From NCBI RefSeq assembly GCF_003335085.1, contig NZ_QPEJ01000017.1, positions 310,001 to 374,000 on the forward strand: a DNA stretch of 64,000 bases, read 5' to 3'. Source of the stretch: Polaribacter sp. WD7. Lineage in GTDB: Bacteria; Bacteroidota; Bacteroidia; Flavobacteriales; Flavobacteriaceae. The position numbers and the translations under genes were made by a program. Positions 1-64,000 of this stretch are shown piece after piece (within the stretch, counting starts at the first letter, position 1; every line of letters starts with the position of its first letter). The notes beneath the pieces are model-generated. The model did not search any database. It saw nothing but the letters and a program-made list of their open reading frames with translations, and was not told the DNA's origin.

Positions 1-1092
1 AGACGGTCTGCTACAATGGTAAGTGTAAACATTATTTAAAATAGGCTCTTCATCTAAATAATATTTTATAATTTGAGGCATATAAGTATAAATAGCTTTA
101 TCATCTGCAACACCAGTTCCTGGTGCATTTACCAAACAAACCTTTCCTTTCATGTAACATTTAAACAATCCTGGAACACCTAATAAAGAGTCTTTTTTAA
201 ACTCAAGAGGATCAATAAATAAATCATCAACTCGTCTATAAATAACATCAACTCTTTCTAAGCCTTTTATAGTTTTCATATAGACAAAATCATTTTCTAT
301 AAATAAATCTCGTCCTTCAACCAACTCTACTCCCATTTGTTTTGCTAAAAAAGAGTGCTCATAATAAGCAGAATTGTATACTCCTGGAGTCAAAACAACA
401 CATTTAGGAACATCTACTCCTTTGGGTTTTACAGATTCAATTATTTCTAACAAGTTTTGACCATAATCAGATACATTATAAGATTGATAATGATCAAAAA
501 CACCGAATAAAGTTCGTTTTAGGGCATCTCTATTTCCCACAACATAACTTACCCCAGAAGGGCATCTAATGTTATCTTCCAAAACGTAATACTCTCCATC
601 TGAATGTTTTATTAAATCTGTACCAGAAACGTGGTTATAAATACCTCCTGGAGGGTCGAAACCTTTCATCTGTTTTAGAAAATTTACAGAAGAATTAATC
701 AACTCAATAGGAACAACACCTTCTTTAATAATTTTTTGATCATGGTATAAATCCCATAAAAACTCATTTAAAGCTTTACTTCTTTGTAATGCTCCTTTTT
801 CTATTTTACACCACTCTTCATAACCAATTATTCTAGGAAATAAATCAAAAGGGAAAATTTTCTCTTTGGCTTCTTTATCTCCATATACCTGAAATGTAAT
901 TCCTTGATTAAAAAAAGCATCTTTTGCTTTATCATTTAAATTTGCAAAATCATTAACGGAATACTCATTAAATAAATTAAATAAAGTCTCGTAAACTTGT
1001 CTTACTTCATTATTGTTTGTGAAAATTTCATCATAAAATCTAGAATCAAACTTATAAGAAGAAAAAATAGGTAAGTTAGTAGGTGCTTTCAA
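1..1092 (-). CDS. Circularly permuted type 2 ATP-grasp protein (3' end outside window)
   Basis: Reading frame open for 364 codons from a TTG at 1092 to the window edge, so the C-terminus is missing. The protein shows the hallmarks of the DUF404/DUF407 circularly permuted ATP-grasp family: GGIYNHVSGTDLI followed by EYYVLEDNIRCPSGVSYVVGN, then VIYRRVDDLFIDPLEF and the late NVYTYHC block. Members are predicted amide-bond (peptide) ligases using ATP; the substrate is unknown. An in-frame TAA lies five codons upstream of the TTG and there is no ATG near, so TTG is the only sensible start. It is transcribed away from the transglutaminase operon at 1333 and is a paralogue of the ATP-grasp half of the protein at 4684. 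Whether an alpha-E or peptidase gene follows cannot be seen. Confidence 0.88.
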   Translation of the reverse strand, partial: MKAPTNLPIFSSYKFDSRFYDEIFTNNNEVRQVYETLFNLFNEYSVNDFANLNDKAKDAFFNQGITFQVYGDKEAKEKIFPFDLFPRIIGYEEWCKIEKGALQRSKALNEFLWDLYHDQKIIKEGVVPIELINSSVNFLKQMKGFDPPGGIYNHVSGTDLIKHSDGEYYVLEDNIRCPSGVSYVVGNRDALKRTLFGVFDHYQSYNVSDYGQNLLEIIESVKPKGVDVPKCVVLTPGVYNSAYYEHSFLAKQMGVELVEGRDLFIENDFVYMKTIKGLERVDVIYRRVDDLFIDPLEFKKDSLLGVPGLFKCYMKGKVCLVNAPGTGVADDKAIYTYMPQIIKYYLDEEPILNNVYTYHCSRPS

Positions 1093-1332
1093 TTTAAATA
1101 TGTTTTATGATGTACAAATATTGATAATACAATAATAATATATAATTAACCAAAAATTTGAAAATAATTTAACTTTTTTCAACAAAAAAACTAAATTAAA
1201 GCATTGAAAATCTTTTTTTATTAAAAATATCATAATATACAATGATGTCGATTTTATTTTAAGATATTTGCAGGTGGAATTTGTCTTTCATCAAAGATGA
1301 TGTCTTTTAATTTAATCATATAAAGCTCCTTT
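1093..1332. other. Divergent intergenic region of the ATP-grasp/transglutaminase locus
   Basis: A 240-bp A/T-rich gap separates the divergent ATP-grasp gene and the transglutaminase operon. I found no full TTTG-N19-TAnnTTTG promoter on either strand. A short inverted repeat (CATC-AAA-GATG) lies near 1289-1299. The two transcription units must start from here, so a shared regulatory site is likely, but none can be named from sequence. Confidence 0.4.
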
Positions 1333-4300
1333 ATGGCATTAAAAATTGTAATTTCTCATAAAACAAAATACAAATATGATCGATCTGTTAAACTTTCTCC
1401 TCATGTTTTCAGATTACGTCCTGCACCTCACTCTAGAACTCCAATAGAATCTTATTCATTAAAAATTAAACCTGAAAATCATTTTTTTAATTGGCAACAA
1501 GACCCTTTTGGAAATTATTTAGCAAGGGTTGTTTTTCCTGAAAAAACAGAAGAACTTTCTATTGATGTAGAAATTATTGCCGATTTAAAAACAATAAATC
1601 CGTTTGATTTTTTTGTTGAAGAAGCAGCAGAAGAGTTTCCGTTTAAATATAATGATACCATAAAAAAAGAGCTTTTACCTTATTTAGAAGTTACTGAAAA
1701 CGGACCGTTACTTAAAGATTTTTTAAAATCTTTAGACATGACACCTCGTAAAACAATTTACTTTCTAATAGACATCAACAGAAAAATTTATGAGTATTTA
1801 AATTACAATATTAGAATGGAACCTGGTGTTCAGAGTTGTGAAGAAACACTCGGTCAAAAAAATGGTTCTTGTAGAGATTATGCATGGTTATTTGTACAAG
1901 CGTTGCGTCATCTAGGTTTCGGAGCACGTTTTGTATCTGGGTATTTGGTACAATTAAAATCAGACGAACAATCTTTAGACGGTCCTTCTGGTCCTGCCGA
2001 AGATTTTACAGATTTACATGCTTGGGCAGAGGTATATTTACCTGGTGCTGGTTGGATTGGTTTTGATGCTACCTCTGGTTTATTAGCTGGCGAAGGACAC
2101 ATTCCTTTAGCTTGCACACCTTCTTTTGAAAGTGCAGCTCCTGTTTACGGATTATCAGACATTTGCGAAACAACTTTTGAATTTGAAAACTCCGTAAAAA
2201 GAATTTTAGAATCGCCAAGGGTTACAAAACCATATACTGAAGATCAATGGAAAGCTATTGATAAGCTAGGTAATAAAGTAGAAAAAGAATTGCAAAAAAA
2301 TGATGTTCGTTTAACAATGGGGGGCGAACCTACTTTTGTTTCTATTGATGACATGGAAAGCGAACAATGGAATACTGCTGCAGATGGAGCACACAAACGA
2401 AAATTAGCAGCAGATTTATCCAAACGTTTTTTAGATAATTTTACCGAAGGTGGATTTTTACATCACGCACAAGGAAAATGGTATCCAGGAGAACCTTTAC
2501 CAAGATGGTCTATAGAATTATGTTGGCGAAAAGATGGCAGAAAAATATGGTTTAACCCAAACTTATTAGCTGCTTTAGCTCCTAAAACAGTACTTTCTGA
2601 CAATGCTGCTGTTTTATTTTTAGAAACCCTAACGCAATATTTAGGAGTAACATCAAATCATATAAAACCAACATTTGAAGATGCTTTTTTACTGATGTAT
2701 GAACAGGGTAATATGCCTGTTGATTACAACCCGAAAGAAGACAAAGATGCGTCTTTAGCACAAGAAAAAATTACAGAAATTTTAGAAAACGGAGTTTCAG
2801 AACCAGTAGGCTATGTGCTTCCTTTAAATAAAACAGAAGGAAAATGGTTTAGTAGCGAATGGACGTTTAGAAGAAATCATATCTATTTAACTCCAGGAAA
2901 TTCTCCTGTAGGTTTGCGTTTGCCACTAAACTCTTTACAACAAAAACCAGAACACGAACTTTTTCCTATTTACGAACCCGATTTATTTTCTAAAAAGAAA
3001 CGTTTGCCAAGTTTTAGACAAGTGGTATCTAAACGTTATAAAGACTTTATAGAAAATGGCGTTCCTAAAAATATGCCCAATTATTTTGTAAGAACGGCAT
3101 TATGCTCAGAAGTTAGAGATGGTAAATTGCATTTGTTTTTACCTCCTTTAGAAGATGCTGCTTATTATTTAGATTTGTTGGCTTCTATTGAAGCTACTGC
3201 AAGACAATTAGAAATACCTGTAGTTTTAGAAGGTTACGGTCCGCCTCACGACAATCGTTTAGAATCGATGAAAATTACTCCAGATCCTGGAGTAATTGAA
3301 GTAAACGTGCACCCTTCAAAAAACTGGACCGACTTAAAAAACACCACGTTTACCATTTATGAGGAAGCAAAAAAATCGAGATTAGGTACCGAAAAATTTA
3401 TGCTAGATGGTAAGCATACAGGAACTGGTGGAGGAAATCATGTTACTTTAGGTGGGGTTTCTCCAAAAGACAGTCCGCTATTGCGTAAACCTAGCTTGTT
3501 AAGAAGTTTACTAACTTTTTGGCAACATCACCCAGGATTATCTTATTTATTTTCTGGTTCATTTATTGGACCTACAAGTCAAGCCCCAAGGGTTGATGAA
3601 GCCAGACATGATAGTTTGTATGAACTAGAAATTGCTTTTAGCCAAATACCTAAAGACGGTGAAGTTCCTTTTTGGTTAACAGATAGATTGTTTAGACATT
3701 TATTAACCGATTTAACAGGAAATACGCATAGAGCTGAATTTTGTATAGATAAATTATACTCTCCAGACTCTTCATCTGGGAGGTTAGGTATTTTAGAACT
3801 GAGAGGTTTTGATATGCCACCTCATGCGCAAATGAGTTTAATGCAAAATTTATTAGTAAGAACCTTAGTTTCTTGGTTTTGGAAAAAACCTTACGAACAC
3901 AATTTAGTAAGATGGGGTACAGAATTACATGATAAATTTTTGATTGAGCATTTTGTAAGAGAAGACATTAAAGACATTGTTAGCCAACTAAATAAAGCAG
4001 GTTATAAATTTAAAGAAGATTGGTTTGATCCGTTTTTTGAATTTCGTTTTCCTTTGTATGGTATGGTAGATATTAATAACATGCATTTAGAATTGCGTGC
4101 AGGTATAGAACCTTGGAATGTATTAGGAGAAGAAATGACTGGTGGAGGAACTGCGAGATATGTAGATTCTTCTTTAGAAAGATTGCAAGTAAAAGTTACC
4201 AATTTTACCAATGAAAGATACACACTAACTTGTAATGGCGTTAAAGTTCAATTGAAAAATACGGGAATTCATGGAGAGTACGTAGCGGGTATACGTTATA

Positions 4301-4677
4301 AAGCTTGGAATCCTTACTCTGCTTTACACCCTACAATTGGTGTAGATACACCTTTGGTTTTTGATATTGTAGATACTTGGAACAAACGTTCTATAGGTGG
4401 TTGTACTTACTTTGTTGCGCACCCAGGAGGTAGATCTTACGAAACATACCCTGTAAATAGTTTTGAAGCAGAATCTCGAAGAATTAATCGTTTTTGGAAC
4501 TTTGGACATACACAAGGAGAAATATCACCAGAAAAAGAAAAGAAAAAAGAGAAAAATTCTGAAAAAGAAACTGAAAGAACAGTAGAAAAGCAAGGAAGTT
4601 CTAAAAAATTTAGATTTAAAGAAATTCCTGTGAACCCAGAATATCCAAATACCTTAGATTTGCGTTTTAAAAAATAA
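1333..4677 (+). CDS. Transglutaminase-like / DUF2126 fusion protein
   Basis: 1114 residues. Residues 1-80 are the beta-rich N-terminal domain seen in bacterial transglutaminase-like proteins, residues about 160-260 are the transglutaminase-like catalytic core with a complete Cys180-His229-Asp245 triad (NGSCRDYAW, DLHAWAEVYL, GFDATSG). From about 310 to 1060 follows DUF2126, recognised by MGGEPTF (329-335) and the glycine-rich GTGGGNH (697-703). DUF2126 has been predicted to be a circularly permuted glutamine-synthetase-like amidoligase; that is family knowledge, not visible proof. The C-terminus from 1067 is a Lys/Glu-rich, probably disordered tail. There is no signal peptide, so it is cytoplasmic. 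It heads a three-gene operon: 6 bp to the next gene. Likely role is a combined peptide ligase and peptidase/amidase acting on a peptide tag or small peptide; substrate unknown. Confidence 0.9.
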   Translation: MALKIVISHKTKYKYDRSVKLSPHVFRLRPAPHSRTPIESYSLKIKPENHFFNWQQDPFGNYLARVVFPEKTEELSIDVEIIADLKTINPFDFFVEEAAEEFPFKYNDTIKKELLPYLEVTENGPLLKDFLKSLDMTPRKTIYFLIDINRKIYEYLNYNIRMEPGVQSCEETLGQKNGSCRDYAWLFVQALRHLGFGARFVSGYLVQLKSDEQSLDGPSGPAEDFTDLHAWAEVYLPGAGWIGFDATSGLLAGEGHIPLACTPSFESAAPVYGLSDICETTFEFENSVKRILESPRVTKPYTEDQWKAIDKLGNKVEKELQKNDVRLTMGGEPTFVSIDDMESEQWNTAADGAHKRKLAADLSKRFLDNFTEGGFLHHAQGKWYPGEPLPRWSIELCWRKDGRKIWFNPNLLAALAPKTVLSDNAAVLFLETLTQYLGVTSNHIKPTFEDAFLLMYEQGNMPVDYNPKEDKDASLAQEKITEILENGVSEPVGYVLPLNKTEGKWFSSEWTFRRNHIYLTPGNSPVGLRLPLNSLQQKPEHELFPIYEPDLFSKKKRLPSFRQVVSKRYKDFIENGVPKNMPNYFVRTALCSEVRDGKLHLFLPPLEDAAYYLDLLASIEATARQLEIPVVLEGYGPPHDNRLESMKITPDPGVIEVNVHPSKNWTDLKNTTFTIYEEAKKSRLGTEKFMLDGKHTGTGGGNHVTLGGVSPKDSPLLRKPSLLRSLLTFWQHHPGLSYLFSGSFIGPTSQAPRVDEARHDSLYELEIAFSQIPKDGEVPFWLTDRLFRHLLTDLTGNTHRAEFCIDKLYSPDSSSGRLGILELRGFDMPPHAQMSLMQNLLVRTLVSWFWKKPYEHNLVRWGTELHDKFLIEHFVREDIKDIVSQLNKAGYKFKEDWFDPFFEFRFPLYGMVDINNMHLELRAGIEPWNVLGEEMTGGGTARYVDSSLERLQVKVTNFTNERYTLTCNGVKVQLKNTGIHGEYVAGIRYKAWNPYSALHPTIGVDTPLVFDIVDTWNKRSIGGCTYFVAHPGGRSYETYPVNSFEAESRRINRFWNFGHTQGEISPEKEKKKEKNSEKETERTVEKQGSSKKFRFKEIPVNPEYPNTLDLRFKK

Positions 4678-4683
4678 TTAGAT

Positions 4684-7248
4684 TTGACAAAATTACCTGT
4701 TACCGCTTTTTTTAAAAACTACTTTAAGGATTTTAAAAATTATGATGAAGTTTTAAAATCGGATATGAGTATTAATCCTAAATGGGAAAAATTATTGACC
4801 AATTTTTCTGATTTAGGGATTGATGAATTAAACAAAAGACAAGATGATTTAGATTGGTTATTGTCAGAGAATGGAGTTACCTACAACGTTTACAATGACC
4901 CTAAAGGTCTAAATAGACCTTGGAATTTAAACCTTATTCCTTTTGTTATTAATGCTGATGAATGGAAAACCGTAGAAAAAGGCCTACAACAACGAGCAAA
5001 ACTTTTAGATTTAGTTTTAAAGGATATTTATGGTAAGCAAGAATTGGTAAAAAACGGCATTGTCCCTTCTGAAATTATTTTTGCACATCGTGGTTTTTTA
5101 AGGCCTTGTCATCAAATTCAATACAAAATAGCACAACACTTATTAATATATTCTGCAGATCTAGCTAGAGGTCCTGATGGAAGAATGTGGGTTGTTAATG
5201 ATAGAGCTGAGGCACCTTCTGGAATGGGTTATGCGTTAGAAAATAGATTTTCTATACAGCAAGTTGTTCCAGATTTTTTTAAAGAAATTAATGTAAAACA
5301 ACCTTTTGGGTTCTTTAAAGACCTTAATGATTTACTTGTAAATTCTGCAACACAAAATAAAGAAAATCCTACCATTGTTATCTTAACTCCAGGACCACAT
5401 AACGAAACGTACTTTGAGCATGCGTATTTATCTTCATTTTTAGGATATCCTTTGGTAAAAGGAAATGACTTAGTAGTAAGAGAAGATAAAGTTTGGATTA
5501 AGACTTTAAAAGGTTTAATTCAAGTAGATGTTATATACAGACGTGTAGACGATGCATACACAGATCCTTTAGAATTGAAAGGAGATTCTTATTTAGGAGT
5601 TACTGGTTTGCTTAATGTTGTAAGGCAAAAAAATGTGGTGGTAATGAACCCTATTGGAAGCGGAGTTTTAGAAAACCCAGGCCTTATTCCTTTTATGAAT
5701 TCTGTTTGCAAGTATTTTTTAGAAGAAGAATTAATTTTACCACAAATAGCATCATGGTGGTGTGGCCAAGAAAAAGAATTGGAGTTTGTATTAGAAAACA
5801 TTAAAAAATTAGTTGTTAAGCCAATTGATAATACACACAGGGAACACATTTACTTTTGCGAATTTTTAACTGATGATGAAATTGAAGCCTTAAAAAAGGA
5901 AATTTTAGCAAAACCCTTTCGTTATGTAGCGCAAGAAAAAATATCTTTTTCTACGGCTCCAAATCTTACAAAAAAACATTTAGAACCTAGAAAAGTAATG
6001 TGTAGAACCTTTGCTGTTGCTAAAGAAAATTCATACAGTATAATGCCTGGTGGTTTGGTAAGAGTAGCAGCTGAAAAAGAAGAATTAAAACTTTCTAGTC
6101 AAAAAGGAGGTACAAGTAAAGATTTTTGGGTAACTAATGATTTAAAAAGTTCTCTAAAGAAAAGAAAAAGATATCATTGGCATCACTCTGTATCAAATTC
6201 TTTTGCAGGAATAGAAAATTTACCAAGTAATACAGCAGAAAATTTATTCTGGTCAGGTAGATACTTGGCAAGAACACTCGTAACAGCTAGGTATGTTAGA
6301 ATGGTACTAAACCAAATGTCTGATGCTGAGTTTAATAAAAGAGAATCAGATCAAGAAAGTTTACATATATTGTATCAATCTATAACACATTTAACATCTA
6401 TTTTCCCAGGTTTTACCGGTAAAAATAAAGAAAACGCTTTTAAAAATCCTCTCAAAGAAATTGCTACTGTCCTTTTTGATAAAACCCAAATAGGTAGTCT
6501 AGCGCACGCCCTTTTTTCATTCAAAAATTCTTACTACTCTTTGCGTAACCTTTGGTCTAGAGATATGTGGCGAGTTTATGATATGCTTCAAAAAGAGTGG
6601 GAATGTTTTGATAAAGATGATCATGAAAACATACCAAAAGTAACCAAGTTGTTAGATTCTATAATTACAAAACTTATCGCCTTTATAGGTCTTATAGAAG
6701 AAAGTATTTTAGTAGAACAAGGACTACTACTCTATTTTATAGGATTGCAGATGGAATTTGCGACGATGACTATAGATAAGACCAGAGCACTTTTATCTAT
6801 CAGCCATCATGAAGATATCGAATATGAAATATTAGAGTCATTATTAAATAGCCATGAAAGTTTAAATATTTACAGATATAGTTTTAGGTCATATCTAGAT
6901 ATTCAAAATGTAATACAATTGATTTTATTAGATAAATCTTATGCTAGATCTCTTAAATATCAGTTAAATAGGATATCTAAAGATATTTTTAAACTACCTA
7001 AAAGAACTGAAACAAATGAACTTACCAATGTTCAGAAACATATTTTAAAAGCTTGTGAGATTATAGAGAATACTAGTGCATCTGCCTTAGCTAAGGTTGA
7101 TGAAAACAAAATAAAAAGAGCTGACTTAGACAGTTTATTAGCTAGTATTAGTGATGCCATTCATGAAACTTCTATGTCTTTGACTGATATGTATTTCAAT
7201 CATTCAAAAGAGCAAAAACAACTGATAAATCAAAACCATACTTATTAA
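4684..7248 (+). CDS. Circularly permuted ATP-grasp / alpha-E fusion protein
   Basis: 854 residues starting at a TTG, 6 bp after the previous stop. Residues 1-470 are the circularly permuted ATP-grasp module: GPDGRMWVVNDRAEAPSG, VIYRRVDDAYTDPLEL, and the closing MPGGLVRVA (454-462). From about 513 the alpha-helical alpha-E domain (DUF403) begins with LPSNTAENLFWSGRYLAR and runs to about 835. In most genomes these two domains are separate adjacent genes; here they are fused, which supports a physical partnership. The ATP-grasp half resembles the divergent protein at 1-1092. Predicted reaction is ATP-dependent amide-bond formation; alpha-E is a helper of unknown function. The stop codon directly abuts the ATG of the next gene, so translation is probably coupled. 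Confidence 0.9.
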   Translation: MTKLPVTAFFKNYFKDFKNYDEVLKSDMSINPKWEKLLTNFSDLGIDELNKRQDDLDWLLSENGVTYNVYNDPKGLNRPWNLNLIPFVINADEWKTVEKGLQQRAKLLDLVLKDIYGKQELVKNGIVPSEIIFAHRGFLRPCHQIQYKIAQHLLIYSADLARGPDGRMWVVNDRAEAPSGMGYALENRFSIQQVVPDFFKEINVKQPFGFFKDLNDLLVNSATQNKENPTIVILTPGPHNETYFEHAYLSSFLGYPLVKGNDLVVREDKVWIKTLKGLIQVDVIYRRVDDAYTDPLELKGDSYLGVTGLLNVVRQKNVVVMNPIGSGVLENPGLIPFMNSVCKYFLEEELILPQIASWWCGQEKELEFVLENIKKLVVKPIDNTHREHIYFCEFLTDDEIEALKKEILAKPFRYVAQEKISFSTAPNLTKKHLEPRKVMCRTFAVAKENSYSIMPGGLVRVAAEKEELKLSSQKGGTSKDFWVTNDLKSSLKKRKRYHWHHSVSNSFAGIENLPSNTAENLFWSGRYLARTLVTARYVRMVLNQMSDAEFNKRESDQESLHILYQSITHLTSIFPGFTGKNKENAFKNPLKEIATVLFDKTQIGSLAHALFSFKNSYYSLRNLWSRDMWRVYDMLQKEWECFDKDDHENIPKVTKLLDSIITKLIAFIGLIEESILVEQGLLLYFIGLQMEFATMTIDKTRALLSISHHEDIEYEILESLLNSHESLNIYRYSFRSYLDIQNVIQLILLDKSYARSLKYQLNRISKDIFKLPKRTETNELTNVQKHILKACEIIENTSASALAKVDENKIKRADLDSLLASISDAIHETSMSLTDMYFNHSKEQKQLINQNHTY

Positions 7249-8172
7249 ATGATTTTTTCTTTAATTCATAAAACCAGTTATAAGTATAATAACGCTATTA
7301 GCTATTGCCATAATTTAGCTATTGTTAAACCTAGAAGTTTTAAAGGTCAAGAATTGTTAGATTACCAATTGGAAATAGAGCCCAAACCAACTACTTTTAA
7401 AGAAAATATTGATTTTTTCGGGAATTCAGTTGCTCACTTTTCTATAGAAAAACAACTTAAAGAACTAACGGTAATAGCCACAAGTAAAGTAAAACGATGT
7501 TATGAAGAACAAAACGATGTTTTACAATCTAAAGTTTGTAAAGAAACTACTTTGGCAGAAGCTCATGCAAAATTAAAAATAATTACCCCAACAATTATAG
7601 ATGCCAAACAATTTTTGTTAGATTCTATGTTTATCAAAAATATTTCTTCACAAGTACACGAATATGCAGCTGTTTCATTCCAAAAAAACCGATCTGTTTT
7701 TGAAGCAACAAATGAGTTGATGAAAAGAATTTTCTCAGAATTTAAATTCGATTCAGGTTTTAGCACCATTGCTACACCTGTAGATGAAGTTTTAGAGGAA
7801 AAAAAAGGTGTTTGTCAAGATTTTGCGCAAGTAGCTATAGCTTGTTTACGATCTGTAGGGTTACCTGCAAGATACGTTAGTGGTTATATAGAAACACTAC
7901 CTCCTCCTGGAAAAGAAAAATTGGTTGGTACAGACGCATCTCATGCATGGTTTTCTGTTTTTATACCTAATTTTGGTTGGGTAGATTTTGATCCTACCAA
8001 TGATCAAATTCCAAAAAATCAACATATAACTACGGCTTATGGTAGAGATTATTATGATGTACCTCCGTTAAAAGGTGTGGTATATGGGTCTGGTAAAAGT
8101 ACCATGAGTGTTTCTGTAGACATTAGACCTGTTAAAAATGACAATCAACAACAGCAACAACAACAGCAATAA
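7249..8172 (+). CDS. Transglutaminase family protein with polyglutamine tail
   Basis: 307 residues. An N-terminal beta domain (1-85, FSLIHKTSYKY at the start, as in the protein at 1333) precedes a transglutaminase-like core with Cys189 (KGVCQDFA), His232 (ASHAWFSVF) and Asp248 (WVDFDPTND), all intact. Bacterial members of this family usually act as cysteine peptidases or amidases rather than true cross-linking enzymes. The last eight residues are all glutamine, an unusual end. ATG follows the previous TAA with no gap, making it the third gene of the operon 1333-8172. No signal peptide. Likely works with the ATP-grasp/alpha-E and DUF2126 proteins; whether it removes, trims or cross-links the product is unknown. 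Confidence 0.9.
   Translation: MIFSLIHKTSYKYNNAISYCHNLAIVKPRSFKGQELLDYQLEIEPKPTTFKENIDFFGNSVAHFSIEKQLKELTVIATSKVKRCYEEQNDVLQSKVCKETTLAEAHAKLKIITPTIIDAKQFLLDSMFIKNISSQVHEYAAVSFQKNRSVFEATNELMKRIFSEFKFDSGFSTIATPVDEVLEEKKGVCQDFAQVAIACLRSVGLPARYVSGYIETLPPPGKEKLVGTDASHAWFSVFIPNFGWVDFDPTNDQIPKNQHITTAYGRDYYDVPPLKGVVYGSGKSTMSVSVDIRPVKNDNQQQQQQQQ
8146..8169 (+). repeat. CAA/CAG repeat encoding C-terminal Gln8
   Basis: Eight consecutive Gln codons (mostly CAA with two CAG) end the transglutaminase gene just before TAA. The interruption by CAG argues against a pure slippage tract, but the length may still vary between strains. Confidence 0.9.
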
Positions 8173-8231
8173 TAAAAAATTTATCTATTAAATTTTATGA
8201 GCTTTAGAACTAACACGTTTATTTCTTGAAC

Positions 8232-8239
8232 TAAATTTG
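8232..8239 (+). promoter_or_regulatory. Possible -7 element for the TlpA-like gene
   Basis: TAAATTTG fits the Bacteroidota -7 consensus TAnnTTTG, 54 bp upstream of the ATG at 8294. No matching -33 TTTG is seen at the expected distance, so this is tentative. Confidence 0.35.
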
Positions 8240-8293
8240 TTTATATAGTTTCAGAATTCTATTCTTGTAATCTATTATTACAAAAATTGTATT

Positions 8294-9385
8294 ATGAAAA
8301 AAATTGTTAGCCTATATTTCTTATTGGTTTGTACTACCCTTTTGTCTCAGTGGAAATACCCTTCTGCACCAAAAATCCCTAATGATATTGTAATTACTTA
8401 TGCTGTGCAATATGATAGAGTTTTAACTGATAAAGAAAAAGCATCAAATAGATTTATGCAATCAATAGTAGTTGCATTTAACAATGATTATTTGTTAGAA
8501 AAAACTTTTACTAATACGCTTGGATCAGAAAGAATTCTGTATGTAGATTACAAAAAAAACAGGATGTATGCAGGAATAAATTACAAAGGAAAAAAAAGTT
8601 TAGTTTATCAAAATTTAAAAGCAGGAAAAACAGTTACTAATTTAATTCCTAATGAAAAAATAAATCTTTTAAATACTTCTTGTGATGTGTATGAGAAACC
8701 AACATCATCTAAAAAAATATTAACTACTAAAGCTTTTGGAATTAGATACAGCAAGAAGTTTAATTGCGAAGGTTTTTTGTTGCAATATATGGGTAAAGAC
8801 AAATATTTAGGCTCTTATACTGTAACTGCAACTAAAATAGATCATGTTAAATTACCTGAAAATGTATTTAGTTTAGATGGCTATTCTATTAGAAGCAAAG
8901 AAGAACAAAAGGCTTACAACAAAGCTTTAAAAGAAAGAAAAGCATCACAAAAAATTTCAGAATCAGAAAAACTTGGATTAGAAGCACCTGCTTTTAGTGT
9001 GAGAAGCATTAATGGAAAAAAATTTAAAAGCAAAAATTTAAAAGGCAAAGTTATTGTAGTTAATTTTTGGTTTATAAAATGTAATCCTTGTATAAAAGAA
9101 ATGCCTGAATTAAATAATTTGAAGCATGAATTTGCTGGAAAAAATGTGGAATTTTTAGCTTTTGCACTTGATGAAGAATATAAAATTGCTAATTTTTTAA
9201 AGAAACATCCTTTTGATTATGACATTATTGAAGAGTCTAGATATATAGCTCAAAAGTTTGGTGTTAAATCGTATCCAACAAATATTATTATAGATCAAGA
9301 TGGAAAAATTGAGTACTATAAATCCGCTTATAATTCTAGAATTTACAATGCCATGAAATATAAAATTGAAAAGTTGTTAAAATAG
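8294..9385 (+). CDS. TlpA-like thioredoxin-fold protein with N-terminal lipid/GLPGLI-like domain
   Basis: 363 residues with an N-terminal signal peptide (MKKIVSLYFLLVCTTLLSQ), so exported. Residues 20-220 are a beta-rich region of the kind found in flavobacterial secreted proteins of the GLPGLI type (loosely similar, not certain). Residues about 225-363 form a TlpA/ResA/AhpC-TSA-like thioredoxin fold with the redox motif CNPC at 263-266 in WFIKCNPCIKEMP and a cis-Pro region VKSYPTNIII. Function is probably thiol-disulphide exchange in the periplasm, e.g. keeping a partner protein or haem-site cysteines reduced. It stands alone, 121 bp after the transglutaminase operon and convergent with the receptor gene at 9524. 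Confidence 0.82.
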   Translation: MKKIVSLYFLLVCTTLLSQWKYPSAPKIPNDIVITYAVQYDRVLTDKEKASNRFMQSIVVAFNNDYLLEKTFTNTLGSERILYVDYKKNRMYAGINYKGKKSLVYQNLKAGKTVTNLIPNEKINLLNTSCDVYEKPTSSKKILTTKAFGIRYSKKFNCEGFLLQYMGKDKYLGSYTVTATKIDHVKLPENVFSLDGYSIRSKEEQKAYNKALKERKASQKISESEKLGLEAPAFSVRSINGKKFKSKNLKGKVIVVNFWFIKCNPCIKEMPELNNLKHEFAGKNVEFLAFALDEEYKIANFLKKHPFDYDIIEESRYIAQKFGVKSYPTNIIIDQDGKIEYYKSAYNSRIYNAMKYKIEKLLK

Positions 9386-9523
9386 TAAATCAATCACTAT
9401 AATTAGAAATACTTAGTTTCAATTTGAATACTAAAAGTCTGTGTTTAAAATTTGAAAAACACAATAACTAAAGTATACACAATTAAATTTCAGTCTTTTA
9501 ACTTTCAATTAAATCATCAAATT

Positions 9524-12037
9524 TTAAAACTCACGTTTTCCAAACTCGCTGTCTATAAATTTCGATTTATTTTTTGCGGCATTAAAGGTATAAGATAGGT
9601 TTAACGTAATCATATCTACTTCATATCTATAATTTGTTGTGGTAAAAAATTCATTTGGTCTTGCCGTGGTAATACGTTGCTCATTACTTCTGAGCAATCC
9701 CATATCTATATTTTGCCATTGCAAAGTTGCTGTGAGTCTATTGTCTATAAACTTTTTTACGAGGGTTAAATTAGGAGTATAAAAACGAGAGTCTTCTCCT
9801 AAAGCTGTAGCTCTGTTAGACAAATAATTAAATGTAAATTGCAAAGAAGCGTTTTTCCAAAATTTATAAGTTGAATTTATATTTATAGAATAATTTGTAG
9901 ACTGATTATCTATATCATAATTTCTTTCTATACCATCTCTATGTCTAAAATTTAAGACTCCTTCTACATCATAATTAAAAATGTTTACACCAATAAAATT
10001 GGTCCAATTTTTAGAGGGCTTAAGAGTTGTACCAATTTCTAATCCAATAGCATTGCTTTTGCCAACATTAGAATACACTCTGTTAATAATGCTGTCTATA
10101 ATGGCTCCATTGGGTTGATATGCTAAGGTATTAACTCTATTAATTACATTTGTGACATGCCTATAATAAGCCGTCGCATATAAAGAATTTCCGTTTTTCA
10201 GTTTTGTATTCAGTCCTAATTCAACCAAATCAATAAATTCTGGTCGCAATCTGTTATCACCTTGCTCAAAAACTTCAGAGTGTTCGCGTTCTGCAAAACT
10301 ATTCATTTTAAAGGTAGTTGTACGTTCTACTCTTTTGCTATAGGCTGTTTTAATATTCGTTTTTTCATTTAGTTTATATTGTAATGATGCAGAAGGAAAT
10401 AATTTTACAAAATCAAAATTAAAAACATTTTCTATTCCGTCAGTACGTAATGTTTCTCTATACACTCTATCCATAAACTCTAAACGAATTCCTGCATTAT
10501 AATTCCATTTATTTTTATTTCCTGTAAGTTGCGCATATGCAGAATGAATACTTCTTTTTAGGCGAATATCACTAGAAAATTCAGGTACCAAAATACCGTC
10601 TCTTTCGTATACAAATTTACCTCTATGATCTAAATCTCTATATTGATATCCTGTTTCTAAAGTTCCGATAGCAAAAGGTTTCCATTGATAATCTAAATTA
10701 AATCGAGCTCCGTATAAAGGATTGTCATTGGTATTAAACTCTCTTTGAAATACGATACTAGTATCTGGAAAACCTAAATTATCATTTTCAGTAGGTCCTC
10801 CTAAAAATGTATATTCATATAAAAAAGAGGCAGATAATTTAGAAGCATTGTTAAATGTATGAGAATAATCTATACTCCCTAAAGCAAAATCTCCTCTTCT
10901 TGTTCTTAAATTATGATTAAAATAAGTAAACTCATATAACACATTATTACTCTCAATAGGAGAAATAGCAGTATTGTTATACACAATGTCTGCTAACCTA
11001 TCTTTTGTGCGTTTTCCTGCAAAAAAACCTAACGAAAATGAGTTTTTATTGTTAGGAGTGTAATCTATATTAAAACGTCCATTATAGGCAATATCATCAA
11101 AACTACGCTCTCCATCAGAAGGTAAAAAAGTAGTTCTATTTGCTGGCGTATTTATAATAAAAACATCTCCTTCTCTTCTACCAGTTTTATCATTGCGCTG
11201 ATAACTTGCACCAAAAGAAAAATTCCAATTTCCTGCTCTTTTGTTTACTGTTGCGTCTAGTCCAAATCTTTGCGCTGGAACTTGTGTATCATAATCTTCT
11301 ATAGAAGGAAAACCACCTCTAAGATTAATTTGAGCAAAAGTACCGTCTATAGCTCCTTTTTTTGTGATTATATTTAAAATTCCTCCCTTGCCCTCAGGAT
11401 CGTATTTTGCAGAGGGTGCTGTTATTAATTCTACAGTTTCTAAGGCATTAGCTGGTATTTGAGATAAAATTGCACTCATATCTCCTTGCGTAGGTTTACC
11501 ATTAATTAAAACCGCAAAACCTGTGCTTCCCCTAACGCTAATTTCACCCAAGCCATCTATTGTGATTGATGGTAAATTACGCACAACATCTACTGCAGTA
11601 CCTCCAACTGCACTTTCATATTTTTTAGCGTCAAAGACTTGTCTGTCAATTTTATGAATAACTGTATTTTTTTCACTTTTAATAACTACTTCACTTAGTT
11701 TATTGTTGGCATTGATATTCAACTTAACTACCCCAATATTCTTTGATTCACCCCTCTTTTGAATATTGATGATTGATGTTTTTTCTAATTTATAGCCTAT
11801 AAATGAAATTTCTAAGAAATACTGACCTGGTTTTAAATTGTTAATGTAAAACATCCCTTTTACATCTGTGACAACTCCAGTTATCAAACTATTTTTATTA
11901 GCATCATACAAAGCAACTGTTGCATATTCAAGTACATTTTTTTGCTCTGCTTCTATAACCTGTCCAGAAATTTGTGCCGAAATATATTGATTGAAAAAAA
12001 TAAAAATGACAAGAACTACAACTTTGGCAAACTTCAT
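9524..12037 (-). CDS. TonB-dependent-receptor-like outer-membrane beta-barrel protein
   Basis: 837 residues. Signal peptide 1-21 (ends QYISA), then a carboxypeptidase-regulatory-like beta-sandwich domain to about 110 (ISGQVIEAEQKNVLEYATVALYD), a plug domain to about 240 (VVRNLPSITIDGLGEISVRG, VELITAPSAKYDPEGKGG) and a long beta-barrel ending in Phe. This is the outer membrane beta-barrel family (OMP_b-brl_3) common in Bacteroidota, related to SusC/TonB-dependent receptors but without a SusD partner next door. The plug motif with NGKPTQGDM is typical. Substrate cannot be told; some relatives respond to iron or peptides. It is monocistronic, downstream of the cold-shock gene and separated from it by a terminator. 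Start chosen at the ATG preceding the signal peptide. Confidence 0.87.
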   Translation of the reverse strand: MKFAKVVVLVIFIFFNQYISAQISGQVIEAEQKNVLEYATVALYDANKNSLITGVVTDVKGMFYINNLKPGQYFLEISFIGYKLEKTSIINIQKRGESKNIGVVKLNINANNKLSEVVIKSEKNTVIHKIDRQVFDAKKYESAVGGTAVDVVRNLPSITIDGLGEISVRGSTGFAVLINGKPTQGDMSAILSQIPANALETVELITAPSAKYDPEGKGGILNIITKKGAIDGTFAQINLRGGFPSIEDYDTQVPAQRFGLDATVNKRAGNWNFSFGASYQRNDKTGRREGDVFIINTPANRTTFLPSDGERSFDDIAYNGRFNIDYTPNNKNSFSLGFFAGKRTKDRLADIVYNNTAISPIESNNVLYEFTYFNHNLRTRRGDFALGSIDYSHTFNNASKLSASFLYEYTFLGGPTENDNLGFPDTSIVFQREFNTNDNPLYGARFNLDYQWKPFAIGTLETGYQYRDLDHRGKFVYERDGILVPEFSSDIRLKRSIHSAYAQLTGNKNKWNYNAGIRLEFMDRVYRETLRTDGIENVFNFDFVKLFPSASLQYKLNEKTNIKTAYSKRVERTTTFKMNSFAEREHSEVFEQGDNRLRPEFIDLVELGLNTKLKNGNSLYATAYYRHVTNVINRVNTLAYQPNGAIIDSIINRVYSNVGKSNAIGLEIGTTLKPSKNWTNFIGVNIFNYDVEGVLNFRHRDGIERNYDIDNQSTNYSININSTYKFWKNASLQFTFNYLSNRATALGEDSRFYTPNLTLVKKFIDNRLTATLQWQNIDMGLLRSNEQRITTARPNEFFTTTNYRYEVDMITLNLSYTFNAAKNKSKFIDSEFGKREF

Positions 12038-12070
12038 ATTTAATAGGCTAAATAGTTATTTTTAATAAAA

Positions 12071-12078
12071 CAAAAATA
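12071..12078 (-). promoter_or_regulatory. Possible -7 element of the receptor gene
   Basis: On the minus strand TATTTTTG matches TAnnTTTG, 33 bp upstream of the ATG at 12037. No -33 TTTG at the usual 19-bp spacing. Confidence 0.35.
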
Positions 12079-12135
12079 CTCTAATATTTCAATTTAATTG
12101 ATTAAAAACACCAAGTTTGTAATATGTTTTTAAAC

Positions 12136-12164
12136 AAAAAAAATCTTTCTAAATAGAAAGATTT
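12136..12164 (-). terminator. Rho-independent terminator of the cold-shock gene
   Basis: Perfect 10-bp inverted repeat (arms 12141-12150 and 12155-12164, 4-nt loop) followed on the minus strand by a run of eight T. It lies 24 bp after the cold-shock stop codon and isolates that gene from the receptor gene downstream. Confidence 0.85.
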
Positions 12165-12187
12165 TGTACTTAATTGAATATAAATAC

Positions 12188-12640
12188 TTATATTTTTTTA
12201 ACTTTTACAGCATTCATTCCACGCATTCCTTTTTCTAACTCAAAAGAAACCTTATCATTTTCTGCTATTTGATCAATCAAACCACTAACATGTGTAAAGT
12301 ATTTTTCTCCATTATCAGCATCTATAATAAAACCAAAACCTTTAGAAGTATCAAAAAAGTTTACTTTTCCTTTTCTTACAGGATCTTCTTCTGGTAAATC
12401 TTCTTTTTTGGTTGTAGAAATTTGTATGTCATCCAATTCATATTCTACTTTTAGTTCTGGATCTGGTGGTGTATCCGTTAGGTTACCGTTATGATCTACA
12501 TAAGCAAACTGAATTCCTGCTGTACCGTTTTCTTCTTTGGCAGCTTTTCTAGCTTCCATTTTTTTTCGTTTATCTTCTCGTTTTTTTAAACGCTTTTTTT
12601 CTTTTTCACTTTTGCTAAATGTCTGTTGCGATTTTGCCAT
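12188..12640 (-). CDS. Cold-shock-domain RNA-binding protein with basic N-terminal extension
   Basis: 150 residues. The C-terminal 62 residues are a cold-shock domain: GKVNFFDTSKGFGFI (RNP1-like KGFGFI) and YFTHVSG (RNP2-like), closing with GMRGMNAVKVKKI. The first 45 residues are extremely basic (KSEKEKKRLKKREDKRKK), then a linker with acidic stretches. Family role is binding single-stranded RNA or DNA and melting RNA structure; the basic arm may add RNA affinity or ribosome contact. This two-part design is a recurrent flavobacterial type, twice as long as CspA. A consensus promoter about 120 bp upstream implies a long leader, which fits post-transcriptional cold control. Transcription ends at the terminator at 12136-12164. 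Confidence 0.88.
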   Translation of the reverse strand: MAKSQQTFSKSEKEKKRLKKREDKRKKMEARKAAKEENGTAGIQFAYVDHNGNLTDTPPDPELKVEYELDDIQISTTKKEDLPEEDPVRKGKVNFFDTSKGFGFIIDADNGEKYFTHVSGLIDQIAENDKVSFELEKGMRGMNAVKVKKI

Positions 12641-12763
12641 TAATATATAACTGTGTTTAATTTTAAAGATTTAAAAGCAATTCTTAAAGACTTCGTTCGC
12701 ACAAAAATGTATTTTTGAATAAAATACAAGATAGATATTGCTTATAAATAAGATTGTTGATAA

Positions 12764-12794
12764 CAAAGGTATTACAAATAAAAAGGTTTTCAAA
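12764..12794 (-). promoter_or_regulatory. Promoter of the cold-shock gene (TTTG-N19-TACCTTTG)
   Basis: Minus strand -33 TTTG (12794-12791) and -7 TACCTTTG (12771-12764) are separated by exactly 19 bp, an ideal Bacteroidota housekeeping promoter. The start point would be near 12757, giving a leader of about 115 nt before the ATG at 12640. Confidence 0.7.
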
Positions 12795-12796
12795 AT

Positions 12797-12822
12797 ACAA
12801 TTGATTAGAATTGCTCAATTGT
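12797..12822. promoter_or_regulatory. Inverted repeat between cold-shock and lipoprotein genes
   Basis: Perfect 8-bp arms ACAATTGA (12797-12804) and TCAATTGT (12815-12822) with a 10-bp spacer, centre-to-centre 18 bp. It sits just upstream of the cold-shock -33 box and 85 bp before the gene at 12907. Candidate operator; no regulator can be assigned. Confidence 0.35.
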
Positions 12823-12906
12823 TAAGATAATGTTAAACAAAGCGTTTTCTAAAACCCGATCAATGATGACTCCGTAAATATTCCTGAAAACTTAAAACAA
12901 CATATT

Positions 12907-13953
12907 ATGAAAACATGTTTAAATTTGAAAACAGTCAAAAAAGTATCAATTGCATGTATTGCAGCACTATCTTTTGCCTCTTGTTCTAATAACGACAATG
13001 AAGTGGAATTAGATTTGGCAACAAAAATTTTATTTACCTCAAATAATGAGGATGGAAATGTAAATACCTTTAATGTAGGAGATATCAACAGTGTTACAAG
13101 AGCTACCTTAAATACCTCTGTAACTGCAGCTGATGGTATTTATTACGATAGCGATGATGATCTAGTTGTACAAGCCTCTAGAAGTACTTTTGGTTTAGAA
13201 GGTTACACAGGAATATCTTTAGATGCACCACTAGTATCTGTAAATGTAACTGCAAGCGTTGTAGGTACAACAGATATGTCTAGTCCTAGAGAAGTTGCAG
13301 TTAGTAATGACTTTTATGTAGTTGCAGATAATGCAGACGTAGACGGAAATGCAGATACGCCTGATGGTAGATTATTTGTTTATGTTAAAGAAGGCAATCG
13401 TTTTAACTTAAGAAATACCATAACTACAAATATTAAATTATGGGGAATTATTTTTGTTGGAAACGATTTGTATGCCGTAGCTGATGCTACAAATAAATTG
13501 GCGGTTTATAATAATTTTTTAAGCAATACATCTACTACTACTTTAGAGGCTTCTAAAACTATTGTAGCAGAAGGAATTGTAAGAACTCATGGATTAACAT
13601 ATGACGCTATGACAGACACCATGATTTTAACTGATATTGGTGCCGCAAGCAACGGGCAAGATGACGGTGGATTTCATGTAATAAGCAATTTTTCTAGTAA
13701 ATTTAGAAACACTGCCAATGGTGCTACTTTAGCTGTGAGTGAACAAACAAGAGTTTCTGGTTCTAACACAATGATGGGAAACCCAGTAGACGTTGCATTT
13801 GATGGTGAAACAGGAACTGTATTTATTGCAGAAGCTGGTAATAATGGTGGTAGAATTTTAGCATTTAACAATATTAATTCTGGAGGAAATTTGACTCCAG
13901 TATATAACGCATCTTTAGCAAAAGCCTCTGCTGTATATCTTCACAAAGAATAG
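12907..13953 (+). CDS. Lipoprotein of unknown function, probable beta-propeller
   Basis: 348 residues. Lipobox-like LSFASC with Cys26, followed by SNNDNE, so a lipoprotein; an Asp/Asn/Glu-rich start after Cys is common in surface-exposed Bacteroidota lipoproteins but no clear export signal is seen. The rest is rich in short beta strands with repeated patterns resembling propeller blades (DGIYYDSDDDLVVQAS, PREVAVSNDFYVVAD, LWGIIFVGNDLYAVAD, THGLTYDAMTDTMILTD, PVDVAFDGETGTVFIAEAG), about 50 residues apart. I do not recognise the family. It could be a ligand-binding or scaffolding propeller; no catalytic motif is visible. Monocistronic with a strong terminator right after. Confidence 0.75.
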   Translation: MKTCLNLKTVKKVSIACIAALSFASCSNNDNEVELDLATKILFTSNNEDGNVNTFNVGDINSVTRATLNTSVTAADGIYYDSDDDLVVQASRSTFGLEGYTGISLDAPLVSVNVTASVVGTTDMSSPREVAVSNDFYVVADNADVDGNADTPDGRLFVYVKEGNRFNLRNTITTNIKLWGIIFVGNDLYAVADATNKLAVYNNFLSNTSTTTLEASKTIVAEGIVRTHGLTYDAMTDTMILTDIGAASNGQDDGGFHVISNFSSKFRNTANGATLAVSEQTRVSGSNTMMGNPVDVAFDGETGTVFIAEAGNNGGRILAFNNINSGGNLTPVYNASLAKASAVYLHKE

Positions 13954-13980
13954 TGTAGTGATTTGATTGATTTGATTCTA

Positions 13981-14014
13981 AAATACCTGTAGATTTTCTA
14001 CAGGTATTTTTTTT
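13981..14014 (+). terminator. Rho-independent terminator of the propeller lipoprotein gene
   Basis: Perfect 13-bp arms (13981-13993 and 13997-14009) with a 3-nt loop and a run of T to 14014, 28 bp after the stop codon. Confidence 0.92.
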
Positions 14015-14043
14015 GAATGAATGTTAAAAAAAACCAAAACTTT

Positions 14044-14074
14044 AGTAACACTATTATTTAACGATAGTATTACT
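14044..14074. promoter_or_regulatory. Probable TetR operator
   Basis: A 31-bp near-perfect palindrome (13 of 15 pairs match; outer halves AGTAACACTA and TAGTATTACT). It lies 3 bp upstream of the -7 box of the TetR gene, covering the -33 region, exactly where a repressor would block polymerase. The size is typical of TetR-family operators. Confidence 0.65.
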
Positions 14075-14076
14075 AT

Positions 14077-14084
14077 TATATTTG
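14077..14084 (+). promoter_or_regulatory. -7 promoter element of the tetR-ABC export operon
   Basis: TATATTTG matches TAnnTTTG, 17 bp upstream of the ATG at 14102, giving a leader of only about 10 nt. No clear -33 TTTG, because that region is occupied by the palindrome at 14044-14074. Confidence 0.6.
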
Positions 14085-14101
14085 TTACCAAATAAAAACT
14101 A

Positions 14102-14773
14102 ATGAAAGACTTATTAGCGGTATTAAAAATAGCTGTACCTGACAAAATTTTTATTAAAGATCCTGAAACCTCAGATTTGGGAAAACGCATTATAGAGAAT
14201 AGTATAATTTTGATTAATGAAATAGGTTTTGAGGGTTTTACTTTTAAAAAACTAGGAAAAAAAATTGGTTCTAACGAAAGCTCCATATACCGATACTTTG
14301 AAAGTAAACACAAATTATTACAATACTTATCTTCATGGTATTGGGCTTGGTTAGAATATCAATTGGTTATAGAAACATTTAGTATTTCTAATTCACAAGA
14401 AAAATTAGAAAAAGCAATAACTGTAGTTACCAGGATAGTTAAAGAAGATTCTAACTACTCTCATATTAATGAAACTATTTTATATAAAATTATTGTTAAT
14501 GAGAGTTCTAAATCTTTTTTGACTAAAGAAGTAGACTTAGAAAACAAAGAGGGTTATTTTGAAGTCTACAAGCGTCTTATTACACGTGTAAGTGAAATGA
14601 TTGAAGCTGTAAATAATAATTACCCTTTTCCTTTAAGTTTGGCCAGTACTATTTTAGAAGGTGGTCTTCATCAGCATTATTTAAAAGATCATTTTCCTTC
14701 TATTACCAATTGTAAATCCGAAAAAACACCAACAGAATTTTTTATTCAATTAACAAACAATTCACTCAAATAA
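14102..14773 (+). CDS. TetR/AcrR family transcriptional regulator
   Basis: 223 residues. The N-terminal helix-turn-helix lies at about 28-75: KRIIENSIILINEIGFEGF, then FKKLGKKIGSNESSIYRYFESKHKLL, the classic TetR recognition helix ending in YRYF. The C-terminal helical part is a ligand-binding/dimerisation domain with no recognisable pocket. It is the first gene of the export operon, 3 bp before the ABC gene, and has a palindrome overlapping its promoter, so autorepression and induction by an exported compound or by membrane state are likely. The first 28 residues before the HTH are longer than usual. Confidence 0.87.
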   Translation: MKDLLAVLKIAVPDKIFIKDPETSDLGKRIIENSIILINEIGFEGFTFKKLGKKIGSNESSIYRYFESKHKLLQYLSSWYWAWLEYQLVIETFSISNSQEKLEKAITVVTRIVKEDSNYSHINETILYKIIVNESSKSFLTKEVDLENKEGYFEVYKRLITRVSEMIEAVNNNYPFPLSLASTILEGGLHQHYLKDHFPSITNCKSEKTPTEFFIQLTNNSLK

Positions 14774-14776
14774 GAT

Positions 14777-16441
14777 ATGGAAAATAAAACATTAACACCT
14801 TGGCAACGTTTTGTTGGTTTGGTTAAATTGGAAAAAAAAGACATTCTTCAAATCGTATATTATGCTGTATTTGGAGGGTTTGTTGCGTTAACGCTTCCTT
14901 TAGGTATTCAAGCCATCATCAACCTTATTCAAGGTGCACAAGTATCTACATCGTGGATTATTTTGGTGGTTGTAGTAACTCTTGGAGTTACTTTTTCTGG
15001 AGCTTTACAGTTAATGCAATTAAGAATTATAGAAACCGTTCAGCAACGTATATTTATGCGTTCTGCTTTTGAATTGAGTTATCGTTTTCCAAAAATGAAA
15101 ATGGATGAACTGCGCAATTACTATCCACCAGAATTGGCAAATCGTTTTTTTGATACCTTAACCATTCAAAAAGGATTATCAAAAATTTTAATTGACGTAC
15201 CTACAGCATTATTACAAATTATTTTTGCTTTAATTCTGTTGTCTTTTTATCATCCATTTTTTATAATATTTGGTATTCTATTATTACTATTAATTTTTAT
15301 TGTATTCAAGTTTACAGCCAAAAGAGGTCTAGAAACAAGTTTGATAGAATCTAAATATAAATACAAAGTAGCACATTGGATACAAGAGGTAGCAAGAACT
15401 GTAGTAAGTTTTAAACTTTCTGGAAACACAAATTTGGCTTTAAGTAAAAATGATTCTTTGGTAAGCGATTATCTAGAAGCTAGAGAAAGTCACTTTAAAA
15501 TTTTAATACTTCAATTTACACAAATGATTGGTTTTAAAGTTGTTGTAACTGCAAGTTTATTACTTATTGGTGGAGCTTTAGTTTTAAATCAAGAGATGAA
15601 TATTGGTCAGTTTGTTGCCGCAGAAATTATCATTCTTTTGGTTATTGCCTCTGTAGAAAAATTGTTGGTAAGTTTAGAATCTTTTTATGATGTATTAACA
15701 TCTATTGAAAAAATTGGCCAAGTTGTAGATAAAGCTTTAGAATCTCAAAACGGAGAAAAACCTATGTTTAAAGATGGATTAACACTTGAACTAGACAATG
15801 TTTCATATACGGTTAAAGATAGAAATGAAGCTATTCTTAAAAACATATCACTTACTTTAAAGCCTAAGAATAGAATTTTAGTCATAGGAGAAAGTGGTGC
15901 TGGAAAATCTACCTTATTAAGATTAATATCTGGTGTTATACAGCCTACAGCTGGAAATGCTTATGTAAATAATCTTTCTTTAAACAGCTTACATTTAAAT
16001 CATTATAGATCTCAACTAGGTTTGTCTTTATCTGATGAAACTCCTTTTGAAGGTTCTATTAGAGACAATTTAGTTTTCGGAAATAAAGAAGTTCATGATG
16101 ATACCATTTACAAAGCTTTAGAAAATGTTGGTCTTGGACAATTTGTCAAAGAACAACCTGATGGATTAAATACCATTTTATATCCAGAAGGTAAACAAAT
16201 GTCTTATACCGTGGGTAAAAAGATCATTTTAGCTAGAGCCATAATTAAACAACCTAAAGTGATGATTTTAGAAGATCCTTTAGATCAATTTAATATGGAA
16301 GAAACCGTTAATATCATCCGTTATTTAACAGATGAAAAAAGACCGTGGTCTTTAATTGTTGTGAGTAGTAAAAAAAGTTGGCAAACTCAATGCAGCCAAA
16401 CAATAGTTTTAGATAAAGGAGAAATAAAATCTGTAAAATAA
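14777..16441 (+). CDS. ABC exporter (membrane + nucleotide-binding domain) with degenerate ATPase motifs
   Basis: 554 residues: six-helix transmembrane domain (about 20-310) fused to a nucleotide-binding domain, the type I secretion/peptide-exporter layout. Walker A is intact (GESGAGKST, 371-379). The other motifs are eroded: the Q-loop Gln is Ser (LGLSLSDETPF), the ABC signature LSGGQ is MSYTVGK (475-481), Walker B plus catalytic Glu reads VMILED (Glu499-Asp500, the reverse of the usual DE) and the switch His is replaced by Ser530/Ser531 (VVSSKK). The transporter may bind ATP but hydrolyse it slowly, or use different residues. No N-terminal peptidase C39 domain. It sits between TetR and HlyD/TolC-like partners, so it should form a tripartite exporter. 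Confidence 0.85.
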   Translation: MENKTLTPWQRFVGLVKLEKKDILQIVYYAVFGGFVALTLPLGIQAIINLIQGAQVSTSWIILVVVVTLGVTFSGALQLMQLRIIETVQQRIFMRSAFELSYRFPKMKMDELRNYYPPELANRFFDTLTIQKGLSKILIDVPTALLQIIFALILLSFYHPFFIIFGILLLLLIFIVFKFTAKRGLETSLIESKYKYKVAHWIQEVARTVVSFKLSGNTNLALSKNDSLVSDYLEARESHFKILILQFTQMIGFKVVVTASLLLIGGALVLNQEMNIGQFVAAEIIILLVIASVEKLLVSLESFYDVLTSIEKIGQVVDKALESQNGEKPMFKDGLTLELDNVSYTVKDRNEAILKNISLTLKPKNRILVIGESGAGKSTLLRLISGVIQPTAGNAYVNNLSLNSLHLNHYRSQLGLSLSDETPFEGSIRDNLVFGNKEVHDDTIYKALENVGLGQFVKEQPDGLNTILYPEGKQMSYTVGKKIILARAIIKQPKVMILEDPLDQFNMEETVNIIRYLTDEKRPWSLIVVSSKKSWQTQCSQTIVLDKGEIKSVK

Positions 16442-16447
16442 TTAGCT

Positions 16448-17812
16448 ATGTTAAATATATCTAGTAAACCAACAAGTGAAAATGTAGATTTAGCCAGTTA
16501 TAAAGCGGGTAAAAGAATTTTCAATAAAGATTATTACAAAGCTTTAAATAAGTTTTTGTTAGTATTTGCAGGGTTAGGATTAATTATTTTGTTTTTACCT
16601 TGGACTCAGAATGTTTCTGGTAAAGGACTTGTAACTACTTTATACCCAAACCAAAGACCTCAAACTATTCAATCTCAAATACCAGGTAGAATAGAACAAT
16701 GGTTTGTGCAAGAAGGAGATTATGTAAGAAAAGGTGATACCATTCTTAGAATTTCTGAGGTAAAAAGTGAATATTTTGATGATCGTTTAATAGAAAGAAC
16801 TAGCCAACAAATAGACGCAAAAGCCTCATCTGTTAAATCTTATGAAGATAAAGTAAGTGCTTTACAAAGACAAATTGCTGCTCTAAAAAAAGAACAAAAT
16901 TTAAAAACTGAGCAAGCAAAAAATAAGTTGTTACAATCTAAATTAAAAGTTTTGAGTGATAGTATAGATTTAGAAGCAGCAAAAACCAATATAGATATTG
17001 CAGAAAGACAATTTAACAGGACTCAAACACTTCAAAAAGAAGGAATTAAAGCTGTTATAGATGTTGAAGAGAAAAAAGTAAAATTACAAGAAAAGAAAGC
17101 CAAATACATCTCTCAACAAAATAAGTTATTGGCAAGTAGAAATAGCGTTTTAAATGCACAGATAGATTTAAATAGGATTGAAGTTACCTATGCAGACAAA
17201 ATTTCTAAAGCACAGAGTGATATGTTTACTGCACAATCTAGTCAGTTTGATGCAGAAGTACAGGTTTCTAAATTAGAAAACAGTAATAGTAATTACAGGG
17301 TTAGAAGTAGCTTATTGTACATTACAGCTCCTCAAAACGGAATCATTAATAAAGCCATAAAAGGTGGCATTGGTGGTACTTTTAAAGAAGGTGAAGATAT
17401 TGTTGGTATTATGCCTGCTAATTATGATTTGGCTGTAGAAACCTTTGTAAGACCCATAGATTTACCTTTGATTCATATAGGTGAAAAAGTTAGGGTTGAG
17501 TTTGATGGTTGGCCAGCAATCGTATTTTCTGGGTGGCCAAATGCTTCTTATGGTACATATGGGGCAAAGGTAGTAGCTATAGAAAATTTTATAAGTGACA
17601 ACGGTAAATACAGAATTTTATTAGCTCCAGATGAAACCGATCATGAGTGGCCAAATGCCATTAGAATAGGCTCAGGTGCCAGAACTATTGCTCTTTTAGA
17701 AGATGTACCTATTTGGTATGAATTATGGAGACAATTAAATAGCTTTCCTCCTAAATACTATCAACCAGAAGGAGCAAAAAAGGGAGCCAAAGAAGACAAG
17801 AAGAAAAAATAA
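16448..17812 (+). CDS. HlyD-family membrane fusion (periplasmic adaptor) protein
   Basis: 454 residues. One transmembrane segment at about 35-51, then a biotinyl-lipoyl-like half motif (GRIEQWFVQEGDYVRKGDTILRI), a long coiled-coil hairpin from about 110 to 290 rich in Gln/Lys/Glu, and the second lipoyl half with beta-barrel (LYITAPQNGIINKAIKGG, VRVEFDGWPAIVFSGW). The C-terminus is basic (KKGAKEDKKKK). It bridges the inner-membrane ABC protein (6 bp upstream) and the outer-membrane channel (28 bp downstream). The family usually serves type I secretion or multidrug export. Confidence 0.9.
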   Translation: MLNISSKPTSENVDLASYKAGKRIFNKDYYKALNKFLLVFAGLGLIILFLPWTQNVSGKGLVTTLYPNQRPQTIQSQIPGRIEQWFVQEGDYVRKGDTILRISEVKSEYFDDRLIERTSQQIDAKASSVKSYEDKVSALQRQIAALKKEQNLKTEQAKNKLLQSKLKVLSDSIDLEAAKTNIDIAERQFNRTQTLQKEGIKAVIDVEEKKVKLQEKKAKYISQQNKLLASRNSVLNAQIDLNRIEVTYADKISKAQSDMFTAQSSQFDAEVQVSKLENSNSNYRVRSSLLYITAPQNGIINKAIKGGIGGTFKEGEDIVGIMPANYDLAVETFVRPIDLPLIHIGEKVRVEFDGWPAIVFSGWPNASYGTYGAKVVAIENFISDNGKYRILLAPDETDHEWPNAIRIGSGARTIALLEDVPIWYELWRQLNSFPPKYYQPEGAKKGAKEDKKKK

Positions 17813-17840
17813 TATCAATTCGAATTTTTGAAATTCTAAG

Positions 17841-19241
17841 ATGAAAAAATATATTGTAATAGTAATTTTATTATTTACTAAAGGATATTATGCACAAGAT
17901 AAAGTAACCTCTGTAATGACTTTGTCTGAATATTTGGGTTACGTAAAAGCATATCATCCTATTGTAAAACAAGCCAATTTAGTAATTAATGAAGGTGAAG
18001 CTAAACTCTTAAAAGCTAGAGGTGCATTTGACCCTAAGATTCAGGTAGATTTTGACAACAAGCAGTTTAAAGATTTGGAATATTTTAGCAAACTGAATGC
18101 TGCTTTTAAAATACCTACTTATTATGGAATAGAGTTTAAAGCTAATTTTGAACAAAATAGTGGGGTATTTTTAAATCCTGAAGCAAACGTTCCTTTAGAT
18201 GGTTTATATGGTGCTGGCGTGTCTGCTTCATTATTAAGAGGCTTTCTTATAAATAAAAGAATGGCTGCTTTAAAGCAAGCTAAGTTATTTTTAAATCAGC
18301 GTAAAGAAGATCAACAAATTTTAGTAAATGAAATTTTATACAATGCTTCTTTAGCTTATTTTAAGTGGCTTAGAACCTATAATGAAAAAACGCTTTTTCA
18401 AAACTTTTTAAAGAATGCAGAAATACGTTTTGAGGCTACCAAAAGAGGTTTTTTTGAAGGAGACAAACCTGCTATAGATACAACAGAAGCTGGCATTACA
18501 TTAAATGACAGACTATTAAACCTTGAAAAAGCAAGAATTAAATTGGTAAAATCTTCGCTTGAATTGTCTAATTTTTTATGGTTGAATGACAATACTCCTG
18601 TAGAACTACAAGACAATATTATTCCTGATACAAACACTATTAATATTGTTGATACTACATTTAATATCGCTTTATTTAATAACCAAAATTTTGATATTAA
18701 CAATCATCCTAAAATTAGATCTCTACAATATAAAATAGAAAATTTAGATGTAGAAAGAAGGTTAAAACGAAACACCTTGTTACCAATTTTAGATGTACAA
18801 TACAATTTTTTAGCCCCAGAAGGCAATCAAATTAATAATTTTAACACAGATAGTTACAAAGCTGGTATAAAATTTAAATTACCCATATTTTTAAGAAAAG
18901 AAAGAGGTGATTTAAAGCTGGCTAAAATTAAATTGAACGATACTAAATTTGAAAATGAAGTAGCAAGAGTTAGCATTTCTAATAAAATAGATGCCATACA
19001 ACAAGAACTAAAATCCTTTACTATACAAAACGATTATTTATCTAAGATTGTTGTAGATTATGGCACGCTATTAAGAGCAGAAGAACGTAAATTTTTCTTG
19101 GGCGAAAGTTCTTTGTTTTTAGTAAATTCTAGAGAAGTAAAACTTATAGAATCTCAAATAAAAGCAATAGATCTAGAAAACTCATTCTTTAAAACAAAAG
19201 CAAAACTTTTTAAAGCAGCTGTAATTTCTATTAATGAATAA
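17841..19241 (+). CDS. TolC-like outer-membrane efflux protein
   Basis: 466 residues with a signal peptide (ends KGYYAQ). Two repeats of long alpha helices with short beta segments are visible, e.g. TLSEYLGYVKAYHPIVKQANLVINEGEAKLLKARG split by DPKIQVDFDN, as in the OEP (outer membrane efflux protein) family. Last gene of the tetR-ABC-HlyD-TolC operon; gives the exporter its outer-membrane exit. The cargo is not evident: no small double-glycine peptide or RTX protein gene lies nearby, so it may export a small molecule or a protein encoded elsewhere. No terminator hairpin is visible after it. Confidence 0.88.
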   Translation: MKKYIVIVILLFTKGYYAQDKVTSVMTLSEYLGYVKAYHPIVKQANLVINEGEAKLLKARGAFDPKIQVDFDNKQFKDLEYFSKLNAAFKIPTYYGIEFKANFEQNSGVFLNPEANVPLDGLYGAGVSASLLRGFLINKRMAALKQAKLFLNQRKEDQQILVNEILYNASLAYFKWLRTYNEKTLFQNFLKNAEIRFEATKRGFFEGDKPAIDTTEAGITLNDRLLNLEKARIKLVKSSLELSNFLWLNDNTPVELQDNIIPDTNTINIVDTTFNIALFNNQNFDINNHPKIRSLQYKIENLDVERRLKRNTLLPILDVQYNFLAPEGNQINNFNTDSYKAGIKFKLPIFLRKERGDLKLAKIKLNDTKFENEVARVSISNKIDAIQQELKSFTIQNDYLSKIVVDYGTLLRAEERKFFLGESSLFLVNSREVKLIESQIKAIDLENSFFKTKAKLFKAAVISINE

Positions 19242-19288
19242 GTAAATTAACAAACAGTTTTATAATAAAAACAATGTAAAGTATAGCT

Positions 19289-19489
19289 CTAATCATCATC
19301 TTCTAAGTTAAAAAACTCATTAACAGAAATACCAAAAATGTTAGATAGTTTTAAGGCTAGTACAGTAGAAGGTATATACCTGTTTTTTTCTATAGAGTTT
19401 ATGGTTTGTCTAGAAACACCTATTTTTTTTGCCAAATCGTCTTGTGTTAAATCTAAAATGGCACGTTGTACTTTTATTGTGTTTTTCAT
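19289..19489 (-). CDS. Small XRE-family helix-turn-helix regulator
   Basis: 66 residues, nearly all one HTH_3 domain: LTQDDLAKKIGVSRQTINSIEKNRYIPSTVLALKLSNIFGISVNEFF. This is the YozG-type mini-regulator that often follows a small membrane protein gene. It starts 1 bp after the stop of the 147-residue membrane protein gene upstream, so it is co-translated with it. Likely autoregulates the pair through the repeated elements at 19954-19985. Confidence 0.9.
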   Translation of the reverse strand: MKNTIKVQRAILDLTQDDLAKKIGVSRQTINSIEKNRYIPSTVLALKLSNIFGISVNEFFNLEDDD

Positions 19490-19490
19490 G

Positions 19491-19934
19491 TTATTTGTTC
19501 AATTTTTTTAACTGCCAAAACACCATTAATTGTACAATTAGCATATAAAATAAAATTTGAAAGTAATTTAAACTTTCTAAGGTTTCTTTTTCATCAAACA
19601 AAAGCCCTACTCCATAATTAATAAATGGTTGAATTAATGCGTACAGTATAACCAAAACAAAAGCTATTCTGTATGATTGAGAACGCAAACTATCAATAAA
19701 TTCGTCTTCAATTTTCTCCTTTGCAAGAGAAATAAATAACAAACCAACTAACAGCACCCCAGACAAAAGTGGTTTTACCCAATCTGGTTCATCAAAAAAT
19801 TTCTTTACAATCATTAATCCAAATGCAGTAAAAGAAATAATAAACCCTACTTTTTTGTACTGATGTTTCAATTGAAACTTATTCATTTTTTCTATATAAC
19901 TTTTTTCTCTTTCGCACATTGATGATTTTGACAT
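19491..19934 (-). CDS. Four-helix membrane protein paired with XRE regulator
   Basis: 147 residues with four predicted transmembrane segments (about 28-47, 52-70, 87-112, 124-143) and a charged loop KEKIEDEFIDSLRSQSYR between the second and third. The family is unknown to me by function, though membrane proteins of this size next to a mini-XRE gene are frequent in Bacteroidota. Alternative starts exist at Met6 and Met17; I keep the upstream ATG because the best -7 box is only 23 bp before it. Could be a sensor that titrates the regulator or simply the regulated target. Confidence 0.7.
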   Translation of the reverse strand: MSKSSMCEREKSYIEKMNKFQLKHQYKKVGFIISFTAFGLMIVKKFFDEPDWVKPLLSGVLLVGLLFISLAKEKIEDEFIDSLRSQSYRIAFVLVILYALIQPFINYGVGLLFDEKETLESLNYFQILFYMLIVQLMVFWQLKKLNK

Positions 19935-19953
19935 GGTATTTAATTTTACAAAT

Positions 19954-19985
19954 TGACAAATATATTTTATATAATGACAAATATA
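19954..19985 (-). promoter_or_regulatory. Duplicated promoter/operator motif upstream of the XRE operon
   Basis: The 11-mer TGACAAATATA occurs twice, at 19954-19964 and 19975-19985, exactly 21 bp (two helical turns) apart. Read on the minus strand each copy contains TATATTTG, a perfect TAnnTTTG -7 box. The proximal copy is 23 bp from the ATG at 19934. The spacing suits binding of a dimeric XRE regulator. Confidence 0.55.
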
Positions 19986-20051
19986 CTTTACATTTTAGAG
20001 TTGTGCAAATAATTTTATATATTTAAAAAATCAACCTTAAAAACTATTACA

Positions 20052-20483
20052 ATGAATACATCAATTAAAACTACAACTTCTTTTTGGGTAATAAGTGTAA
20101 TTGCATTATTATGGAACTTAATGGGTGTTGGAGCTTATTTAGGACAAGCCTTAATGACAGATGAAATGAAAAAAATGATTCCAGAAGATCAATTGACTAT
20201 CCTAGAAAATACACCTATTTGGGCTACAGCTGCTTTTGCAATTGCAGTTTGGTTTGGTGTTTTAGGTGCTGTTTTGCTTTTATTTAGAAAAAAAATAGCA
20301 AAAATGGTGTTTCTAATTTCACTGTTAGGCGTTTTAGTACAGCTTATTTATAATATTTTTATGACTAATGCTATAGAAGCTTTTGGAGTTTCAAGTATTA
20401 TACAACCTTTAGTTACCGTAAGTATAAGTGTTTTTTTAGTTTGGTTTGCTAACAATAACATTGAAAAAGGGGTTCTTAAATAG
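20052..20483 (+). CDS. Hypothetical four-helix membrane protein
   Basis: 143 residues with four predicted transmembrane segments: 12-32, 56-78, 82-105, 116-134. The loop after helix 1 carries a conserved-looking MTDEMKKMIPEDQL stretch. I do not recognise a function; small proteins of this layout are common in flavobacteria. Divergent from the XRE pair; no partner gene downstream, and no clear promoter motif upstream. Confidence 0.65.
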   Translation: MNTSIKTTTSFWVISVIALLWNLMGVGAYLGQALMTDEMKKMIPEDQLTILENTPIWATAAFAIAVWFGVLGAVLLLFRKKIAKMVFLISLLGVLVQLIYNIFMTNAIEAFGVSSIIQPLVTVSISVFLVWFANNNIEKGVLK

Positions 20484-20580
20484 TGTAAGTTTTGTGTAGA
20501 AATTTATTTTGATCAGATAGGTTTTTGTAAAGAAAAACCATAACTAAGACTAATGAATTCTAGTTAAAAGCTAAATTATA

Positions 20581-21207
20581 TTATTGAGAATCACCAAACA
20601 AATCATCTTTAATTTTAGGTAATTGTAAGTTAAATGTAACCGCAACAACCCTAATAATTACAATTACAGAAGCAGAAATAACAAAAATTAAATTATCTGA
20701 AAATAAAAATTGACGTAAAACCAAATATGTAATTCCGCCTAATAAACACGCAGAAGCATATATTTCCTTTTGAAAAATTAGTGGCACTTTATTGGTTAAT
20801 ACATCTCTTAAAACACCACCAAAAACAGCTGAAATCATCCCCATAATTAACGCAACAATCGGGTGTAAATTAAAAGACAATCCTTTTTGCAGTCCTAATA
20901 GAGTAAAAACACCTAAACCAACGGTATCAAACAAAAATAAAGTTTTACTTAACGGAGATATCTTACTTCTAAACAAAAAAGTGGTAACTACGGCAGCAAA
21001 AATAGTGTACAAATAATTTAAATCTCCAATCCAATTAATAGGGTGTGCGTTAATTAAAATATCACGTAACATCCCTCCTCCTACTGCAGTTACAAAAGCA
21101 ATAATAACCACACCAAATAAATCTAGTTTCTTATCAGCAGCAACCAAAGCACCACTAATTGCAAATGCAAACGTACCTAGTATGTCTAATATGTAAATAA
21201 GATTCAT
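20581..21207 (-). CDS. TRIC-family (UPF0126) cation channel
   Basis: 208 residues, seven predicted helices, built of two homologous halves: DILGTFAFAISGALVAADKK with FVTAVGGGMLRDILI, and FDTVGLGVFTLLGLQKG with MISAVFGGVLRDVLT. The repeated GGG(M/V)LRD motif is the signature of the prokaryotic trimeric intracellular cation channel (YadS/YicG) family, which conducts monovalent cations. Its ATG abuts the stop of the DEAD-box helicase gene, so the two are co-transcribed. Confidence 0.88.
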   Translation of the reverse strand: MNLIYILDILGTFAFAISGALVAADKKLDLFGVVIIAFVTAVGGGMLRDILINAHPINWIGDLNYLYTIFAAVVTTFLFRSKISPLSKTLFLFDTVGLGVFTLLGLQKGLSFNLHPIVALIMGMISAVFGGVLRDVLTNKVPLIFQKEIYASACLLGGITYLVLRQFLFSDNLIFVISASVIVIIRVVAVTFNLQLPKIKDDLFGDSQ

Positions 21208-22329
21208 TTAAACAGTAACTTCTGTAAACGTAATGTTCAATTCTTTTTGAAGTTGATGAATTTTCTCTATTTCTGATGGTAGCACAAAAGCTATAGATGT
21301 TCCTGTTTTTCCAGCTCTAGCTGTTCTACCACTTCTGTGGGTATAATATTCATTTTTTTCTGGTAATTGATGATGAATAACAAACTCTAGGCCTTTAACA
21401 TCTATTCCACGAGCAGAAACATCTGTAGAAATTAAATATTGTAAGCTTTCATTTTTAAAAGCACGCATTACTTTATCTCGTTCCTTTTGCTGCATATCTC
21501 CTTCTAAAGCAGCTGTAGAAAAACCTTCTTCTATTAACTGTGCTGCTAAATTTTGAGCTCCCGCCTTAGTTCTACAAAAAATAATACCTCTTTGTTCGTT
21601 TCTTTTTTCTAAGAACGTAACAATATTGGCTGTTTTTTCTTTTAATGTTGTTCTTGTAAATTGATGCCTAATATTTGCATTTACCAAAGTACTTTTATTA
21701 ATTTCTACTCTAGGTGCATTTGCATCCATATAGGTTTTTACAATACGTTTAATTTCATCTGGCATTGTTGCAGAAAACAACCACGTTTTTCTATCAGACT
21801 TAGTGGTAAACTTTAAAATTCTGTTTAAATCTTGTTTAAAACCCATGCTCAACATTTCATCAGCTTCATCTAAAACAACAGTTTTTACGTGACTGATATC
21901 TACAGCTCCTCTTTCTATTAAATCTATAAGTCGCCCTGGAGTTGCAATAACAACATGAGTAGTTCTTTTAAGGTTATTCATTTGACGATCTATCTTTTCT
22001 CCACCAAAAACGGCTTCTAAAAAAATTTTGTCATCATTGTATTTTGTAAATTTAAATAACTGTTTTTTTATCTGTTGTACCAACTCTCTTGTTGGTGATA
22101 AAATTAAGGCCTGAATATCTGGTTTACTCTCATCTATTTGATGTAATAAAGGCAATCCAAAAGCAGCTGTTTTTCCAGTACCTGTTTGCGCTAAACCAAT
22201 AAAATCTGTTCTAGATTTTAATAGTGTTGGTATTGTTTTTTCTTGAATTTCAGTTGGGTTAGAAATTCCGATTTCTTTAATTGATTTTATATATTCTTTA
22301 CGAATTCCTAAAGCAGAAAAAGTAGCCAT
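21208..22329 (-). CDS. DEAD-box RNA helicase
   Basis: 373 residues with all core motifs: Q motif (GISNPTEIQEKTIP), motif I AQTGTGKT (47-54), PTREL, TPGR, DEAD at 154-157, SAT at 186-188, and HRSGRTARAG in the second RecA domain. There is little beyond the helicase core, so it is a minimal enzyme close to the RhlE/CsdA groups without their C-terminal RNA-binding tails. Likely roles are ribosome assembly or RNA decay. First of a two-gene unit with the TRIC channel. Confidence 0.92.
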   Translation of the reverse strand: MATFSALGIRKEYIKSIKEIGISNPTEIQEKTIPTLLKSRTDFIGLAQTGTGKTAAFGLPLLHQIDESKPDIQALILSPTRELVQQIKKQLFKFTKYNDDKIFLEAVFGGEKIDRQMNNLKRTTHVVIATPGRLIDLIERGAVDISHVKTVVLDEADEMLSMGFKQDLNRILKFTTKSDRKTWLFSATMPDEIKRIVKTYMDANAPRVEINKSTLVNANIRHQFTRTTLKEKTANIVTFLEKRNEQRGIIFCRTKAGAQNLAAQLIEEGFSTAALEGDMQQKERDKVMRAFKNESLQYLISTDVSARGIDVKGLEFVIHHQLPEKNEYYTHRSGRTARAGKTGTSIAFVLPSEIEKIHQLQKELNITFTEVTV

Positions 22330-22358
22330 TTGTATCTAAATTTTGTGCAAAGATACTT

Positions 22359-22754
22359 TTATTTAAGAGGTTGCAATACTTTTAAAACGTTTTCTCGTAT
22401 TCTTGTTGGCTTATGAGTTTTGGCATCTAACATTACCCAAGTAGTTTTTGCTTTTACCAATATATCTTCATTTTTATAAAATTCCATAAATCGTACAGAA
22501 GTAATTCCTCTTGTTTCACCAACCCAAGTTTTAACCCTTATTTTATCACCTAAAAAAGCTTGTTTTAGATAATCTATTTCATGTCTCATTACCACCCAAA
22601 CATATTGTGGTAAAGGGTTATCTTTAGTCAAATATGCCCAGTGTTCTGTTGCTATTTTGTCCATCCATTTTACGTAGACTAAATTATTTACATGGTTTAA
22701 GGTATCTATATCTTTAGAAGATACTTTTAGGGTTAGCGTAAAGATTGTGCCCAT
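22359..22754 (-). CDS. Acyl-CoA thioesterase (4HBT, YbgC/FadM type)
   Basis: 131 residues forming a single hot-dog fold: DTLNHVNNLVYVKWMDKIATEHW at the N-terminal helix, then RHEIDYLKQAFLGDKIRVKTWV. The first motif with Asp before xLxHVNN is typical of the YbgC/FadM-like 4-hydroxybenzoyl-CoA thioesterase family. Expected to hydrolyse acyl-CoA thioesters; chain preference unknown. Its ATG overlaps the upstream stop by one base (TAATG), so it is translationally coupled to the DUF2461 gene. Confidence 0.87.
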   Translation of the reverse strand: MGTIFTLTLKVSSKDIDTLNHVNNLVYVKWMDKIATEHWAYLTKDNPLPQYVWVVMRHEIDYLKQAFLGDKIRVKTWVGETRGITSVRFMEFYKNEDILVKAKTTWVMLDAKTHKPTRIRENVLKVLQPLK

Positions 22755-23428
22755 TAAATTATAGATTCTCCGTTTAAGTTGGTCGTTAAAATATCACTAA
22801 ATAAGTTAAAGAAAGGACGTAAAGCTCTAAAACTTTGATCTACCTGTTCTGTAAAATCTGCTGATAAAACTTCTTTATCTGTAAAGTTTTTTACTGCTAT
22901 AAATCCTTTTTTACGTAATAAATTTACATCTGGGTGTTCTTTATCAAATCCTCTAGGAGCCGTTTTTAACTCGCCAAAACTTTCAAATTTTCCTCCAAAA
23001 TGTCTTTTATAGTTAGACTCGTTTAAAATATCTTTAATTTCTGAAGCATCCATTTCTATTTCTTTACGAATACGAAATAGATCTTCTTTATTGGGTTCCC
23101 AAAAACCACCTGCAACAAAAGACTCTCCAGGTCTGATTCTTAAAAAATAGCCTCCTCTAAGTTCTTTTCCCAGTCTAGAATAAGAATTTGCAAAATGAGC
23201 TTTATAAGGTGTTTTATCTTTAGAAAACCGAACATCTCTGTAAATACGCATCATTTTAGACTTTTCAATTTCATCATGCATTTGTAATTTATTGTGAATT
23301 ACAGCAAAAACTTCTTTAGCATTTTGTTGTGCTTTTTGATAAGCGGGTTTATGGTCTGTAAACCAATCTCTATTGTTGTTTTTCTGTAAATCTTTTAAAA
23401 ATTGAAACGTAGTTTTATTAATCTGCAT
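22754..23428 (-). CDS. DUF2461 domain protein (TIGR02453 family)
   Basis: Start set at the ATG at 23428 (224 residues, MQINKTTFQFLKDLQKNNNRDWF), because the family begins with this F-L-x-x-L-x-x-N-N-x-x-x-W-F pattern and the longer frame would run into the divergent promoter. Further motifs: RIYRDVRFSKDKTPYKAHFA and GGYFLRIRPGESFVAGGFW, highly conserved in the family. Function unknown; the RDVRFSKDKTPYK block is reminiscent of a binding site but not assigned. Co-transcribed with the downstream thioesterase. Confidence 0.87.
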   Translation of the reverse strand: MQINKTTFQFLKDLQKNNNRDWFTDHKPAYQKAQQNAKEVFAVIHNKLQMHDEIEKSKMMRIYRDVRFSKDKTPYKAHFANSYSRLGKELRGGYFLRIRPGESFVAGGFWEPNKEDLFRIRKEIEMDASEIKDILNESNYKRHFGGKFESFGELKTAPRGFDKEHPDVNLLRKKGFIAVKNFTDKEVLSADFTEQVDQSFRALRPFFNLFSDILTTNLNGESII

Positions 23429-23438
23429 GATTCTAAAT

Positions 23439-23467
23439 TTTGAACGTGAAATTACAAAATAGATTTG
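23439..23467 (+). promoter_or_regulatory. Promoter of the DUF1853 gene
   Basis: -33 TTTG at 23439-23442 and -7 TAGATTTG at 23460-23467, spacing 17 bp, 16 bp before the ATG at 23484; the leader would be about 10 nt. Confidence 0.55.
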
Positions 23468-23483
23468 TAACTTAGATCTTATA

Positions 23484-24293
23484 ATGTATTCAAAAAACAA
23501 GGTACTTCAAAAAAGATATGAAGGCTTTTTACAAACCAATAGTTTGTGGAAAGATAAGACTGTATTTGATTTAAAACAGTTTTTTATTGTACCAAAAATA
23601 ACTAAAATACAAGTAGAAATCAATGAAAAACTTCGTTTGGGGAAATATATAGAACGTTTGGTTTCATTTCAATTAGCCCAAGAAAAATCAATAAAAATTC
23701 TTTGTGAAAATGTTCAAATTCAACAAGAAAAAAGAACCTTGGGCGAATTAGATTGTATCCTGCAAAAAGAAACAAAAATTATTCATCTAGAAATTGTGTA
23801 TAAATTTTACTTATACGATTCTTCTGTTGGAGGTACTGAAATTGAGCATTTTATTGGCCCTAATAGAAAAGATTCTTTACTAGAAAAACTAACCAAACTA
23901 AAAGAAAAACAATTACCACTACTCTATTCTACCGAATGTAAAAATTATATAAATACTATTAATTTATCAGTTTCAAACCTTGAGCAGCAAGTTTATTTTA
24001 AAGCGCAATTGTTCATTCCTTTACAAGAAAAAATTCAATTAACAAATCTTAATAATGCTTGTGTTTGCGGATTTTATATCAAAAAAAATGAATTAGAAAT
24101 ATTTAAAAATTGTAAGTTTTTTATTCCGAATAAAAAAGACTGGATTGTAATACCTCACCAAAAAGTAGATTGGATTAATTTTGAAGTTTTTAGCGTTTTA
24201 TTACAAGAATACTATCAAAAAAAATATGCTCCTCTTTGTTGGATTAAACAACAAAATGGTGAGATTATAAAAGTGTTTTTAGTTTGGTGGTAA
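23484..24293 (+). CDS. DUF1853 family protein, possible PD-(D/E)XK-like fold
   Basis: 269 residues. Key blocks are LRLGKYIERLVSFQL, TLGELDCIL and IHLEIVYKFYLYD, matching the DUF1853 signature (LG-E-hydrophobic-D followed by hydrophobic-E-x-x-x-K-FYL). The spaced acidic residues and lysine resemble the PD-(D/E)XK nuclease-like fold, but no catalytic activity is established to my knowledge. Monocistronic, from its own promoter. Not obviously linked to its neighbours. Confidence 0.75.
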   Translation: MYSKNKVLQKRYEGFLQTNSLWKDKTVFDLKQFFIVPKITKIQVEINEKLRLGKYIERLVSFQLAQEKSIKILCENVQIQQEKRTLGELDCILQKETKIIHLEIVYKFYLYDSSVGGTEIEHFIGPNRKDSLLEKLTKLKEKQLPLLYSTECKNYINTINLSVSNLEQQVYFKAQLFIPLQEKIQLTNLNNACVCGFYIKKNELEIFKNCKFFIPNKKDWIVIPHQKVDWINFEVFSVLLQEYYQKKYAPLCWIKQQNGEIIKVFLVWW

Positions 24294-24296
24294 TAG

Positions 24297-25028
24297 CTAA
24301 TTTTTATCTATAATATCTCCAGACCCTACAGATTTACTATCTATTTTAGACGGATTTCCTTTATAATAAACACTACCTGAACCAACAATTTTAGCTTTTA
24401 TCATAGAAGTAACGTGCGTTTTTATACTACCTGAACCTGTAATTTTTACACTTAATTCTTTTGTTTTTAAATCATACGCTTTTACATCTCCAGAGCCTGC
24501 TATAGCACACACTAGATGTTTAGTATTGCCTTCTAAACTTATATTACCAGAACCTGCTATAGAACTTGCAACTTCTTCTGCATCAACTTTTAATGCAATA
24601 TCTCCAGAACCTGCTAAATTAGTTTTAAAGTAGCTTGCTTTAATTACAGCAGTACTTTTAATTTTTCCAGAACCTCCTAAAGATACTTTTTCTAAACTTT
24701 GAAACGGAACAGTTATTATCAACTTTTTAGTTGTTTGGGCATTTATGCCTTTTTCAAATCTAATTTGTAAAGTACTTCCAGAAACTTCTGTTTCTAGATA
24801 TTCAATAATATTTTCTTCACCTTCTATAGTAATTTTACCTTCTTTACCTTTCACTAAAAAAACATGAAAAGAACCAGCAACCTCAATATTGTTGTAGTCT
24901 AAAGTTGTTCTATTTACTGTAATTAAATTTCCGTTTCCTTTTATTTTTTTATTATTCCACCAATCTTGTGCATTTATTGTTAAAGTTAAAGTGATTAATA
25001 AAGTTGTGAAAAGTGTTTTTTTAGTCAT
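24297..25028 (-). CDS. Head-GIN (DUF2807) secreted beta-repeat protein
   Basis: 243 residues with a signal peptide (MTKKTLFTTLLITLTLTINAQ). From about 100 it shows seven GSG turns roughly 20 residues apart (LGGSGKI, LAGSGDI, IAGSGNI, IAGSGDV, ITGSGSI, IVGSGSV, SVGSGDI), the pattern of the putative auto-transporter adhesin head-GIN/DUF2807 domain, a parallel beta-helix-like structure. Likely periplasmic or outer-membrane associated. Last gene of the ECF-sigma operon, 23 bp after the DYG-repeat protein. Confidence 0.87.
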   Translation of the reverse strand: MTKKTLFTTLLITLTLTINAQDWWNNKKIKGNGNLITVNRTTLDYNNIEVAGSFHVFLVKGKEGKITIEGEENIIEYLETEVSGSTLQIRFEKGINAQTTKKLIITVPFQSLEKVSLGGSGKIKSTAVIKASYFKTNLAGSGDIALKVDAEEVASSIAGSGNISLEGNTKHLVCAIAGSGDVKAYDLKTKELSVKITGSGSIKTHVTSMIKAKIVGSGSVYYKGNPSKIDSKSVGSGDIIDKN

Positions 25029-25051
25029 AATTTTGTTTTTAGTTAGTGTTT

Positions 25052-26131
25052 CTAATATTCTTTAAGGCTTACTCCTCCGTATTGAGAGCGTATCTTTAAT
25101 CTAGCACTACTGCTTCCTTTACCATATTTTCCTTGATAATATTTTGACGTATTTTTAGAAATTTTCTTAAAAAACTCAATCTGATCATTACCTCTATTAA
25201 GTCCTGCATATTGTAAATTTATTTCAAAATTAAAAGCAGCACCATTTTCTACGCCTATTTTAATACCTGCATACTGTCCGTCTATATCAACATTTTTAAA
25301 GCCTTTTGCTAACTTATCTACAGAAATAGAACCGTAATCTGTCTCTATTATCAATTCTTCTTTAATCTCACCAAAACGCATGCTTGCATAATCTGAGTTT
25401 CCATGAACGCGTTCTGCTTCTTGTATACTAATAGGTCCATAATCTGAGTTAAAATCTACGTTATTAGCCTCTCCTAATCGTACTGCAGAATAATCTGCAT
25501 TTACTCTAACTTTTTGAGTTTTATCTAGTGTAATTTTAGAATAATCTACATTAATGTCACCACTTTTCATAAACCGAATAGAAGATGTAGAGCAATATTC
25601 TAATTTTATTCTATTGTTTTCTGCAGACAATTCGCCAATATCAATTTTACCATAATCACAACTAATATCTGCATTACCCTCTAAATTGTCTAAATAAATA
25701 CTACCATAATCATTATCTAAATCTACAGAATTAGATTTTGGCATTTTCACTACATAATTTATTTTATAATTGATATTATCATTCTTTTTCCACCAAGACC
25801 AATTGTTGTTTTTTTTCTCAAAAATTGTTTTGGCTTCAATCAAAGAAGAAGATGCGTTAAAAGCTACATCTATAGTAGATAATCTATCTTCAATGTCCTC
25901 TATATCATTTCCTTTTACGGTAATGGTAACTTCAATTTCTACCCTGTTTTGATTCCAAGTTGTAATATTTAAATTTCCATACCTATTGTTTAAAGCAACT
26001 TTAGCATCTGTATTTACAACAAACTCTTTCTTAATTACTTTACTTTTTTCGTGTTTCTTTTTAACTACTTTGGCAGCTGTTACTAGAGGTACAAGTAACA
26101 ATAAGAGTGTAATTTTATATATAAACTTCAT
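25052..26131 (-). CDS. Secreted DUF4097-like beta-repeat protein
   Basis: 359 residues, signal peptide at the N-terminus (MKFIYKITLLLLLVPLVTAA) followed by basic KKKHEKSK. Residues 125-290 are a series of short beta strands, each turning with DYG/DYS/DYA (NDYGSIYLD, CDYGKIDIG, VDYSKITLD, ADYSAVRLG, SDYGPISIQ, SDYASMRFG, TDYGSISVD), about 20 residues per repeat, resembling DUF4097/adhesin-like beta-helices. Function unknown; a probable envelope sensor target or stress effector. The ATG overlaps the stop of the putative anti-sigma gene by 17 bp. Confidence 0.8.
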   Translation of the reverse strand: MKFIYKITLLLLLVPLVTAAKVVKKKHEKSKVIKKEFVVNTDAKVALNNRYGNLNITTWNQNRVEIEVTITVKGNDIEDIEDRLSTIDVAFNASSSLIEAKTIFEKKNNNWSWWKKNDNINYKINYVVKMPKSNSVDLDNDYGSIYLDNLEGNADISCDYGKIDIGELSAENNRIKLEYCSTSSIRFMKSGDINVDYSKITLDKTQKVRVNADYSAVRLGEANNVDFNSDYGPISIQEAERVHGNSDYASMRFGEIKEELIIETDYGSISVDKLAKGFKNVDIDGQYAGIKIGVENGAAFNFEINLQYAGLNRGNDQIEFFKKISKNTSKYYQGKYGKGSSSARLKIRSQYGGVSLKEY

Positions 26132-26639
26132 TATTTAAAAGATTAGGATTTTTAATTTGTTCTATCTGTTGTAAGGTACTCTCTAAAATATTTAAACGTT
26201 CTTGATAGTTTTTAATCATTGCGCTAATTAATTTTCTTTGATTTCCATTTTTAGTCAATTCTTTTAAAAAGGTTTGGTATTCTTCTTCCAATTCTTCTAA
26301 TTGATCTAAAGCATTTTCTATTATTGTTTCTGTATCTAAACTTCTGTTTTTCTCTAAAGTTTTTAATTCTTGACGAATGCTAGACACAAAATAATTTTGA
26401 ACTTCTTCCATTTTTGGAGATATGTCTGCCAACTCAAGTTGTTTTTTCTGATGATTACTGCCCAACCAAAACCCTAAGATTAAAACTACAGAAGCAGCCA
26501 CAGACAACCATTTCCATGACGTTTTTTGAGTTCTTTTTGGCAGGTTTAATTTACGCTCAAAACGTTCAAAATGACCAGAATGAGGTTCTTGCAAATCAAA
26601 TTCGTTTTCAGAAAAAAATTGATGTAATTTATCTTCCAT
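26115..26639 (-). CDS. Putative anti-sigma factor, single-span membrane protein
   Basis: 174 residues. A short cytoplasmic N-terminus with HSGHFERFERKL (a recurring H-x-x-R-F-x-x-K-L motif in this position in Bacteroidota sigma operons), one transmembrane segment at about 44-61 and a long Glu-rich helical part outside. Its place directly after an ECF sigma gene, with 11-bp overlap, is the standard anti-sigma context, but no zinc-binding ZAS motif is present, so the role is inferred from context. Confidence 0.7.
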   Translation of the reverse strand: MEDKLHQFFSENEFDLQEPHSGHFERFERKLNLPKRTQKTSWKWLSVAASVVLILGFWLGSNHQKKQLELADISPKMEEVQNYFVSSIRQELKTLEKNRSLDTETIIENALDQLEELEEEYQTFLKELTKNGNQRKLISAMIKNYQERLNILESTLQQIEQIKNPNLLNNEVYI

Positions 26640-27195
26640 ACGCTTGTGTTTCTATTTTATTATCAAGTATAACTTGTTTTAATTTCTTTTTTGCTCTAGA
26701 TATTGTAGTTCTTACATTTTCATTAGAATATTCTAAAATTTGTGCAATTTCCTCATAATCATACCCTTCTAATAAGTGTAAATTTAAAATTACTCTGTAA
26801 TTATCTTTTAAACTTTGTAAACATTCTAAAACTTTACTAGCTTTTAATCCAGAATAATCAATGGTTTCTTCTTCTTCATCTTCATTAGGAATCACTTGCA
26901 TTTTAACTTCATTATACCTATTATTCTTTTTTAACTGTGTTAAACTTTTATTGATTACTATTCTTTTCATCCACGCTCCAAAGGTAACTTCTCCCTTATA
27001 ACTATCTACTTTTGTAAATACAGTTAAAAACGCTTCTTGCATAATATCTTCTGCTTCAAAACCATCTTTTAAAATACGATATGCTGTATTATACATGCCT
27101 TTGTAATAAGCTTTATATAAGTCTAACTGCGCATTTTTATCTGATTTTTTGCAGCGTTCTATAAGGTTAGTTATATGTGGTTGATTAGGTTTCAA
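26629..27195 (-). CDS. ECF-family RNA polymerase sigma factor
   Basis: 188 residues. Region 2 (about 22-90): YKGMYNTAYRILKDGFEAEDIMQEAFLTVF and FGAWMKRIVINKSL; region 4 (about 125-180): LHLLEGYDYEEIAQILEYS and RTTISRAKKKLKQ. No extracytoplasmic or regulatory extension, so a classic small ECF sigma factor, probably controlling an envelope-stress regulon that includes the two beta-repeat proteins in its own operon. Overlaps the next gene by 11 bp. Autoregulation is likely, but the upstream region shows no recognisable ECF promoter motif. Confidence 0.93.
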   Translation of the reverse strand: MKPNQPHITNLIERCKKSDKNAQLDLYKAYYKGMYNTAYRILKDGFEAEDIMQEAFLTVFTKVDSYKGEVTFGAWMKRIVINKSLTQLKKNNRYNEVKMQVIPNEDEEEETIDYSGLKASKVLECLQSLKDNYRVILNLHLLEGYDYEEIAQILEYSNENVRTTISRAKKKLKQVILDNKIETQAYGR

Positions 27196-27543
27196 TAAAA
27201 CGTTTCTATACTAGAGACAAAGTTGTTTTTAATTTGTGACAGTTTACAGAAATAAAAGTAAACTTTTTTATTGTGAGTTACTTTTACGTGGTTTAAAAAC
27301 TTTATAGTGTACATGTTTTTACGAATTAGTACCATTATTAAACATAACTTAATAAGTAATGCAAGATTGCTTTGTAAACTTTTTCAAAACATTTTTCTCC
27401 TTTGGCACAACAGTTGTCTTAATATAAAAGTATATAAACAAGTTAAAATATAACTTATTTATTATCAATATTTTAAAAACATAAAACTGTTGTTGATTTT
27501 ATTCTTATCAAAAATCAATGTCAGTATGACAGATATACAAACC
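27196..27543. other. Divergent intergenic region between sigma operon and lon
   Basis: 348 bp (294 bp if lon starts at its longest frame), the longest gap in the window. It contains an imperfect hairpin AGTTTAC-N10-GTAAACT (27241-27264) ending in T residues, not after any gene, and otherwise A/T-rich sequence. No TAnnTTTG promoter was found, which is odd for lon and suggests an alternative sigma-dependent promoter. No small ORF or RNA gene is recognisable. Confidence 0.4.
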
Positions 27544-29997
27544 ATGAGCAAACCAAAAGTGATGCATATAGACAATTTGTCGCTTCATAGTATGTTGAAT
27601 GAAGATTCAGAATTGATTCCGTTAATGACGCCAGAAGATGAAGAAATCATCAACAAAGAAAGTGTACCAGAAATATTACCTATTTTACCATTAAGAAATA
27701 CCGTATTATTTCCTGGTGTTGTTATTCCTATTACTGCAGGAAGAGATAAATCTATCCAGTTAATTAAAGATGCTAATAAAGGCGATAAAATTTTAGGTGT
27801 TGTAGCACAAAAAAACGAAGAAGTAGAAATACCTGGGCTTAAAGATATACATACCACAGGGGTAGTTGCGCAAATTTTACGGGTTTTGAAAATGCCAGAT
27901 GGCAATACAACAGTTATCATTCAAGGTAAAAAGCGATTTGAAATAGATACTATTGTACAAGACAAACCATATATAAAAGCAACAGTTAAAGAAGCTTTTG
28001 AAGATAAATTTATTGAAGATGAAAAAGAGTTTGACGTTATTATAGATTCTATTAAGGAACTTGCATTAGAAGTTATTAAAGAAAACCCAATGCTACCTTC
28101 TGAGGCTTCCTTTGCTATTAAAAATATTCAATCTAATTCTTTTTTGGTAAATTTTATCTCCTCAAACATGGATTTAAGTGTTGCCTTAAAACAAGATGTT
28201 TTAGAAACCGATAACCTAAAAGAACGTGCTTTATTAACGCTAAGAAACCTTAATAAAGAACTTCAAAAACTAAAATTACGTAACGATATTCAATCAAAAA
28301 CACGTGAAGATTTAGATCAGCAACAACGTGAATATTATTTGCATCAACAATTAAAAACCATTCAAGAAGAATTAGGAGGCGCTTCTAACGATCAAGAGTT
28401 AGAAGAAATGCGCAAAAAGGCAAAAACTAAGAAATGGAATAAAGAAGTAGCAGACACCTTTGAAAAAGAGTTGAATCGTTTAAAACGAATGAATCCTCAA
28501 ATGGCAGAATATGGTGTGCAAAGAAGCTATTTAGAGTTGTTGTTAGAATTGCCTTGGGGTATTTATTCTGAAGATAAATTCGATCTAAAAAATGCTCAAA
28601 AAGTTTTAGATAGAGACCATTTTGGATTAGAAAAAGTAAAAGAACGTATTATAGAACACTTGGCTGTTTTAAAGCTAAGAAACGATATGAAATCGCCAAT
28701 TATCTGTTTGTATGGTCCTCCAGGAGTAGGTAAAACTTCTTTAGGGAAATCTGTTGCAGAAGCTTTAGGTCGTAAGTATGTAAGAATGTCTTTAGGCGGC
28801 CTGCGTGATGAAGCAGAAATTAGAGGGCATAGAAAAACCTATATAGGCGCAATGCCAGGGCGTTTAATACAAAATTTGAAAAAAGCAGAAACTTCAAACC
28901 CTGTTTTTGTTTTAGATGAAATAGACAAACTAGGGCAAAGTCATCAAGGAGACCCGTCTTCTGCTATGTTAGAAGTGTTAGATCCAGAGCAAAATACAGC
29001 CTTTTATGACAACTACTTAGAAGTAGGTTATGATTTATCTAAAGTATTGTTTATAGCAACCGCCAACAATCTAGGGCAAATTCCTTGGGCTTTACGTGAT
29101 CGTATGGAAATTATAAATGTTACAGGATACACCATTGAAGAAAAAGTAGAAATAGCCAAAAGACATCTATTACCTAAACAACTTAAAGAACATGGCTTAA
29201 CTTCTAAGGATTTAAAATTAGGAAAAAAGCAAATAGAACAAATTGTAGAGGGGTATACTAGAGAATCTGGAGTTCGTGGTTTAGAAAAACAAGTTGCCAA
29301 AGTAGTGCGTTTTGCTGCAAAATCTATTGCCCTAGAAGAAGAGTATGAAATTACACTATCTACTGAAAAAGTAGAAGAGATTCTTGGTACACCAAGAAAT
29401 AGAGACAAGTATGAAAACAATGGCGTTGCTGGTGTAGTAACTGGTTTAGCTTGGACAAGAGTTGGTGGCGATATTTTATTTATAGAATCTATTTTATCTA
29501 AAGGAAAAGGAAATCTTTCTATTACAGGTAATCTAGGAAATGTAATGAAAGAATCTGCAACAATTGCCATGAAATTCATAAAATCAAATGCAGAAGAATT
29601 TGGTATTAAACCTGAAATTATAGAGAAATATGATGTGCATATTCACGTTCCTGAAGGTGCTACGCCTAAAGATGGCCCAAGTGCAGGAATAACGATGCTA
29701 ACCTCTTTAGTGTCTTCTTTTACACAGCGTAAAGTAAAAAACAAAATAGCAATGACTGGTGAAATTACACTACGTGGTAAAGTACTGCCTGTTGGCGGAA
29801 TTAAAGAAAAAATATTAGCTGCTAAAAGAGCCAATATTAAAGAAATTATGTTGTGTGAAGATAACCGAAAAGATATTGTAGAAATAAAAGAAAGTTATCT
29901 CAAAGGACTTACTTTTCATTATGTAACAGACATGAAAGAAGTTATAGATATAGCACTCACCAAACAGAAAGTAAAGCATGCTAAGAAATTAGACTAA
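27544..29997 (+). CDS. lon: ATP-dependent protease Lon
   Basis: 817 residues from the ATG at 27544 ([17 protein letters not shown]), chosen because flavobacterial Lon proteins begin with a short segment before [14 protein letters not shown]; in-frame ATG at 27526 and TTG at 27490 are alternatives. N-terminal substrate-binding domain, AAA+ module with Walker [13 protein letters not shown] and Walker [10 protein letters not shown], sensor-2 region, and the peptidase domain with catalytic Ser in DGPSAGITM and the Lys dyad region further on ([13 protein letters not shown]). Degrades misfolded and regulatory proteins. Monocistronic with a terminator 4 bp after the stop. Confidence 0.95.
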
Positions 29998-30001
29998 ATA
30001 T

Positions 30002-30031
30002 AAAAGCCTCCAAATTTGGAGGCTTTTTTTA
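30002..30031 (+). terminator. Rho-independent terminator of lon
   Basis: Perfect palindrome of two 13-bp halves (30002-30014, 30015-30027; central GCCTCC/GGAGGC) followed by T to 30030. The folded loop is formed by the central AATT. Confidence 0.92.
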
Positions 30032-30093
30032 TTAAGTTTTCTTCTTTTAAAATTATACATTTCTAAAAAAACTATAATTAATTTTATGTAGTT

Positions 30094-32562
30094 TTGATAG
30101 TATTTAAAAATAAAATAACCATTCATTTTATAGACGTCATACTACCCATTCCAATTCAAAAAACATTTACTTATAATGTTACTGAAGAAGAAGCAAATTT
30201 CCTACAAAAAGGGATGCGAGTTGCTGTTCCTTTTGGAAAAAGTAAAATCTATACTGGATTGGTTTTAGATATTCATAATACCGCTCCTACGCTATATGAA
30301 GCCAAAGATATTTTTCAAATTCTAGATGAACAACCTTTGGTAAATAAATTGCAATTGCAACACTGGCAATGGATAGCTAACTACTATATCTGTGCTCTAG
30401 GCGATGTATATAGAGCTTCTTTACCTTCTGCTTTTTTGCTAGAAAGTGAAACTGTTATTTATAAGAATGAAACCTTTACAGATGAAACTCTTTTAGACAA
30501 TGATGAGTTTTTAATTTTTGAAGCATTACAACACCAATCTCAATTAACCATTCATCAAATTGCTGATATTTTAGGGAAGAAAAAAGTAATGCCTATTGTA
30601 AATAAACTGATTCAAAAATCTGCTATTTACATTAAAGAAGAAATCTACGAACAGTACAAACCCAAATTGGTAAAATATGTTCGTTTGCATACCAATTACA
30701 CCTCAGACAAAGGATTAAATACTCTTTTAAAACAACTCTCTAGAGCTAAAAAACAAAGAGAGGCTGTATTGGTATTCTTTCAACTATCAACTTCTAAAAA
30801 ACCTATAAAAGCAAAGGATTTAGAAGAAAAAGCCAATGTTTCTTATGCTATTTTAAAATCTTTGGTAGATAAAAATATTTTTGAATTTTATTATATCCAA
30901 ACAGATAGAATTCAATATTCAGGAGAAACCAATACACTAAAAAAATTAAATGAGTTTCAAGAGCAAGCTTTATCAGAAATTAATAAAAGTTTTGAAGAAA
31001 AAGACATTGTATTGTTACATGGAATTACAAGTTCTGGAAAAACAGAAGTTTATACCAAATTGATTCAACAAGTTTTAGATAATGGTAAACAAGTATTGTT
31101 TTTATTACCTGAAATTGCGTTAACCACTCAAATTATTACTCGTTTAGAATCCTATTTCGGGAATCAAATTTCTGTTTTTCACTCTAAATATTCTATGAAT
31201 GAGCGTGTAGAGGTTTGGAATAATGTTTTAGAAAATAAATTAAAAGCACAAATTATTTTAGGGGCACGTTCTTCTATTTTTCTTCCCTTCTCTAATTTGG
31301 GTTTAATTGTTGTTGATGAAGAACATGAAACGTCGTACAAACAGTTTGAGCCTTCTCCAAGATATAATGCTCGCGATGCTGCAATTGTTCTGGCTAAAAT
31401 GCATCATGCTAAAATTGTACTAGGTTCTGCTACTCCGTCTTTAGAAAGTTATTTCAATACACAACAAAAAAAATACGGTTTTGTTGCCTTAAACAGACGT
31501 TATGGTAATGTGCAACTACCTAAAATTGAATTGATTGATATTAAAGAAAAACACAGAAAAAGAGAAATGACTGGTCGTTTTTCTGATACGATGTTATGCC
31601 TAATAACTGATGCATTAGAAGAAAAAGAACAAATTATTTTATTTCAAAACAGAAGGGGTTATTCTCCAGTAATAGAATGTAAAACTTGTGGTGTTTCTCC
31701 TCAATGTCCTAATTGTGATGTAAGTTTAACTTATCATAAATACAAACAAGAATTACGTTGTCATTATTGTAGTTACCAAAGAGCAATGCCAAACTCTTGT
31801 TCCGCTTGCGGTAACAATACCTTAGATACTAAAGGTTTTGGTACAGAACAAATAGAATTGGAATTGAAAGAACTATATCCAAACCATAAGATTGGACGGA
31901 TGGATTTGGATACGACTCGAGGAAAATTTGGATACCAAAAAATCATAGGAGCTTTTGAAGCTAGAGAGATTGATATTTTGGTTGGTACTCAAATGCTTTC
32001 TAAAGGGTTAGATTTTGATAATGTCTCTTTAGTTGGTATTTTAAATGCAGACACTATGCTTAACTACCCAGATTTTAGAGCTCATGAGAGAGCTTATCAA
32101 ATGATGGTACAAGTATCTGGAAGGGCAGGAAGAAGCAAAAAACAAGGAAATGTAGCCATACAAACATACAATCCTTATCATCAAATTTTACAACAAGTTT
32201 CTACAAGTAATTATACAGAAATGTATAAAGAACAATTGCAAGAAAGATGGCAATACAAATACCCGCCTTATTATAGACTTATTAAAATAACCTTAAAACA
32301 CAGAGATTACAACAAGGTAGATGTTGGAATTAATTGGTTATTTAAAGCGCTTTACAATTCTTTTGGAGAAAATGTTTTAGGACCAACAGCACCGGCTGTT
32401 TCTAGAATACGAAATCAATATATAAAAAATGTGGTTATAAAAATTCCACCAAAGCAATCTTTAGCAAACATAAAAAAACAGCTACAAAAAATTAAAAACA
32501 CCTTTGAAGCTGTTAAAGATTTTAGACCTATTCGGTTTATTATAGATGTTGATGCTTATTAG
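30094..32562 (+). CDS. priA: Primosomal protein N' (replication restart helicase PriA)
   Basis: 822 residues. N-terminal 3' binding domain (FIDVILPIPIQKTFTY), helicase motifs GITSSGKTEVY (Walker A), VVDEEHETSYK (DEEH box), GSATPS, RRGYSP, and GRAGRS; between them a zinc-binding cluster with four CxxC-type pairs (CKTCG, CPNCD, CHYC, CSACG). Restarts stalled forks by loading the replicative helicase. No ATG fits, so the start is a TTG at 30094; a TAGTTTTG motif (30089-30096) overlaps it, so if that is the -7 box the true start would be further in and non-canonical. Overlaps the convergent GlmU-like gene by 4 bp. Confidence 0.9.
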   Translation: MIVFKNKITIHFIDVILPIPIQKTFTYNVTEEEANFLQKGMRVAVPFGKSKIYTGLVLDIHNTAPTLYEAKDIFQILDEQPLVNKLQLQHWQWIANYYICALGDVYRASLPSAFLLESETVIYKNETFTDETLLDNDEFLIFEALQHQSQLTIHQIADILGKKKVMPIVNKLIQKSAIYIKEEIYEQYKPKLVKYVRLHTNYTSDKGLNTLLKQLSRAKKQREAVLVFFQLSTSKKPIKAKDLEEKANVSYAILKSLVDKNIFEFYYIQTDRIQYSGETNTLKKLNEFQEQALSEINKSFEEKDIVLLHGITSSGKTEVYTKLIQQVLDNGKQVLFLLPEIALTTQIITRLESYFGNQISVFHSKYSMNERVEVWNNVLENKLKAQIILGARSSIFLPFSNLGLIVVDEEHETSYKQFEPSPRYNARDAAIVLAKMHHAKIVLGSATPSLESYFNTQQKKYGFVALNRRYGNVQLPKIELIDIKEKHRKREMTGRFSDTMLCLITDALEEKEQIILFQNRRGYSPVIECKTCGVSPQCPNCDVSLTYHKYKQELRCHYCSYQRAMPNSCSACGNNTLDTKGFGTEQIELELKELYPNHKIGRMDLDTTRGKFGYQKIIGAFEAREIDILVGTQMLSKGLDFDNVSLVGILNADTMLNYPDFRAHERAYQMMVQVSGRAGRSKKQGNVAIQTYNPYHQILQQVSTSNYTEMYKEQLQERWQYKYPPYYRLIKITLKHRDYNKVDVGINWLFKALYNSFGENVLGPTAPAVSRIRNQYIKNVVIKIPPKQSLANIKKQLQKIKNTFEAVKDFRPIRFIIDVDAY

Positions 32563-33734
32563 TAATTTCTAAATGATTTACTTTCTTCAAAAACATGTTC
32601 TAAAATCCGTTGTTCTTGCGCATCAAATACCATATTTCTACGTTGCATGACTACCTCTGCAACCTCAAATACTTTATTTAATTTGTATTCAGAAAAACCA
32701 GATGCACCTCCCCAACTAAATGAGGGTACAAAATTTCTTGGAAAGCCGCTTCCAAAAATATTGGCGCTAACACCAACTACTGTTCCTGTATTAAACATAG
32801 TATTAATTCCACATTTAGAATGATCTCCCATCATTAAACCACAAAATTGCAGTCCTGTTTTTGCAAAACGCTTAGATTCATAATCCCAAAGTCTTACTTC
32901 TGCATAATTATTTTTGAGGTTAGAATTGTTAGTATCTGCACCTAAATTACACCACTCACCCAATACTGAATTCCCTAAAAAACCATCATGTCCTTTATTA
33001 GAATACCCCATTAAAACAGAATTATTAACCTCTCCTCCTACTTTACAATAGGGCCCAAGCGTTGTGGCACCGTAGATTTTTGTACCCAATTTTAATACAG
33101 AATGCTCGCACATAGCTAAGGGACCTCTAACAACACAACCCTCCATAATTTCTGTATCTTTACCAATATATATTGGTCCTGAAGATGCATTAAGAGTCGC
33201 AAACGTTAATGATGCACCCTCTTCAATAAAAATATTTTCTTTGTTTATACATTGCACTCCTTCTGGTATAGGTTGAGATTTTCTGTCTTTTGTTAATAAA
33301 TCAAAATCTTGCTGTATCGCTTTAGCATTTAATGAAAAAATATCCCATGTATTTTTTACCTGAATCAATTCATCATCAAACTCAATATGTTTGTATTCAT
33401 TAAAGTCTATTTCCTCTTGAGTATCTTTAGAAAAGAAAGCAATAACATTATCTCCTTTAAAGATAGCTTCATTTTCAGATAATTCTTTTACTTTCTCAAC
33501 TAGCTTTTGAGTTGGGCAAAAAGAAGCATTAATCATAATGTTTTCTGCCATTTCAACCATCGGATATTTTTCTTCTAAATATTCTTCAGTAATTGTTGTC
33601 GTTGTTAAACTTAAGTACTTTTCCCACTTTTCTCTAATGGTCAAAATTCCTATTCTAATATCAGCAACTGGTTTTGTATACGTAAATGGTAACAATGCGT
33701 TTCTAACAGCACCATCAAATAAAATATAGTTCAT
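32559..33734 (-). CDS. GlmU-family (putative sugar nucleotidyltransferase) protein
   Basis: 391 residues. The N-terminal part is a short nucleotidyltransferase-like domain (NYILFDGAVRNALLPFTYTKPVADIRIGI), lacking the usual glycine-rich signature GxGTRxxP, so it may be inactive as a pyrophosphorylase. The C-terminal half is a left-handed beta-helix of hexapeptide repeats (IYIGKDTEIMEGCVVRGPLAMCEHSVLKLG, NSVLGEWCNLGADTNNSNL), as in acyltransferases. This is the flavobacterial GlmU-family/putative sugar nucleotidyltransferase protein. Role probably in cell-envelope sugar metabolism; substrate unknown. Convergent and 4 bp overlapping with priA. Confidence 0.83.
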   Translation of the reverse strand: MNYILFDGAVRNALLPFTYTKPVADIRIGILTIREKWEKYLSLTTTTITEEYLEEKYPMVEMAENIMINASFCPTQKLVEKVKELSENEAIFKGDNVIAFFSKDTQEEIDFNEYKHIEFDDELIQVKNTWDIFSLNAKAIQQDFDLLTKDRKSQPIPEGVQCINKENIFIEEGASLTFATLNASSGPIYIGKDTEIMEGCVVRGPLAMCEHSVLKLGTKIYGATTLGPYCKVGGEVNNSVLMGYSNKGHDGFLGNSVLGEWCNLGADTNNSNLKNNYAEVRLWDYESKRFAKTGLQFCGLMMGDHSKCGINTMFNTGTVVGVSANIFGSGFPRNFVPSFSWGGASGFSEYKLNKVFEVAEVVMQRRNMVFDAQEQRILEHVFEESKSFRNY

Positions 33735-33757
33735 TTTAGGTCTTATTTCAGGTTACG

Positions 33758-33765
33758 CAAATTTA
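33758..33765 (-). promoter_or_regulatory. Possible -7 element of the GlmU-like gene
   Basis: Minus-strand TAAATTTG, 24 bp upstream of the ATG at 33734. No -33 TTTG at proper spacing. Confidence 0.4.
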
Positions 33766-33782
33766 ACTTAAAAAGAGCATAA

Positions 33783-33815
33783 AAAAAACCGATTGCAAAG
33801 TTTACAATCGGTTTT
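33783..33815 (-). terminator. Rho-independent terminator of the T9SS cargo gene
   Basis: 11-bp perfect arms (33785-33795 and 33805-33815), 9-nt loop, then a T run on the minus strand. It lies 22 bp after the stop codon at 33837 and separates the unit from the GlmU-like gene. Confidence 0.88.
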
Positions 33816-33836
33816 AATTTATTTAGATATAAGGCG

Positions 33837-34619
33837 TTAATTCTTTACAAATTTTTGACTTCCAATTTTATCATCAGATAAAACTCTTAAAAGATATACA
33901 CCAGAGTTTAAATTAGATACGTTAATTTCTTCATTTCCAAAAGAGATTTCTTTTGTAAGAGCTAACCTACCTACGTAATCAAAAAATTGAACCGTAGCTT
34001 GTTCTAATCCAGAAGGCAATTGAATTGTTAATTGGTCTGAAGCAGGATTTGGAAACAAATCAAAATCTAATCTTTGTGCTTCAGAGATTCCTAAAACATT
34101 AACAGATTCTGAAGAAATGGTGATTACTTCGTCTCCTCTATTACCGTTAGCATTGTTTACAGCATTAATTGCGGCATAAAACTTTACATCACCTACATCT
34201 GTAGCAGGAGATCTCCACGTAAAAGTCCAATCTCCTGTAGAAGACCTTTGAGAATGTGACAAAGCACTACCTCCATTTTGAACAGCTGTTCCGCTAGTTG
34301 CAATAAATGTACCCACTTTTCCGTTATTGTCTAATCTCTCAGAAGTTACTTGAAACCCATAACCTGGTGCTGTGGAGGTTGTATTTATTGTTATTTGATA
34401 ATCTGTATTGGTATCATAACCATCTTCAGGAATATTTGTTGTAATTATAGCTGATGTATTAAAAGTTGCTCCTGGTTGATGACAAGATACACAAGAAGCT
34501 CCTCCGTCTCCAGGAGAACCAGATCTTGAGCCACCAATACCGCTAGAAAAAGAAAGTAAAGTAAATGCTGATGCTGGGATTAATAGCAAAGCAAATTTAA
34601 AAATGTAATGTTTTTTCAT
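33837..34619 (-). CDS. T9SS type A sorting protein with choice-of-anchor V and CxxCH haem motif
   Basis: 260 residues. Signal peptide 1-22, then a short region with one c-type haem-binding motif, CVSCH at 43-47, inside GDGGASCVSCHQPG. A beta-sandwich domain of the choice-of-anchor V (reelin-like) type follows to about 175. The C-terminal 75 residues are the type A sorting domain of type IX secretion: FDLFPNPASDQLTIQL, GVYLLRVLSDDKIGSQKFVKN. So the protein is exported across the outer membrane, cut and anchored or released. A single CxxCH suggests one haem, or redox thiols; no axial Met is obvious. Confidence 0.88.
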   Translation of the reverse strand: MKKHYIFKFALLLIPASAFTLLSFSSGIGGSRSGSPGDGGASCVSCHQPGATFNTSAIITTNIPEDGYDTNTDYQITINTTSTAPGYGFQVTSERLDNNGKVGTFIATSGTAVQNGGSALSHSQRSSTGDWTFTWRSPATDVGDVKFYAAINAVNNANGNRGDEVITISSESVNVLGISEAQRLDFDLFPNPASDQLTIQLPSGLEQATVQFFDYVGRLALTKEISFGNEEINVSNLNSGVYLLRVLSDDKIGSQKFVKN

Positions 34620-34800
34620 AAGAATAGATTTAAAATAGTTGAATAAAAATAGAACAGTCGTAATTAATTTTTTAAAATTACATCAAAATTGTTATTATAT
34701 TTTATATATTATTGTTAAAATAACAACAATTTAATTTATCAATTTGTGTAACACGATATAAATAAAGTTATAAATTCACAATTTGTAAATTAAAACTTTC

Positions 34801-34834
34801 TAAAAAGGAAAAATCATACTTAAAAAGGAAAAAT
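34801..34834. repeat. 14-bp direct repeat upstream of thioesterase gene
   Basis: TAAAAAGGAAAAAT occurs at 34801-34814 and again at 34821-34834, an exact copy with a 20-bp period (about two helical turns), 26 bp before the ATG at 34860. Candidate regulator binding site; the copies contain AGGA but are too far from the ATG to act as ribosome-binding site. Confidence 0.5.
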
Positions 34835-34859
34835 TTAAGTTGAAAATGATGCATAAATT

Positions 34860-35411
34860 ATGAGTAAAAATGTTAAACATATTAAAGATTCTCAGTTAAC
34901 TATAACTGAGTTAATGCTACCCTCTCATTCTAATTTTAGTGGAAAAATACATGGCGGACATATATTAAATTTGATGGATCAAATTGCCTTTGCTTGTGCG
35001 TCTAAGCATTCTGGAAATTATTGTGTAACCGCATCTGTAAATAAAGTCGATTTTTTAAATCCTATTGAGGTAGGCGAATTGGTAACCATGAAAGCCTCTG
35101 TAAACTATACAGGAAGAACATCTATGGTGGTTGGTTTACGCGTAATATCAGAAAATATTAGAACAGGTGAAACCAAACATTGTAATTCTTCTTATTTTAC
35201 CATGGTAGCTAAAGACGAAAATGGAAAAAGTGTTCCTGTACCAGGAATTATTTTAACAAATGAAGAAGAAGTAAGGCGTTTTGCAAGAAGTATTGTAAGG
35301 CAGAAAGAAGGCAAAAATAGAACTTCTCGTTTTAGAAGTAGTACGTTTAATTTAGATGAATATTTACCTTTATTAGAAGGTAGCAATTCTAAAATTACGT
35401 TTAAAAAATAA
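34860..35411 (+). CDS. Acyl-CoA thioesterase (hot-dog, YciA/BACH type)
   Basis: 183 residues. N-terminal LMLPSHSNFSGKIHGGHILNLMDQIAFACASKHSG holds the G-x-x-HGG signature with the active Asp in LMDQIA, followed by KVDFLNPIEVGELVTMKASVNYTGRTSM. This is the YciA/BACH acyl-CoA hydrolase family, one hot-dog domain with a 60-residue C-terminal extension of basic residues. Hydrolyses fatty acyl-CoA; probable lipid homeostasis. Monocistronic; a bidirectional terminator separates it from carB. Confidence 0.9.
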   Translation: MSKNVKHIKDSQLTITELMLPSHSNFSGKIHGGHILNLMDQIAFACASKHSGNYCVTASVNKVDFLNPIEVGELVTMKASVNYTGRTSMVVGLRVISENIRTGETKHCNSSYFTMVAKDENGKSVPVPGIILTNEEEVRRFARSIVRQKEGKNRTSRFRSSTFNLDEYLPLLEGSNSKITFKK

Positions 35412-35434
35412 TTCTACTTAATATATTATAAATA

Positions 35435-35465
35435 AAAAAAGCAACCGAATAGGCTGCTTTTTTTA
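35435..35465. terminator. Bidirectional terminator between thioesterase gene and carB
   Basis: Hairpin with GCAACC/GGCTGC core (one G-U pair on the minus-strand transcript) flanked by an A run at 35435-35441 and a T run at 35459-35465, so it can serve both convergent genes. Confidence 0.8.
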
Positions 35466-35485
35466 TTTATTTAAATGTATGTGGA

Positions 35486-38341
35486 TTATTTACTTAAATA
35501 CATTTTTCTACGAGCATATAAATCATAAAATTCATCATCTTTTAAACTATCAATAAATAAGATACTTTCTCCTGTAGATTTCATTTCTGGTCCTAACTTC
35601 TTATCTACATTTGGAAATTTATTAAATGAGAATACAGGTTGTTTAATTGCGTACCCATCTAAATGTGGTTTAAAATCAAAATCTGTAACTTTTTTAGCAC
35701 CTAACATCACTTTAGTTGCATAATTTACGTACGGTTCTTTGTAAGCTTTTGCAATAAAAGGAACTGTTCTAGAGGCTCTAGGATTTGCCTCAATGATGTA
35801 AACAACATCATCTTTAATAGCAAATTGAATGTTAATTAAGCCTACTGTCTTTAACTCTCTAGCGATGGTATTGGTATGGTCTATAATTTGTTGCATTACC
35901 AAATCACCTAAATTAAAAGCAGGTAAGGTTGCATTAGAATCTCCTGAGTGAATTCCACAAGGTTCTATATGCTCCATGATTCCAATAATGTATACATTTC
36001 CGTCTGCATCACAAATGGCATCAGCTTCTGCCTCTATTGCACCATCCAAATAATGATCTAAAAGTAATTTATTGTTTGGTATTTTTTGTAATAAATCTAC
36101 AACATGAGCCACCAATTCTTCTTTATTGATAACAATTTTCATTCCTTGTCCTCCTAAAACGTAAGAAGGTCTAACTAAAATTGGGAAATCTAATTGGTCT
36201 GCTAAAGCCAATGCTTCATCTGCAGTTTCTGCAACACCAAATTCTGGATAAGGAATATTGTTTTCTTTTAACAATGTAGAAAACCTACCTCTATCTTCTG
36301 CAATATCTAATGCTTCATAAGAAGTTCCAATAATTTTAATACCGTATTTGGTTAGTTTTTCGGCAAGTTTTAATGCTGTTTGTCCTCCCAACTGCACAAT
36401 AACTCCTTCTGGTTTTTCATGTCTGATAATATCATAAATGTGTTCCCAAAAAACAGGTTCAAAGTATAATTTATCTGCTGTATCAAAATCTGTAGAAACT
36501 GTTTCTGGGTTACAGTTAATCATAATGGTTTCGTAACCACACTCCGCAGCTGCTAAAACACCATGAACACAACAGTAATCAAACTCAATTCCTTGTCCTA
36601 TTCTGTTTGGTCCAGAACCAAGTACAATTATTTTTTTCTTATCAGTAACTATACTCTCATTAGCAACTACTCTTTCTCCTGATGCAGTTTCTATTTCACT
36701 TTCAAAAGTAGAGTAATAATAAGGTGTCTTTGCAGTAAATTCTGCAGCACAGGTGTCTACCAATTTGTAAACACGTTGAATTTTTAATTCTTCTCTTTTG
36801 CTGTATACTTCACTCTCTAAACAATCTAGCATATGTGCTATTTGTCTGTCTCCATAACCTTTCTGCTTCGCTTCTAACAATAAATCTCTGTCAATACTAT
36901 TTATTGTAAACGTTGAAATTTCTTTTTCTAATTGAAACAGTTCTTCATATTGTTTTAAATACCACATGTCTATTTTTGTGATATCATATATTTTACTCAA
37001 AGGAATTCCTATAGCAATAGCATCGTAAATAGCAAAAACCCTATCCCAACTTGCATTGGTTAATTTTTCTATAATTTGGTTGTAATTGGTATATCCTTTA
37101 CCATCTGCACCTAAACCATTTCTTTTAATTTCTAAAGATTGTGTTGCTTTGTGTAATGCCTCTTGAAAAGAACGCCCAATACCCATCACTTCTCCAACCG
37201 CTTTCATTTGTAAACCTAATGTTCTATCAGAACCTTCAAATTTATCAAAATTCCAACGTGGTATTTTTACGATTACATAATCTAAGGTAGGCTCAAATAA
37301 TGCAGAAGTAGATTTTGTAATTCCGTTTTCTAACTCGTCTAAAGAATACCCGATAGCTAGTTTTGTAGCCACTTTTGCAATAGGGTAACCCGTAGCTTTA
37401 GAAGCTAATGCAGAAGATCTAGAAACACGAGGATTTATTTCTATAGCAATAATTTCTTCTTTTTCATCAGGAGAAACTGCAAATTGTACATTACAGCCAC
37501 CTTCAAAATCGCCAATAGAACGCATCATTTTAATAGCCATATCACGCATTTTCTGAAAAGTAGTATCAGAAAGTGTCATTGCTGGTGCCACTGTTATAGA
37601 GTCACCAGTATGAATCCCCATAGGATCCATATTTTCAATAGAACAAATAATAACAACATTATCATTTTTATCTCTTAACAACTCTAACTCATATTCTTTC
37701 CATCCCATCATCGCTTTATCAATCATCACTTCATGAATTGGTGATGCTTCTAAACCTCTGCTTAATAAATCGTCAAAATCTTCTGGTTTGTATACAATTG
37801 AAGCTCCTGCTCCACCTAAAGTGTAAGAAGAACGAATTACCAAAGGAAAACCAAATTCTTGTGCAATTTCTTTACCCTTTAAAAAAGATGTTGCTGTTGC
37901 TTGAGGTGCCATAGGAACATCTATCTTACCCATCAATTCACGAAACTGCTCTCTATCTTCAGTTACATTAATTGCATTAATATCTACCCCAATCATTTTT
38001 ACATTAAAATCTTTCCAAATGCCTTTATCATCTGCCTCAATACAAAGGTTTAACGCTGTTTGACCTCCCATAGTAGGCAATACAGCATCTATTTGTGGGT
38101 GCTCTTTTAATATTTGTATGATAGACTTTGTGGTTAATGGCAAAAGATATACATGATCTGCCATTGAAGGGTCTGTCATAATGGTTGCTGGGTTGGAGTT
38201 GATTAAGATAGTTTCAATTCCATCCTCCCTTAAAGAACGTAAAGATTGTGATCCAGAATAATCAAATTCACAGGCTTGACCTATAACAATTGGTCCAGAT
38301 CCTATAATTAAAATTGAATTGAGGTCTTTTCTTTTTGGCAT
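35486..38341 (-). CDS. carB: Carbamoyl-phosphate synthase large subunit
   Basis: 951 residues. Two synthetase halves, each with an ATP-grasp: SGPIVIGQACEFDYSGSQ near the start and GSGPNRIGQGIEFDYCCVH at the second half, with GYPIAKVATKLAIGYSLDEL in the first. Makes carbamoyl phosphate from glutamine ammonia, bicarbonate and two ATP for pyrimidines and arginine. It ends shortly after ATP-grasp 2 (KSTGESILFIDSLKDDEF), lacking the roughly 120-residue MGS-like allosteric domain of the E. coli protein; this length is usual in Flavobacteriia. Third step back from rpmH, whose terminator lies just upstream; no strong promoter of its own seen, so read-through may contribute. Confidence 0.95.
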   Translation of the reverse strand: MPKRKDLNSILIIGSGPIVIGQACEFDYSGSQSLRSLREDGIETILINSNPATIMTDPSMADHVYLLPLTTKSIIQILKEHPQIDAVLPTMGGQTALNLCIEADDKGIWKDFNVKMIGVDINAINVTEDREQFRELMGKIDVPMAPQATATSFLKGKEIAQEFGFPLVIRSSYTLGGAGASIVYKPEDFDDLLSRGLEASPIHEVMIDKAMMGWKEYELELLRDKNDNVVIICSIENMDPMGIHTGDSITVAPAMTLSDTTFQKMRDMAIKMMRSIGDFEGGCNVQFAVSPDEKEEIIAIEINPRVSRSSALASKATGYPIAKVATKLAIGYSLDELENGITKSTSALFEPTLDYVIVKIPRWNFDKFEGSDRTLGLQMKAVGEVMGIGRSFQEALHKATQSLEIKRNGLGADGKGYTNYNQIIEKLTNASWDRVFAIYDAIAIGIPLSKIYDITKIDMWYLKQYEELFQLEKEISTFTINSIDRDLLLEAKQKGYGDRQIAHMLDCLESEVYSKREELKIQRVYKLVDTCAAEFTAKTPYYYSTFESEIETASGERVVANESIVTDKKKIIVLGSGPNRIGQGIEFDYCCVHGVLAAAECGYETIMINCNPETVSTDFDTADKLYFEPVFWEHIYDIIRHEKPEGVIVQLGGQTALKLAEKLTKYGIKIIGTSYEALDIAEDRGRFSTLLKENNIPYPEFGVAETADEALALADQLDFPILVRPSYVLGGQGMKIVINKEELVAHVVDLLQKIPNNKLLLDHYLDGAIEAEADAICDADGNVYIIGIMEHIEPCGIHSGDSNATLPAFNLGDLVMQQIIDHTNTIARELKTVGLINIQFAIKDDVVYIIEANPRASRTVPFIAKAYKEPYVNYATKVMLGAKKVTDFDFKPHLDGYAIKQPVFSFNKFPNVDKKLGPEMKSTGESILFIDSLKDDEFYDLYARRKMYLSK

Positions 38342-38390
38342 GGTAAGTAATTGTATTTTATGAGTTTGTAAAAATAGTTAGTGCTTAGAT

Positions 38391-38424
38391 ATAAAAAAAG
38401 GTGTTACTTAAAAAAGTAACACCT
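38391..38424 (-). terminator. Rho-independent terminator of rpmH
   Basis: 11-bp perfect arms (38399-38409, 38414-38424), 4-nt loop, followed by a minus-strand run of T to 38393. Lies 25 bp after the rpmH stop. Confidence 0.9.
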
Positions 38425-38448
38425 AATATATTAACAATTGTTAATCAT

Positions 38449-38610
38449 TTATTTTTTATGTCTAGATTCAGATGAAACAGACAATTTTTTTCTTCCTTTT
38501 GCTCTTCTACGAGCTAATACCTTTCTACCGTTAGCAGAAGCCATTCTCTCTCTGAAACCGTGTTTGTTTCTTCTCTTTCTTTTCGATGGTTGATACGTTC
38601 TTTTTGGCAT
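38449..38610 (-). CDS. rpmH: 50S ribosomal protein L34
   Basis: 53 residues, highly basic: [18 protein letters not shown], then [21 protein letters not shown]. This is the canonical L34 sequence with the TYQPSxRKRxxxHGFRxRM signature. Too short for ordinary ORF calling. Unlike many bacteria it is not next to rnpA; pyrG lies divergently on the other side and carB downstream. Promoter and terminator are both clear, so it is monocistronic. Confidence 0.96.
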
Positions 38611-38649
38611 TACTCTATATTTTAAAAGTCTTCTTAATTTTTTCTTGTA

Positions 38650-38673
38650 TTAACGATAAAATTACCTCGTTAA
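38650..38673 (-). promoter_or_regulatory. Hairpin at 5' end of the rpmH leader
   Basis: Perfect 7-bp arms TTAACGA and TCGTTAA (38667-38673 and 38650-38656) with a 10-nt loop, directly at the predicted start of the rpmH transcript. Could be an autoregulatory L34 leader or a stabilising stem. Confidence 0.45.
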
Positions 38674-38682
38674 AAGCGTGGG

Positions 38683-38713
38683 CAAATATACAACTGTTTT
38701 TATATATGGCAAA
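38683..38713 (-). promoter_or_regulatory. rpmH promoter (TTTG-N19-TATATTTG)
   Basis: Minus-strand -33 TTTG (38713-38710) and -7 TATATTTG (38690-38683), spacing 19 bp, predicted start near 38676 and leader of about 65 nt. Confidence 0.75.
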
Positions 38714-38789
38714 CACTATTCTAAAAAAAATTAAAATATTTTTTTTAGCACAAAAATATGATTTTACTACAATGTTTTTTACTTTTTTA

Positions 38790-38820
38790 TTTGTGATAAA
38801 AACTAGAGTTAGTACTTTTG
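38790..38820 (+). promoter_or_regulatory. pyrG promoter (TTTG-N19-TACTTTTG)
   Basis: -33 TTTG at 38790-38793, -7 TACTTTTG at 38813-38820, spacing 19 bp. The start point would be near 38827, placing the ATG at 38839 only about 12 nt in. Any start codon upstream of this would lie inside the promoter. Confidence 0.78.
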
Positions 38821-38838
38821 CCCAAACCTAAAACTACC

Positions 38839-40452
38839 ATGAGTAATACGAAATACGTTTTTGTAACAGGAGGCGTAACATCATCACTTGGAAAAGGAAT
38901 TATAGCTGCTTCTTTAGCCAAGTTGTTACAGCAAAGAGGCTTTTCTGTAACTATACAAAAATTAGATCCATACATTAATATAGACCCAGGAACATTAAAT
39001 CCATATGAGCATGGAGAGTGTTATGTTACTGATGATGGTGCCGAAACTGATTTAGATTTAGGGCACTATGAACGCTATTTAAACATTCCAACTTCTCAAG
39101 CCAACAATGTTACTACTGGTAGAATTTATCAATCTGTAATTAATAAAGAAAGAAAAGGTGAATTTTTAGGAAAAACGGTACAAGTTATTCCACACATTAC
39201 TGATGAAATTAAAAGACGAATTCAACTTTTAGGTGAAACTGGTAATTATGATATTGTTATCACAGAAATTGGAGGAACTGTTGGAGATATAGAGTCTTTG
39301 CCTTACGTAGAGTCTGTTAGACAAATGTTATGGGAAAAAGGTGAAGAAAATGCTATTGTTATTCATTTAACTTTGGTACCTTTTTTAGCCGCCGCTGGCG
39401 AGTTAAAAACCAAACCAACACAACATTCTGTAAAAATGCTAATGCAAAGTGGTGTTAGCCCAGATATTTTAGTATGTAGAACAGAACATGAAATTTCTGA
39501 CGATATAAAGCGTAAACTAGCCTTGTTTTGTAATGTAAAAAAAGAAGATGTTATACAATCTATAGATGCAGAAACTATTTATGATGTACCAAATTTAATG
39601 TTAGATGAAGGTTTAGATGCTGTAGTTCTTAAAAAATTAAATTTATCATCACCTGTAAAACCTGCATTACAGGAATGGAATAATTTCTTAACAAAACATA
39701 AAAATCCTACATCTGAGGTAGAAATTGCTTTGATAGGGAAATATGTAGAATTAAAAGATTCTTACAAATCTATTACAGAAGCCTTTATTCACGCAGGTTC
39801 TTCTAATGAAACAAAGGTAAATGTACGTTGGGTTCATTCTGAAAGTTTAACAACCAAAAATTATGCTAAGAAATTAAAAGGCGTAGATGGTATTCTTGTA
39901 GCTCCTGGTTTTGGTGATAGAGGTATTGACGGAAAAATAAAAGCAGTTCAATTTGCAAGAGAAAGTAACATTCCTTTTTTTGGAATTTGTTTAGGAATGC
40001 AAATGGCAGTCATTGAATTTTCTAAAAATGTTTTGGGTTTAAAAGATGCATTTTCTACTGAAATGAAAAAAGATGCAGGAAATCCTGTAATTAATTTAAT
40101 GGAGAGTCAAGAAAACGTTACCGAAAAAGGAGGTACTATGCGTTTAGGTGCTTGGGATTGTCAATTAATAGAAGGTTCTAAAGCCTATGCCGCATATAAA
40201 TCTGAAAATATTAGTGAACGTCACAGACATCGTTATGAATTTAACAATGCGTATTTGGCACAAATTGAAAAAGAGGGTATGAAAGCCGTTGGTAAAAACC
40301 CTAAAACAGGTTTGGTAGAAGTAGTAGAAATTGCTTCTCATCCATGGTTTGTGGGTGTACAATATCATCCAGAATATAAAAGTACGGTGCTAAATCCGCA
40401 TCCATTATTTGTAGATTTTATAAAAGCAGCCCTAAAATACTCTAAAACTTAA
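38839..40452 (+). CDS. pyrG: CTP synthase
   Basis: 537 residues from the ATG at 38839, which follows the promoter by about 12 nt. Synthetase domain with [17 protein letters not shown] (P-loop-like) and [17 protein letters not shown]-terminal class I glutamine amidotransferase with [12 protein letters not shown] (nucleophile Cys) and HPEYKS (His-Glu). Converts UTP to CTP with glutamine and ATP. Divergent from rpmH, upstream of yidC; a hairpin after the stop probably ends the transcript. Confidence 0.96.
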
Positions 40453-40523
40453 TTTAATTTTTTCTGTTGAATTGTTTTTAATAAAAACGGAATACAAATT
40501 GAACTATTAAGATACAAACAAAC

Positions 40524-40557
40524 AAAAGCAGTTAAAAACATATTAAAACTGCTTTTT
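40524..40557 (+). terminator. Probable pyrG terminator
   Basis: Arms AAAAGCAGTT (40524-40533) and AACTGCTTTT (40547-40556) with a 13-nt loop and short T run, 72 bp after the pyrG stop. The loop is long, so less strong than others. Confidence 0.6.
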
Positions 40558-40560
40558 CAC

Positions 40561-40568
40561 TACATTTG
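40561..40568 (+). promoter_or_regulatory. Possible -7 element of yidC
   Basis: TACATTTG matches TAnnTTTG, 55 bp before the ATG at 40624; no -33 box at normal spacing. A perfect inverted repeat (TATCAAAA-N4-TTTTGATA, 40578-40597) lies in the resulting leader. Confidence 0.4.
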
Positions 40569-40623
40569 TCGGGTTTTTATCAAAAAAAATTTTGATATCG
40601 TGACAAATTGACAATATATAAAA

Positions 40624-42498
40624 ATGGAACAAAAAAAATTTGATCTCAACTCCTTTATAGGAATGGTGTTATTAGGCGGTATTTTACTTTGGTGGATGAA
40701 TACTAGTCAAACAGAAGAACCTAAAGAAACGGTTACAACTACAGAACAAACTGTAAAAACCAATCAAAATACAACTACTACACAAATTGAGAATACGCAA
40801 GTTTTTGAAAATGACTCTTTAAAACTAGTGTCTTTACAAAATAAATTAGGTGCTTTTGCCCAAAGTGCTATAGTTGGAACTAACGGAACTTCTGTTTTAG
40901 AAAATGAAGTAGTAAGATTAGTTATAAACAATAAAGGAGGGCAAATTATTGAAGCACAAGTAAAGAATTATAAAACGTATGATTCTTTACCTTTATATTT
41001 AATAAAGAATAATAATGCCTCTTTTAATATCAACTTTGGTACTACTGATAATAGAATTTTAAATACAAAAGATTTATTTTTTGAACCTACTGTAACCAAA
41101 ATCGGTGCTAATCAAATAGTATCTATGAAGCTAAAAGTTTCTGATACTCAATTTTTAGAATACAGATACGAAATGAAACCTAATGATTACATGGTTGATT
41201 TTGCTGTACGTTCTCAAGGATTAAGCAACGTTATCAATTCTTCCAATCCTATTAATTTAGATTGGACACTTACTGGGTACAGAAATGAAAAAAGTTTGCG
41301 TACTGAAAATACAATGTACACTTATTTTTATTATAAAGCCGATGATGAAGTAGATTATATTAATGCCGATAAATCTGAAATTCTAAATGATGTAGATTGG
41401 GTAGCTTATAAACAACATTTTTTTACTTCAAATTTATTAACAGACAAACCTTTTGACAATGCGTCTATAGCTTCTATTAATTTAGTAGAAGATGAGGAAA
41501 TAGATACTGTTTTTACCAAACGCTTTGAATTAAAAACTCCGCTAGCTTTAACCAATGGAGAATTAAATTATAATATGAAGTGGTTTTACGGCCCTAGCGA
41601 TTATAATTTATTAAAAACCTTTGAGGGTTCAGATTTGGGCGAAAGTGCAGATTTAGGTTGGGGTATTTTTGGTTTTTTAAACAGAACTATTTTTTATCCT
41701 GTATTTAACATGCTAAAAGGTTTTTTATCTAACTATGGATTAATCATCATATTAATGACTATAGTAGTTCGTATTTTGATGTCTCCCTTAGTCTACAAAT
41801 CGTATGTATCAAGTGCTAAGATGAAAGTAATTCGTCCAGAATTAACTGCTTTAAACGATAAATATCCTGGAAAAGAAAATGCAATGAAACGCCAGCAAGA
41901 AACAATGGCTATTCAAAGAAAAGCAGGTGTTAGTATGCTTTCTGGTTGTATACCTGCATTATTGCAAATGCCTATATTCTTTGCATTGTTTAAGTTTTTT
42001 CCTACAAATTTAGATTTGCGTCAAGAAAGCTTTTTGTGGGCAAATGACTTATCTTCTTATGATACTATTTTTAAGTTACCTTTTACGATTCCTTTTTATG
42101 GAGACCATGTAAGTTTATTTCCTATTTTGGCATCTATTGCAATTTTCTTTTATATGAAAATGAACCAAAGTCAGCAGGCAAATATGCAGGCACCAACACA
42201 AGAAGGAATGCCAGATATGAGTAAAATGATGAAGTATATGATATACTTCTCTCCTATTATGATGCTATTTTTCTTTAACAATTATGCTAGTTCTTTAAGT
42301 TTATACTACTTTATTTCTAACTTGTTAACTATAGCAATTATGTTAGTCATAAAGAACTATGTAATAGACGAAAAGAAAATCATTGCTCAAATAGAAGAAA
42401 ACAAAAAGAAGCCTAAAAAAACCAGTAAATTTAGAGAACGTATAGATGCTGCTATGAAACAGGCTCAAGAGCAACAAGCTAAACAAAAAAAGAGATAG
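40624..42498 (+). CDS. yidC: Membrane protein insertase YidC
   Basis: 624 residues. First transmembrane helix at 10-26 (SFIGMVLLGGILLWWM), a large periplasmic domain (40-350), then the conserved core (60KD_IMP) of about five helices starting at YPVFNMLKGFLSNYGLIIILMTIVVR with the hydrophilic-groove Arg, then coupling loop LVYKSYVSSAKMKVIRPEL. Inserts proteins into the inner membrane, alone and with SecYEG. The C-terminus is Lys-rich (EENKKKPKKTSKF), usable as ribosome contact. Flavobacterial YidC is of this long type. Monocistronic with a terminator. Confidence 0.95.
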   Translation: MEQKKFDLNSFIGMVLLGGILLWWMNTSQTEEPKETVTTTEQTVKTNQNTTTTQIENTQVFENDSLKLVSLQNKLGAFAQSAIVGTNGTSVLENEVVRLVINNKGGQIIEAQVKNYKTYDSLPLYLIKNNNASFNINFGTTDNRILNTKDLFFEPTVTKIGANQIVSMKLKVSDTQFLEYRYEMKPNDYMVDFAVRSQGLSNVINSSNPINLDWTLTGYRNEKSLRTENTMYTYFYYKADDEVDYINADKSEILNDVDWVAYKQHFFTSNLLTDKPFDNASIASINLVEDEEIDTVFTKRFELKTPLALTNGELNYNMKWFYGPSDYNLLKTFEGSDLGESADLGWGIFGFLNRTIFYPVFNMLKGFLSNYGLIIILMTIVVRILMSPLVYKSYVSSAKMKVIRPELTALNDKYPGKENAMKRQQETMAIQRKAGVSMLSGCIPALLQMPIFFALFKFFPTNLDLRQESFLWANDLSSYDTIFKLPFTIPFYGDHVSLFPILASIAIFFYMKMNQSQQANMQAPTQEGMPDMSKMMKYMIYFSPIMMLFFFNNYASSLSLYYFISNLLTIAIMLVIKNYVIDEKKIIAQIEENKKKPKKTSKFRERIDAAMKQAQEQQAKQKKR

Positions 42499-42526
42499 CA
42501 AATACACAAAATTTACAAGCAAACAG

Positions 42527-42558
42527 AAACCCAAAATGAAATTCGTTTTGGGTTTTTG
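42527..42558 (+). terminator. Terminator of yidC
   Basis: Arms of about 13 bp (AAACCCAAAA paired with TTTTGGGTTT, 42527-42539 and 42542-42555) with a T run, 28 bp after the yidC stop. Confidence 0.85.
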
Positions 42559-42647
42559 TTTTCATTACAATACCTCTATAAAATGTGATTTTGTAATATA
42601 AAACCTCATATTTCGACATACATAAAACCAAAAACAATCTTACAATT

Positions 42648-43061
42648 ATGGAACAAAAATTTCCAATACCTCCTTTTAGTTTAGACGATGCCATAGAAAA
42701 AATACAAAAAGCAGAAGATGCTTGGAATAGTAAAAATCCCGAAACTATATCTAAAGCGTATAGTGTAGATAGCGAATGGAGAAATAGAGCGACATTTGTA
42801 AATGGTAGAGCAGAAATTGTTGATTTTCTAACCAATAAATGGGAAAATGAATTAAACTATAAACTAAAAAAAGAATATTGGGCACATACCCATAATAGAA
42901 TTGCTGTTCGTTTTGAATATGAATATCAAAATAAGGAAGGAAACTGGTTTAGAGCCTATGGAAATGAAAACTGGGAATTTGATAAAAACGGACTCATGAA
43001 AAAAAGATTTGCTAGCATTAACGACTTGGCAATAACGGAAGACGAAAGAAAACTAACATAA
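42648..43061 (+). CDS. DUF1348 nuclear transport factor 2-like protein
   Basis: 137 residues with the SnoaL/NTF2-like fold pattern of DUF1348: [20 protein letters not shown], then [19 protein letters not shown] and the closing [10 protein letters not shown]. Members have a cone-shaped fold binding small ligands; enzymatic role unknown. Stands alone between yidC and the convergent methyltransferase. Confidence 0.85.
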
Positions 43062-43108
43062 GATTTATAAAGCAATTAAAATATGACAAACTTTTGGCAA
43101 AGTGATAC

Positions 43109-44281
43109 TTAAGAGTCTAAATTTTGTTGATCTTTAATTTTTCTAGATCCCTCATATAATTCATATTTTACAAAACGACATTCTAAATCGGCATTTTTTA
43201 AAGGTATTCGCTTAGATGTTCGTAAACCTACGTATTTTAACGCTTGTATATCTGAAGTAATTAACCATGCAGTAGAACCTGGATAATTGTGTTTTAGTGT
43301 ATCTCCTATTTTCTTATAGAACTCAGGAATATCAATATTTAAACGCTCTCCGTAAGGTGGATTAAACAAAATTGTAGTGTTACCAAAAACCTCTTTGGTT
43401 GAATTGAAAAAATTAACATGATGTACCCCAACAAATTCTTCTAAATTTGCAGAAATGATATTTGCTTTGGCTTTTTGAACAGCAGAAGGTGCTTTATCAA
43501 AACCCATTATTTTAAAATGTGAGCTTCTTATTTTCTTTAATAATGCATCTTGTATTGTAAAATACAAATCTTCATCATAATCTTTCCAATTCTCAAAAGC
43601 AAAATGTTTTCTGTTGATGTTTGCAGGAATGTTATTGGCTATCATAGCTGCTTCTATCAAAATAGTACCAGAACCACACATAGGGTCTATAAAATTTTCA
43701 TCTCCTGTATAACCAGACAACAACACCATACCAGCTGCCAATACTTCGTTTATTGGAGCTATATTTGTGGCTGTTCTATATCCTCTCTTATGTAGAGAAT
43801 CTCCTGATGAATCTAAAGAAATTGTTAACCATTCTTTTTGAATGTGTACATGTACTTTAACATCTGGATATTTTAAATCTACATTAGGTCTTTTATGATA
43901 TTTATGTCTAAAATAATCTGCAATTGCATCTTTAGATTTTAAAGAAATATAATGTGAGTTTGATGTAAAATTTTTAGAATTTACTACTGCGCCTATAGAA
44001 AAAGTACCTTCTGCATCTAAATATTTTTCCCATTTAACTTTTTGAATAGCTTCATACAAATCTTCTTCATCATAAACTTTACAAGTTTTAATAGGTTTTA
44101 AAATACGAACTGCTGTTCTTAACGCAATATTTGCCTTATACAAAAAACCTTTATCTCCTTTAAAAGAAACACTTCTAACACCTTCTTTAACCTCTTGCGC
44201 TCCTAATTTCTTTAATTCTGTAGCCAAAACACTTTCTAAACCAAAAAGTGTTGTAGCAACCATTTTAAAATCTCTATTCAT
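43109..44281 (-). CDS. THUMP-domain class I RNA methyltransferase (RlmL/YpsC-type)
   Basis: 390 residues. N-terminal THUMP RNA-binding domain (FGLESVLATELKKLGAQEV, about 12-160), then the methyltransferase with SAM motif DPMCGSGTILIEAAMIA and catalytic NPPYGERL. The N-P-P-Y box and THUMP arrangement match the RlmL N-terminal half/YpsC/TrmG10 group, which makes N2-methylguanosine in 23S rRNA or tRNA. Target cannot be decided from sequence. Convergent to DUF1348 and upstream of nothing obviously related. Confidence 0.9.
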   Translation of the reverse strand: MNRDFKMVATTLFGLESVLATELKKLGAQEVKEGVRSVSFKGDKGFLYKANIALRTAVRILKPIKTCKVYDEEDLYEAIQKVKWEKYLDAEGTFSIGAVVNSKNFTSNSHYISLKSKDAIADYFRHKYHKRPNVDLKYPDVKVHVHIQKEWLTISLDSSGDSLHKRGYRTATNIAPINEVLAAGMVLLSGYTGDENFIDPMCGSGTILIEAAMIANNIPANINRKHFAFENWKDYDEDLYFTIQDALLKKIRSSHFKIMGFDKAPSAVQKAKANIISANLEEFVGVHHVNFFNSTKEVFGNTTILFNPPYGERLNIDIPEFYKKIGDTLKHNYPGSTAWLITSDIQALKYVGLRTSKRIPLKNADLECRFVKYELYEGSRKIKDQQNLDS

Positions 44282-44355
44282 AATGCAAAGTTAAATATTA
44301 AATATGGGATGTTTCATCTTTGCTGCAGGAAGTTAACATTAAAATATTAGTCTAA

Positions 44356-44733
44356 TTATAAACATTCTTTACATTTTCCTTGAATAAAAACCTGATAAGA
44401 AGTAACACTATAATCTGGAATGTCTGGAAGACTAACATTTACTTGCAAACAATTGATTTTACCACATATTGTACATTGAAAATGTGGATGATTGTCTGTA
44501 TGCGTTGTTTTATTACAATTTTGACATTTTGCATATCTTTTCACTCCGTCTTTTCCCATAAAAGAATGTAAAACTCCATCATCCTCTAATTTATCTAATA
44601 TTCTATAAATAGTAGACTTATTAAGTTTTGTACTTAATTGAGTTACTAAATGTACTGCAGAAATTGCTGTGGAATTCTTACGAAACTCATCTAAAACAAT
44701 TTGAACTGATTGTGTTTTTCTTACAATTCCCAT
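44356..44733 (-). CDS. Fur/Zur-family metalloregulator
   Basis: 125 residues from the ATG at 44733 (MGIVRKTQSVQIVLDEF); the longer frame from 44769 would cover the promoter. N-terminal winged helix (AVHLVTQLSTKLNKSTIYRILDKLEDDGVL), then zinc-binding Cys pairs CQNC and CTIC, His-rich HTDNHPHF, and a C-terminal CKEC. Fur-superfamily; the context with a ZIP transporter points to zinc (Zur) rather than iron. Divergent from the MerC-like gene, with two palindromic sites covering both promoters. Confidence 0.87.
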   Translation of the reverse strand: MGIVRKTQSVQIVLDEFRKNSTAISAVHLVTQLSTKLNKSTIYRILDKLEDDGVLHSFMGKDGVKRYAKCQNCNKTTHTDNHPHFQCTICGKINCLQVNVSLPDIPDYSVTSYQVFIQGKCKECL

Positions 44734-44738
44734 AAAAA

Positions 44739-44769
44739 CAAATTTATAACAACTAAGTTGCAATAACAA
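44739..44769 (-). promoter_or_regulatory. Promoter of the Fur/Zur-like gene
   Basis: Minus strand -33 TTG (44769-44767) and -7 TAAATTTG (44746-44739), spacing 20 bp; the palindrome at 44748-44762 lies between the boxes, so the regulator would repress itself. Confidence 0.55.
44748..44762. promoter_or_regulatory. Second, imperfect Fur/Zur-type site
   Basis: A 15-mer matching 12 of 15 positions of the perfect palindrome downstream (core CAACT-A-AGTTGCA), 38 bp centre to centre from it. It covers the -33 box of the merC-like gene and the spacer of the regulator promoter. Confidence 0.5.
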
Positions 44770-44787
44770 CTTTAATCTCTATATTTG
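44758..44787 (+). promoter_or_regulatory. Promoter of the MerC-like gene
   Basis: -33 TTG at 44758-44760, -7 TATATTTG at 44780-44787, spacing 19 bp, ATG 28 bp on at 44815. Confidence 0.7.
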
Positions 44788-44800
44788 CAACTTAGTTGCA
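44786..44800. promoter_or_regulatory. Perfect palindrome TGCAACTTAGTTGCA (probable Zur/Fur operator)
   Basis: 7-1-7 perfect inverted repeat overlapping the last bases of the -7 box and the predicted start point of the MerC-like gene. Size and symmetry are typical of Fur-superfamily sites; the sequence is not a standard Fur box, so this assignment rests on position. Confidence 0.65.
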
Positions 44801-44814
44801 TTAACAATAAAAAC

Positions 44815-45222
44815 ATGATTTCTATACATAAAAAAAAGCCAGACAACCTAGGTATAATTGCAAGTTTATTATGTTTTATACATTGTTTGGCTACTCCTCT
44901 ATTATTTGTTTTGCAAGCAACAACCTTTAATGTATCTAATTCTGTATCTTTTTGGTGGCAAAGTTTTGATTTAATATTTCTAATTGTTGGCCTTATAGCA
45001 ATTTATCATTCTAGTAAAACAACATCAAAAATGTTAATGAAGTATTTGCTTTGGTTTTTTTGGTTCTTTTTATTTTTTTTGGTAGTTAATGAAAAAATAC
45101 ATTTTTTTCATATTCCTGAGTTCATAATGTATACAACTACTTTATCTTTGTCAGCGTTACATTTTTTAAATTTAAGATATTGTAAATGTAAAGATGACTC
45201 GTGTTGCGCGTCAAATCATTAG
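44815..45222 (+). CDS. MerC-domain membrane protein
   Basis: 135 residues from the ATG at 44815; the upstream frame from 44785 would begin inside the operator. Four predicted helices; first has NLGIIASLLCFIHCLATPLLFV with the paired Cys of MerC-type mercury-uptake proteins, and the C-terminus is Cys-rich (RYCKCKDDSCCASNH). In Flavobacteriia this family appears next to metal regulators, so probably transports or binds zinc or another soft metal rather than mercury. Opposite the Fur/Zur-like gene and probably repressed by it when metal is plentiful. Confidence 0.82.
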   Translation: MISIHKKKPDNLGIIASLLCFIHCLATPLLFVLQATTFNVSNSVSFWWQSFDLIFLIVGLIAIYHSSKTTSKMLMKYLLWFFWFFLFFLVVNEKIHFFHIPEFIMYTTTLSLSALHFLNLRYCKCKDDSCCASNH

Positions 45223-45237
45223 AAAATGTATTACAAC

Positions 45238-45253
45238 AAGTAGTAAACTACTT
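45238..45253. promoter_or_regulatory. Inverted repeat before the methyltransferase gene
   Basis: Perfect AAGTAGT-AA-ACTACTT palindrome, 34 bp upstream of the ATG at 45288 and 15 bp after the MerC-like stop. Could be a weak terminator stem or an operator; no T run follows immediately. Confidence 0.35.
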
Positions 45254-45287
45254 ATTTAGTTTTACAATAAACAATCTCTAAAATATT

Positions 45288-46013
45288 ATGAAAACGAAAG
45301 ATTGGTTTACAGATTGGTTTAACACACCTTATTATCACATCTTATATAAAGAGAGAAATGATGAAGATGCTCAGTTATTTATGAGAAACATCACTTCATT
45401 TTTAAAACTTCCACTTTCTACTCACATTTTAGACCTTCCCTGTGGTAAAGGACGTCATTCTGTTTTTTTAAATTCTTTAGGATATCAAGTAACTGGTAAA
45501 GATTTATCAGAAAATAGCATAAATAAAGCAAAAGAATTTAAAAATGACACACTTCATTTTAAAGTGCACGACATGCGCGAACCTTTTGATGAAACTTATG
45601 ACGCTGTATTTAATTTATTTACAAGTTTTGGCTATTTTAAAGACGATAAGGACGATTTAAGTGTTTTAGAAAACATTAAAAAAGGCCTAAATAAAGACGG
45701 AATTTTTGTATTTGATTTTTTAAATGCCCTTAAAGTAAAGCTCAATTTGGTTGCAGAAGAAACCAAAATAGTTGATGATATTACGTTTCATATTAAAAGA
45801 GAGATTACTAATGGTTTTATACTAAAACATATTTCTTTCTTCGCAGATAATCAACAACATGCTTATACAGAACAGGTAAAATATTTAGATTTAGACAAAA
45901 TGAAATCTTTCTTCAGTAAAGCAGGTTTTACAATTACCAACGTTTTTGGAGATTATCATTTAAATGACTACAATGCTGCTACTTCTGATAGATTAATACT
46001 TGTTGCTAAATGA
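45288..46013 (+). CDS. Class I SAM-dependent methyltransferase
   Basis: 241 residues. Motif I is ILDLPCGKGRHSVFLNSLG (SAM-binding), with DLSENSINKAKEF at motif II, and FNLFTSFGYF. This is a small-molecule-type methyltransferase with no obvious specificity domain, and PWFTDWFNTPYYHILYKERN-like start is characteristic of the UbiE/type-11 group in Bacteroidetes. The stop overlaps the ATG of the ZIP transporter by 4 bp, so it may be coupled to metal uptake, but the substrate is not known. Confidence 0.85.
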   Translation: MKTKDWFTDWFNTPYYHILYKERNDEDAQLFMRNITSFLKLPLSTHILDLPCGKGRHSVFLNSLGYQVTGKDLSENSINKAKEFKNDTLHFKVHDMREPFDETYDAVFNLFTSFGYFKDDKDDLSVLENIKKGLNKDGIFVFDFLNALKVKLNLVAEETKIVDDITFHIKREITNGFILKHISFFADNQQHAYTEQVKYLDLDKMKSFFSKAGFTITNVFGDYHLNDYNAATSDRLILVAK

Positions 46014-46687
46014 GTTACATATTATTAGTTATAGCTGTTTTAGTAGGTTTTTTTGTAGTATATTTTATTAAACCAAAAAAAACAATTTTACAACTATTAT
46101 TAGCTTTTAGTGGCGCTTATCTATTATCTGTAACTATTTTGCATTTATTACCAGAAGTATATCAAGAAACTTCTAACTACAAAACAGTTGGTGTCTTCAT
46201 TTTATTAGGTATTGTAATTCAGTCTGTTTTAGAGTTTTTTTCTAAAGGAGCAGAACACGGACATATACATAAACATACAGATAGTAAACAATTTCCAATA
46301 TTATTATTTATGAGTTTGTGCATTCATGCTTTTTCAGAAGGATTGCCTATACACAGCGCTGATGATAATTTATTATGGGCAATTGTTATTCATAAAATTC
46401 CTATTGCTATTGTATTAACTTCTTTTTTAATTCATACAAAATACTCCAAATTAGAAATCTTTTTATCTTTAACTACTTTTGCAATAATGAGTCCTCTGGG
46501 AGTTCTTTTAGGCAACAACGTTTCTTATTTCAACATGTATAACATAGAAATAACAGCATTAATAATTGGTGTCTTTTTACATATTTCTACAATAATTCTT
46601 TTTGAAAGTACTGAAAATCATAAATTTAACTTAAAGAAATTTGTTGCTATACTTCTAGGTATTTTTCTTACCCTAATTACTTTATAG
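46010..46687 (+). CDS. ZIP-family metal transporter
   Basis: 225 residues, eight predicted helices. The metal-binding HAFSEGLP motif with His and Glu in helix 4 and HKIPIA in helix 5 are the ZIP signature; a short His-rich loop (HGHIHKHTDSK) between helices 3 and 4 resembles a metal-binding loop. Imports zinc or other divalent ions. Overlaps the methyltransferase gene by 4 bp and lies downstream of the Fur/Zur-like gene. Regulation by the sites at 44748-44800 would explain the block. Confidence 0.9.
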   Translation: MSYILLVIAVLVGFFVVYFIKPKKTILQLLLAFSGAYLLSVTILHLLPEVYQETSNYKTVGVFILLGIVIQSVLEFFSKGAEHGHIHKHTDSKQFPILLFMSLCIHAFSEGLPIHSADDNLLWAIVIHKIPIAIVLTSFLIHTKYSKLEIFLSLTTFAIMSPLGVLLGNNVSYFNMYNIEITALIIGVFLHISTIILFESTENHKFNLKKFVAILLGIFLTLITL

Positions 46688-46715
46688 GTTTTTCTTATAT
46701 TTAAGAAAAATTAAA

Positions 46716-46731
46716 TACCTATTTGTAGGTA
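46716..46731. promoter_or_regulatory. Inverted repeat upstream of the two-component block
   Basis: Perfect TACCTA-TTTG-TAGGTA repeat, 65 bp before the ATG at 46796. TGTAGGTA recurs at 49052-49059 upstream of the response-regulator gene, so it may be a site of the regulator. Confidence 0.4.
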
Positions 46732-46795
46732 TGTTTTGAGCTTTAAATAATTATAATATTTGATATCGTAAGACTAACCATTAAATAAAAACAAA

Positions 46796-47326
46796 ATGAA
46801 GCCTTTTAAATTTATTCCATTTAATAACTCTCATAGAGCTCTTTTTAAAAACAAAAAAAATCTTGATTTAGCAGATACTATAAAAAAACATAGTTACTTT
46901 AATAAATTAACAGGAATGATTACGATTAGATTTACTGTTCCAAATAAGAAATTTAACGTTTATGCTATTCTAAACATAACCAAAAATGGAATTCCTACAA
47001 TAATTATTTATGTTTCTGATTGTTCTAATAAACCAATAAGAAGCAATAGTAAAAAAAATTATGTTGCTGAAATAGTATTTCATTATAATGAAATTATACC
47101 TTATCCAGGAGATGACTTCAATATTAATACAACTGAAAGTATTATTGTGAAAATTTATAATGATGATTCTATTTGCAACTTTTCAAAATCTAAAAAGATA
47201 TTAAAACACTTACTCAATGATGAGTATAATTTTATAAATAAAAAGAATGCTTTAACAGATATTAATATATTAGATGGGTTCATTCCTAACGAAGAAGGTG
47301 GCGGAGTTATTATAGAAGGACCATAA
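46796..47326 (+). CDS. Hypothetical protein coupled to sensor kinase
   Basis: 176 residues, no signal peptide, no membrane helix. Alternating beta strands (TGMITIRFTVPNKKFNVYAILNIT) and a conserved-looking YPGDDFNINTTES segment; the C-terminus ends EEGGGVIIEGP. I do not recognise the family. The stop codon abuts the ATG of the kinase gene, so the products are made in a fixed ratio, suggesting a partner or substrate of the kinase rather than an unrelated protein. Ordinary base composition, no sign of recent transfer. Confidence 0.7.
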   Translation: MKPFKFIPFNNSHRALFKNKKNLDLADTIKKHSYFNKLTGMITIRFTVPNKKFNVYAILNITKNGIPTIIIYVSDCSNKPIRSNSKKNYVAEIVFHYNEIIPYPGDDFNINTTESIIVKIYNDDSICNFSKSKKILKHLLNDEYNFINKKNALTDINILDGFIPNEEGGGVIIEGP

Positions 47327-49042
47327 ATGATTACAAAGTATTTAAAACATTTAATTGTGAAACTACAAATCTTATTTTTATTGATTTGTAGTTTTTCTTA
47401 TGCTCAAGAATCTAAATTAGATTCTGCATATTTCTATTATAAAAAAGCAAAACAATTTAATCATGACAATAAGCATTTTAATGCTTACAATAATTACATA
47501 AAATCTCTAGATTTATATAAAAAACTAAATACAGAAGACAGTATCGCAAAATGTAATTTAGAAATCTTTGAATTGATAAAATCTCAAAATAATTTAAATA
47601 AAAATCCTAAACCGTATTTAGACAACTACTACAAATTTGCTTTAGAAAAAAAAGATTCTTTTTTTTTATTGAAAGCCTTAAATAGATATGCTGAATATTA
47701 TTGGAATTCTAAAAATATTAAACAGTCCAAATCATACTATTTTAAAGCACTAGAACTCACAAAAAGTAATAATCTTTCTAAATATAAAGTAAGTATTTAC
47801 GGAAATTTAGCTTATTTACACGTAATTAATTACCCAGATACAGCCGCTTATTACTTTAAGAAAACATTAGGTCTAAAAAAATTAATGACCAATAATCAAC
47901 TTGTAGGCAATTATATAAACTATTCGTTATTCTTAAAAAATCAAAAAAAATATAATGAAGCTATATCTCAATTAAAAAAAGCTGAGGTAATTACATTAGA
48001 TAAGTATCAATTAAAATACAATAAAATTATTTACGGAAAACTTGCAAACTGCTATAAAGAGATTGGAGATTATAAAAAAGCATATAAATACTATGAAAAA
48101 TATAATATTGCTAGAGACAGCTTAAATAACACAGAACAAAATATAGCTATTTCAGAATTAGATAAAAAATATCAAACTGAAAAAAAAGATAAAGAAAATC
48201 TAAAACTAAAACAAGTTAATAAAGAAATTGAGACAAAAAGAAAACAAAACTTACAATTGCTCTTTATCGCAATTATTACGATTGTTTTTGGAACATTAAT
48301 TTACATTTTGTCTTTTAAAAATTCTCTTCGTAAACGCAAACTAGCAGAACAAGAAAAAGAAATCGAAACTCAAAAAAATCTTACCCTTTTAAAAGAACAA
48401 GAACTTACTACTATTAATGCTATGGTAGATGGTCAAGAGAAAGAACGTAAACGAATAGCAGAAGATTTACATGATAATTTAGGGTCGGTTTTAGCTACTT
48501 TAAAATTACACTTTGAAAATTTAAAGCTAAATAGAGAAAAACAGAAGATTAATCAAGAAGAACTATTTAATAAAACAGAAAACCTAATTGATGAAGCTTA
48601 CTTAAAAGTACGTAGAATCGCTCACGCTAAAAACGCTGGAGTTATCGCCAACCAAGGACTATTAGTAGCCGTACAAATGATGGCAGAAAAAATATCTTCT
48701 GCAGATAAAATTCTTATAGAAGTTGTAGATTATGGTTTGAATAAACGATTAGAAAATAGTTTAGAAATTACTATATTTAGGATTATTCAAGAATTGACAA
48801 CTAATATTATAAAACATGCTAATGCAACTAAGGCTTCTATAAATATATCTCTTTATGATAATAACTTAAATATTATTATTGAAGACAATGGAAAAGGATT
48901 TAAAATGAATGCCCTAAATTTAAATGACGGTATGGGAATCAACTCTATACAAACAAGAATAACACACTTAAAAGGAAGTTTTAACGTAGACTCTACTATT
49001 GGTAAAGGAAGTTCTATAATTATAGACATTCCTGTTGCGTAA
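47327..49042 (+). CDS. TPR-containing sensor histidine kinase (HisKA_3/NarL type)
   Basis: 571 residues. Signal peptide or first helix (KLQILFLLICSFSYAQ), tetratricopeptide-like repeats (30-270, e.g. YFYYKKAKQFNHDNKHFNAYNNY) in the periplasm, one transmembrane segment at about 305-325, then coiled coil. HisKA_3 with His382 in RKRIAEDLHDNLGSVLATL, and HATPase_c with NIIKHANATKAS (N box) and EDNGKGFKMN (G1). Autophosphorylates and passes phosphate to the LuxR-type regulator 58 bp downstream. Stimulus unknown; the periplasmic TPR suggests a peptide or protein partner. Confidence 0.9.
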   Translation: MITKYLKHLIVKLQILFLLICSFSYAQESKLDSAYFYYKKAKQFNHDNKHFNAYNNYIKSLDLYKKLNTEDSIAKCNLEIFELIKSQNNLNKNPKPYLDNYYKFALEKKDSFFLLKALNRYAEYYWNSKNIKQSKSYYFKALELTKSNNLSKYKVSIYGNLAYLHVINYPDTAAYYFKKTLGLKKLMTNNQLVGNYINYSLFLKNQKKYNEAISQLKKAEVITLDKYQLKYNKIIYGKLANCYKEIGDYKKAYKYYEKYNIARDSLNNTEQNIAISELDKKYQTEKKDKENLKLKQVNKEIETKRKQNLQLLFIAIITIVFGTLIYILSFKNSLRKRKLAEQEKEIETQKNLTLLKEQELTTINAMVDGQEKERKRIAEDLHDNLGSVLATLKLHFENLKLNREKQKINQEELFNKTENLIDEAYLKVRRIAHAKNAGVIANQGLLVAVQMMAEKISSADKILIEVVDYGLNKRLENSLEITIFRIIQELTTNIIKHANATKASINISLYDNNLNIIIEDNGKGFKMNALNLNDGMGINSIQTRITHLKGSFNVDSTIGKGSSIIIDIPVA

Positions 49043-49060
49043 ATCATTATATGTAGGTAG

Positions 49061-49093
49061 TATCTAATAATTATCTAAATAATATCTTTATAA
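49061..49093. repeat. Three 11-bp tandem repeats upstream of the response regulator
   Basis: TATCTAATAAT (49061), TATCTAAATAA (49072) and TATCTTTATAA (49083) are imperfect copies at an 11-bp period, i.e. on one face of the helix, ending 7 bp before the ATG at 49101. Consistent with cooperative regulator binding or an AT-rich leader. Confidence 0.45.
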
Positions 49094-49100
49094 AAAAACT

Positions 49101-49742
49101 ATGATTACAATGATAATGGCAGAAGATCATCAAATGTTAATTGATGGTGTGCAATCTTTTTTTGAATATGATGAAGATATTAATATAATAGGCACTGTTA
49201 ATAACGGAGAAGAACTGGTTAAATTAGCTTGCTTAAAGCAACCAAAATTGATAATTACAGACATTAGAATGCCGATAATGGATGGCATACAGGCTACAAA
49301 AATCATCAAAAAAAAATTACCTCATATTCATATTTTAGCAATGACTATGTTTGATCAACCAGACGCAATCAAACAAATGCTAGATGCTGGTGCAACAGGA
49401 TACATCTTAAAAAATTCTGGTATTAAAATGCTTTCAAAAGCAATAGTAACTGTAGCTAGTGGAGATACTTTTTTTGATCCTAACGTGGCCTTTAATTTTA
49501 TGAATAATTATATTGATGGCAACGTTACTGTAGGTAAATCTGAAAAAACAATTTTATCTAACAGAGAAAAAGAAATTTTACATTTGATTTCAGAAGGAAA
49601 AACTTCTAAAGAAATTGCAGAGTCACTTTTTATTGCTAAAACCACCGTAGATACACATCGTAAAAACATGATTCGGAAATTAGAGCTATCTAATGGAAAC
49701 GAATTGGTTAAATATGCCATAGATAAGAAATATCAATTCTGA
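49101..49742 (+). CDS. LuxR/NarL-family response regulator
   Basis: 213 residues. Receiver domain with Asp54 phospho-acceptor (KLIITDIRMPIMDG), Asp8/Glu9 acidic pocket (MAEDH), Lys near GYILKNSG; LuxR-type HTH at about 147-205 (LSNREKEILHLISEGKTSKE, AKTTVDTHRKNMIRKL). Partner of the upstream kinase; DNA-binding output. The gap of 58 bp from the kinase holds tandem repeats that may let it act on its own gene. Confidence 0.93.
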   Translation: MITMIMAEDHQMLIDGVQSFFEYDEDINIIGTVNNGEELVKLACLKQPKLIITDIRMPIMDGIQATKIIKKKLPHIHILAMTMFDQPDAIKQMLDAGATGYILKNSGIKMLSKAIVTVASGDTFFDPNVAFNFMNNYIDGNVTVGKSEKTILSNREKEILHLISEGKTSKEIAESLFIAKTTVDTHRKNMIRKLELSNGNELVKYAIDKKYQF

Positions 49743-49816
49743 TTATACTTATTTATAGGAATAAACACAACTATTACAATACATTACATTTAAGAAACTT
49801 TTATAATGTAAAACAT

Positions 49817-50647
49817 ATGTATTGTAATACGTCCAAAACTTTATTAATACTATTTTTAATAGTATCACAAGCAATAATTTGTCAAGAAAACCAATCATTA
49901 AAAATTAACGACAGCTATTACATAACATCTACTTTTGAAACAAATTCTACACTTACCTATTTTGGAAAAAAGATTAATTCTTCCCTAAATATTCATAAAC
50001 AGGACGTAATCATTAAAATTTCGAATATTATAGGTGATAGCGTTATTTTTCAATATTGGAAATTTAAAATACCACAAAAAAAAGATTCATCAAGGGCTAT
50101 CAATAATAATATTGCTTTTTTTAAAGATACCACAGAAAGATTATTATACTTTTATTTACCAAAAAAGAACTTTGAAAATTTAACAACTAAATATTTTCCA
50201 AAATTTAAAGGCGCTGTAGCGGGTTTCTATTCTGTACCCTTTAAACTTCGTTTTAATGATTTTGACTTTGAACAAAATTTAAATTTGGGATTAAATATTG
50301 GATTTCAATACAGATTTAGTAAAAAAATTGAAGATAGATGGATTATTGAACCTAATATTGGTTTTGGTATATCTAAAGTAAATTTAGATGAAAATAACAG
50401 TAATGTTACAGAAAATAGATCTGCTAGTGCTTTTTCTGCCACTGTAGGTGTCATTTTAAGGGTTACTAACACTATTAATTTAGGTGCTTTTTTAGGTAAA
50501 GATTTTCTTGGCAAAAATGATTTAGGCACAAACTGGCAATACAACAAAAAAACTTGGTTAGGTTTGGGTTTAAATGTTGGATTTTCTGTAAATGATAGAA
50601 AAAAAGGAACTGATATTAAAAATACAGTTAATAAAGATGGTAATTAA
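49817..50647 (+). CDS. Putative outer-membrane beta-barrel protein
   Basis: 276 residues, signal peptide ending about residue 22 (VSQAIICQ). The second half shows alternating hydrophobic strands with aromatic girdles (NLGLNIGFQYRFSKKI, WIIEPNIGFGISKVNL, SAFSATVGVILRVTN), as in small outer-membrane barrels of the OprF/porin-like type; the first half (20-140) is an unassigned beta domain. Downstream of the response-regulator gene by 74 bp, so a plausible target or partner of that system, but this is only inferred from position. Confidence 0.6.
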   Translation: MYCNTSKTLLILFLIVSQAIICQENQSLKINDSYYITSTFETNSTLTYFGKKINSSLNIHKQDVIIKISNIIGDSVIFQYWKFKIPQKKDSSRAINNNIAFFKDTTERLLYFYLPKKNFENLTTKYFPKFKGAVAGFYSVPFKLRFNDFDFEQNLNLGLNIGFQYRFSKKIEDRWIIEPNIGFGISKVNLDENNSNVTENRSASAFSATVGVILRVTNTINLGAFLGKDFLGKNDLGTNWQYNKKTWLGLGLNVGFSVNDRKKGTDIKNTVNKDGN

Positions 50648-50660
50648 CCATCATCTTTAT
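50632..50660. terminator. Possible bidirectional hairpin between barrel gene and recQ
   Basis: ATAAAGATGGT (50632-) pairs with ACCATCATCTTTAT with one bulge; it straddles the barrel stop and touches the recQ stop of the opposite strand. Weak; T run short. Confidence 0.4.
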
Positions 50661-52843
50661 TAATTAGCAACCTCATTTATAAACTTAATACGCATTAAAC
50701 GCAATTCTTCTTCATCATAATCACCATCAAATTCATCTAAAGCTTCTTGAATATTATCAGAATCTGCTTCCATAAAATATTCATGTATTTCTTCCTGCTG
50801 ATCTTCATCTAAAATATCATCTAAAGCATAATCGATATCAATTTTTGTTCCTGAAAAAATAATACGTTCCATTTCCTTTATCAGATCTTCCATTTCTAAA
50901 CCTTTAGACTTTGCAATGTCTTCTAAAGGAAGTTTTTTGTCGGTATTTTGGATGATAAAGAGTTTTAAACCAGAGTTAACACCAGTACTTTTTACAATTA
51001 AATCATCTGGCCTTAAAACATCATTCTCATCAACATAACTAGAAATAAGTTTTACAAAATCTTTACCAAACTTTCTTGCTTTTCCTTCTCCTACTCCATG
51101 TACTTTAGAAAGTTCGTCTAATGTAATTGGATACTTTAATGCCATATCATCTATTGATGGGTCTTGAAAAACAGCAAAAGGGGGAACACCTTGCTTTGTT
51201 GCAACTTTTTTACGTAAGTCTTTTAATAATTTTACCAATTTTTCATCTGCAGCACCTCCAGCAGATTTAGCATTGGTAATGATAGAGTTATCGTTTTCTT
51301 CATTATATTCATGATCTTTTGTCATCATAAAAGAAGTAGGTTTATCTATAAAAGCTTCACCTTTTTTGGTAATTTTAACAACACCATATTGTTCTATCTC
51401 CTTTTTTATAAGGTTTACAACTAAAACTTGACGAATTAAAGCCATCCAATAAGATGATGAGTGCTCTTTGCCAATACCAAAAAATGGTTGTAAATGCGTT
51501 TTATGAGAAGTTAACAAAGCATTTTCTTTACCCAATAATGTATTTACAATTTCTTTAGCCTTATATTTTTGAAGTGTATCTTTTATGACCTTTAGTAGCT
51601 TTACAACATCATCTTTTGCCTCTTGCTTTTTCTTTGGATTTCTAGAATTGTCATCCATATCTGCACCATCTCCATTCTTTTCATCAAACTCCTCTCCAAA
51701 ATAATGTAATAAATATTTACGTCTATTCATAGAAGTTTCTGCATAACCCACAACTTCTTGTAGTAAAGCATGACCAATTTCTTGTTCTGCAACAGGTTTA
51801 CTAGCCATGAATTTTTCTAGTTTTTCTATATCCTTATATGCATAAAATGCCAAACAATATCCTTCTCCATCATCACGTCCTGCCCTTCCGGTTTCTTGAT
51901 AATAACTTTCTAGACTTTTAGGAATATCATGATGAATTACATAGCGTACGTCTGGTTTGTCTATTCCCATTCCAAATGCAATTGTAGCTACTACAACATC
52001 ACAATCTTCCATTAAAAACATGTCTTGATGTTTCACCCGTGTTTTTGCATCTAAACCTGCATGATATGGTACTGCTTTTATACCGTTAACTTGAAGAATT
52101 TGTGCAATTTCTTCAACCTTTTTTCTACTCAAACAATAGATAATACCAGATTTACCAATTCTTTGTTTTACAAAACGAATAATGTCTTTTTCTACTTCTT
52201 TTGTTTTTGGTCTAACTTCATAAAATAAGTTTGCTCTATTAAAAGAAGCTTTAAATCTATTAGCGTCTGTAATACCTAATGTTTTTAGAATATCTTCTTG
52301 TACTTTTTCTGTTGCTGTTGCTGTTAAACAGATAACAGGTACATTATCAATTGCCTTTATTATGTGTTTTAAATTTCTGTATTCTGGTCTAAAATCATGA
52401 CCCCATTCAGATATACAATGCGCTTCATCAATAGCTACAAAAGAAATTTTTTGAGTTCTTAAAAAAGTAACATATTCTTCTTTTATTAAAGATTCTGGAG
52501 CTACATAAAGTAGTTTTGTTACACCATTAGTAATATCTTCTTTAACTTGCGCTACTTCGGTTTTATTAAGAGACGAGTTTAGTACGTGAGCTACACCGTT
52601 ATTTTCAGAAATACCTCTTATAGCATCAACCTGGTTTTTCATCAAAGCAATTAATGGTGATACCACAATTGCTGTACCTTCTTTCATTAATGCTGGCAAC
52701 TGGTAACATAAAGACTTACCACCACCTGTTGGCATAATTACAAAAGTGTTATTATTTTCTACAATACTTTTTATTACCTGCTCTTGTAATCCCTTGAATT
52801 TTGTAAATCCAAAGAACTTTTTTAGAGGACCATATAAATCCAT
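50660..52843 (-). CDS. recQ: ATP-dependent DNA helicase RecQ
   Basis: 727 residues. Motif I GGGKSLCYQLPA, DEAH box with DEAHCISEWGHDFRPEY, motif VI QETGRAGRDDGEG, then RQC-like zinc/winged-helix region and an HRDC domain (ATKQGVPPFAVFQDPSIDDMA). It is longer than the E. coli enzyme (about 610), with an acidic C-terminal tail (DILDEDQQEEIHEYFMEAD). 3'-5' helicase for recombination and fork repair. The RQC zinc Cys are few, so zinc binding is uncertain. Confidence 0.93.
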   Translation of the reverse strand: MDLYGPLKKFFGFTKFKGLQEQVIKSIVENNNTFVIMPTGGGKSLCYQLPALMKEGTAIVVSPLIALMKNQVDAIRGISENNGVAHVLNSSLNKTEVAQVKEDITNGVTKLLYVAPESLIKEEYVTFLRTQKISFVAIDEAHCISEWGHDFRPEYRNLKHIIKAIDNVPVICLTATATEKVQEDILKTLGITDANRFKASFNRANLFYEVRPKTKEVEKDIIRFVKQRIGKSGIIYCLSRKKVEEIAQILQVNGIKAVPYHAGLDAKTRVKHQDMFLMEDCDVVVATIAFGMGIDKPDVRYVIHHDIPKSLESYYQETGRAGRDDGEGYCLAFYAYKDIEKLEKFMASKPVAEQEIGHALLQEVVGYAETSMNRRKYLLHYFGEEFDEKNGDGADMDDNSRNPKKKQEAKDDVVKLLKVIKDTLQKYKAKEIVNTLLGKENALLTSHKTHLQPFFGIGKEHSSSYWMALIRQVLVVNLIKKEIEQYGVVKITKKGEAFIDKPTSFMMTKDHEYNEENDNSIITNAKSAGGAADEKLVKLLKDLRKKVATKQGVPPFAVFQDPSIDDMALKYPITLDELSKVHGVGEGKARKFGKDFVKLISSYVDENDVLRPDDLIVKSTGVNSGLKLFIIQNTDKKLPLEDIAKSKGLEMEDLIKEMERIIFSGTKIDIDYALDDILDEDQQEEIHEYFMEADSDNIQEALDEFDGDYDEEELRLMRIKFINEVAN

Positions 52844-52918
52844 TAACTATAAATATTTGTTTAACGATTAAAACATCTACAAACCAACTATAATCTTTTT
52901 TTAAACTATTTTTTATAG

Positions 52919-52926
52919 TAAATTTG
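52919..52926 (+). promoter_or_regulatory. -7 element of the kpsF-tatC operon
   Basis: TAAATTTG, 57 bp before the TTG start at 52984; no -33 TTTG. A perfect palindrome follows at 52931-52946. Confidence 0.45.
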
Positions 52927-52930
52927 CTTG

Positions 52931-52946
52931 CTTTAGTAAACTAAAG
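52931..52946. promoter_or_regulatory. Palindrome at the predicted kpsF start point
   Basis: CTTTAGT-AA-ACTAAAG, perfect 7-bp arms, located where transcription from the upstream -7 box would begin. Possible operator or 5' stem. Confidence 0.4.
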
Positions 52947-52983
52947 ATATAACTTTTTTTTCGTCTAATAAAATACTTATTTA

Positions 52984-53952
52984 TTGAAAAATACAAAATC
53001 GATAATAGCAACAGCAAAGGAGACTATTCTTATTGAAAGTAAGGCAATTGCAAATCTTTCAAATTTGATTGGTCAAGATTTTGAAGATGCTGTTACTTGT
53101 ATTTTAAATTCTAAAGGAAGGGTAATTGTTACTGGTATAGGTAAAAGTGCTAATATAGCAACCAAAATTGTTGCTACTTTTAACTCTACAGGAACACCTG
53201 CAATTTTTATGCACGCAGCAGATGCAATTCATGGTGATTTAGGAAATGTTCAAATTGATGATGTTGTGATTTGTTTATCTAAAAGCGGTAACACCCCAGA
53301 AATAAAGGTTTTATTACCTTTAATTAAAAATTATGGCAACAAAATTATTGCCATCACAGGAAATACAGATTCTTATTTAGGGGAATATGCAGATTTCACG
53401 ATAAATGCCTATGTAGATAAAGAGGCATGTACTAACAATTTGGCACCTACTACAAGTACCACAGCACAATTGGTTTTAGGAGATGCGTTGGCCGTTTGCT
53501 TATTAAATTTGCGAGGTTTTACAAGTAAAGATTTTGCAAAATACCATCCTGGTGGTGCTTTAGGTAAAAAATTATATCTAAGAGTATCTGATTTGGTTAA
53601 AAAAAATTTGGTACCTAAAGTTAAGAAAACGGATAGTATTGCAAAGGTTATTTTAGAAATTTCAGAAAAAAGATTAGGAGCTACTGCTGTAGTTGAAAAA
53701 GATAAAATTATAGGTATTGTTACCGACGGTGATATTAGAAGAATGTTGTCTAAAACAACTGAAATTAATCAGTTTACAGCAAGTGATATTATGGGTACAA
53801 GTCCAAAATTCATTAATAAAGATGCCATGGCTGTAGAGGCTTTAGAACTTATGGAAAATAACAGTATAACACAACTTTTAGTTGTTGACAATCATAAAAA
53901 TTATGAAGGTGTAATTCACCTTCATGATTTAATTAAAGAAGGAATTTTCTAA
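52984..53952 (+). CDS. D-arabinose-5-phosphate isomerase (KpsF/GutQ/KdsD)
   Basis: 322 residues, TTG start (no ATG fits). SIS sugar-isomerase domain (about 40-185, VIVTGIGKSANIATKIVATFNSTGTPAIFMHAADAIHGDLG) followed by two CBS domains (205-320). The KpsF/GutQ type makes arabinose-5-phosphate for Kdo, needed for lipopolysaccharide core. Followed with 1-bp overlap by tatC. Confidence 0.9.
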   Translation: MKNTKSIIATAKETILIESKAIANLSNLIGQDFEDAVTCILNSKGRVIVTGIGKSANIATKIVATFNSTGTPAIFMHAADAIHGDLGNVQIDDVVICLSKSGNTPEIKVLLPLIKNYGNKIIAITGNTDSYLGEYADFTINAYVDKEACTNNLAPTTSTTAQLVLGDALAVCLLNLRGFTSKDFAKYHPGGALGKKLYLRVSDLVKKNLVPKVKKTDSIAKVILEISEKRLGATAVVEKDKIIGIVTDGDIRRMLSKTTEINQFTASDIMGTSPKFINKDAMAVEALELMENNSITQLLVVDNHKNYEGVIHLHDLIKEGIF

Positions 53953-54767
53953 TGGCAGAAGAACAAAAAGAAATGTCCTTTTTAGGTCATTTAGAAGAAT
54001 TAAGATGGCATTTGGTAAGAAGTGCAGCCGCAATTTTTATTTTAGCAATAGTATTTTTTGTTTTTGCAGAATATGTATATGATCACTTTTTGCTTGCACA
54101 TATAAAACCTGATTTTATTACTTATCAAGTGTTTTGTGATTTCTTTAATATTTTTGGGTTAGACAGTGCATTTTGCAATGTAACTTTTGCTGATAAGAAA
54201 TTACAAAGTATAAAGGTTACCTCGCAATTAATGAACTCTATATGGTCTTCTTTAATCTTGGGGGTAATTATAGCTTTTCCATATATTTTATGGGAAATTT
54301 GGCGTTTTGTAGCACCGGGGTTGACAGATCATGAAATCAAAAAATCTAGAGGGTTTATTGTTACAGCTTCTTTTTTATTTTTCTTAGGGGTATTGTTTAG
54401 TTTTTATGTTATTGCACCCATCTCTATTCATTTTTTATACAATTATCAAATTACAGACGCTATACAAAATAGTTTTACCTTAGAATCTCATATAGGGTTA
54501 GTAACAAATATGCTACTTGGAGTCTCAATTTTATTTGAACTTCCGGTACTTATTTTTTTCCTAACCAAAATTGGGTTAATTACTCCAGAATTTTTAAAAA
54601 AATATAGAAAACACGCTTTAGTCGTTGTATTAATTTTGGCTGCAATTATAACACCACCAGATATTGCTAGTCAAGTAATTGTAGCAATTCCTATCCTTAT
54701 ACTATACGAAATAAGTATTAAAGTTTCTAAAAGAGTAATTAAAAATCAACAAAAAAATGCACAATAA
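53952..54767 (+). CDS. tatC: Sec-independent protein translocase TatC
   Basis: 271 residues, six helices. Begins with EMSFLGHLEELRWHLVRS, the TatC cytoplasmic N-terminus with the conserved Glu pair, and contains ILWEIWRFVAPGLTDHEIK and ALVVVLILAAIITPPDIASQ. Receptor for twin-arginine signal peptides. Start codon overlaps the kpsF stop; its own end overlaps the next gene by 11 bp. No tatA gene in the window, so it is elsewhere. Confidence 0.95.
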   Translation: MAEEQKEMSFLGHLEELRWHLVRSAAAIFILAIVFFVFAEYVYDHFLLAHIKPDFITYQVFCDFFNIFGLDSAFCNVTFADKKLQSIKVTSQLMNSIWSSLILGVIIAFPYILWEIWRFVAPGLTDHEIKKSRGFIVTASFLFFLGVLFSFYVIAPISIHFLYNYQITDAIQNSFTLESHIGLVTNMLLGVSILFELPVLIFFLTKIGLITPEFLKKYRKHALVVVLILAAIITPPDIASQVIVAIPILILYEISIKVSKRVIKNQQKNAQ

Positions 54768-55107
54768 AGTTCAAGAGTTTAATGAATATCGTTCTAAAAT
54801 GAACGACAAAATTTTAGATTCTGATAATAAAATTATCAAAAGAATTTTTAATTTAGATACCAACGCTTTTAAAGAAGGACATCTACCAGTTAAGACCAAA
54901 GAACTATTAGGTTTGGTTGCTTCTGCGGTATTAAGATGTGATGACTGTGTTCAGTATCATTTAGAAGCCTCTTACAAATTAGGTGTTACTAAAGATGAAA
55001 TGATGGAAACCATGTCTATAGCAAATTTAATTGGAGGAACTATCATGATTCCGCATTTACGAAGAGCTGTAGAGTATTGGGAAGCTCTAGAACAGCAAGA
55101 CATCTAA
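54757..55107 (+). CDS. Carboxymuconolactone decarboxylase/AhpD-like protein
   Basis: 116 residues. Redox motif C61-D-D-C64 with His68 (RCDDCVQYHLEA) matches the AhpD-type E-x-x-x-x-C-x-x-C-x-x-x-H, although the usual Glu before is not obvious. Family enzymes relay electrons to AhpC peroxiredoxin or act as small-molecule decarboxylases. Translationally overlapped with tatC, suggesting shared expression but not necessarily function. Confidence 0.83.
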   Translation: MHNKVQEFNEYRSKMNDKILDSDNKIIKRIFNLDTNAFKEGHLPVKTKELLGLVASAVLRCDDCVQYHLEASYKLGVTKDEMMETMSIANLIGGTIMIPHLRRAVEYWEALEQQDI

Positions 55108-55250
55108 TACTTTTGTAAAAAATATAAACGTTTTTGTTTCATTATCTTTATAACTTTTTTAAGTTTTAAAAAACAAGATATTCATTATTTTTACAACAAC
55201 TAGAACCTAGAAAACAATATTTAATCCACTAGAATAATTACCAATTAAGC

Positions 55251-55991
55251 ATGATTTTAAGAGCAGATAATATTCAAAAAATCTACGGAAGTAGAAAAGT
55301 GGTAAAAGGAATTTCTTTAGAGGTTCAACAAGGTGAAATTATAGGTCTTTTGGGGCCTAATGGGGCTGGAAAAACAACTTCTTTTTACATGATTGTTGGA
55401 ATGATAAAACCCAATGCTGGTCAAATTTTTTTAAATGATGAAGAAATTACTGAAGATGCCATGTATAAACGTGCGCAAAAAGGTATTGGCTACTTAGCTC
55501 AAGAAGCATCTGTTTTTAGAAAATTATCTGTAGAAGATAATATTATGTCTGTTTTACAATTTACTGGCTTATCTAAAAAAGAACAAAAAATAAAACTAGA
55601 ATCTCTAATTGAGGAATTCAATATTGGTCACGTTAGAAAAAATAGAGGCGACTTATTATCTGGAGGAGAAAGACGAAGAACGGAAATTGCTCGTTGTTTA
55701 GCTTCTGACCCTAATTTTATTTTATTGGATGAACCTTTTGCAGGGGTAGATCCTATTGCTGTGGAAGACATACAAAGTATAGTTGCACATCTTAAGCACA
55801 GAAATATTGGTATTTTAATTACAGACCATGATGTACAAGCAACCTTAGCTATTACAGATAAGACGTATTTGATGTACCAAGGCAGTATTTTAAAAAGTGG
55901 AACTCCAGAAGATTTAGCTGCTGATGAAATGGTACGTAAAGTTTATCTAGGTAAAGATTTTGAGTTGAAAAGAAAAAAGATTTTTCAATAG
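55251..55991 (+). CDS. lptB: Lipopolysaccharide export ABC ATP-binding protein LptB
   Basis: 246 residues. All ATPase motifs are intact: GPNGAGKTTS (Walker A), LSGGERRRTEIAR (signature), FILLDEPFAGVDPIAV (Walker B plus Glu), and the His of ITDHDVQ. The DEPFAGVDP form is typical of LptB. It powers LPS extraction with LptFG, which are not in the window. Sits downstream of the kpsF-tatC unit in an LPS-oriented neighbourhood; convergent with pssA. Confidence 0.92.
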   Translation: MILRADNIQKIYGSRKVVKGISLEVQQGEIIGLLGPNGAGKTTSFYMIVGMIKPNAGQIFLNDEEITEDAMYKRAQKGIGYLAQEASVFRKLSVEDNIMSVLQFTGLSKKEQKIKLESLIEEFNIGHVRKNRGDLLSGGERRRTEIARCLASDPNFILLDEPFAGVDPIAVEDIQSIVAHLKHRNIGILITDHDVQATLAITDKTYLMYQGSILKSGTPEDLAADEMVRKVYLGKDFELKRKKIFQ

Positions 55992-55996
55992 TAGTA

Positions 55997-56710
55997 CTAC
56001 TTTCTTATAGTTTTATTGTTCATTAAAGACAAAACCAAATACACTACTATTATTAATGGTATTGATAAATAGTGTAAGCTAACAATCATTACAACTGATA
56101 AGATTAAGAACACGTATTTTACCACATTATTTTTTATCGAATATTCTTTAAATTTTAAGGAGAAAAGAATAATTTCTGCATTCATCACATAGGTTAATGC
56201 TAAAGTTGTGCCTAGTAAAAAATAAGTGTTTTCAATTAATGCTTTAGCAACAGTAATTTTTGAATATTCTTGTATTAAAGGTAAAGAAACAATAAATAAA
56301 CTCATTGCAGGTGTTGGCAGACCAATAAATGAATCTGATTGCCTTGTATCTATATTAAAATTTGCTAACCTATAACAAGCACCTAATGTAAGTAGCAAAC
56401 CCAAAAAAGGTACATAAGTAGGTATTGAAAAATTGACAATGTTCGCTTCAATTAGTAATTTGTACATTATAATTCCAGGTACTACCCCGCTAGTTACCAT
56501 ATCTGCTAAAGAATCTAATTGTTTCCCTAACTCACCTGATACATTTAATAAACGAGCTGCAAATCCATCAAAAAAATCAAAAAATATTCCTAATGAAACC
56601 AGAAATGCTGCTAGAATATAATCACCTTGAACAGCAAAAATAGAGGCTACAGTTCCTGAAAATAAATTTCCTAGTGTTAGTAAGTTAGGAATATGTCTTT
56701 TTACGTTCAT
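55997..56710 (-). CDS. pssA: CDP-diacylglycerol-serine O-phosphatidyltransferase
   Basis: 237 residues, seven predicted helices. CDP-alcohol phosphotransferase motif at D-G-x2-A-R-x8-G-x3-D-x3-D: FFDGFAARLLNVSGELGKQLDSLADMV. Makes phosphatidylserine from CDP-diacylglycerol, precursor of phosphatidylethanolamine. N-terminus HIPNLLTLGNLFSG is family-typical. Alone on its strand, convergent with lptB by 5 bp. Confidence 0.92.
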   Translation of the reverse strand: MNVKRHIPNLLTLGNLFSGTVASIFAVQGDYILAAFLVSLGIFFDFFDGFAARLLNVSGELGKQLDSLADMVTSGVVPGIIMYKLLIEANIVNFSIPTYVPFLGLLLTLGACYRLANFNIDTRQSDSFIGLPTPAMSLFIVSLPLIQEYSKITVAKALIENTYFLLGTTLALTYVMNAEIILFSLKFKEYSIKNNVVKYVFLILSVVMIVSLHYLSIPLIIVVYLVLSLMNNKTIRK

Positions 56711-56805
56711 TTAAAATATATTGAAAAGCTAAAATAAGAAATCATATTTGGGTAGTTTTCATTATCACTAAAATTTTGTCATATTTGTATGTATTAAGAA
56801 ACAAT

Positions 56806-57786
56806 ATGCCTGTATGTACATCTAGCTTCTCTCCTATTTTACCGTTTAAAAACAGTCATTTTAATACAATGTATAGACCTCTTTTTATGAGAGCTACTTG
56901 TACATACCTTAGAAAAAGAATTATTACTTGGGATAATGACTTTATAGATTTAGATTTCTCAATAGTAAGCTCAAAAACGTTGGTATTGTTAATTCATGGG
57001 TTAGAAGGCAGTTCATCCTCTAAATATATCGCTTCTACCACTATTCACTTAAACAGAAAAGGATTAGACACCGTTTGTTTTAATTTAAGAAGTTGTTCTG
57101 GTGAAGATAATTTGTTATTAAGTACCTATCACAGTGGAAAAACAGACGATGTAGAATTTGTAGTTAACTATTTGCTTAATAATTATAACTACGAAAATAT
57201 TATTATCGTGGGTTTTAGTTTAGGAGGAAACTTAACCTTAAAATATCTTGGAGAAAAGGGAAAAAATTTACCTACTAACATTAAAGGTGGTATAGCTATT
57301 TCTGTACCTGTAGATATTACAAGTGCTGAAGAAGAACTAGACAAGTTGAAAAACAAATTGTACATGAAGATTTTCTTTAAAACTATGAAAAATAAGATTT
57401 TAGAAAAATCACATAAGTTTCCTGAATACCACTTAAACAAAGACAAATTGTTTAAAGCTACAAAATTTAAACACCTAGAAGAGCTCTATACTGTACCTGT
57501 TTTTGGTTTTGAAAGCCCTGAAGATTATTGGATAAAAGCAAGTTCTAAACCCTACCTAAATAAAATAGAAAAACCTACACTTCTTATCAATGCAAAAGAT
57601 GATACTTTTTTATCATCAGAATGTTACCCCTATAAAGAAGCTCATGCTTCAAAATTTTTTCATCTTGAAGTACCAAATTACGGCGGTCACGTTGGATTTA
57701 TGACCTCATTTAAACCACAAGAGAATACTTGGCTAGAACAAAGAATAACAAAATTTATCAAACAAAATATTAAGATCCATTTTTAA
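56806..57786 (+). CDS. YheT/ABHD1-type alpha/beta hydrolase
   Basis: 326 residues starting at the ATG at 56806 (MPVCTSSFSPILPFKNSHFNTMY), since the family starts with this ...FKNxHxxT motif; the longer frame from a TTG adds residues of unlikely sequence. Oxyanion HGLEGSSSS (about 64-72), nucleophile Ser138 in GFSLGGN, and the Asp/His regions KDDTFLS and NYGGHVGFM. Predicted esterase/lipase of unknown substrate. Confidence 0.88.
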   Translation: MPVCTSSFSPILPFKNSHFNTMYRPLFMRATCTYLRKRIITWDNDFIDLDFSIVSSKTLVLLIHGLEGSSSSKYIASTTIHLNRKGLDTVCFNLRSCSGEDNLLLSTYHSGKTDDVEFVVNYLLNNYNYENIIIVGFSLGGNLTLKYLGEKGKNLPTNIKGGIAISVPVDITSAEEELDKLKNKLYMKIFFKTMKNKILEKSHKFPEYHLNKDKLFKATKFKHLEELYTVPVFGFESPEDYWIKASSKPYLNKIEKPTLLINAKDDTFLSSECYPYKEAHASKFFHLEVPNYGGHVGFMTSFKPQENTWLEQRITKFIKQNIKIHF

Positions 57787-57861
57787 TAAACAATAAGTTT
57801 AAAAAATAGCAGTTATTTTAGTATGTTTTTAGATATTTGTTATTGTTAATTTTTATTCCTT

Positions 57862-58932
57862 TTGAAACAAAAAAAATTACTTTTTATAGTACTATTTCCT
57901 CTTCTTATAAATGCGCAAGCCTTTAGAAACTATTCTAATGAGTTTTTAAATATAGGAGTTGATGCTGCTGGTTTAGGTATGAGCAGAAGTGTTGTTGCCA
58001 CCACAAGTGGTGTAAACTCTATCTATTGGAATCCTGCTGGTTTAGTTGGTCTAGAAGATTATGAAGGTTCTTTAATGCATGCTTCTTATTTTGCTGGAAT
58101 AGCAAATTACAATCATGCTGCTATTGCAATGCCAATAGACAAAGAAAGTGCTGTGGGTATTTCTATCATTCGTTTTGGAGTTGATGATATTTTAAATACC
58201 ACAGAGTTAATTGATAGCCAAGGAAATATAGATTTTAATAGAATAAGTTTATTTTCTTCTGTAGATTACGCTTTTAATATAGCTTACGCTAGAAACTTAC
58301 TTTTTAAAGATGTAAAGTTTGGGGTAAATGCAAAAATAGTTAGAAGAATTATTGGTGACTTTGCTTCTTCGTGGGGATTTGGTTTTGATGCTGGTATTCA
58401 GTTTGAAAGAAATAACTGGAACTTTGGTGTTATGGCTAGAGATATTACAACTACTTTTAACAGTTGGTCTGTAAATGAAGAGGAATTTGAAAAAATTAGA
58501 AATGCTATTCCTGGACAAAACCAAGAGACTCCTGAAACAACAGAAATTACCAAACCTACTTTGCAAATGGGTGTTGCTAAAAGTTGGAGATTAGGGCGCT
58601 TTTTAAACTTACTCACAGAGGTTAATGCTAATGTTAGGTTTGCTGAAACCAATGACATTGTATCCTCAGAATTTGCAAGTGTAGACCCTGCTGTTGGGTT
58701 TCAACTAGATTACGATCAGTTGGTATATTTAAGAGCTGGTGTTGGAAATTTTCAATATATAACTGAGTTTGATAATTCTAGATCTCTATCTTTACAACCC
58801 AATTTTGGTGTAGGTTTTAAATATAATGGAATTCAAATAGACTACGCTTTAACCAATATTGGTAGTGTTGGAAATGCCTTATTTTCTAACATATTTTCTT
58901 TAACTATAGATTATAGTTTTTTTAGACGATAA
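57862..58932 (+). CDS. PorV/PorQ-family outer-membrane protein
   Basis: 356 residues, TTG start, signal peptide ending LLINAQ. Motifs GVDAAGLGMSRSVVATTSGVNSIYWNPAGLVGL are typical of the PorV/PorQ (UPF0164-like) family, long-chain-fatty-acid-transporter-fold barrels that in Bacteroidota help the type IX secretion system release or anchor cargo. Length and sequence suit a PorV-like protein; whether it is PorV or PorQ itself is open. Followed by lnb with 13 bp, so likely co-transcribed. Confidence 0.82.
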   Translation: MKQKKLLFIVLFPLLINAQAFRNYSNEFLNIGVDAAGLGMSRSVVATTSGVNSIYWNPAGLVGLEDYEGSLMHASYFAGIANYNHAAIAMPIDKESAVGISIIRFGVDDILNTTELIDSQGNIDFNRISLFSSVDYAFNIAYARNLLFKDVKFGVNAKIVRRIIGDFASSWGFGFDAGIQFERNNWNFGVMARDITTTFNSWSVNEEEFEKIRNAIPGQNQETPETTEITKPTLQMGVAKSWRLGRFLNLLTEVNANVRFAETNDIVSSEFASVDPAVGFQLDYDQLVYLRAGVGNFQYITEFDNSRSLSLQPNFGVGFKYNGIQIDYALTNIGSVGNALFSNIFSLTIDYSFFRR

Positions 58933-58945
58933 CCTAATAATCTAG

Positions 58946-60130
58946 ATGCTAAAAAAATACTACTTCATAATATATTTTTTACTTTTTACGTATTCAGTAA
59001 AAGCACAGATTAATTTATCTGTATACTCAGAAATTAGCTTAGTTACTGCTGGACCTGGAGAGGAGTTGTATGAAGCTTTTGGGCATTCGGCTATTAGAAT
59101 TAAAGATCCTGTTCTACAACTAGATTTAATATACAACTACGGTATTTTTGATTTTAATAGACCTAATTTTTATACAAATTTTGCCAAAGGAAACATGATT
59201 TATAGTCTAGCTCGCTATGACTTTAAATACTTTTTAGCAAGTTATAAAAGAGATAAGCGTTGGGTAAAACAACAAGTTTTAAATTTAACACAACAAGAAA
59301 AGCAAGACTTTTTTCAGTATTTAGAAAATAACGCTTTGCCTAAAAACAAAGATTATTTGTATGATCCGTATTTTAATAATTGTGCTACAAAACCTAGAGA
59401 TATTACAAAATCTATATTAGAAGACGATGTTATTTTTAATAACAAAAACTTAAATAAAGATTTGAGTTTTAGAGAATTAACAAACAATGAAATTCATTGG
59501 AATACCTGGGGTAGCTTAGGGTTAAATTTAGTTGTTGGCAACAAACTAGACCAAAAAGCAACACCCGAAGAGTATCAATTTTTACCAGATTACAGTTTGA
59601 AAGCCTTTAATTACGCTAAAATCAACAGAAATAAAAAATGGGTAGATTTGGTTATAAAAGAAGAAATCTTACTAAATTTTAAAGAAAAGAAACCAAAAAT
59701 TGAAACTCTTAGTCCTTTTCTGATATTAAGTATCATTTCCATATTAGGTATATGGCTAACATACAGAGATTTAAAACATAATAAAAGAACAAGGCTTTTA
59801 GATTTTTCACTGTTCTTTATAACTGGTTTAATAGGGTTATTTTTAGTATTATTATGGTTATTTTCAACACACGAAATTGTACAAAACAACTTTAATATTT
59901 TATGGTTAGTTCCTCTTAATTTAGTTGTGAGTTTCTTTTTACTTAAAAAGAAGTCTTTACACAAATGGATTCTATACTATATTCTATTTTTAGTATTACT
60001 GGTATTAACTATACCTGTACTATGGTTTTTAAAAATACAAGTTTTTCCACCTGCAATAGTCCCTATTTTGATGATCTTGTTAATAAGGTATATTTTTCTA
60101 TCAAAAAAGTTATTGCCCTCTATAAAATAA
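58946..60130 (+). CDS. Lnb (DUF4105) lipoprotein N-acyltransferase-like membrane protein
   Basis: 394 residues. A signal-like helix ends about residue 20, then a periplasmic DUF4105 domain with the characteristic YEAFGHSAIRI (His, catalytic-type) and YFNNCATKPRD (Cys) motifs, followed by four C-terminal helices (260-390). DUF4105 proteins in Bacteroidota have been described as the lipoprotein N-acyltransferase Lnb, which adds the third acyl chain using a Cys-containing site; the present protein carries the relevant His and Cys, so assignment is plausible but not proved. Overlaps the convergent sugar transferase gene by 21 bp at its 3' end. Confidence 0.78.
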   Translation: MLKKYYFIIYFLLFTYSVKAQINLSVYSEISLVTAGPGEELYEAFGHSAIRIKDPVLQLDLIYNYGIFDFNRPNFYTNFAKGNMIYSLARYDFKYFLASYKRDKRWVKQQVLNLTQQEKQDFFQYLENNALPKNKDYLYDPYFNNCATKPRDITKSILEDDVIFNNKNLNKDLSFRELTNNEIHWNTWGSLGLNLVVGNKLDQKATPEEYQFLPDYSLKAFNYAKINRNKKWVDLVIKEEILLNFKEKKPKIETLSPFLILSIISILGIWLTYRDLKHNKRTRLLDFSLFFITGLIGLFLVLLWLFSTHEIVQNNFNILWLVPLNLVVSFFLLKKKSLHKWILYYILFLVLLVLTIPVLWFLKIQVFPPAIVPILMILLIRYIFLSKKLLPSIK

Positions 60131-61492
60131 GACAGTAGTTATCGTCTTTATTAAAATTTTAAAATCCATTAAAGTATCCCTTTCTTTAATATAATACAGA
60201 TCGTATCGAAGCTTTGTCTCTTGTTCTTCTATAGTATTAGCATAAGGATAATTCACTTGAGCCCAACCTGTTAAACCTGGTCTTACAACATGTCTTATTG
60301 AATAGAACGGGATTTGTGCTTCAAGGCTTTTCACAAACTCAGGTCTCTCTGGTCTTGGCCCAATAAGACTCATATCGCCTTTCAAAATATTGAAAAATTG
60401 AGGAAATTCGTCTAACCTAGTATTTCTCAAAAATTTACCAAAAGATGTAATTCTAGAATCATTTTTATTTGCCCAAACAGCACCATTAACTTCTGCATTT
60501 TTAATCATAGAACGCAATTTATATATGGTGAAATTTTCTGTATTTTGTCCTACTCTAGTCTGAGTATAAAATAAGGGACCTCTATTAGCCATGATATTGC
60601 CTAAAATAACAATTGGAAGAATACCAATAAAAACTAACAAACCTAAAAGCGAAATTAAAATATCTAAAAATCTAAGGCCAAAAAGATAAAAACGGTTTGA
60701 GTTATTTTGACTAAAATTAAGATTTTTATAAAAATTATGATTTAAATACTCTTTAGGCACCCTCAAAGTTACATTTTCATAAAAGCTTTCATAACTAACA
60801 ATATTTACACCTTTTTTAAAGTTAGAAATCAACTCTCTATTTAAGTAATCAATTTTTTCTTGAGTAAATCCTTTATCTGAAACAACTACTTCTGTTATGG
60901 TTTTATCTTGCAATAAAGATGTTAAGCTAAATGAATCTATATTTATAAATCCTTGTATTCCTTCAATTTCTTTATCTGATATATAATTTGAAATACAATG
61001 AAAATTATCATCCTTAATATAATTAAATAAAGTTTCTAATGATTCAGAACTACCGATAAGTAATATGCTTTTAAAGTATTTAGGTGAAAAAATGACAGAA
61101 GAATATATGAACCTCCATATTATTATTGGTATTGTTAGTATTAAAAAAAAGTATACAATTTGAAGTCTATTGTCTGGAAGTTCTGGAGAAATATATGGTG
61201 TAAAAATATAAAAAATTGTAGTTGAAAATGCCGTTAAAACTGTACTTCTAACAATAAGATATCTATTACTAGATACATCTAAATTATAGAGTTGAAAAAT
61301 TTCCCCAAACAATATATAATAAAAAACTAGTAATAAAAACCAATTTAAAATTTGAGGTTTTGAAAAGTTGAAATAACTGAATTCTAGATACTGATACGCA
61401 CTCCATAGGGCTATGATAAGAAACAAAATATCAAAGGTTCTTAAAAGTACTTTTCTTTCTGAAATATCTAAGTAAGTGTTGTACTTTGCCAA
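60110..61492 (-). CDS. Polyprenyl glycosylphosphotransferase (exopolysaccharide initiating)
   Basis: 460 residues. N-terminal four-helix membrane part and a CoA-binding-like Rossmann domain (IIRWIFIYS to about 240), one transmembrane helix at about 268-290 and the bacterial sugar transferase domain (GPLFYTQTRVGQNTENFTIYKLRSM, TRLDEFPQFFNILKGDMSLIGPRPERPEF, RPGLTGWAQVNY). Transfers sugar-1-phosphate to undecaprenyl phosphate to start a capsule/EPS repeat unit. The WcaJ/WbaP type in flavobacteria. Start at the ATG at 61492; 152 bp to the next gene upstream. Confidence 0.92.
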   Translation of the reverse strand: MAKYNTYLDISERKVLLRTFDILFLIIALWSAYQYLEFSYFNFSKPQILNWFLLLVFYYILFGEIFQLYNLDVSSNRYLIVRSTVLTAFSTTIFYIFTPYISPELPDNRLQIVYFFLILTIPIIIWRFIYSSVIFSPKYFKSILLIGSSESLETLFNYIKDDNFHCISNYISDKEIEGIQGFINIDSFSLTSLLQDKTITEVVVSDKGFTQEKIDYLNRELISNFKKGVNIVSYESFYENVTLRVPKEYLNHNFYKNLNFSQNNSNRFYLFGLRFLDILISLLGLLVFIGILPIVILGNIMANRGPLFYTQTRVGQNTENFTIYKLRSMIKNAEVNGAVWANKNDSRITSFGKFLRNTRLDEFPQFFNILKGDMSLIGPRPERPEFVKSLEAQIPFYSIRHVVRPGLTGWAQVNYPYANTIEEQETKLRYDLYYIKERDTLMDFKILIKTITTVLFYRGQ

Positions 61493-61537
61493 TTTTTTTG
61501 AAGTTTATTTATATATGATGAATAAAAGCCTCTATAA

Positions 61538-61545
61538 CAAATTTA
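61538..61545 (-). promoter_or_regulatory. Possible -7 element of the sugar transferase gene
   Basis: Minus-strand TAAATTTG 46 bp upstream of the ATG at 61492; no -33 box. Confidence 0.35.
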
Positions 61546-61644
61546 AAAAAAGAGTTAGTATATGAGGTTAAAATTTGAAATTAATTTAAAATAAAATTTA
61601 AAAGAACCAAAAAAATCTTATATACTTCTATTATTTATTTTTTA

Positions 61645-62817
61645 TTAAGAGATTATAGTATCCATTTTAGCCATTTGTACCTCTAAATTATAAATGTCTT
61701 TATGAGCTTTTAAACATTTGTTTGAGACTTCTAAAAACTCATCTTTTTTCATATCTTTAAATATATAAATATTATGTATGAGTTGATTATAATCCTCAGA
61801 TTTCCCAATCAATCCCAATTCGTTTTTGGTTATTATTGTTGCCCCCTCTCCTTCTCCACAAAATAAAATAGGGACTCCCATTTGAATTAATTCAAATATT
61901 TTAGAAGGTACAGCACCATATATTTTATTTTTTAAAGGAACTAAACCAACATCATATTTTTTAATTTCTCCTGAAACTCGGTCTGAACTAACCATACCAT
62001 GAAAAAAAACATTTGAATTTTCTTTATTTGAAACGTTAACAATACCTTCTTCATCCATTCCTCCTCCGTAAATGTGAAATTCTACTCCTAATTGATGAAA
62101 ATCGATTTGCTCACAAAGGTTTAAAATTCCTTGTGCATAACCTAACAAGCCTGCATAAACGATTTTAAGAGTACCTTTCTTTTTAGATTTTGGTTCATTT
62201 TTTTGATAGGTAGGAACATTTCTATATACAATACTTTTTTTTGTAACGGTTTTACAAATGTGAGTAATTGTTTCTTCTGATTGCCCAACAATGTTATCTG
62301 CTAATTTATAATTAACTTTTTCTACTTTTTCTAAAAAAGCATACATTTTACCTCTTTTTATGACTCCTAATTCCAATGCTGAAAGTGGCCAAATGTCTGA
62401 AACATTTAAAATATTTTTAGAGCGTATTACTTTACTTAACAGCAAACCAGAAAAAGCTACTAATAAAGGTGGTGACTGAATGATTATTGAATTGGGTTTT
62501 TTTTTCAACAAATAAAACAGATTAATCCATAAAGAGCAGGCAAAAGAAAGCATACTCAGTAATCTCAAAAAACCATTTTTAGACTTTGAAGGAAAAATCC
62601 AACAGCGTCTAATGTTAACGTTATTTAAAATTTCTGATACAAAAAACTTTTTTTTATATGACTCAAAAATTTTTCCTTTAGGATAATTTGGTAATGGAGA
62701 TATAATAGAAACTTCATGTCCCCTTTTATACAATGCTTCTGCCAAATTGCTAATTCTATTAGCTGCTGCACCCATTTCTGGAGGATAATAATTAGAAATG
62801 ATAACAATTTTTTTCAT
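61645..62817 (-). CDS. Glycosyltransferase family 4-like protein
   Basis: 390 residues, GT-B fold. N-terminal Rossmann start IISNYYPPEMGAAANRISNLAEAL and the C-terminal KIVYAGLLGYAQGILNLCEQI, with donor-binding region near GAVPSKIFELIQMGVPILFCGEGEG (E-x7-E-like). Adds a sugar in the polysaccharide repeat unit, most like glycosyltransferases of the WbuB type. 2 bp after wecB, so co-transcribed. Confidence 0.9.
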   Translation of the reverse strand: MKKIVIISNYYPPEMGAAANRISNLAEALYKRGHEVSIISPLPNYPKGKIFESYKKKFFVSEILNNVNIRRCWIFPSKSKNGFLRLLSMLSFACSLWINLFYLLKKKPNSIIIQSPPLLVAFSGLLLSKVIRSKNILNVSDIWPLSALELGVIKRGKMYAFLEKVEKVNYKLADNIVGQSEETITHICKTVTKKSIVYRNVPTYQKNEPKSKKKGTLKIVYAGLLGYAQGILNLCEQIDFHQLGVEFHIYGGGMDEEGIVNVSNKENSNVFFHGMVSSDRVSGEIKKYDVGLVPLKNKIYGAVPSKIFELIQMGVPILFCGEGEGATIITKNELGLIGKSEDYNQLIHNIYIFKDMKKDEFLEVSNKCLKAHKDIYNLEVQMAKMDTIIS

Positions 62818-62819
62818 TT

Positions 62820-63911
62820 CTAAAATTCAATAGAAAGTAAATGATTAATTATTCTTTCTGAAGTTTTACCATCCCAAAATTTTGGGATACTCCCCTCTTT
62901 CCATTTACCCTCAAATATTTGATCAATAGCTTTTCTTATATTCTTAGGGTTTGTACCTACCAATTCATTGGTTCCTAACGTAACCGTTTCTGGTCTTTCT
63001 GTATTATCTCTCAACGTTAAACAAGGAATTTTCATATATGTTGTTTCTTCAGTTATTCCACCAGAATCAGTAATTACGCAAAAAGATTTTTTTACTAAAT
63101 AATTAAACTCTAAATAACCAAAAGGATCTACGACATGAAAATTTTTAGCATCAATGTTTAGTTTTGCTAGTATTTGTTTTGTTCTAGGATGAGCAGGAAA
63201 AACAATGGGCACTCCTCTTGAAGATTTGATAATTTCTTGTAAAAACAATTTCAGTTTTGCCTCTTCATCTACATTAGCTGGTCTGTGCATTGTAAGTACA
63301 ATGTACTTTTTAGAACACAGGTTTAAAGAATCATAAATTTTTGGCTTTTTTAATTTGCCAATATTGCTAATTAAAGTATCTATCATGGTATTACCTACAA
63401 AAATAATAGCATCACCTTTTATACCTATATTTTTAAGGTTTTCTATCGCAATTTCAGATGTTACATAAAAATAATCTGTAATAGCATCAGTAACCATCCT
63501 GTTAATTTCTTCTGGCATAGATAAATCAAAAGAACGGATTCCTCCTTCTACATGAGCTACTTTTGTATTCATTTTTTTGGCAACAATAGCGCATGCCATC
63601 GTAGACGTAACGTCTCCTACCACAAGAACTAAATCTGCAGGATATTCTAATAATTCTTTTTCAAAAGCAGTCATAATAGCTGCGGTCTGTGCTGCTTGAG
63701 AACCAGAACCTACTCCAAGATTTTTATCTGGATTTGGAATATTTAATTCTTCAAAAAAAGTGCCACTTAACTTTTTATCGTAATGTTGACCAGTATGAAC
63801 CAATCTAAACGAAATTTTTTTACGTTTTTGATTTACCGAATGTATTTGATGAATAATTGGCGCAATTTTCATAAAATTGGGTCTTGCCCCTGCTATAATA
63901 GTTATATTCAT
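62820..63911 (-). CDS. wecB: UDP-N-acetylglucosamine 2-epimerase (non-hydrolysing)
   Basis: 363 residues. Starts IIAGARPNFMKIAPIIHQI (family fingerprint G-x-R-P-N-x-x-K), has HVEGGIRSFDLSMPEEINRMVTDAI and HPRTKQIL, and ITDSGGITEETTYMKIPCLTLRDNTERPET. Makes UDP-ManNAc for envelope polysaccharides. Starts 6 bp after the stop of the partial gene upstream; all four genes from the right edge form one leftward polysaccharide unit. Confidence 0.93.
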   Translation of the reverse strand: MNITIIAGARPNFMKIAPIIHQIHSVNQKRKKISFRLVHTGQHYDKKLSGTFFEELNIPNPDKNLGVGSGSQAAQTAAIMTAFEKELLEYPADLVLVVGDVTSTMACAIVAKKMNTKVAHVEGGIRSFDLSMPEEINRMVTDAITDYFYVTSEIAIENLKNIGIKGDAIIFVGNTMIDTLISNIGKLKKPKIYDSLNLCSKKYIVLTMHRPANVDEEAKLKLFLQEIIKSSRGVPIVFPAHPRTKQILAKLNIDAKNFHVVDPFGYLEFNYLVKKSFCVITDSGGITEETTYMKIPCLTLRDNTERPETVTLGTNELVGTNPKNIRKAIDQIFEGKWKEGSIPKFWDGKTSERIINHLLSIEF

Positions 63912-63917
63912 TACGTT

Positions 63918-64000
63918 TTAATCTTTTAGTAAAGAAGTAAATTGTTTTAACTTACCGCTCTTATTTCTTTCTAAGTTTTTTAATTTTTTAAAGTCTATTG
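63918..64000 (-). CDS. C-terminus of a probable CapK/phenylacetate-CoA ligase-like protein (partial)
   Basis: Only the last 27 codons are visible (ends LERNKSGKLKQFTSLLKD before TAA). The S-G-K-L-K/R motif near the end is what adenylate-forming enzymes of the CapK type have as C-terminal lysine loop. The gene belongs to the same unit as wecB (6 bp gap). Identification is weak since most of the gene lies outside the window. Confidence 0.45.
   Translation of the reverse strand, partial: IDFKKLKNLERNKSGKLKQFTSLLKD

Follow-up and report, generated by a model that had tools for sequence, protein, structure and literature searches.

A putative zinc-responsive double operator shared by a Zur-type regulator gene and a merC-like gene in Polaribacter

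The Zur proteins of B. subtilis, S. coelicolor and E. coli are described, in the available part of PMC6103462, as dimeric repressors of the Fur family with a structural Cys4 site and a mixed His/Cys sensory site. According to the same part, their boxes are palindromic (9-1-9 or 7-1-7) and promoters are known in which two boxes cover the −35 and −10 elements. Targets reported elsewhere include COG0523 proteins, zinc-sparing paralogues and the ZrgABCDE proteins (available parts of PMC6103462, PMC2770081 and PMC9817125). Zur itself, double boxes and COG0523 targets are therefore already known (PMC6103462, PMC2770081, in the parts available). What is new at the locus described here, as far as the open-access literature listed shows, is the operator and its link to MerC: among the matches listed, none deals with a Bacteroidota Zur operator or with a connection between MerC and zinc, and no such box or connection appears in the available parts of papers on zinc in Riemerella (PMC11960050), Fur in Porphyromonas (PMC6613475) and the Flavobacterium ribosome (PMC9976891).

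The window analysed here, a stretch of 64,000 nucleotides from Polaribacter sp. WD7, carries a Fur-family regulator gene and a MerC-family gene that are transcribed divergently from a gap of 81 bp. Within this gap lie two 15-bp boxes, their centres 38 bp apart, together with the elements of two promoters. The features of the locus are as follows, where paired relatives are the 61 orthologous loci with two boxes 36–40 bp apart that are described below:

44356–44733, minus strand: Zur-type Fur-family regulator, 125 amino acids, ATG at 44733 (Pfam FUR 36.4 bits, cut-off 23.1; PDB profile; ligand mapping)
44739–44746, minus strand: regulator −7 element, TAAATTTG (from the sequence; 53 of 61 paired relatives have TAnnTTTG equally far from the box)
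44748–44762, no strand: box 1, AACAACTAAGTTGCA, an imperfect copy with two mismatches to TGCAACTNAGTTGCA, filling the regulator's spacer and holding the merC −33 (equivalent pair in 61 of 79 orthologues)
44758–44760, plus strand: merC −33 TTG, within box 1 (45 of 61 paired relatives have TTG 19 bp ahead of the −7)
44767–44769, minus strand: regulator −33 TTG, between the boxes (TTG 20 bp ahead of the −7 in 51 of 61 paired relatives)
44780–44787, plus strand: merC −7 element, TATATTTG, sharing 2 bp with box 2 (TAnnTTTG with the same overlap at constant offset in 54 of 61 paired relatives)
44786–44800, no strand: box 2, TGCAACTTAGTTGCA, an exact 7-1-7 palindrome (from the sequence and conservation in orthologues)
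44815–45222, plus strand: MerC-family membrane protein, 135 amino acids, with a CxxHCxxTP signature and a Cys-rich tail (PF03203, 71.9 bits, cut-off 27.6)
45288–46013, plus strand: SAM-dependent methyltransferase, probably in the operon (PF13847 and others; methyltransferase–ZIP pair also in L019 and L201)
46010–46687, plus strand: ZIP-family zinc transporter, with a 4-bp overlap with the methyltransferase gene (PF02535, 80.7 bits)

Bacteroidota promoters follow the consensus TTG, about 19 bp, TAnnTTTG. The four promoter elements of the window, assigned by eye from the sequence, fit this pattern with spacings of 19 bp for the merC promoter and 20 bp for that of the regulator, and their coordinates place box 2 over the final two bases of the merC −7 element and over the expected start point. 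An earlier sequence-only reading of this DNA had described just such a layout (a Fur/Zur-type regulator, two palindromes over divergent promoters, the perfect one over the −7 and start of merC, the imperfect one over the merC −33 and in the regulator's spacer, and four boxes at 19–20 bp spacing, a description that fits the four promoter elements), and the assignments above bear it out. Its remark that the motif is unlike the usual Fur or Zur boxes also holds, both against the E. coli consensus in the available part of PMC6103462 and against the other classical boxes.

Taken on its own, the number of boxes in the window is unremarkable. A scan allowing up to three mismatches gave six matches, four of which are the two boxes read on both strands, against a chance expectation of 3.04 (sd 1.75), and six were reached in 6 of 100 shuffles. 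The exact 15-mer is found at only one place in the 2.97 Mb genome. At up to three mismatches the whole genome holds 106 places, namely this exact one, eight with two mismatches and the rest (about 97) with three; a control with the reversed pattern, here and in the scan of 199 genomes below, was a poor one because that pattern contains CG. Contexts were inspected for places with no more than two mismatches. Box 1 is one of the eight two-mismatch places, five fall within reading frames that were called mechanically (one of these frames being short and doubtful) and two are intergenic with no recognisable metal genes alongside; no second convincing box was found among the exact and two-mismatch places. 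Nor is there a box within three mismatches in the loci of the two GTP cyclohydrolase I genes of this genome. Three weak PF02492 matches were considered as possible COG0523 genes but were taken for other P-loop GTPases, on grounds of length and, for two of them, sequence. We take the weight of the box evidence to lie in conservation among relatives.

To assess this conservation, orthologues were drawn from 42 named loci and from family and genus matches; at 40% identity or more and at least 95 residues, with identical proteins counted once, 103 matches reduced to 79 distinct orthologues. A box with at most two mismatches lies within 150 bp of the start codon in 75 of the 79, compared with 12 of 3950 controls made by first-order resampling rather than exact dinucleotide shuffling. 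The best box has no mismatch in 25 orthologues, one in 40, two in 10, four in two, six in one and seven in one, so that four of the 79 lack a box at the two-mismatch level. Two boxes 36–40 bp apart are present in 61 of the 79 and in one of 3950 controls, the distance being exactly 38 bp in 47 of the 61; the remaining 18 orthologues have no pair at this distance. In 52 of the 61 paired loci the end of a box is 13 or 14 bp ahead of the regulator's start codon. The set retains near-identical proteins, some from copies of one genus, and such repeats are not independent evidence, but the orthologues used are mostly only 44–64% identical to the regulator of the window. Because the paired boxes recur in 61 of 79 orthologues, with promoter elements at the same offsets in most of these, a design in which both overlapping divergent core promoters are covered by a box of their own is very probably under selection. 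A lack of conservation in relatives was one of two findings that the sequence-only reading had named as telling against its proposal; conservation is instead clearly strong. Two regulator copies (L124 and L058, one in a fragmented assembly and one in a MAG) are broken by a stop or a frame change.

What kind of Fur-family protein is the regulator? The Pfam score given above places it in the Fur superfamily, as does its predicted fold, and ten residues (H56, C70, C73, H82, H84, C87, C90, C95, C121 and C124) do not vary in any of the 39 aligned orthologues. In an alignment with E. coli Zur, C103, C106, C143 and C146 correspond to C87, C90, C121 and C124 of the regulator, a predicted structural Cys4 zinc site that is intact in 39 of 39 aligned orthologues and in all 62 close homologues (counted with L081–L089 set apart). 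The sensory residues H77, C88 and H96 correspond to H56, C70 and H78, putative ligands present in 62, 60 and 61 of the 62 close homologues respectively, and the fourth, E111, falls in an alignment gap with no partner in the regulator. According to the available part of PMC6103462, two His, one Cys and one Glu make up the sensory site of E. coli Zur; His77 is named, and mutants of C88 and C103 are included. Compared with E. coli Zur, the regulator has a shorter C-terminus and an additional conserved cysteine, Cys73, and its Cys95 aligns with E. coli C113.

When the family profile was searched against the PDB, S. coelicolor Zur (3mwm) came first with Fur (2w57) close behind, and M. tuberculosis and E. 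coli Zur came next with Fur proteins interleaved. An AlphaFold2 model of the regulator (pLDDT 81) has as its best Foldseek match 7ne9, which by its title is a zinc sensor from a marine cyanobacterium, with modest TM-scores and with many Fur and PerR chains scoring near it; the best 50 matches shown are Fur-family proteins by title, except for 5nbc, the title of which carries no family name. The NCBIfam models are less obliging: the regulator is far below every cut-off of the Zur, Fur and PerR models and scores 23.1 bits with the Zur equivalog NF008646, for which the curated cut-off is 167. Among the 39 orthologues, two Fur models match 39 and 38, and the Zur model 21. We consider it very likely that the regulator is a Zur in the functional sense, standing outside the NF008646 equivalog.

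The MerC-family gene is followed by the methyltransferase and ZIP genes, and we infer that the three form one operon running from 44815 to 46687. In L019 and L201, too, the regulator is followed by a methyltransferase–ZIP pair, which in L055 is found on the opposite side of the regulator. No MerC gene was seen beside the regulator in L201, where two 5′-nucleotidase-like genes (read by eye) occupy MerC's usual place and the boxes are weaker, with 3 and 2 mismatches. In MerC itself, H23, C24, T27, P28 and H116 are invariant in 45 of 45 aligned divergent orthologues and C20 is present in 44 of the 45.

Further clues to function come from the genes that accompany the regulator and its box in relatives. 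Of 72 loci, 53 have a MerC-family gene as the immediate divergent neighbour, all of these being among the 63 loci L018–L080; 24 have a GTP cyclohydrolase I gene, counted by motif, near the regulator, and 15 have a COG0523 gene there. All these counts are lower bounds because only 36 of the 72 loci hold at least 3 kb upstream and some duplicate others. Across 199 genomes the exact motif occurs at 22 places in 18 genomes, and 15 of the 22 adjoin the regulator. Away from it, two places are 58 and 79 bp before COG0523 genes; one, accompanied by a second box, precedes merC in G019, about 4.6 kb from the regulator; one is 289 bp before an LCIB-type carbonic anhydrase gene that has another box, with one mismatch, 54 bp ahead of it; one is 155 bp ahead of a gene whose ZrgA match falls short of the cut-off (L136); one is 145 bp before a gene of no assigned function; and one is inside a reading frame. 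At L136 a HisI-type gene is divergent from a second copy of the regulator, and at L143 the regulator stands divergent to a GTP cyclohydrolase I gene, while a COG0523 gene is preceded by a double box with one and two mismatches. The combination of zinc-uptake and zinc-sparing genes is thus seen in relatives, and in the genome of the window, where no ZnuA was found at E 0.001, the regulon found is one operon. The sequence-only reading had expected copies of the box near other metal genes; this proved right for zinc genes in relatives but produced nothing convincing in the genome itself at up to two mismatches. Of the kinds of target it had named, C− ribosomal protein paralogues and TonB receptors, none was noticed beside the sites inspected.

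COG0523 and paralogue targets are common to this regulator and to known Zur systems, but its core target appears to be MerC with ZIP or GTP cyclohydrolase I where theirs is znuABC, and the sharing of two boxes by divergent promoters of the Bacteroidota type also sets it apart. There is some likeness to the Zrg system of Vibrio: L173 and L174 have a ZrgBCE-like set (an ABC ATPase, an FtsX-like permease and a small CFFCG protein) between a Fur-family regulator and the MerC gene, the third gene of the ABC cluster having no match in a Pfam scan of L173, the one locus scanned, and the weakly ZrgA-like gene of L136 carries the exact box. A ZrgABCDE-like set is absent from the window's locus.

From the observed sequence elements, their geometry and conservation, the Zur-type ligand pattern and the company of zinc genes in relatives, we propose with considerable confidence that this stretch is a zinc-sensing switch in which Zur represses its own gene and the merC–methyltransferase–ZIP operon. 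A palindromic operator lies at the regulator's own promoter and at the promoter of a putative zinc-uptake operon, ZIP being in it. When zinc, the presumed metal, is sufficient, zinc-loaded Zur dimers would bind the two 15-bp palindromes (extended form near TTAATGCAACTnAGTTGCAAAT), probably one dimer to each box, and would block both divergent core promoters, so that zinc-bound Zur would act here as a repressor rather than an activator of both transcription units. When zinc runs short, the sensory site would empty and Zur would leave the DNA; the ZIP transporter and the MerC-like membrane protein would then be made and zinc brought in.

The regulator might alternatively sense another nutrient metal (iron, manganese, nickel or cobalt). 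A close orthologue, taken as a match of at least 43% identity (a line set by eye), is present in 21 of 120 genomes from the family. MerC is encoded in 20 of these 21 and in 9 of the 99 others (p = 7e-15), the exact motif is present in 12 of 21 and 2 of 99 (p = 2e-9), and ZnuA is encoded in 13 of 21 and 40 of 99 (p = 0.09); these p-values are too small because the genomes share ancestry and include that of the window. The idea that MerC replaces ZnuA finds no support in the last comparison. Nor is znuA a target in relatives, since none of the 13 genomes having both znuA and the orthologue has a box within three mismatches in about 1.2 kb upstream of znuA (of the 40 genomes with ZnuA but no close orthologue, 20 were taken, and 3 of these have one). 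No other result weighs as heavily against a textbook Zur regulon as this missing box. Either the regulator does not control the ZnuA transporter through the box, and some other regulation may act on it, or the transporter is for a different metal, which may be manganese. ZIP and COG0523 proteins are not strictly specific for zinc, and together with the absent znuA box and the greater number of orthologues matched by the two NCBIfam Fur models this speaks for another metal. The Zur-type ligands H56, C70 and H78 argue against it, however, as do the zinc-linked targets and the best structure matches, which are zinc sensors even though others come close, and iron could be served by the only other FUR gene found in the genome, which lacks a CxxC motif. 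We regard a sensor of another nutrient metal as improbable.

Marginally less probable still is a metal-resistance switch, with the regulator sensing mercury or another soft metal and MerC detoxifying it. MerC takes its name from mercury-resistance operons, the window's protein has a clear score with the same Pfam family (PF03203) as classical MerC, and classical MerC is likewise a small hydrophobic protein with Cys residues. In mer operons, too, a gene is divergent from that of the regulator, as merC is here, and a thioredoxin-reductase-like flavoprotein gene, identified by eye, is near the regulator in 6 of 72 loci. The regulator is of the Fur family, however, not MerR. The immediate neighbours of merC in the window are genes for an RlmL-like methyltransferase, the Fur-family regulator, the methyltransferase and the ZIP transporter, with no MerR-type regulator or reductase among them, and no mercuric reductase was recognised by eye among the 30 neighbour clusters listed. 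Unlike the MerC of mer operons, that of the window adjoins a Fur-family regulator and keeps company with zinc genes, no mer genes having been recognised among its neighbours, and the boxes before COG0523, GTP cyclohydrolase I, HisI-type and weakly ZrgA-like genes mark out a zinc-starvation set. MerC is also kept in small genomes of 1.3–1.9 Mb, which again does not favour resistance.

These small genomes belong to the nine that encode MerC without a close orthologue: six small ones, G024, G094 and G096, with one MerC locus inspected in each except G024. In the six (L195–L200, from G004, G035, G065, G095, G081 and G055) no box within three mismatches was found in 5 kb at each locus, and MerC is retained as if useful without Zur control; G095 has a second MerC match besides the locus inspected. 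G094 has a place with three mismatches near merC and G096 a box with one mismatch, and in both a more distant Fur-family gene is 3 kb from merC. That the boxes belong to some other regulator, with the adjacent Fur-family gene a bystander, is very hard to believe when the exact motif tracks the orthologue among genomes and adjoins it at most of its places, and when many more distant homologues have related boxes upstream.

If the locus is a Zur switch, what does MerC do? Its regulation, its frequent pairing with the regulator and the invariant Cys and His residues in its first hydrophobic stretch suggest a role in transport, and MerC may be a zinc importer, though the chance of this falls a little short of even. 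A broader proposal, which we advance tentatively and hold to be rather more doubtful than not, is that flavobacterial MerC-like proteins are a class of zinc importers or zinc-delivery proteins at the core of a Bacteroidota Zur regulon with the operator TGCAACTnAGTTGCA, in which MerC is the usual partner of Zur, znuABC stands outside and the regulator–MerC pair has moved between classes. A dependable operator for the phylum would make zinc regulons predictable in Bacteroidota, and a family annotated as 'mercury resistance' becomes a candidate for zinc supply.

A profile search at 1e-15 found matches in 72 of 296 genomes of the phylum. Close orthologues are also present in one family (f23) of another class, and a Balneolales MAG (L022, on a contig of 5.6 kb) looks alike. 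Each of the five f23 close orthologues (L204–L207 and L209) has one box, not a pair, with one or two mismatches, and merC is its divergent neighbour. A tree of 90 regulators places the f23 sequences and L022 within the window's family, in two positions; the main group is supported at 0.71, the enclosing nodes at 0.85 and 0.95 and the whole ingroup at 0.54. For so short a protein and with support so modest, this hints at transfer of the regulator between classes. More distant homologues have altered boxes, for example TGCAACATTGTTGCG or TGCAACACAGTCGCA, and several adjoin a shorter MerC-like protein with a CLIHC motif; no box within four mismatches was found at L215, L224, L225, L227 and L229, five of the 27 phylum-wide loci inspected. 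The suggestion in the sequence-only reading that the site may define the Bacteroidota Zur motif is accordingly fair for the window's family and one family of another class, with the caveat that the boxes of more distant regulators are related but altered, or, at the five loci just named, not found.

Two further groups were seen in the same survey. In the first (L219–L223, L226 and L230) the regulator is divergent from the shorter MerC-like protein (112–117 amino acids, CLIHC), and all members but L230 have two boxes 36–40 bp apart with 2–4 mismatches each. The second is a separate Fur-family group (L210–L213 and L083) with a conserved asymmetric box, TTGCAACACAGTCGCAA or close to it, upstream of the regulator. 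L083, L215 and L216 adjoin a thioredoxin-reductase-like gene, identified by eye.
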